From NCBI GenBank assembly GCA_001303225.1, contig LJNI01000010.1, forward strand, positions 6,990 through 30,272: a stretch of 23,283 bases of DNA, read 5' to 3'. Positions 1 through 23,283 of this stretch are shown here, in pieces; position 1 is the first letter of the stretch, and the number at the start of each line of letters is the position of its first letter. Both the position numbers and the translations under genes were made by a program. Origin of the DNA: a candidate division TA06 bacterium DG_78. GTDB lineage: Bacteria; Hydrothermota; Tepidihabitantia; SM23-42. The notes beneath the pieces were generated by a model. That model had not been told where the DNA came from and did no database searches. It saw only the letters and a list, made by a program, of their open reading frames with translations.

Positions 1-1
1 T

Positions 2-637
2 GGTGAGGTCACACGTAATGGTCAAAAAGTTCTTATTGCAAAAGGTGGCAAGGGTGGACGCGGTAATGATCGTTTTGTCTCTTCGACTAAACAGTCACCG
101 CGATATGCTGAAGAAGGCAGACCAGGTGAAAAAAAGACCCTCACAATTATTTTAAAATTAATTTCTGATATTGGTATTGTCGGTCTTCCGAATGCTGGTA
201 AATCTACGCTCCTGAGAGCAATTACTAGTGCACGACCAAAAATTGGTAATTATCCATTCACGACGCTCAATCCTAATTTAGGCGTTTTGAAAAATAATCG
301 AAAGTGTATTGTTATCGCAGATATGCCTGGAATCGTTGAGGGTGCACATCGCGGCAAAGGTCTGGGCCTTCAATTTTTAAGACATATTGAGAGAACCAAT
401 CTCTTGGTATTACTAATTGACATTTCCACCCCCGAACCTCTATCTCAATATGAATGTTTATTGAATGAATTTAAGCAATATCGTGCAGCGCTATTGGAAA
501 AACCACGCATTATTGTCTTTAATAAAATTGATCTCGTAGAGGATATCCCAACATACACATTGACTGAGAAAGTATTTTATATCTCCGCTCTCAAAGGAAC
601 GGGCATCAGCAATTTGGTGAAATATTTAAATAAATGA
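2..637 (+). CDS. obg: GTPase Obg/CgtA, 5'-truncated by the window edge
   Basis: Ribosome-associated GTPase of the Obg family, which acts in large-subunit assembly and stress signalling. The frame is open from base 2, so the start and most of the glycine-rich Obg fold lie upstream of the window. What remains is the tail of that fold ([10 protein letters not shown], then the EEGRPGE turn) and a complete G domain: G1 GLPNAGKST, switch [13 protein letters not shown]3 [18 protein letters not shown]4 NKID and G5 SALKGTG. The protein stops soon after G5, so it lacks the optional C-terminal OCT domain, as many bacterial Obg proteins do. The stop codon overlaps the start of the HEAT-repeat gene (ATGA), so the two are probably translationally coupled. 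An ATG at 287 lies inside the G domain and is not the real start. Family identity is secure. Confidence 0.96.
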
Positions 638-1161
638 AGATCCGATTTAAACAAAATAAAGCAACAATTTTAAAGCTATTGGACTCATCGCCCAGCATTA
701 AGAGGAAATTAAAAATTCTGGACAAACTCAATGGTACAAATGAGAAAGATAATATAATAATACTTTTGAAGGTACTCGAAGATACATCATGGAGTTTAAG
801 GGAAAAAGCCGCCTATAAATTGGCTGCCTTCGGGCCTCGTGTTGTGAATAGATTAAAAAAGTTATGCGTACGAGGTTATTGGTTTACCCGCGCCTCAGCA
901 TGCTTAAGTTTGGGAGAGATAGGCGACCTGAGGGCACTCGCTGTCATTGTAAAACTTCTCTTAACTGACGATAACCCAACAGTTATCAAAGAAGCTTCCC
1001 AGGCACTCGTAAAAATGGCCCGCAGGATGCCTGCTGAATTTGCCGCACACCTACAAGAAATAGAGCTAGATAAACCTCAGATGATAAAAATATTAATAAC
1101 GCTGGAAACAATCGACATTGAAGTGTATAGTAGGATCAAAGAATTAATAGAAAATGAATGA
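634..1161 (+). CDS. HEAT-repeat protein
   Basis: A 175-residue helical-repeat protein of unknown specific role. The middle shows HEAT/PBS-lyase-type repeats: a helix pair around [18 protein letters not shown], another around [21 protein letters not shown], and a third around [16 protein letters not shown]. Such repeats normally form a superhelical scaffold that binds proteins. There is no signal peptide and no membrane segment, so it should be cytoplasmic. It overlaps obg upstream by four bases and dprA downstream by eight, so the three genes form a tightly coupled unit. I see no catalytic motif. Lyase activity on phycobilins, which the repeat name might suggest, is not implied. The fold assignment is fairly sure; the function is unknown. 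Confidence 0.8.
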
Positions 1162-2233
1162 GGCACTCGATTTTCTCGCCCTCTTATCGATCAGAAAATT
1201 AACAGAAAGCAAACTCTACCTTTTATTAGAAAAATTTCGCACACCAACATCAATACGGCAAGCATCACGAGAAGCTTTAGTGCCCATTGTCGGGCAGGAA
1301 CTTGCTCAGAAAATTAGTTTGCTCGAAACAGACGATAGAGTCAGTAAACAGTTTGCTCTGTTACAGAAATTAAATATTAGCGTTTTACCTTATTATTCAC
1401 ATGACTACCCTCAGTGGTTAAAATGTATCAATCATTTCCCACCGGTCCTCTTTGTGCGCGGTACGCTAATTCCTGAAGATGAAATATCAATCGCCATAAT
1501 TGGAACAAGAGGTGCAACTGTTTATGGAAAGAGCATAGCTGAAAATTTTGCTGGCGAATTTGCTCAAGCAGGTGTTACTGTCGTAAGTGGAATGGCGAGG
1601 GGTATTGATACTGCTGCACACCGCGGTGTGTTCCAGAAAAATGGCCGAACGATAGCAGTATTGGGCTCGGGTATTGATATTTGTTACCCACCTGAAAATA
1701 AACAACTAATGGAGACCATTACTCAGCATGGTGCAATCATCACGGAATTTACCGTCGGTACGCCACCACTGGCACAAAATTTCCCAAAGCGAAATCGCAT
1801 CATATCAGGATTAGCAAGGGCAATTGTTGCAATCGAGGCGAAGGAAAAATCTGGTGTAATGAATACTGTACGCTGGGCACTAGAACAAAACAAAGATGTT
1901 TTTGCAATCCCAGGCAATATTTACGCAAAGACATCTCACGGTACTAACCGCCTCATCAAAGAAGGAGCAATTCCCGTGACTTCTGCAGGAGAAATCTTAG
2001 AATTGTTGGGTATTCAGCGTACACGAGTTGAACGAGAGGCAAGAGACCTTGTATTAAACGATGAAGAGCAAGCAATTTGGAATCATCTCTCCTATGAGCC
2101 GACATATGTAGATACGCTGGCTGAAAAGCTCAGTCAGCCTACCGGGCCTATTTTGAATGCGTTACTCAATCTCGAATTGAGAGGATTAGTTAAACAACTT
2201 CCAGGAATGATGTTCGTAAAAATTTTTGAATAG
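1154..2233 (+). CDS. dprA: DNA processing protein DprA (Smf)
   Basis: DprA binds incoming single-stranded DNA during natural transformation and loads RecA on it. The 359 residues have the usual order. Residues 1-60 form an N-terminal helical, HhH-like region. A Rossmann-like core follows, with IIGTRGATVYG near 115-125, GMARGIDTAAH at 146-156, GSGIDICYPPENKQL from 171 and the FPKRNRIISGL segment at 210-220. A C-terminal winged-helix-like domain covers about 295-359 (EEQAIWNHL ... LNLELRGLVKQLPGMMF). All conserved core motifs are present, and length is typical. The ATG lies inside the end of the HEAT gene, and no separate promoter is visible. DprA is also widespread in species not known to be competent; a prepilin peptidase elsewhere in the window fits competence but does not prove it. 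Confidence 0.95.
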   Translation: MNEALDFLALLSIRKLTESKLYLLLEKFRTPTSIRQASREALVPIVGQELAQKISLLETDDRVSKQFALLQKLNISVLPYYSHDYPQWLKCINHFPPVLFVRGTLIPEDEISIAIIGTRGATVYGKSIAENFAGEFAQAGVTVVSGMARGIDTAAHRGVFQKNGRTIAVLGSGIDICYPPENKQLMETITQHGAIITEFTVGTPPLAQNFPKRNRIISGLARAIVAIEAKEKSGVMNTVRWALEQNKDVFAIPGNIYAKTSHGTNRLIKEGAIPVTSAGEILELLGIQRTRVEREARDLVLNDEEQAIWNHLSYEPTYVDTLAEKLSQPTGPILNALLNLELRGLVKQLPGMMFVKIFE

Positions 2234-2271
2234 AACTGTTGAGACCTTAATTCAGCAATATACAGTGGTTT

Positions 2272-4314
2272 TTAAAATTTAATTGTTTGTAATTTTTTCT
2301 CCAACCATGGTTGGTCGGGTTCTAATGCCAATGACCTCCGCCAATAGTAATGTGCTTTATTTGAATCACCAGTTTTGTAATAAATATAGCCTAGATTATT
2401 TAACAACTCAATATCTTGAGGATAAATTTCTATTGCTTCAGCGAGAAGATGTATCGATTTCTGATAATCACCAGATGCAAAATAGGCAATTGAAAGTTTA
2501 TTAACCGTGGTCGGTACATAATTTAATTCCGTAGACTTCTCATACCATATGATTGCCTGAGGATAGTTTCCTAAATCCATAAGTTGTTCAGCAAGGACGA
2601 AATAATAATAATAAGGTTGCTTCATTTTAAATTCAAACATCTGCTCAGCTTCCTGTATTTTGTTATAAATGGATACAAAAAGTGGCGCCATATCTTTAGC
2701 AATCTTATAGTATTTTAGTGCACTATCAATTTCTGCTTGATAATAGTATATAGTCCCTAAATTTTTATAATATTCAACTTTTTTAGGGTTGTATTCGATA
2801 GCCTTCCGATATTCTTTTGTTGCAAGTTCATACAATCCATTCCAAAAATATACGTTGCCAATATTAGCATGGGCATCACTGCATTTTTCATTTTTTTCTA
2901 CAACTTCATTGAGAACCCTAAGGGCATCGTCATATTCTCCAGCATTGATATGCCATATGCCTAGATGGGTCTTTGCTTCACAGAGCGAATCTTTAGTGGA
3001 GCGTGGGTTAATTAAAAAAATAGTTATATACAAAATTATGATTATAATTACTGAAATGGTTATTTTACGAATTGACTTAGCTTTGTACATAGACAAAAAT
3101 TCAAATGCAAAGAAAACAGCGAACAAAATTAGCAACGGAGATACTGCGTGGCGAAACCGTCCAATAATAAAAAAGGGCATGTAAGAAACAAAAATTGAGC
3201 AAATATAAAAGGCATTAGTTACAAGGCCAAAATTTTTCCAATATTTTCTCTTGAACAGAATAAAAATTAAGCCCAAAATGGAAAGTGGTCCCAAAAAACC
3301 AAACGAGAAAATGGGTATATGAAAATACAAAAAATATTGCGCAGCATAATATAGACTTTCAGCTTGCGGTATCTCATAGGCACTCCAAAAATATATTGCT
3401 TTTTTTATGTATAAGCCTAAAGCATGGGTTGGATAATCTTTTAGAAAATCTAGACCTTTTTTAATCCAGAAGGATGAGGTTTGTGAAGCCTTGAGTTTTG
3501 TACCATTCACAAATTCAGCAGTTTTCTTTCCCGTAAAATCATTACTAATATCATAATTGTTGGGCTTGAAGTATGTAGCATTCGCTTCTGGGTTATTCCC
3601 TAAATAAAAATTTATCCCCAGATTATACGATATCAGTACAAAATCATCTGCTACCTTATAGTTCCTAATAGTCGTTGGGAGAATAGCAAATAAAGTTCCA
3701 ACCGCAAGAAAAAGAAAATGTTTCATCGATTTTTTCAAGACAATTGTAATTACAAAAAACACGGGTACAAAAAGAAGGCAATTAGTGCGAGTTAATGCCT
3801 GTATGCCTAATATAATGCCTGAAATAAAAAAAATTATCACACTATGTTTTTCAATTGCCAAAGTAATTGTTATGATAAAAAGTAAAGTCAGAAATGGAAC
3901 AACTGCATCAGGACTAATAAAACCACTATAGAAGATAGCTGGTATATATACAGCATAAAACAACGAAGCGATAATGGCAATTTTTTTATTAAATAACTTT
4001 CGTCCTAAATAGTAAATAAAAATGCAGCACAGAGCATCAATGAATCCTTGAAAGATCAGAATTGATAAATAAGAACTACCAAATATTTTATAAAAAAAAG
4101 CCATAAGATATGGATAAAGAGGTGGCCAGAAAAAAGGTTCTTGCGACTGCACTCCATTAACAATATTAGTTGCCTCGAGACTGTAAATACCGGCATCGGC
4201 AAAAGAGTTAAAAAACAGATCATTACCTACGGATATAATATAGAATAGGCGGATGATTATAGCAACGAAAAAAATTATCAAGAGTGGTTTTTTGAGATAA
4301 GTTAACACTGCCAT
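2272..4314 (-). CDS. GT39/PMT-type membrane glycosyltransferase fused to TPR repeats
   Basis: Predicted polyprenyl-phosphate-sugar-dependent glycosyltransferase of the inner membrane, 680 residues. The first TM helix is followed by an acidic loop (SFADAGIYSLEATNIVNG, whose Asp is expected to be catalytic) and then FFWPPLYPYLMAFFYKIFG, the signature arrangement of PMT_2/GT39 enzymes. About ten to twelve hydrophobic helices continue to roughly residue 440. The last 230 residues contain about six tetratricopeptide repeats, for example AHANIGNVYFWNGLYELATKEY, YYKNLGTIYYYQAEIDSALKYY and LLNNLGYIYYKTGDSNKAHYY, probably in the periplasm. TPR fusions to such enzymes recur in FCB-type bacteria and may dock substrates. 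There is no Shine-Dalgarno sequence before the ATG; a short ORF with a good one lies just upstream. Substrate and acceptor are unknown. Confidence 0.87.
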   Translation of the reverse strand: MAVLTYLKKPLLIIFFVAIIIRLFYIISVGNDLFFNSFADAGIYSLEATNIVNGVQSQEPFFWPPLYPYLMAFFYKIFGSSYLSILIFQGFIDALCCIFIYYLGRKLFNKKIAIIASLFYAVYIPAIFYSGFISPDAVVPFLTLLFIITITLAIEKHSVIIFFISGIILGIQALTRTNCLLFVPVFFVITIVLKKSMKHFLFLAVGTLFAILPTTIRNYKVADDFVLISYNLGINFYLGNNPEANATYFKPNNYDISNDFTGKKTAEFVNGTKLKASQTSSFWIKKGLDFLKDYPTHALGLYIKKAIYFWSAYEIPQAESLYYAAQYFLYFHIPIFSFGFLGPLSILGLIFILFKRKYWKNFGLVTNAFYICSIFVSYMPFFIIGRFRHAVSPLLILFAVFFAFEFLSMYKAKSIRKITISVIIIIILYITIFLINPRSTKDSLCEAKTHLGIWHINAGEYDDALRVLNEVVEKNEKCSDAHANIGNVYFWNGLYELATKEYRKAIEYNPKKVEYYKNLGTIYYYQAEIDSALKYYKIAKDMAPLFVSIYNKIQEAEQMFEFKMKQPYYYYFVLAEQLMDLGNYPQAIIWYEKSTELNYVPTTVNKLSIAYFASGDYQKSIHLLAEAIEIYPQDIELLNNLGYIYYKTGDSNKAHYYWRRSLALEPDQPWLEKKLQTIKF

Positions 4315-4327
4315 TCAGTGAAATTGA

Positions 4328-4414
4328 TTAATTAAACATTCCTAATAAAAAATTAAATAAACAAATGTGATAGCCAAAGGTGCAATGTAAAATTGAGGAT
4401 TTTAACATATTCAT
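4328..4414 (-). CDS. possible 28-residue upstream ORF with a strong ribosome site
   Basis: On the minus strand an AAAGGAG (4421-4427) stands six bases before an ATG that opens a 28-codon frame, which ends 13 bases before the glycosyltransferase start. The frame differs from that of the glycosyltransferase, so it is not simply an N-terminal extension. The peptide is mildly hydrophobic with no recognisable motif. It could be a leader peptide that brings ribosomes to a downstream gene lacking its own site, the remnant of a frameshifted start, or chance. Only the good site and short distance support it. Confidence 0.27.
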   Translation of the reverse strand: MNMLKSSILHCTFGYHICLFNFLLGMFN

Positions 4415-4460
4415 GGGTGGCTCCTTTGTTATCTTTGATACTACAATTAAGTTAAAGCAA

Positions 4461-4490
4461 CGTAAATAAAAAATCAACAAAATTGTTGAT
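4461..4490 (-). terminator. hairpin terminator downstream of ahcY
   Basis: Read on the minus strand, 15 bases after the ahcY stop codon there is a hairpin, ATCAACAA/TTGTTGAT (4473-4490), with almost no loop unless the inner pairs open. It is followed by a run of six T and TATTTACG. Its position at the end of metK-ahcY and the T tract fit intrinsic termination. The stem is AT-rich and therefore weak. Confidence 0.6.
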
Positions 4491-4504
4491 ATCCATCTTT
4501 AATT

Positions 4505-5746
4505 CTATGTCCCCATCTTCCAAGAAGATAAGTATCTTCTCTGTTCTTGAGTCAATCTATCAATCTTAATGCCCATAGACTTGAGTTTAAGTCTTGCTAT
4601 TTCTTGGTCTAATCTTTGAGGCAGATTATATATCTGATTCTGTAAGTTACAATTGTTAAACAGATACTCCACTGCAAGAGCCTGGTTTGCAAAAGACATA
4701 TCCATAACCATTGCAGGATGTCCTTCTGCTGCAGCGAGATTAACTAAACGTCCCTCTGCTAACATATAGATTTTTTTTTCATTTTTTAATTGATATTCAT
4801 CACAAGAATTTCTTATTGTCCTTTTTTTTCTCGTGATCTTCCTTAAGCCTGGCTTATCTATTTCAACATCGAAATGGCCTGAATTCGCAATTATTGCACC
4901 GTTCTTCATCTTCAACATATGTTTCTTTGTGATAACATTAATATCTCCGGTAACCGTAACAAAAACATCTCCAATCTTTGCTGCCTCAGTCATAGGCATA
5001 ACACTATAACCATCCATTCGTGCCTCGAGCGCCTTGACTGGGTCAACCTCGGTAACGATGACCTGTGCACCCATGCCCTTTGCCCTCATTGCGAGCCCTC
5101 TGCCGCACCAACCATACCCTGCGACTACAAAATTGCAACCGCTAATGAGCATATTTGTGGCTCGTAGAATACCATCGATTGTCGATTGACCCGTACCATA
5201 GCGATTATCAAAAAGATGTTTTGTGAGAGAATCATTAACCGCAATAATGGGAAACTGCAAGACTTTATTGTGTTCCATCTGTTTTAAACGGATAACTCCT
5301 GTCGTCGTCTCTTCAGTGCCGCCAATAACACCACTTACCCTCTTTTTGTGAGCGGTCGATATTAAATCAGCACCATCGTCGATTAATACTTCGGGCTTTC
5401 CTTTTAATACCGCAGCCATGTTACCATAATATTCTCTACGGGATTCACCGTTCCGAGCAAAGATACGAATATCATCCGTCGCCAGTGCAGCTGCAACATC
5501 ATCCTGTGTCGATAGTGGGTTGGAGGCAGTAAGAAAAACCTGAGCACCACCAGCCTTCAGCGTCCTCATTAAATTCGCCGTCTCTGTAGTCACGTGGAGG
5601 CAGCAACCAATCCGTCGATTCCTGAGAGGTTTATTTTTTTTAAACCGTTTACGTATTAATCGTAAGACCGGCATCTTTGTCTCTGCCCACTCAATTCTCT
5701 TCTTCCCTTCTGGTGCTAAATTTTTATTTGTAATATTGTACTTCAT
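4505..5746 (-). CDS. ahcY: adenosylhomocysteinase (SAH hydrolase)
   Basis: NAD-dependent enzyme that splits S-adenosylhomocysteine into adenosine and homocysteine, relieving product inhibition of methyltransferases. In its 413 residues I see the substrate region (HVTTETANL 51-59, DDGADL 123-128, GGTEETTTG 142-150), the catalytic stretch [18 protein letters not shown] (171-188), the NAD-binding loop GYGWCGRG (210-217) and [10 protein letters not shown]. The protein ends in YLSSWKMGT. It lacks the longer C-terminal tail with the Lys/Tyr residues that reach the neighbouring subunit's NAD in eukaryotic and proteobacterial enzymes, so it looks like the shorter type found in archaea and thermophilic bacteria. 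It follows metK by 55 bases on the same strand, with GAGGGTG as ribosome site, and is probably cotranscribed. Identification is secure. Confidence 0.97.
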
Positions 5747-5801
5747 AATTCACCCTCACTTCGTTGTGTGAAAGAAATACTAAATAGGTCAAAATTTATT
5801 A

Positions 5802-6944
5802 TTAAATTCCTGCCTTCTTTTTTATCTGGTCAGCCATATCAATGATTTCCCATGTGAATCCCTCTCCCTCACGACCAAAATGACCGTAACAAGCAGTGCG
5901 TCGGTAGATTGGCCGACGTAAGTTCAACTTATCAATAATCCCTTGGGGTGTAAAATCAAGGAGCCCCTTGAGAATTGAAACAATTTCTTCGTCATCGACC
6001 TTACCTGTCCCAAATGTGTTGACGGTGATTGCAGTTGGCTCAGCGACCCCAATGGCATAGGCGAGTGAAACCTCAACCTTTGAACACACACTAGAGGCAA
6101 CGAGATTTTTTGCTACATACCTTGCCATATATGATGCAGAGCGGTCAACCTTTGTCGGATCCTTGCCAGAAAAGCAGCCACCACCATGATGGCCAATACC
6201 ACCATAAGTATCAACCATAATCTTACGGCCAGTTAATCCAGTATCACCAGTTGGGCCACCAATGACAAACCGGCCAGTTGGATTGATAAACACCTTTGTC
6301 CTGTCATCTACTAATTCCTTGGGAATAATTTCATCAATGAGCAACCGCTTCAGATCCGCATGGAGCTTTTCGCTTTTAACACTTTCATGGTGTTGGGCCG
6401 ATACGATGACCGTGTCTATCCTGAGTGGTTTACCATCCTCATATTCCATAGTCACCTGCGATTTGCCATCGGGATGGAGGTAGTCAACAATATTTCCTTT
6501 CCGAATTTCGGTAAGTCGACGCATAAGATTATGCGCGAGCATTATCGGAAGGGGCATAAGTTCTGGTGTCTCGTCAACTGCATAACCGTACATCATCCCC
6601 TGATCTCCTGCTCCACCGATATTGACTCCGAGTGCAATGTCGCCTGATTGTTCTTGAATTGCCGAAATCACTGCACAATTCTCCGCATCAATGCCCATAT
6701 CAGTATCAGTATAGCCAACCTCGTACAAGAGAGCACGCACGATGTCAGAAATTGAAACATAACAGGTTGTCGATATCTCACCCGCAACAAAAATCAAACC
6801 TCGTGTTGCGAGTGTCTCACACGCGACTCGACCAAAAGGATCCTTTTCAAGAATTGCATCTAAAATCGCATCTGACACCTGATCACAAATCTTATCAGGG
6901 TGTCCTTCAGTAACTGACTCAGAGGTTATAAAATAACGTGTCAT
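5802..6944 (-). CDS. metK: S-adenosylmethionine synthetase
   Basis: Makes SAM from methionine and ATP in the cytoplasm; it is normally a tetramer. The 380 residues carry GHPDKICDQ (14-22, nucleotide and metal binding), the signature [12 protein letters not shown] (111-122), [15 protein letters not shown], and the glycine-rich [19 protein letters not shown]. Length is typical. It is the first gene of a methyl-cycle operon with ahcY. A promoter (TTGATT, 16 bases, TATAAT at 6987-6960) and a strong AAGGAG ribosome site with a leader of only about nine bases precede it. I could not fit any SAM riboswitch, and the leader is too short to hold one. Confidence 0.98.
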
Positions 6945-6959
6945 ATATCTCCTTTTTGA

Positions 6960-6987
6960 ATTATAGATAAATCTCAGTAAAAATCAA
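6960..6987 (-). promoter_or_regulatory. sigma-70-type promoter of metK-ahcY
   Basis: Read on the minus strand: TTGATT (6987-6982), a 16-base spacer, then a perfect TATAAT (6965-6960). The expected start of transcription is near 6953, just ahead of the AAGGAG ribosome site and about nine bases from the metK ATG. Confidence 0.7.
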
Positions 6988-7014
6988 GAATTAATTGGCA
7001 GGTGGGTGGTCATA

Positions 7015-7042
7015 TTGACAACAATGTGGTTTTAGTTATAAT
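7015..7042 (+). promoter_or_regulatory. consensus promoter of the lipoprotein/ARPP-1/kinase-helicase operon
   Basis: Perfect TTGACA (7015-7020) and perfect TATAAT (7037-7042) separated by 16 bases. Transcription should start near 7049, two bases before the ATG at 7051, giving a practically leaderless mRNA. No Shine-Dalgarno sequence precedes that ATG, which agrees. Confidence 0.75.
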
Positions 7043-7050
7043 TTTTCGAA

Positions 7051-7479
7051 ATGAAGGTTCTATATATAACCTTGAAAATTTTGCTCTTTGCGCTTGTTAT
7101 CTTCCTTATGAATCTCAATTCAGGGTGTACAGACCCTGATGAATATGCACCACCGCAGGATTCTCTCGTAGCACCACCAGCTCCGCCCCAACTCATCGTT
7201 CCAGCTGACAGCGAATTGTTTTCCCAAACGCCTGGTATTGCTATGAACATCTATTTTGAGTGGTCTCTTGTCGAAGATGCACAATACTATCAAATTCAAG
7301 TTGCAACAGATGTTGCATTCAATAATACTATATTCGATGAAAAGGTCTATGCACACTCAGCTACACTAACCTTTTATCAGCCCGGTGAATTTTTCTGGCG
7401 AGTAAGAGCTTACAGTCCTCTGTGGACGTGGTACACGAGTTGGTCAGAAATACGCTATTTCTGGTCAACGTCGGCTTAA
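7051..7479 (+). CDS. small secreted lipoprotein with a fibronectin-III-like domain
   Basis: A 142-residue probable lipoprotein. A hydrophobic signal segment (residues 3-20) leads to LNSGC with Cys26; position -3 is Asn rather than Leu, so the lipobox is imperfect. A Pro/Ala-rich linker follows, then one beta-sandwich-like domain (IYFEWSLVEDAQYYQIQVATDVAFN ... PGEFFWRVRAYSP ... WSEIRYFW), typical of FN3-like domains in exported FCB proteins. It is the first gene behind a consensus promoter and appears leaderless. The next gene begins six bases after its stop if the GTG start proposed there is right. Its relation to the ARPP-1 and kinase-helicase genes is unknown; sharing a transcript may be incidental. 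No enzymatic residues are evident. Confidence 0.75.
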   Translation: MKVLYITLKILLFALVIFLMNLNSGCTDPDEYAPPQDSLVAPPAPPQLIVPADSELFSQTPGIAMNIYFEWSLVEDAQYYQIQVATDVAFNNTIFDEKVYAHSATLTFYQPGEFFWRVRAYSPLWTWYTSWSEIRYFWSTSA

Positions 7480-7484
7480 AAAAC

Positions 7485-8345
7485 GTGTTCGAAAGTACCA
7501 AAGTTTCTGAACCAATCTTCTTACGTAACCTGACTATTCATCCCATCAGTGGAATTACTAAAAATGGATTCGATGCTTCAACGATCGATGAGGTACTAAT
7601 TTCTAACAAAGGAGTATTTCGAGAGTTCGATACACCAGATGTCAGTACTATAGAATTCGACAACCGAGGTGATGAACCTGTGCTAATCATCGATGGAGAG
7701 GAAATTACCGGGTCGTTACAAAATCGTATCATCGCTCTATCGAGTGTTGTCGATGCACGATCAACAAAAAGCATTCCAGTTATCTGTGCTGAAGAGGGAC
7801 GATGGGATGACCTGGGTGGATTCCAAACTGGTCACTGTGCCTATCCACAGATACGCACGATTCTTATGAAGAGTCTCCACAAAAAAATCGACACACAACG
7901 CGCTGTCTGGAATGAAATTAACCGGAAATTAACAGTATCAAAGATACTATCAACAACCTCGTCTATGCACGACATCTATCATAATCTCAACGAAGAAATT
8001 GCTCGGTATATTGAAGGATTCTCGAGCATCAATCATAGTGCAATCGGATTTATTGGAGTCGCGGGTAACCGTATTCTCGGTTGTGATATCTTTTGTAATA
8101 CAAAAATCTATCATAAGTTTGAAAACAAATTAATACGCAGCTACATCCTTGACGCAATCGAACATCAAAAAAAAGAACCCAATGTCCCTGATGTAAAAAA
8201 ATTCTTTACTGCTCTTCAATGTGCCCTGGCGAGAAAAAAAATAAGGAATAGGACTGCAAACGAGAAAATTAAAGGCAATGGTTTCCTCGGACAGGCACTC
8301 ATCTATAATAAAAGTTCTGTTCACCTATCGGTATTTCCCACCTAA
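7485..8345 (+). CDS. ARPP-1 (DUF6569) domain protein
   Basis: Matches, from memory of the family, the ARPP-1/DUF6569 domain. The diagnostic core here is VLIIDGEEITGSLQNR, then SIPVICAEEGRW, corresponding to the 'GEE(L)xGxxQNR...(I)PVSCVEQGRW' pattern of that family. The N terminus LRNLTIHPISG and the conserved Gly-Arg-Trp are intact. The family was named for association with ADP-ribosylglycohydrolase and phosphatase-type genes; its biochemistry is not established to my knowledge. I start at GTG 7485, five bases after the lipoprotein stop, because the longer frame from ATG 7422 would overlap the lipoprotein by 58 bases with residues that do not look like this family. The kinase-helicase begins six bases after its stop, which suggests a functional link. 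No signal peptide; cytoplasmic. Confidence 0.83.
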   Translation: MFESTKVSEPIFLRNLTIHPISGITKNGFDASTIDEVLISNKGVFREFDTPDVSTIEFDNRGDEPVLIIDGEEITGSLQNRIIALSSVVDARSTKSIPVICAEEGRWDDLGGFQTGHCAYPQIRTILMKSLHKKIDTQRAVWNEINRKLTVSKILSTTSSMHDIYHNLNEEIARYIEGFSSINHSAIGFIGVAGNRILGCDIFCNTKIYHKFENKLIRSYILDAIEHQKKEPNVPDVKKFFTALQCALARKKIRNRTANEKIKGNGFLGQALIYNKSSVHLSVFPT

Positions 8346-8351
8346 ACACTC

Positions 8352-10865
8352 GTGCTCCTGAAAAGACTCGGTAAGTACGAAATCATTAATTGGCTCGGTG
8401 GTGGAAGATTCGGCGACGTTTTCTTAGCCCGCGATACCATTTTAGATAAAGAATTTGCTCTCAAAATATCACGGATGAGGAAAGAAGAAATCAGCATGCT
8501 CAAAGACGAAGCCAAGCTCTTAGCATCTCTCGACCATCCCAATATTGTGAGATTCTATAATATTGACTTTATTGATAATAAGTTTGTATTAGTAATGGAA
8601 TATATTAAAGGAAAAATACTGCGGGATATTATAACAGAAGGCGGTATCGACATCGATGAAGCAGTAAACATAGCAACACAAATTCTCAATGCTGTATATT
8701 ATGCACACTCTCAACAGGTATTACATCGTGATTTAAAGCCTGAGAATATACTCATCACTACAAGAGAAGTTATAAAGGTAACTGACTTCGGTCTTGCCCG
8801 ATTCATTAAATCCAGCTCTATATCAGCATCAACTGCTGGCACGCCTATCTATATGGCGCCTGAGGCATGGTCAGGTAATTTTAATGAAAAATCGGATATT
8901 TGGAGTCTTGGCGTTATTTTCTATGAACTACTCACCGGTACACTACCTTTCTTAGATGATAGTCTCAATGGTCTTAAAAAGAAAATTGATAAAAATAATT
9001 TTCTTGTTCCGAGCATGCTGAGACCCAGTATTCCTGAATATATCGAAGATGTAGTTTTGAAAAGTCTGAATCGAGATTCTCGTGTGCGACCAGCTGCAAA
9101 TGAATTATTAGGTAGATTGAGTGAAAGAGGTAAAGAGATTAGAGTCAAACAAGGAATTAAAATTCCTGCAAAAGAAATCCAGACTATTAATTTCACGCCA
9201 ACACAGCAGGAGGTTATTGAATCACATAACGATACAGTACTGCTCCTCGGCCAAGCAGGTTGTGGTAAAACCACCACACTCACCTATGCTATTGCCCGCT
9301 TGCTCGAAAAAGGCATTCCAGTATCCAAAATTCTCATTTGTACATTCACCAATAAGGCTGCCAATGATATTAGATATCGATTGCAGAGATGTGCTCATTT
9401 TTCTCCTTATGAGTTGTGGCTCGGCACATTCCATACCTTGGGCTTGAGAATATTACGCCGCGATATTGAACGGATTGACATCAGCGAGGATTTCACCATA
9501 GATGAACCAAAAAATATCTTTAAAGAGATGAAAATAAAAACTGGGGAATACCGTAGTAACGCTGTCATTAAATTTATCGAAATCCTAAAAGCAAAAACAA
9601 TTACGCCTGAATGCTTTGATCCTAAAAATAAATGGGAATCGTATTGTTGTGAAATATACGAACAATATGAACAGTATAAAAAAGAAAATAGTATTTTAGA
9701 TTATGATGACTTGATTCTATATGCTATTGCATTGCTCGAGGAAAATCCCGATATACAAGAGTATTATAAAAATTTATTTGATTATATATTTGTTGACGAA
9801 CTTCAGGATATAAACCCAGCCCAGTATAAATTACTGTCTGTGCTCTATAAAAATCACATCTTCTTCACCGGCGATGAAGACCAGGCAATCTATGGCTGGC
9901 GTGGTGCTGATAAAGATTTAATCTACCGAGTTGCTAAAGATTATAAAGATGTGAAAATATTCTCGTTATCAACGGGTTTCCGTTTACCTCATGATATTTT
10001 AAAAATTGCTAATAATTTAATGAAGCGGGAACCAACAGCAATACCAGCTATGCATAATGGCGATATCATAGTGTACGCAGCAAAATCTGAACAGGATGAA
10101 GCTGATTATATTGTAAAAGAAATTAAACGTCTACGAAAGAATTCTTTTATGTTCCAAGATATTGCTCTGTTATATAGAATGAATTATATTTCGCGAGTAT
10201 ATGAGGATACATTAGCAAGAAACCGAATTCCCCATACCATTATCGGTGGTTCTTCGTTTTATGCGCGCACCGATATAAAACCACTCATTGAATACTTAGA
10301 ACTTCTCGAGGCGAGTCATACGATAAAAAAGGATGAGTTTATTGCAACGGCAATAGGATTATTTAAAATTAAAAAGAAAGAAAATGTACGAGCGCAAAAA
10401 ATATTCCAATACCACATTGAAAATGCTCATCTGCTATCTCCTGCAGTTATCATTAATGAAGTGACAGGAGTGACACATTTAAAAGGTGGAAATATTGAAG
10501 AGATGGAATCGTTAGCGCGCAGCTATGCTAACATTTCGCTATCACAATTTTTGAATGAAGTGAAATTGATCCAGGAATTGGATCTGATCGATTGGGGGAA
10601 AGATACAGTAAAGCTCATAACAATCCATAGCGCTAAAGGACTTGAATTCTCTGTTGTATTTATCGTCGACCTTGTCGAAAATATTTTTCCGATGACAAAA
10701 AAGATAGTATCGAAAAAAGATCTCGAAGAAGAACGAAGACTGTGCTATGTTGCACTCACTCGCTCACAGAAGAAATTATATCTCCTCTATCCAAAATGGC
10801 GCTATGGTCGGCACCAACAACCTTCACGATTTTTAGCTGATATGTTTAAGACATCATCTCTGTGA
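8352..10865 (+). CDS. Ser/Thr protein kinase fused to a UvrD-like SF1 helicase
   Basis: An 837-residue two-enzyme fusion starting at GTG. Residues ~6-265 form an apparently active Hanks-type kinase: glycine loop LGGGRFGDV, ATP-binding K38 (FALKIS), HRDLKPEN with D127, DFG at D145, MAPEAW and SDIWSLG. A short linker leads to an SF1A helicase with all core motifs: Q-like TPTQQEVI, Walker A GQAGCGKTT (300-308), CTFTNKAA, Walker B VDELQD (D482, E483), GDEDQAIYGWRGAD, STGFRLP, TIHSAKGLEF and VALTRS (R804). The helicase part is about 540 residues, shorter than UvrD or Rep, so the accessory subdomains are reduced. There is no transmembrane segment, PASTA or sensor domain, so signals must come from elsewhere. 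One continuous frame with no stop rules out two separate genes in this assembly. Substrates are unknown; a role in DNA repair or conflict signalling is inference. Confidence 0.93.
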   Translation: MLLKRLGKYEIINWLGGGRFGDVFLARDTILDKEFALKISRMRKEEISMLKDEAKLLASLDHPNIVRFYNIDFIDNKFVLVMEYIKGKILRDIITEGGIDIDEAVNIATQILNAVYYAHSQQVLHRDLKPENILITTREVIKVTDFGLARFIKSSSISASTAGTPIYMAPEAWSGNFNEKSDIWSLGVIFYELLTGTLPFLDDSLNGLKKKIDKNNFLVPSMLRPSIPEYIEDVVLKSLNRDSRVRPAANELLGRLSERGKEIRVKQGIKIPAKEIQTINFTPTQQEVIESHNDTVLLLGQAGCGKTTTLTYAIARLLEKGIPVSKILICTFTNKAANDIRYRLQRCAHFSPYELWLGTFHTLGLRILRRDIERIDISEDFTIDEPKNIFKEMKIKTGEYRSNAVIKFIEILKAKTITPECFDPKNKWESYCCEIYEQYEQYKKENSILDYDDLILYAIALLEENPDIQEYYKNLFDYIFVDELQDINPAQYKLLSVLYKNHIFFTGDEDQAIYGWRGADKDLIYRVAKDYKDVKIFSLSTGFRLPHDILKIANNLMKREPTAIPAMHNGDIIVYAAKSEQDEADYIVKEIKRLRKNSFMFQDIALLYRMNYISRVYEDTLARNRIPHTIIGGSSFYARTDIKPLIEYLELLEASHTIKKDEFIATAIGLFKIKKKENVRAQKIFQYHIENAHLLSPAVIINEVTGVTHLKGGNIEEMESLARSYANISLSQFLNEVKLIQELDLIDWGKDTVKLITIHSAKGLEFSVVFIVDLVENIFPMTKKIVSKKDLEEERRLCYVALTRSQKKLYLLYPKWRYGRHQQPSRFLADMFKTSSL

Positions 10866-10904
10866 CAGTTTTCTACTTTTGCCAGTATATATGGCTATCT
10901 ATCC

Positions 10905-11507
10905 TTAACGCTTCCTCTTTGTAAAATAGAGCAGAGTAAAAATAACCAACATTGCAATCAAAATACACAGCACTATAACATTATATTCTCTCAAAAAATG
11001 AGAAGCCTCTTGCCAAGAAGCGCCAACCGAAAAACCGACGATGACCAAGAAGAGATTCCATATTATAACACTGATAAAACTATATAAAAAAACTGTTTTG
11101 CTCTTTATCTTAACAAGACCAGCTGCAAAACATATCGGTGCTCTCATTCCTGGCAAAAAGCGATTCAAAATTATGATGAAGTCGCCACGTTTCGTAAATT
11201 TCTGTTTTGCCCGTTCAATCAAGCGAAGGGGAAAGAATTTGCCCAGAAAAGATTTTGAAAAAAACTGAACCAATTCATTGCCTCTATTCTTTCCAATAGT
11301 ATAGATTATCATTATTCCAGCAATACTCCCCACGACAGTACACGTGAAGACCACATATGGACTATAATGACCCTGCCCAGCGATGAATGCAAAAACCAAG
11401 ACAAAAGCATCAGATGGGTATGGCGGAAAGAGACTCTCAAAGAGTGCGTTGAATAACAGAAATGTATACACGAGTAGTGGTTCTCGAGACGATAACCATT
11501 CAAACAT
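10905..11507 (-). CDS. DedA family (VTT domain) membrane protein
   Basis: A 200-residue integral membrane protein of the DedA/SNARE-associated family. Relatives work in membrane homeostasis, and some act as lipid carrier flippases for undecaprenyl phosphate. Signature features are the acidic re-entrant segment FESLFPPYPSDAFVL (about 23-37), the GKNRG loop, and the second re-entrant segment NRFLPGMRAPICFAAG with the conserved Arg residues; four to five hydrophobic stretches surround them. It is the last gene of the minus-strand cluster beginning with nfeD, 27 bases after the HhH protein. It converges with the kinase-helicase gene at 10865. Which DedA subgroup it belongs to cannot be settled by eye. 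Confidence 0.9.
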   Translation of the reverse strand: MFEWLSSREPLLVYTFLLFNALFESLFPPYPSDAFVLVFAFIAGQGHYSPYVVFTCTVVGSIAGIMIIYTIGKNRGNELVQFFSKSFLGKFFPLRLIERAKQKFTKRGDFIIILNRFLPGMRAPICFAAGLVKIKSKTVFLYSFISVIIWNLFLVIVGFSVGASWQEASHFLREYNVIVLCILIAMLVIFTLLYFTKRKR

Positions 11508-11534
11508 ACGAGTTATATGCTCCCATGAGATAAT

Positions 11535-13253
11535 CTATAGCCGCACATCAATTTGACATCCAATTTGTGTTGCTGTATCAGAATCTTTATGCACAAGTGA
11601 ATATTTGAATGTCGTAGTAATTATTTCTATTGGCTTGATACCAAGATGGATAAAGCCATAATAGCCATCATTGTAGAGCATACGGTTATTTATAATGCCT
11701 GGCAAATCGACCTCATAAACATAAATTCTGGAGGCGTAAGAATCTGTATTGAACAAACCATATCTCACTCTTAATCGCATATTTTTTAGCAGTAGGCCTG
11801 CCTCAATGGCACCGAAAATTCCTCTGTCTAATTCGTTTGAATCATATACATGCTTTTCTTCTAACCTCAGATCAAAAAAAATGGCTTTTATTGGTGTAAT
11901 ACGAAGAAAAACTCGTGCACCCGACAAATCCATCGTTTCTCTGGTAAATCGCCACCGTATCTGAAACTTGGTATTGAGAACACCATAACTCTTTTCGAGG
12001 TTAACACGTAACCCATACTTCGCAGAATCTGTTTCAACCATATTATCAAAGGTTACTGTCGTCCCAAGATTGATTAATTTGGAATGATGACTGATATCTA
12101 AGGTGCCACCAAAATAATTATCATCTGCCTCTACCCCCTTTGGCGAACAGAAGCCGAGAGGAAAATATTTCCCCGCGAGGTTGAAATCAAAATAGGGAAA
12201 GAAACCACTAAATCCAAAAAGTCCCCCACTATGGTTATTAAAAGAACGCGCCCACTCCGAGAACACGACAAACTGATCACCGTAGTAATTCAATCCGATT
12301 GCAGAAATCCAGAATTTATCGCCGTAGAATTGGGCAAAAGAATCGTCACACACAAATTCAGGACTGTAGACACACCTGTATGATCGGTTTGAAATCAATA
12401 GATTTGAGAAACGATACCGCAGGTCATAACCCATAATTTCCTCATTAATTCTATCCTTTCGACTCAGTGATGAAGAATCGGTATGCTTCCCCGATTCATA
12501 GAATGAACGAGCAAAGCCGAGAGAATCTATCCTGCCATCAAGTTTCTGGTTTGAATAAAAAACAGTGTACTTCACAAAAAATGAATCAGAAAATGCAGCA
12601 CCAAAAAAGCCACTATTTTCCAAACTCGATGTATACGGTAATATACCACGTTCGTTCATCATAACGCGAAAATCTGTTGTAGTGAAAAAAGAACCAATCG
12701 GTGAGAGCACTACCCCTGTGCCCAAATCTAAATTATATTTTCCAAAGGCAAATTCCCAGTTCCTATCATTAATTATAACACCTGCCGAGTAATAATCAAA
12801 AAAAGAACTTTCATGGGGATCCTTTTCCGTAACGAGGAAAATATTATAGTGGTTTAAAATACATTGTGATTTTGTGTAGTAGCCTTCTGAGTTCTGTTCA
12901 TGAGGCATCTGTGTCATCACACGCATTCTTGTGGTTAATTTCTCAAAACTGAATGGTTTTGCCTCGATTGTTACAAATGGTTTTATGTTTTCGAAAATAA
13001 CTCTATCAATTCCCGGGATATTCACTAGCTCATTGATGGTACTAAAAGGACGGTGTTCAATGATTTTCAAACAATGTACCGGCAAGAGGTAAGGAATTTT
13101 CGCCAAGTCCTCAAAGTGAGCAGTATTTATATCAATTGGGTTCTTGGTTAAATTTTCAATATCATCGATAATAATCTCGAAATCTCTCTCCTCTTCGGTT
13201 TCGAATATCGTAGCATCACTAACTAAGCATATACAGCACAAGAGTAAAATCAT
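11535..13253 (-). CDS. HhH-domain protein with predicted outer-membrane beta-barrel
   Basis: A 572-residue exported protein. A short hydrophobic start (MILLLCCICLVSDA) is the likely signal peptide. Residues about 38-95 are a tandem helix-hairpin-helix pair of ComEA type: PIDINTAHFEDLAKIPYL, then FSTINELVNIPGIDRVIFENI. The remaining ~450 residues are rich in alternating aromatic/polar strands (for example WEFAFGKYNLDLGTG and MRLRVRYGLFNTDSY) and end in IGCQIDVRL, as expected of a barrel. HhH-barrel proteins of this design occur in FCB bacteria, and their role is not established to my knowledge. The ATG overlaps the stop of the upstream barrel gene (ATGA), so the two are translationally coupled and may act together. 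HhH motifs often bind DNA, but here they could be protein-binding. Confidence 0.78.
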   Translation of the reverse strand: MILLLCCICLVSDATIFETEEERDFEIIIDDIENLTKNPIDINTAHFEDLAKIPYLLPVHCLKIIEHRPFSTINELVNIPGIDRVIFENIKPFVTIEAKPFSFEKLTTRMRVMTQMPHEQNSEGYYTKSQCILNHYNIFLVTEKDPHESSFFDYYSAGVIINDRNWEFAFGKYNLDLGTGVVLSPIGSFFTTTDFRVMMNERGILPYTSSLENSGFFGAAFSDSFFVKYTVFYSNQKLDGRIDSLGFARSFYESGKHTDSSSLSRKDRINEEIMGYDLRYRFSNLLISNRSYRCVYSPEFVCDDSFAQFYGDKFWISAIGLNYYGDQFVVFSEWARSFNNHSGGLFGFSGFFPYFDFNLAGKYFPLGFCSPKGVEADDNYFGGTLDISHHSKLINLGTTVTFDNMVETDSAKYGLRVNLEKSYGVLNTKFQIRWRFTRETMDLSGARVFLRITPIKAIFFDLRLEEKHVYDSNELDRGIFGAIEAGLLLKNMRLRVRYGLFNTDSYASRIYVYEVDLPGIINNRMLYNDGYYGFIHLGIKPIEIITTTFKYSLVHKDSDTATQIGCQIDVRL

Positions 13254-13966
13254 AAACCGAAACCTGCACTCAATCTATGCGATAGACCCAGTTGGCGGTG
13301 GTGGGTTCCTGCATAACCGAGACACAAATCACCGAGGTGAATTTTTAGTCCATACTCGAGGAGCAGGGGGTCAGTATTCACGCCTAATGCCAATTCAAAA
13401 ATGTTGTAGGGATAATAATGCGCAGCAATATTAAAAAATGGTAAATCTGTTTCAATCCCCCGTATTATAAAATTAAACAGTACATTGTCTGCCGCACGAA
13501 ACCCGCATTGTATCGAATAGCTTGCTGGAATATAATCGATGTCAGAAAACTTAGGCACATTGATATTATTAATCCACACTCCGAGATCGAAAGGCGTATG
13601 TTGGAAGAGTGCTCCAAACTTCAATGAAAAACCAAAATGGTTGTAATGGTCTTTGATCGAATAATTGAGCATAGAGATATTGAAACCAACAGCGAAATGC
13701 TTAATAAAAGGAAACCCAAATCCTAATCCGATTATGTTTTCTCTATAAAGTTCATTACCGAAAGTAGTGATACATATACTATATGATTTAATTTGTGAGT
13801 AGAGAGAATACGTTTTCAATTCAGATAAACCAAAATTCACACCTGTACTAGCGATTATCCCAAATTGTTGTTGGTAGAGTGCTGCTGGATTAAATTGATG
13901 CTCAGATAAAATGCTTTGCGGAAAAAGAGAAGACTCAAAAACCGCAACGAGACAGAAAACGAACAT
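13250..13966 (-). CDS. PorV/PorQ-like outer-membrane beta-barrel protein
   Basis: A 238-residue exported protein. A hydrophobic N terminus (residues 1-17) is followed by HQFNPAALYQQ; the 'NPA' element after the signal peptide is typical of PorV/PorQ/UPF0164-like barrels of FCB bacteria. The rest consists of alternating beta-strand patterns with many Gly and aromatic residues (GLGFGFPFIKHFAVGFNISML, FELALGVNTDPLLLEYGLKI) and ends in HRLSAGFGL, with a terminal hydrophobic strand. It starts five bases after nfeD and overlaps the HhH-barrel gene by four bases. PorV is a type IX secretion component; I see no other T9SS gene here, so only the barrel fold is claimed. Confidence 0.68.
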   Translation of the reverse strand: MFVFCLVAVFESSLFPQSILSEHQFNPAALYQQQFGIIASTGVNFGLSELKTYSLYSQIKSYSICITTFGNELYRENIIGLGFGFPFIKHFAVGFNISMLNYSIKDHYNHFGFSLKFGALFQHTPFDLGVWINNINVPKFSDIDYIPASYSIQCGFRAADNVLFNFIIRGIETDLPFFNIAAHYYPYNIFELALGVNTDPLLLEYGLKIHLGDLCLGYAGTHHRQLGLSHRLSAGFGL

Positions 13967-13971
13967 TAGTC

Positions 13972-15228
13972 TTATGTCGATTCTGTTTCTTCAACATTCA
14001 ATATCATTTCTTTAACACCAATGACCTTCACTTTGCTGCCTTTCTTAATTTTTTTATCGCTGACCGCATTCCAATACTCGCCATGGACAAACACTGAACC
14101 ACTATCTTTTGTTATATCTGTCTTAGCATGTCCGATCTCTCCGACTATCCCCTCTTTGCCTGTCGTTTGCCTTTTGAATTGGGCATGGATTCCTAACGCC
14201 ACAAGGAAAGTAAAAAACGCTGCAATGATGATAACGACAATCATAATAACCTCCCATGATACCCTAAAAAATGGTACATCACTTTCAAACAAAATTAATG
14301 AACCCATTACCAGTGAAATTATTCCACCAATAGTTAAAAGGCCTTGTGATGTTACGTATATTTCTAATATAAAAAGAATAGCAGATAGAATGATCAATGC
14401 TACTCCAGCATAATTAACTGGGAGCAGGTGCAATGAATAAAATCCTAAAATCAGGCAGATACCGCCAACGACTCCAGGAAAAATCATGCCGGGGTTTTGT
14501 AATTCAAAAAATAAGCCATAAATGCCTAATAGTAGCAAGATGTAAGCTATATTAGGATTAGTCAAAATCAATAGTAACTGTTCTCGTATGGTCATCGTGA
14601 TATCTTTTACAGATTGTGATTCGGTTTCTAAAGTAATTTCACGAGTGTCAACTTGTACAGTTCGCCCATGCAATTTCGTAATCAGTTCGTACACATCGTC
14701 GGCAATGATTTCACAAACGTCTAATTTCAGTGCTGTCTCAGCATCGATTGATGCACTTTCGCGCACTGCCTTTTCAGCCCACCTCTCATTTCTGCCTCTC
14801 TCTTTTGCTAATGCCTGCAAATAAGCAACAGCATCATTCGTTACCTTTTCAACCATCACACTATCCATCTTCTCACCACCCATACCAACCGGGTGCGCAG
14901 CACCAACATTTGTCCCTGGTGCCATTGCAGCAATATGGCTCGCGTATATTATTAAAAAACCAGCTGAAGCAGCCCTCGCTCCTTTTGGCGCAACATAAAC
15001 AATAATAGGGATTTTCGCATTAAGCATCCTCTTGGTAATCTCACGCATCGATTCATCGAGACCTCCAGGAGTATCGAGTTTTATAATCAAACATGAGGCA
15101 TCATGTTCCTCGCTTGTCTGAATTGCCCGCAATAAGTAAGAACTACTTGCTGGACTTATTACACCACTCAATTCAGCCACATATATGTCATGTATATTCC
15201 ATAGAAAGATTAAAAATAAAATAAACAT
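13972..15228 (-). CDS. nfeD: NfeD-type membrane-bound serine protease (long form)
   Basis: A 418-residue ClpP-class membrane protease joined to an NfeD domain, the long type like Pyrococcus PH1510, whose relatives cooperate with SPFH/stomatin proteins in membrane quality control. After a signal segment comes the protease: IIKLDTPGGLDESM (48-61), ARAASAGF with nucleophile Ser88, and Lys128 in EKVTNDA, 40 residues on, close to the Ser-Lys spacing known for PH1510. TM helices occupy roughly 230-350, and the C-terminal OB-fold domain (GEIGHAKTDI ... VHGEYWNAVSD ... GSKVKVIGV) closes the protein. No stomatin-like partner gene is adjacent, which is unusual; it is followed instead by two barrel genes. 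TTGACT-N17-TATGAT (15262-15234) upstream would give a leaderless message. Confidence 0.93.
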   Translation of the reverse strand: MFILFLIFLWNIHDIYVAELSGVISPASSSYLLRAIQTSEEHDASCLIIKLDTPGGLDESMREITKRMLNAKIPIIVYVAPKGARAASAGFLIIYASHIAAMAPGTNVGAAHPVGMGGEKMDSVMVEKVTNDAVAYLQALAKERGRNERWAEKAVRESASIDAETALKLDVCEIIADDVYELITKLHGRTVQVDTREITLETESQSVKDITMTIREQLLLILTNPNIAYILLLLGIYGLFFELQNPGMIFPGVVGGICLILGFYSLHLLPVNYAGVALIILSAILFILEIYVTSQGLLTIGGIISLVMGSLILFESDVPFFRVSWEVIMIVVIIIAAFFTFLVALGIHAQFKRQTTGKEGIVGEIGHAKTDITKDSGSVFVHGEYWNAVSDKKIKKGSKVKVIGVKEMILNVEETEST

Positions 15229-15440
15229 ATATTATCATAATCAAAATTTGTCAATAAGTCAATAGCAAATCAAATTCATTGATAACCACTCCATTGAAAA
15301 CGAAATTAAAAAGTTATTACACACACTCACCCACTCAGTTCAAAACAACAATAATAAAATTCTTCATTGTAAGAAAAAATTTCTTAAACCATTATTAGAA
15401 AAATCTTAATTCATTCACAAAATTTTCTTATAACGTAAAA
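15229..15440. other. AT-rich intergenic stretch, no gene seen
   Basis: Between nfeD and the promoter of the small basic gene. Very AT-rich, with no credible frame on either strand. It holds a small perfect inverted repeat, TAAGAAA/TTTCTTA with a three-base loop (15370-15386), and, just upstream of the -35 at 15447, A/T tracts (about 15418-15440) that could serve as an UP element. Confidence 0.5.
15234..15262 (-). promoter_or_regulatory. probable promoter of the nfeD-barrel-HhH-DedA cluster
   Basis: Minus strand: TTGACT (15262-15257), 17-base spacer, TATGAT (15239-15234). The -10 ends five bases before the nfeD ATG, so transcription would begin at the start codon itself. An overlapping TTGACA at 15254-15249 has no -10 at a suitable distance. 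This is the weakest of the promoters listed. Confidence 0.45.
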
Positions 15441-15446
15441 AAGTAC

Positions 15447-15474
15447 TTGACAAAATTCGAATAATGATTATAAT
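15447..15474 (+). promoter_or_regulatory. consensus promoter of the small basic gene
   Basis: Perfect TTGACA (15447-15452), 16-base spacer, perfect TATAAT (15469-15474), preceded by A/T tracts resembling an UP element. Transcription should begin near 15480-15482, directly before AAGGAGGT. Confidence 0.8.
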
Positions 15475-15493
15475 TTTACATAAGGAGGTAATA

Positions 15494-15580
15494 ATGCCAA
15501 TGAAGAAGAGAAAGAAGGCGAAAAAGAAGGCGACAAAGAAGAAAAAGAAGACGACAAAGAGAAAGAAAAAAAGAAGATAG
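15494..15580 (+). CDS. 28-residue Lys/Arg-rich protein
   Basis: A complete miniature gene. AAGGAGGT (15482-15489), a full Shine-Dalgarno consensus, stands four bases before an ATG that opens 28 codons ending in TAG. Of the 28 residues 16 are Lys and 4 Arg; the rest are Ala, Thr, Met and one Pro, in a histone-H1-tail-like KKAKKKATKKK pattern. A consensus promoter lies just upstream and a near-ideal terminator just downstream, so the transcript would be only about 135 bases and probably abundant. The peptide should be disordered, soluble and nucleic-acid-binding: a nucleoid or ribosome-associated protein is plausible. It resembles bacterial H1-like tails more than the small ribosomal protein THX, whose sequence it does not match. 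An alternative is a small RNA with purine-rich sequence. Not recognised as a named gene. Confidence 0.7.
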   Translation: MPMKKRKKAKKKATKKKKKTTKRKKKRR

Positions 15581-15586
15581 CTTGTA

Positions 15587-15621
15587 AGAAGGGGAGAGCA
15601 ATCTCCCCTTCTCTGTTTTGT
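15587..15621 (+). terminator. intrinsic terminator of the small basic gene
   Basis: A perfect 11-bp stem, AGAAGGGGAGA (15587-15597) with TCTCCCCTTCT (15602-15612), closed by a GCAA (GNRA) tetraloop. It is followed by CTGTTTTGT. It starts seven bases after the TAG of the 28-residue gene and is the strongest terminator in the window. Confidence 0.88.
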
Positions 15622-15666
15622 AGTAACGATCTCCCAATAAAACAACGTGGGATAAATGTGTGGTGG

Positions 15667-15694
15667 TTGACAAAATAGTTACCATCCATATAAT
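15667..15694 (+). promoter_or_regulatory. consensus promoter of leader ORF and prepilin peptidase-miaA
   Basis: Perfect TTGACA (15667-15672), 16 bases, perfect TATAAT (15689-15694). The expected start, about 15700, coincides with an ATG that opens a 25-codon frame running into the prepilin peptidase start. Confidence 0.78.
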
Positions 15695-15699
15695 AGCAG

Positions 15700-15777
15700 A
15701 TGAATTTTCGTATTCAAATGCTAATTGCAATGATTCACATAAATTCTTTTGAAATAGCTGAGAAAGGCTCGGCATGA
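15700..15777 (+). CDS. possible leaderless 25-residue leader ORF
   Basis: Begins with the ATG at 15700, the predicted transcription start of the consensus promoter at 15667-15694, and ends with TGA overlapping the prepilin peptidase ATG (ATGA). The peptide is MNFRIQMLIAM... followed by IHINSFEIAEKGSA: short, mildly hydrophobic and with no motif I know. The placement suggests a leader translated from a leaderless mRNA whose termination feeds ribosomes to the next gene. The alternative is a 73-base untranslated leader in which the weak AAAGG at about 15760 serves the peptidase directly. Confidence 0.42.
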   Translation: MNFRIQMLIAMIHINSFEIAEKGSA

Positions 15778-16544
15778 TCATTATTTACGATATATTCGCT
15801 TTTTTCTTTGGTGCAGCAATCGGTAGTTTTCTCAATGTTGTCATTTATCGAATGCCGGAAGGAATTTCAATAATTAGACCCAATTCATTTTGTCCAAAAT
15901 GTAAAAAGCCAATAAAGTGGTTTGAAAATATACCGGTGATCAGCTACATTTTTCTCAAAGGTAGATGTTCTAGATGTCACAGTCGAATATCTATTAGGTA
16001 CCCGCTCATTGAAATAATTACTGGATGTTTATTTCTCTATGCTTTCATTCATTTTGGGCTGAGCATTGATTTTTTCTTTTATGTATTTTTCTTTTGTTCT
16101 CTTATTATAATCTCAAGCATTGATTTTTCATACCAAATTATTCCGGATATCATCTCCATGCCAGGGATCTTCATCGGCTTAATTTTTCAGATCATCAAGG
16201 GTAATTTTTTGCCAGGACTCATTGGTATGCTTTTTGGCGGCGGCTTAATACTCTTAATTAGAGTAATTGGTGGTAAGGTTTATAAGAAAGAAGTTATGGG
16301 TGTGGGTGATGTATACCTTACAGCGATGATTGGCGCATTTGTTGGTTTTCCCCTTATATTATCAGCAATTTTTATCGCAGCTTTAATTGGGTCAATCTTA
16401 GGTATTATTTTTATCATCTCTACCAAACAGAGTCGTGAGAGTCCAATACCATTTGGTCCTTTCTTGAGCATTGGTGGTATTCTTGTTATAATACTTCAGC
16501 AAAAAATTGTACAGGTTTTTGCATTTTTAGGAGTATATCAATGA
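15774..16544 (+). CDS. prepilin peptidase / N-methyltransferase (type IV leader peptidase)
   Basis: Inner-membrane aspartic protease that cleaves and usually N-methylates type IV pilin-like proteins. In 256 residues: a first TM helix with GAAIGSFLNVVIYRMP, the zinc-binding cytoplasmic loop CPKC ... CSRC (Cys 40, 43, 65, 68), further TM helices, and the catalytic aspartates D117 (SSIDF) and D179 (GVGDVYL). Both domains are complete, so methylation and cleavage are expected. The ATG overlaps the stop of an upstream 25-codon frame. No pilin or pilus assembly gene is in the window, so whether it serves pili, competence pseudopili or type II secretion is open. PilD/ComC would be the usual names. 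miaA follows on the same strand. Confidence 0.95.
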   Translation: MIIIYDIFAFFFGAAIGSFLNVVIYRMPEGISIIRPNSFCPKCKKPIKWFENIPVISYIFLKGRCSRCHSRISIRYPLIEIITGCLFLYAFIHFGLSIDFFFYVFFFCSLIIISSIDFSYQIIPDIISMPGIFIGLIFQIIKGNFLPGLIGMLFGGGLILLIRVIGGKVYKKEVMGVGDVYLTAMIGAFVGFPLILSAIFIAALIGSILGIIFIISTKQSRESPIPFGPFLSIGGILVIILQQKIVQVFAFLGVYQ

Positions 16545-16601
16545 GATGACGTAGTGTCCAACATAGCGTATTCAGCAATTGATGAAATCAATGAAGTAGT
16601 A

Positions 16602-17522
16602 ATGAATAAAATTTTGGTAATCATTGGGCCAACCGCAGTAGGTAAAACAAAGATAGCAATTAAAATTGCTAAAAAGATTTCTGGCGAAATTATTTCTGCA
16701 GACTCGAGGCAGATCTATCAGTATCTCACAATCGGAACTGCAAAACCAACCCCTGAAGAGCGCCAATTGATTAGATTCCATTTAATAGATTTTGTGCACC
16801 CAGACGATACCTATTCATGTGGACAATTTGGCCGTGATGCTGAAGCGAAAATTGGAGAAGTGAGAAAAAGAAATAATATACCTATTGTCTGCGGCGGAAC
16901 CGGATTGTATATTAAAGCACTATTCCACCCACTCCATGTGTTGCCTCAGTCTGATGAAAAATTAAAAGAAAAATTTACTACAATACTAAAACAACATGGA
17001 ATCGAATACTTGTATCAAAAGCTACGAGCAATCGATCCAGAGTGGGCAGGAAAAATTATGCCTCAGGATAAGCAGAGAATAGTACGTGGCTTAGAAGTCT
17101 ACGAGATAACAGGGAAACCTTTGAGTTCATTAATAAATAAACAAAAAAGAAAAGCACAATTCCAACCATACTACATTGGTCTGAATGCACCTCGCGATAT
17201 ACTATATCAGAAAATAGATAAGCGCGTCGACGAGATGATAAAGAAGGGGTTAGTAAAAGAGGTAACATCTCTTTTAAAACGAGGGTTTGATCACCAATCG
17301 AATGCTCTGAGAACAATTGGCTATAAAGAAATTATTGCGTATTTTCAGAAAAATTTAACATTAGATGAGGCGGTAAAAAAAATAAAACAGAGAACGAGGA
17401 ATTTTGCAAAACGACAGATTACATGGTTTAACAAAATTCCAGACGTGCATTGGTATAATCCAGAAGATATCAATATCATAAAAACAATTATCAAACCTTT
17501 TAGTACAAATTGCAACCAGTAA
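16602..17522 (+). CDS. miaA: tRNA dimethylallyltransferase MiaA
   Basis: Adds a dimethylallyl group to A37 of tRNAs reading codons that start with U. Motifs: P-loop GPTAVGKT (9-16), SADSRQIY (32-39), GTAKPTPEE, the DTYSCGQF segment, CGGTGLYIKAL, and the tRNA-contacting C terminus (ALRTIGYKEI ... KQRTRNFAKRQITWF). I start at ATG 16602 because MNKILVIIGPT is a normal MiaA N terminus and gives 306 residues, the usual size. The frame remains open to a GTG at 16554, which would add 16 unconserved residues and sit nine bases after the prepilin peptidase. Probably cotranscribed with that gene. Confidence 0.96.
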   Translation: MNKILVIIGPTAVGKTKIAIKIAKKISGEIISADSRQIYQYLTIGTAKPTPEERQLIRFHLIDFVHPDDTYSCGQFGRDAEAKIGEVRKRNNIPIVCGGTGLYIKALFHPLHVLPQSDEKLKEKFTTILKQHGIEYLYQKLRAIDPEWAGKIMPQDKQRIVRGLEVYEITGKPLSSLINKQKRKAQFQPYYIGLNAPRDILYQKIDKRVDEMIKKGLVKEVTSLLKRGFDHQSNALRTIGYKEIIAYFQKNLTLDEAVKKIKQRTRNFAKRQITWFNKIPDVHWYNPEDINIIKTIIKPFSTNCNQ

Positions 17523-17565
17523 AAATATAACCTATGCTCTTGTGGAATTTAAATAGGGATAACCT

Positions 17566-18624
17566 CTATATGGATGAAAGCCTTTTGAGAGCTTGCAATT
17601 TATCACTATTGCCTAGTTTCGTTCTATTAATTGCCGATTTTAAAAAGGTAATCGATTGATTATAGGTATCACGGTTAACAGGATACGGAAATCCATCCTT
17701 ACCACCATGGGCAAATGAATATCGTGCCGGGTCCTCGAATGAGGGCGTTGCACCGTGGAGTAATTCACCAATGAGTGCTAATGCCCTGATTGTCTTTGGC
17801 CCAACACCATTAACACCAATTAATGTTTGAAAATCTTCTGCCGATCGCTCGTACGTTTTCAAGAGAACCCTGTGAAAGTATCGTGGGTTGATATCAAATC
17901 GCAAGACTGGATGGCGAGCTGGCATATTTAAAATTCTCTTGGCTTCTTTTATTACCTTATCAGGTTTTTCTCGTGACAGTTCAGTAACAATTGTACGAGA
18001 GGTTTCACTCTCAGACGCAACCATATTTAATGAAGGGTGTCTGTCATCACAACATACTGCCGTGTGAGGTTCACAAATATACGATTGTAAACGCGATGAG
18101 AGCCAATGGTATCTCCGGGCAAAACGATTTTCTGTATTCATCCCCTGCTGGATAACACTCCAATCGCCTTCTTTTGTAAAAATAAACACATGGTGGTAAA
18201 GATTGTAGCCATCTTGAACACAGGTATTATCAACCTTCGCTGAAATTCGTGACGAATAGATCAAGTGTTCCGAATCGATTGACAGACGTTCTGATTGTTT
18301 CGCAATCTCCTGTGGTGTTTTTCTCGATGTTGCTCCTTTGCCGCCACAAATATAAAGACCCAAATCCTTTGAAATATTTTTAATTCCTTCCTTCATGGCA
18401 CCACAAACTGTGGTTGTCACACCAGATGAGTGCCAATCAAATCCTAAGACAGCACCACATGCCTGGAACCAAAAAGGATCAGAAATTCGACACAGAAATT
18501 CCTTTCTACCCTTTGCAATAACAATCGCCTCAATAAGTGCGGCTGAAAGCTTAACCATTTTTTCAAACAACCAACGCGGCGCTCGGCCGTGGTGAAGTGG
18601 TAGGTTCGCAATTCCTGTTCTCAT
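17566..18624 (-). CDS. DUF763 domain protein
   Basis: A 352-residue protein whose N terminus, MRTGIANLPLHHGRAPRWLFEKM, is the hallmark of the DUF763 family, found in archaea and in scattered, often thermophilic, bacteria. Other family-like stretches are DPFWFQACGAVLGFDWHSSGVTTT, GKGATSRKTPQEI, HHVFIFTKEGDW and RHPVLRFDINPRYF. Near 265-290, FQTLIGVNGVGPKTIRALALIGELL looks like an HhH element as in DNA glycosylases and nucleases, so a nucleic-acid role is plausible but unproven. No signal peptide. It follows apt on the same strand, separated by a 146-bp palindromic element. The ATG has no clear ribosome site. Confidence 0.9.
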   Translation of the reverse strand: MRTGIANLPLHHGRAPRWLFEKMVKLSAALIEAIVIAKGRKEFLCRISDPFWFQACGAVLGFDWHSSGVTTTVCGAMKEGIKNISKDLGLYICGGKGATSRKTPQEIAKQSERLSIDSEHLIYSSRISAKVDNTCVQDGYNLYHHVFIFTKEGDWSVIQQGMNTENRFARRYHWLSSRLQSYICEPHTAVCCDDRHPSLNMVASESETSRTIVTELSREKPDKVIKEAKRILNMPARHPVLRFDINPRYFHRVLLKTYERSAEDFQTLIGVNGVGPKTIRALALIGELLHGATPSFEDPARYSFAHGGKDGFPYPVNRDTYNQSITFLKSAINRTKLGNSDKLQALKRLSSI

Positions 18625-18634
18625 AAAAAATTGA

Positions 18635-18780
18635 TACTAGTGCCGTTTCAAATTGAAAATGTTAATCGTGGAGTAGAATCTGTAGGTTCGTACAATATAA
18701 CGAACATAAATATCCTACCCCTGATTGTTGAAATTTTTTTGATAAACATACGACGCGAACGATTTGAAACGGTACTAGTA
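18635..18780. repeat. 146-bp palindromic (MITE-like) element
   Basis: Bounded by 21-base terminal inverted repeats matching at 19 of 21 positions; the shared part is TACTAGTRCCGTTTCAAAT. The interior is also roughly self-complementary: an AATCGTGGAGTAG-like arm faces CTACCCCTGATT, and GTAGG, TTCGT ... ACGAA, CCTAC nest at the centre, so one strand could fold end to end. No ORF inside. The right-hand repeat contains the apt stop codon. No clear target duplication seen. It fits a non-autonomous mobile element, or a large regulatory or RNA-processing hairpin between apt and the DUF763 gene. Confidence 0.65.
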
Positions 18781-19287
18781 ATCTACTAATGAGAAAATTT
18801 TATAATCCTTCAACTTATCATCTCCCTGTAAATAGGTCAATTTAGTAATGAAAGCACAGCCAACAACCGTACCACCTAACTGCTCAATAAGTTGACACGT
18901 CGCAAGCACAGTACCACCGGTTGCGAGAAGGTCGTCAAACACCAAAATCCGCTCACCCTCCTTGATTGCATCTCTATGAATTTCAATTATGTTCGAACCA
19001 TACTCTAAGGTATATTCTTTAGAGAGTGTTTCAGCAGGCAATTTACCTGGTTTGCGAACCGGTACAAAACCACAATTGAGGTGGTATGCAATCGCACCAC
19101 CAAAGATGTACCCTCGTGCCTCGATTGAAACAACTTTATCGATCTTTTCTTTTCTATAATGATTAACAATAGCGTCAATAACATACTTGAACGGTTTCGG
19201 TTCTTTTATGAGAGTAGTAATATCTTTGAACATAACACCTTTTTGAGGAAAATCGGGAATGTTTCGAATGTATTTTTTAAGATCCAT
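18775..19287 (-). CDS. apt: adenine phosphoribosyltransferase
   Basis: Salvages adenine with PRPP to make AMP. 170 residues, the normal length, with IRNIPDFPQKGVMFKDIT at the N terminus, the EARGYIFGGAIAY loop (56-67), the flexible RKPGKLP loop, and the PRPP-binding signature VFDDLLATGGT (116-126). The end, KLTYLQGDDKLKDYKIFSLVDY, matches the usual Apt C terminus, so the gene is complete although its TAG lies inside the terminal repeat of a palindromic element. A very strong AAAGGAGG stands four bases before the ATG, and a 7-bp hairpin overlaps its first three A residues. Adenosine from AhcY could feed adenine salvage after deamination or phosphorolysis; that link is inference. Confidence 0.96.
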   Translation of the reverse strand: MDLKKYIRNIPDFPQKGVMFKDITTLIKEPKPFKYVIDAIVNHYRKEKIDKVVSIEARGYIFGGAIAYHLNCGFVPVRKPGKLPAETLSKEYTLEYGSNIIEIHRDAIKEGERILVFDDLLATGGTVLATCQLIEQLGGTVVGCAFITKLTYLQGDDKLKDYKIFSLVDY

Positions 19288-19296
19288 TATACCTCC

Positions 19297-19313
19297 TTTC
19301 TGCTGCGCAGAAA
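19297..19313 (-). promoter_or_regulatory. hairpin touching the apt ribosome-binding site
   Basis: Minus strand TTTCTGC-GCA-GCAGAAA, a perfect 7-bp stem with a three-base loop. Its 3' arm shares three A residues with the AAAGGAGG ribosome site (19299-19292) of apt. It could tune access to that site, or be simply the end of the neighbouring repeat block. Confidence 0.4.
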
Positions 19314-19314
19314 A

Positions 19315-19435
19315 ACGGATTCACGCGGATTACAACACGGATGCAGACGGACTTTAAAACGCTAAATCCATATGAAGTAGATCAAAATACCTAAAATTAT
19401 TCGTGCCATTCGTGATTCATTCGTGTTCATTCGTG
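19315..19435. repeat. degenerate short-repeat block between acyP and apt
   Basis: Two groups of short repeats flank a unique middle. At 19315-19351 there are four ACGGAT-like units (ACGGAT, GCGGAT, ACGGAT, ACGGA) about ten bases apart. At 19399-19435 there are four exact ATTCGTG copies (19399, 19408, 19419, 19429), spaced 9, 11 and 10. The reverse complement of the second group reads CACGAAT, close to the first group's CACGGAT, so the two form a loose inverted pair. The near-10-base period matches one helical turn. No ORF. Possibly a degraded mobile or spreading intergenic repeat. Confidence 0.6.
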
Positions 19436-19440
19436 TAAAA

Positions 19441-19710
19441 CTAAAATCGCACATCAAAATCTGTAAATCCATCTTCGTTTTCAAACCATGTAACATCTAC
19501 TCCAGTAATGTGAGCTGAAGATGGTCCAATCTTGAGCTGTTTAATAAAATCGTCGAGTATTCCCTTTTCTGCTTCGGCGACAACTTCAACGTGACCAGAG
19601 GAAAGGTTCCTAACATATCCTCTCGTTTGATAGAGCTGTGCCTGTTGTACAACAAAAAATCTATAGCCGACACCCTGTACGAATCCCTGAATAATTATTC
19701 GAGCTTTCAC
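19441..19710 (-). CDS. acyP: acylphosphatase
   Basis: Small enzyme that hydrolyses acyl phosphates such as carbamoyl phosphate and acetyl phosphate. 89 residues with IQGFVQGVGYRFF containing the phosphate-binding loop and catalytic Arg17, GYVRNLSSGHVEV with catalytic Asn35, and the usual C terminus (DVTWFENEDGFTDFDVRF). Length is typical. It begins with GTG overlapping the last base of the stop of the TIGR00725 gene (TAGTG), so the two are translationally coupled. The physiological substrate is not known from context. Confidence 0.95.
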   Translation of the reverse strand: MKARIIIQGFVQGVGYRFFVVQQAQLYQTRGYVRNLSSGHVEVVAEAEKGILDDFIKQLKIGPSSAHITGVDVTWFENEDGFTDFDVRF

Positions 19711-20165
19711 TATAGTATCGCTTTGAATGCTCTATCAATTGCCTCTTGTGCAGACTCAACGTGGATGATTGGTGCATCGATCTTCCATGTGTGTATTCCA
19801 ATCACTGGTTTATTAAACATCATACAGTAGGCAATTTCAGAAAGTGTACCATATTTCCCACTGATCGCTATTGCGCAATCACAGGTGCGGGCGATGATGA
19901 TATTCCGCGCCTCACCTAATCCTGTAATGATTGAAATATCTACATAAGGGTTTGCGCTCTCTCGATCAACAGTTGGCAAGATACCGACAACCAAACCACC
20001 GGCTTGTTTCGCACCTTTAGAAGCGGCTTGCATGACGCCACCCATTCCACCAGTAATCAGTATGGCTCCTTTTTTGGCAACCAATGAGCCAACTTCCTCG
20101 GCAATTGTGAGATCTTTCTGATCAACCTCTGAACCACCAATGACAGCAATAATTTCTCTTCTCAC
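19710..20165 (-). CDS. TIGR00725 / LOG-like Rossmann nucleotide-binding protein
   Basis: A 151-residue SLOG-superfamily protein of the type named TIGR00725, related to the LOG cytokinin-activating enzymes and to DprA. Motifs: AVIGGS (7-12), LITGGMGGVMQAASKGA (36-52), the ARN triad (86-88) and GKYGTLSEI (103-111), which replaces the usual PGGxGTxxE and keeps the catalytic-type Glu. Related LOG proteins cleave nucleotide 5'-monophosphates; for this subgroup the substrate is unclear. It starts with GTG at 20165, preceded by AGGGATC, and lies 39 bases downstream of the tRNA gene. Cytoplasmic; no signal peptide. Confidence 0.88.
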   Translation of the reverse strand: MRREIIAVIGGSEVDQKDLTIAEEVGSLVAKKGAILITGGMGGVMQAASKGAKQAGGLVVGILPTVDRESANPYVDISIITGLGEARNIIIARTCDCAIAISGKYGTLSEIAYCMMFNKPVIGIHTWKIDAPIIHVESAQEAIDRAFKAIL

Positions 20166-20204
20166 TTCTGATCCCTGTTTCCTATATCCTGTTCCCTAAT
20201 TAAA
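20166..20204. other. short degenerate CCTGTT repeat stretch
   Basis: Plus strand shows ATCCCTGTTTCC, then TATCCTGTTCCC, two near-copies of a 12-base pyrimidine-rich unit between the TIGR00725 start and the tRNA 3' end. Similar CCCTGTTCCC strings occur between genes of many environmental bacteria. No gene is seen; the minus-strand copy supplies the weak ribosome site of the TIGR00725 gene. Confidence 0.35.
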
Positions 20205-20279
20205 TCGGGAGCGGCGGATTTGAACCGCCAATCTCTTGGTCCCGAACCAAGCGCCTTAACCACATTAGGCCAGCTCCCG
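20205..20279 (-). tRNA. tRNA-Pro, anticodon CGG
   Basis: Full cloverleaf on the minus strand, 75 bases. Acceptor stem CGGGAGC/GCTCCCG (7 bp), D stem GCCT/AGGC with a ten-base loop, anticodon stem CTTGG/CCAAG around loop TTCGGGA (anticodon CGG, reading CCG, with G37 as in proline tRNAs), variable loop AGATT, and T arm GGCGG-TTCAAAT-CCGCC. Discriminator is A73; CCA is not encoded. The first pair is C1-G72, as in bacterial tRNA-Pro. It lies between pcm (33 bases) and the TIGR00725 gene (39 bases), same strand, so it may be cut from their transcript. Confidence 0.96.
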
Positions 20280-20312
20280 AAATTGGTGCGGGGCTACCTT
20301 ATCCAAAAACCC

Positions 20313-20966
20313 TCAATGCTTCCACCCCTGTTTACCTAAAAGTGGCACAAACGTACACTCAAAAATTTCCTTTCGGTATATTCTACCCTTATGTTTTTTC
20401 ACCACATTGAGTACCTGGCAGTGTTCATGACCTACAGGAATTACTAATCTACCATTTTCATCAAGTTGTTCAATCAAGGCATTAGGAATATCTGGTGCTC
20501 CTGCTGTTACGATGATACCTTTATACGGCGCATAATCAGGCCACCCAATGCTTCCATCACCAACCATAAAACTGATATTCCGGAAACCTAATTTTTCGAG
20601 CCTCGAACGTGCATCTTTTGTTAACTCAGCAATTCTCTCCATAGTGTACACTTTAGAACATAACAGTGCCAATACCGCGGTCTGATACCCAGAACCTGTA
20701 CCAATTTCGAGGACATTTTCATCACCCTTCAATTCGAGGAGCTCAGTCATCACCGCAACCATGTACGGCTGTGAAATTGTTTGACCATGGCCAACTGGTA
20801 AAGGATAGTCATTATAGACTTGGTGATAGTATGTTTTTTCGACAAAGAGGTGACGAGGAACCTCACGCATTGCCTCGAGAACCCGTTCGTCCTTTACTCC
20901 GCGAGCAATGATCTGTTCTTGCACCATCCGTTCTCTCTCGAATTTCCACTCCTCAACTTTTTTCAT
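20313..20966 (-). CDS. pcm: protein-L-isoaspartate O-methyltransferase
   Basis: Uses SAM to methylate isoaspartyl residues in aged proteins, starting their repair. Motifs: [36 protein letters not shown] (substrate-binding), [16 protein letters not shown] (SAM loop), [22 protein letters not shown], and the C-terminal LVIPVG. I start at ATG 20966 ([15 protein letters not shown]), giving 217 residues, the usual size. The longer frame to a TTG at 20996 would read through the promoter (-10 at 20981-20976), so it is rejected. With this start the mRNA has a leader of about three bases. It is the first gene of the minus-strand run through tRNA-Pro to acyP. Confidence 0.96.
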
Positions 20967-20975
20967 CCTTGAATT

Positions 20976-21003
20976 AGCATAATGAAAACAAATCAAAAGT
21001 CAA
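20976..21003 (-). promoter_or_regulatory. promoter of pcm
   Basis: Minus strand: TTGACT (21003-20998), 16-base spacer, TATGCT (20981-20976). Transcription should begin near 20969, three bases before the ATG at 20966. This decides the pcm start. Confidence 0.65.
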
Positions 21004-21053
21004 TAATAATCTTAAATCGTGTGATATCTCTATAACAAATAATCAGGTTAGCC

Positions 21054-21081
21054 TTGACTTACCGTGGTAATTTATTAGAAT
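21054..21081 (+). promoter_or_regulatory. promoter of the ABC-F gene
   Basis: TTGACT (21054-21059), 16-base spacer, TAGAAT (21076-21081). The predicted start near 21088 leaves a leader of about 16 bases with a weak GAAAGA before the ATG at 21104. Divergent from the pcm promoter. Confidence 0.65.
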
Positions 21082-21103
21082 AGAAATCGACTGAAAGATA
21101 ACA

Positions 21104-22930
21104 ATGCTACAATTTATTGATATTGAACATAGTATTGGTGAGCGTACGCTCTTCTCTGGCGTAAACATTAACATAAATCCACATGACAGATATGGCCTCG
21201 TTGGTGCTAACGGTACAGGAAAAACAACGCTCTTACGTATCATAATAGGTGAAGTCTCTCCTACGTGCGGCTACGTAAAAAAAGCAAAAGGCATGACTAT
21301 TGGCTATCTGCCGCAAGATGAGATTGTACTCCACGGCAATATGCTCATTATTGAAGTTTTGAAGGATTACAATGTGCATCTAGAAAAATTGTCTAAACTG
21401 CGTACGGCAATTGCCGAAGACCCCTACTCAAAAAAATTGTTTAAGGAATATGAAGATGCGGAAAATAGATTTCAGAAAATCGGAGGATATGATTATGAGG
21501 CTGAAGCCTATAAGGTCATTCACGGTTTGGGTTTTACAAAGGATGATCATATCAAACTGGTACAGGAATTCTCAAGCGGATGGCAGATGCGTATCATCCT
21601 GGCGAGGCTCCTTCTGAATAAACCTGATCTCCTGCTCCTCGACGAACCAACGAACCATTTAGATATTGAGTCGATACAGTGGCTAGAGAATTATTTACAA
21701 AATTTCAAAGGCGCAATAATCATCGTATCACATGACCGATTTTTCTTAGATAAATTTTTGCAGGGTTCAAAGGGTACGTTCGGCATATATGAAATTGACA
21801 CCGGCAGCTTCCGTAAATACCGTACGAATTACACAGGGTACCTGCAAGAATCGCGAATGCGAAAACAACGCATGCTTCAATTGGCAAAGACACAGACAAA
21901 GAGAATCTCAGAAATTAGAGAATTTATTGAACGAAATAGGGCAAACAAATCAAAGGCAAAACTTGTCAAGAGCAGAGAAAAATATTTAGAACGGATGGAA
22001 CGTATTCAAGTTGAGTCAGAAAGAAAGACAATACAGGTTCGCTTCCCTGTTGAAGAAATACACAGTCGACGTCTCATAGAATTAAAGAATATAGAAAAAA
22101 AGTATGAAGAAAAGGTAGTTTTTCAGCACATTGATTTATGTATTGAACGAAGCGATAAAATTGCGCTCATTGGGAAAAATGGGGCTGGAAAATCAACACT
22201 CTGCCGCATTATTGCTGGCTATGAAGAACCCAGCAAGGGAGAACGGAAGGTAAGCAAAAAGTTAAAGATTGGAAGCTTTTCACATGAAATTTTGCTCAAG
22301 CTCAATCCATCCAACACAGTACTTGAAGAAGTTACAAAAAACGCTGCTCAAGAAGTACAACAAAATTTCAGAAAATTTCTCGGTCTATTCCTCTTTACTG
22401 GAGACGATGTTTTCAAAAAGATTAATGTCCTCAGTGGAGGTGAAAAAACGCGCCTCGTTATCCTCAAGGCAATGATCGAACCAACAAATCTATTAATCCT
22501 CGATGAACCAACCTACCACCTCGATAGAGATTCAGTCGATGCAATAAAACAAGCAATACATTCATATCAAGGCACAATCACACTCGTCACCCATGATCGC
22601 GACCTCATCGCAAGTTTTGCAACGAGGATAATCGAATTAAAAAATGGCACCATGTGTGATTATCCAGGCGATTACTCATATTATCTGTGGAAGAGGAATG
22701 GTGGCGCAGTCCGTACGTCAGGAGTGAAAAAAACAAAAGAATCTGCAGCAGAACGATTAAAACAGCAAATTATCCAGAAAGAATCGAGGCGTCAAAAACT
22801 TCGCAACACGTTTTCTCGACCATCAATGATCAGTAATCCGCGCAAAGCGAAAAAACTGTTTGACGAGTATCAGCGATTGTCTGAGGAGATTGAGGATTTG
22901 GAAAATAGATTGTCTTCAAAAGAGAAGTAG
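21104..22930 (+). CDS. ABC-F family ATPase
   Basis: A 608-residue soluble ATPase with two ABC domains and no membrane helices, the ABC-F plan of ribosome-acting factors such as EttA and Uup. First domain: Walker A GANGTGKTT (34-42), signature SSGWQMR, Walker B LLLLDEPTNHLD and switch HD. A charged helical linker follows at about 245-310 (the P-site tRNA-interacting motif region). Second domain: Walker A GKNGAGKST, signature LSGGEKTR and ILDEPTYHLD, where Tyr replaces the usual Asn. The C terminus (about 545-608) is a charged coiled coil (EYQRLSEEIEDLENRL), as in Uup-like members. It probably relieves stalled translation. The exact subfamily cannot be fixed by eye. The next gene starts one base after its stop. 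Confidence 0.95.
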   Translation: MLQFIDIEHSIGERTLFSGVNININPHDRYGLVGANGTGKTTLLRIIIGEVSPTCGYVKKAKGMTIGYLPQDEIVLHGNMLIIEVLKDYNVHLEKLSKLRTAIAEDPYSKKLFKEYEDAENRFQKIGGYDYEAEAYKVIHGLGFTKDDHIKLVQEFSSGWQMRIILARLLLNKPDLLLLDEPTNHLDIESIQWLENYLQNFKGAIIIVSHDRFFLDKFLQGSKGTFGIYEIDTGSFRKYRTNYTGYLQESRMRKQRMLQLAKTQTKRISEIREFIERNRANKSKAKLVKSREKYLERMERIQVESERKTIQVRFPVEEIHSRRLIELKNIEKKYEEKVVFQHIDLCIERSDKIALIGKNGAGKSTLCRIIAGYEEPSKGERKVSKKLKIGSFSHEILLKLNPSNTVLEEVTKNAAQEVQQNFRKFLGLFLFTGDDVFKKINVLSGGEKTRLVILKAMIEPTNLLILDEPTYHLDRDSVDAIKQAIHSYQGTITLVTHDRDLIASFATRIIELKNGTMCDYPGDYSYYLWKRNGGAVRTSGVKKTKESAAERLKQQIIQKESRRQKLRNTFSRPSMISNPRKAKKLFDEYQRLSEEIEDLENRLSSKEK

Positions 22931-22931
22931 T

Positions 22932-23283
22932 ATGTACGTCATTTCACACCGTGAAGAAGCAACGACTGAAACAGTCGGCACGAAAGCATGGCACTTGTTC
23001 TTCTTGAAGAAATACTTTAGGGTGCCGAAATTTGTTGTCATAACCACCCGGGGTTTTCGTGAATATCGCAACGACAAAAAATTATCATCTATGCTTCAAA
23101 AAAAGTTGAAAACAACACTTCAGGATTTCCTCGTAAATGGGCCTGTGGCAATCAGGTCATCGGCAAGTACTGAAGACCTGCCGGGTTTTTCTTTTGCTGG
23201 CATGTATCACACGGCACTCAACATCACCGATGTCGATGAAGGACTTAATGCAATTGTTCGTACCTGGAATTCGATAGATTCAG
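22932..23283 (+). CDS. PEP synthase / PPDK-like protein, 3'-truncated by the window edge
   Basis: The first 117 codons of a pyruvate/PEP-binding-domain protein. GTKAWHLFFLKKYFRVPKFVVITTRGFREY matches the 'GGKAxxLxxL...VPxGFVITTxAY' start of the PPDK N-terminal nucleotide-binding domain, and VAIRSSASTEDLPGFSFAGMYHT is its 'VAVRSSATAEDxxxxSFAGQxxT' signature with the ATP-contacting Arg. The catalytic histidine and PEP-binding domains lie outside the window, so it may be PEP synthase, PPDK or a rifampicin-phosphotransferase-like enzyme. The ATG is one base after the ABC-F stop, so it is translationally coupled to that gene. Confidence 0.9.
   Translation, partial: MYVISHREEATTETVGTKAWHLFFLKKYFRVPKFVVITTRGFREYRNDKKLSSMLQKKLKTTLQDFLVNGPVAIRSSASTEDLPGFSFAGMYHTALNITDVDEGLNAIVRTWNSIDS

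Follow-up and report, generated by a model that had tools for sequence, protein, structure and literature searches.

A single gene in the window (the whole 23,283-nt stretch of DNA analysed) encodes a Hanks-type Ser/Thr kinase fused to a UvrD/PcrA-type SF1A helicase, and the same fusion recurs in other genomes of the window's phylum, where a gene of the ARPP-1 family is its near-constant partner (Table 1). Neither half of the fusion is new in kind; the novelty lies in their combination and in the two-gene cassette. The best explanation, which is put forward tentatively, is that ARPP-1 and a DNA-engaged motor-kinase act together as such a cassette.

Table 1. Positions in the window of the kinase-UvrD fusion, its parts and its partner gene (residue numbers are those of the encoded proteins)
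Feature	Positions	Strand	Remarks
ARPP-1 without signal-peptide-like start (DUF6569, PF20208)	7485..8345	+	286 aa, GTG start; ends 6 nt before the fusion gene
Kinase-UvrD fusion gene	8352..10865	+	837 aa, GTG start
Hanks-type Ser/Thr kinase domain, residues 9–253	8376..9110	+	K38, HRD D127 and DFG D145 intact
Flexible tether, residues 254–281	9111..9194	+	near-fixed length, variable sequence
SF1A UvrD/PcrA-type helicase, residues 282–837	9195..10862	+	core motif residues intact; no PcrA-type C-terminal tail
Shortened 2B region, R609 to H759, 150 residues	10176..10628	+	PcrA median 202

The fusion gene is one uninterrupted frame with no internal stops and with the Pfam domains in place, in agreement with a preliminary description of this DNA, which had read it as a single 837-codon frame joining a kinase to a helicase. 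Pkinase (PF00069) matches residues 9–253 with 196 bits and UvrD-helicase (PF00580) residues 282–532 with 214 bits, while UvrD_C (PF13361) scores 155.6 bits with its best stretch at residues 725–813. The UvrD/PcrA-type SF1A motor domains as a whole occupy residues 282–832. An AlphaFold model of the full chain displays two mostly confident bodies (mean pLDDT 83.7) separated by residues 260–278 with pLDDT below 50; the tether is predicted to be disordered, and the placement of the kinase relative to the helicase is uncertain (pTM 0.59). The top PDB structural matches of the helicase half are UvrD (2is6) and PcrA (1pjr), with 28–31% identity, and PknB kinases are among the matches of the kinase half. 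No further sensor domain is recognised by Pfam or in the AlphaFold model, which bears out the earlier remark that the protein carries no ligand-sensing domain.

Both enzymes, which had looked intact in the window sequence, keep their key residues throughout the family. In an alignment of 41 members (the window and 40 other loci, with identities down to 31%), K38, H125, D127, D145, F146, G147, the Walker A residues G305, K306 and T307, D482, E483, Q511, R517 and R544 are invariant, and R804 is kept in all 39 members long enough to include it. With a Pkinase domain and K38, D127 and D145 in 41 of 41 members, the N-terminal half is a Hanks-type Ser/Thr kinase; the C-terminal half, with UvrD N and C domains and the core motif residues, is a UvrD-type SF1A helicase. 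The dN/dS values are 0.04–0.18 for the kinase and helicase halves (eight pairs, some sharing a member, with one kinase value saturated), and purifying selection acts on both halves. The linker (27–30 codons) has a higher dN than both domains in all eight pairs. The preliminary description had proposed looking for the same linker in homologues, and the distance from R246 to Q285 is indeed 36–46 residues in all 41 members, most commonly 39. This near-constant spacing, together with the raised linker dN, indicates that the length of the tether is maintained and not its sequence. The Ser/Thr residues of the activation loop are variable and are missing in P0132 (source name Thermosulfidibacteraceae), which forms a long branch in the tree.

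Matches that span kinase and helicase (query start ≤10 and end ≥400 in a protein search of the 147 genomes of the window's phylum) occur in 63 genomes, with some copies ending at contig breaks. A profile search of the same phylum at E 1e-170 shows the fusion in 61 of 147 genomes, and partial copies in G060 and G130 fall below this threshold. The relatives carry the database name candidate division WOR-3. An architecture search, also proposed beforehand, gave PF00069 and PF00580 together in 119 of the 120 relatives listed, of 384 found, the 120 including the query and one identical copy; the exception is P0117. Spanning matches in so many genomes and both domains in nearly all listed relatives exclude chance or assembly error in practice, and an assembly or annotation artefact is ruled out because orthologues from many genomes agree in linker length. 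Thus an assembly error at the linker, which the preliminary description had considered, does not account for the fusion. Its other reservation, homologues consistently encoded as two separate genes, is not borne out: the 63 genomes carry the fused form, no split pairs were noticed in passing, and plain PcrA lies in another tree group. The fusion is found in 21 of the 23 genomes of the window's family and in 4 of 4 of the sister family, and of the two genomes of the window's family without it, G092 retains a C-terminal fragment next to the end of a contig. The spanning fusion is absent from 84 of the 147 phylum genomes, whole families among these. A profile match to the fusion at G028:C62:44-2005 contains three stops, and this gene may be decayed or misassembled.

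In a quick tree, made without bootstrap, of 43 fusion helicases and 43 PcrA sequences (19 of the latter from the window's phylum), the fusions all fall on one side of a branch with an SH-aLRT of 100. A second tree of 81 rows, equally quick and without bootstrap, from which 12 similar rows were dropped and to which six Acidobacteriota fusions and the protein L301 were added, again places the 41 fusions together on one side (100) and L301 on the other, with PcrA. The plain PcrA genes of the phylum form a tree group separate from the fusion helicases, and a separate PcrA-like gene is found in at least 46 of the 63 fusion genomes. The fusion as the cell's only UvrD was considered and is rejected for the family on this count. 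In the window's own genome (G000, 79.5% complete) PF00580 matches twice, once in the fusion and once in a 1018-aa frame; the incomplete assembly may be the cause of the absence of a separate PcrA there. The retained PcrA-like gene also speaks against a reading in which the fusion serves as an ordinary repair helicase, with the kinase half as evolutionary passenger. A fusion could in principle carry a kinase along, but the kinase residues are invariant and the kinase dN/dS is as low as that of the helicase, and this explanation is very improbable.

The fusion helicases differ in anatomy from PcrA. The stretch from R609 of motif IV to H759, which holds subdomain 2B, has 150–189 residues in eight fusions versus 189–226 (median 202) in the 43 PcrA sequences. 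Over the whole fusion set the window's clade and some further members have 150–159 residues and distant members up to 191, which overlaps PcrA, and 2B is therefore clearly short only in the window's clade. The tail after F827 has 8–11 residues in the eight fusions and at most 19 in the set, versus a PcrA median of 83, some PcrA sequences being truncated. The PcrA/UvrD C-terminus is reported to bind RNA polymerase (PMC3797733, PMC7585439). Since the PcrA-type C-terminal tail is absent, the fusion motor is probably no longer linked to RNA polymerase.

These differences are the basis of the main rival explanation, in which the kinase regulates its own motor by auto- or trans-phosphorylation that replaces part of the 2B control, with ARPP-1 as a modulating cofactor. 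Subdomain 2B restrains Rep, UvrD and PcrA. Both the short 2B and the short tail of the eight fusions would fit such control, and PcrA/UvrD are listed in PMC4754617 as phosphorylated in other bacteria. However, marked shortening of 2B is confined to the window's clade (150–156) while distant members reach 191, no conserved phospho-acceptor was identified in the helicase, and regulation of the motor alone does not explain the near-constant ARPP-1 partner. Regulation of its own motor by the kinase is possible and somewhat doubtful.

The partner gene encodes a full-length member of the ARPP-1/DUF6569 family, with 200 bits to PF20208 (gathering score 27) over profile positions 3–297 of 297. ARPP-1 is the sole widely recurring neighbour family of the fusion, being found at 31 of 41 loci in nine lineage families, and the next family is found at five loci in four families (counting ORFs of at least 90 aa up to six places from the fusion). 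At 29 of the 31 loci the two genes are −40 to +321 nt apart. At L066 and L069 ARPP-1 lies downstream of the fusion, the reverse of the usual order. At L039 and L040 the gap is about 0.7 kb and holds an ORF of 214–235 aa. Directly upstream of ARPP-1 in the window is a 142-aa gene (7051–7479) with a lipoprotein-like start, judged by eye, and no Pfam match; several relatives have ORFs of about 138–152 aa at this position, compared by length only.

PF20208 is found in 81 of the 147 phylum genomes and occurs as two kinds. In an ARPP-1 tree of 72 rows (70 different), 22 rows with signal-peptide-like starts, as judged by eye, form a group with support 99/99 apart from the rest; the fusion-linked kind lies outside this secreted-looking group, and a second tree agrees on the two kinds, weakly at the root. 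Scoring with two profiles misassigned none of the profile-building rows, placed all 17 further loci fetched in the cytoplasmic kind, and assigned L260, which is in neither profile-building set, to the secreted kind, matching the tree. The window's genome carries a second ARPP-1 (L233, G000:C158:18466-19320), which has a signal-peptide-like start.

Cytoplasmic ARPP-1 is present in 60 of the 63 fusion genomes versus 5 of the 84 others (Fisher p 2.8e-31, a test that counts related genomes as independent, with no phylogenetic correction). It lies beside the fusion in 37 genomes, six of these adjacencies being judged from match coordinates, and elsewhere in the assembly in 23, among which contig breaks may hide some adjacency; the copy in G020 is a fragment. 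None was found in G017, G048 and G050 (80, 98 and 94% complete), where the fusion is present. The five genomes with cytoplasmic ARPP-1 and no spanning match are G021, G047, G092, which has the fusion fragment, and G034 and G035, whose strongly diverged ARPP-1 copies get low scores from both profiles. The preliminary description had named ARPP-1 as partner and possible sensor; these counts support it as the recurrent partner.

The residues P20, G71, G76, Q79, R81, V99, C101, E103, R106, W107, R124, Q138, W142, G188 and Y220 form a core found in 52 rows of the cytoplasmic and 21 of the secreted-looking kind, after omission of six rows. This shared core suggests that both kinds have one activity, which may be under kinase control only in the cytoplasmic kind. 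As the core is shared with secreted-looking paralogues, which form a group of their own and occur also in genomes that lack the fusion, ARPP-1 is not necessarily a substrate of the kinase. A Ser/Thr cluster of ARPP-1, S156–S160, was considered as a kinase site and set aside, a cluster that differs between fusion partners and occurs in part in the secreted-looking paralogues too. Sequence comparison with the PDB gave no close relative of ARPP-1, and no fold matched it clearly.

Outside the phylum, samples of genomes were searched at E 1e-170, with four candidates scored per genome. In the phylum of an Acidobacteriota record 4 of 199 genomes match, consisting of three members of the fusion family and L301. 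The class of one Acidobacteriota fusion genome gave matches in 7 of 142 genomes, and in all seven ARPP-1 is directly upstream of the fusion with a 4-nt overlap. No match was found in the samples from the phyla of a Nitrospirae record (0/198), a Stygiobacter record (0/198), a Deltaproteobacteria record (0/188) and a Spirochaetes record (0/198). In the PcrA-rooted tree the Acidobacteriota fusions group with the WOR-3 families f28 and f29 and with P0132, inside WOR-3 diversity, with support of 90–92. The Acidobacteriota ARPP-1 and fusion genes each nest inside their respective WOR-3 groups, with different sister families and modest support. We read these tree positions as transfer of the ARPP-1/fusion pair between phyla; the discordance between the trees leaves room for an older common origin of the pair with losses. 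The protein L301 (L301:6391-9279, in G633) is another kinase-UvrD fusion, of 962 aa, outside the main group. Its place on the PcrA side of the tree points to an apparently separate origin, and the sole ARPP-1 match in G633 sits on a contig other than that of L301.

The two halves also resemble components of defence systems, and the preliminary description had pointed to conflict systems in which kinases and helicases occur as separate genes. In anti-phage defence the helicase would detect foreign DNA and the kinase or ARPP-1 would be the toxic arm. Profiles of UvrD-like helicases or kinases from Gabija (GajB), BREX (PglW) and MADS (MAD6) match one half of the fusion, and in PADLOC the GajB, mad6 and PD-T4-6 profiles match the two halves; the related pairs in a second phylum would be compatible with defence as well. 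GajB, PglW and MAD6, however, are separate genes of multi-gene defence systems, and hits to such PADLOC profiles are likely to be common among UvrD helicases and Hanks kinases. The fusion scores 98 bits against a cut-off of 990 for PglW (NF033442) and 185.8 bits against 460 for MAD6 (NF047741), and no GajA is found among the 10 other proteins of this window, both direct neighbours included (PADLOC, E 1e-10). Just one of these 10 proteins has a PADLOC match. This is the product of 1154–2233, which we take to be DprA-like and which has 218.6 bits to the ShosA model; the gene is probably an ordinary DprA. Several other neighbours are presumably metK-, ahcY- and miaA-like from their translations, and the fusion's neighbours are read as ordinary genes. 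The window also holds a 572-aa protein (11535–13253) with an N-terminal helix-hairpin-helix (HHH_3) followed by a long part with no Pfam match over the cut-off, and a full-length DUF763 protein (17566–18624, 443.6 bits).

In searches for mobile carriers, 80% query cover by tblastn is reached in none of 372 matched plasmid records and none of 132 matched phage records, and none of the best 80 of 168 relatives on viral contigs matches both halves. On the viral contig L232 the match reached residue 325, and the frame there is a 444-aa kinase without the helicase part. In a profile search of genome contigs the best 80 of 548 relatives start at residue 230 or later and none covers the kinase, but this search undersamples, as the L132 genome from its list holds the fusion (1 of 18 genomes checked). 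The fusion is near-universal in its family, the named defence models are missed and the neighbours look ordinary, so that defence is the less likely reading and in our judgement an unlikely one; a link to conflict systems is not supported here.

Comparison with housekeeping and signalling proteins gives likeness in parts. The core motifs resemble those of the PcrA/UvrD/Rep SF1A helicases, but the fusion differs by its N-terminal kinase, the shorter 2B of the window's clade, the missing PcrA-type tail and its separate tree group, and it falls short of the NCBIfam equivalogs for PcrA (TIGR01073, 404 bits versus 911) and UvrD (327 versus 1144). Kinase fold and catalytic residues resemble those of the PknB/Stk1-type Hanks kinases, but the fusion has no PASTA part, its partner domain is a DNA motor, and it scores 228.9 bits against a cut-off of 450 for the PknB PASTA kinase (NF033483).

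The cassette reading is favoured, with a motor that would recruit and gate the kinase at exposed DNA, because the motor and kinase residues are present and no other sensor domain is recognised. Judging from its intact motifs, the SF1A half would load on exposed ssDNA and hydrolyse ATP there. When the motor loads or stalls, the tethered kinase would come close to proteins that are bound to the DNA or recruited alongside, and a small number of targets, ARPP-1 the likeliest of these, would be phosphorylated more. As effector or regulator, ARPP-1 would then change its activity, and the signal would run from DNA to the kinase. YabT is described in PMC4754617 as an ssDNA-dependent Ser/Thr kinase that phosphorylates RecA. 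The logic proposed for the fusion would be analogous, with DNA contact driving a Ser/Thr kinase, but DNA would be bound by an ATP-driven SF1A motor; the cassette would act like YabT with a DNA motor of its own. The association of cytoplasmic ARPP-1 with the fusion is seen in two phyla and with ARPP-1 on either side of the fusion. A more far-reaching proposal, to be regarded as speculative, is a one-chain checkpoint kinase in which the motor would read replication or DNA-damage stress through ssDNA and drive the kinase, with ARPP-1 as dedicated enzymatic effector, the whole being a portable cassette fused once and passed between phyla.

The family sequences are public under names such as UvrD-helicase domain-containing protein, and a literature search, mainly of titles and the beginnings of abstracts, found no description of the kinase-UvrD fusion family or of its link to ARPP-1 among the papers listed; one listed paper that contains the string ARPP-1 concerns neurotrophins. 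To our knowledge, a response to DNA has been described for few bacterial Ser/Thr kinases. Because a possible sensor-motor and a kinase share one polypeptide here, purifying that one protein would be enough to assay DNA binding, ATPase and kinase activity. The fusion and its near-constant partner suggest a compact device that converts an encounter with exposed DNA into phosphorylation signalling, and the recurrent fusion partner is a first functional handle on the ARPP-1 family.
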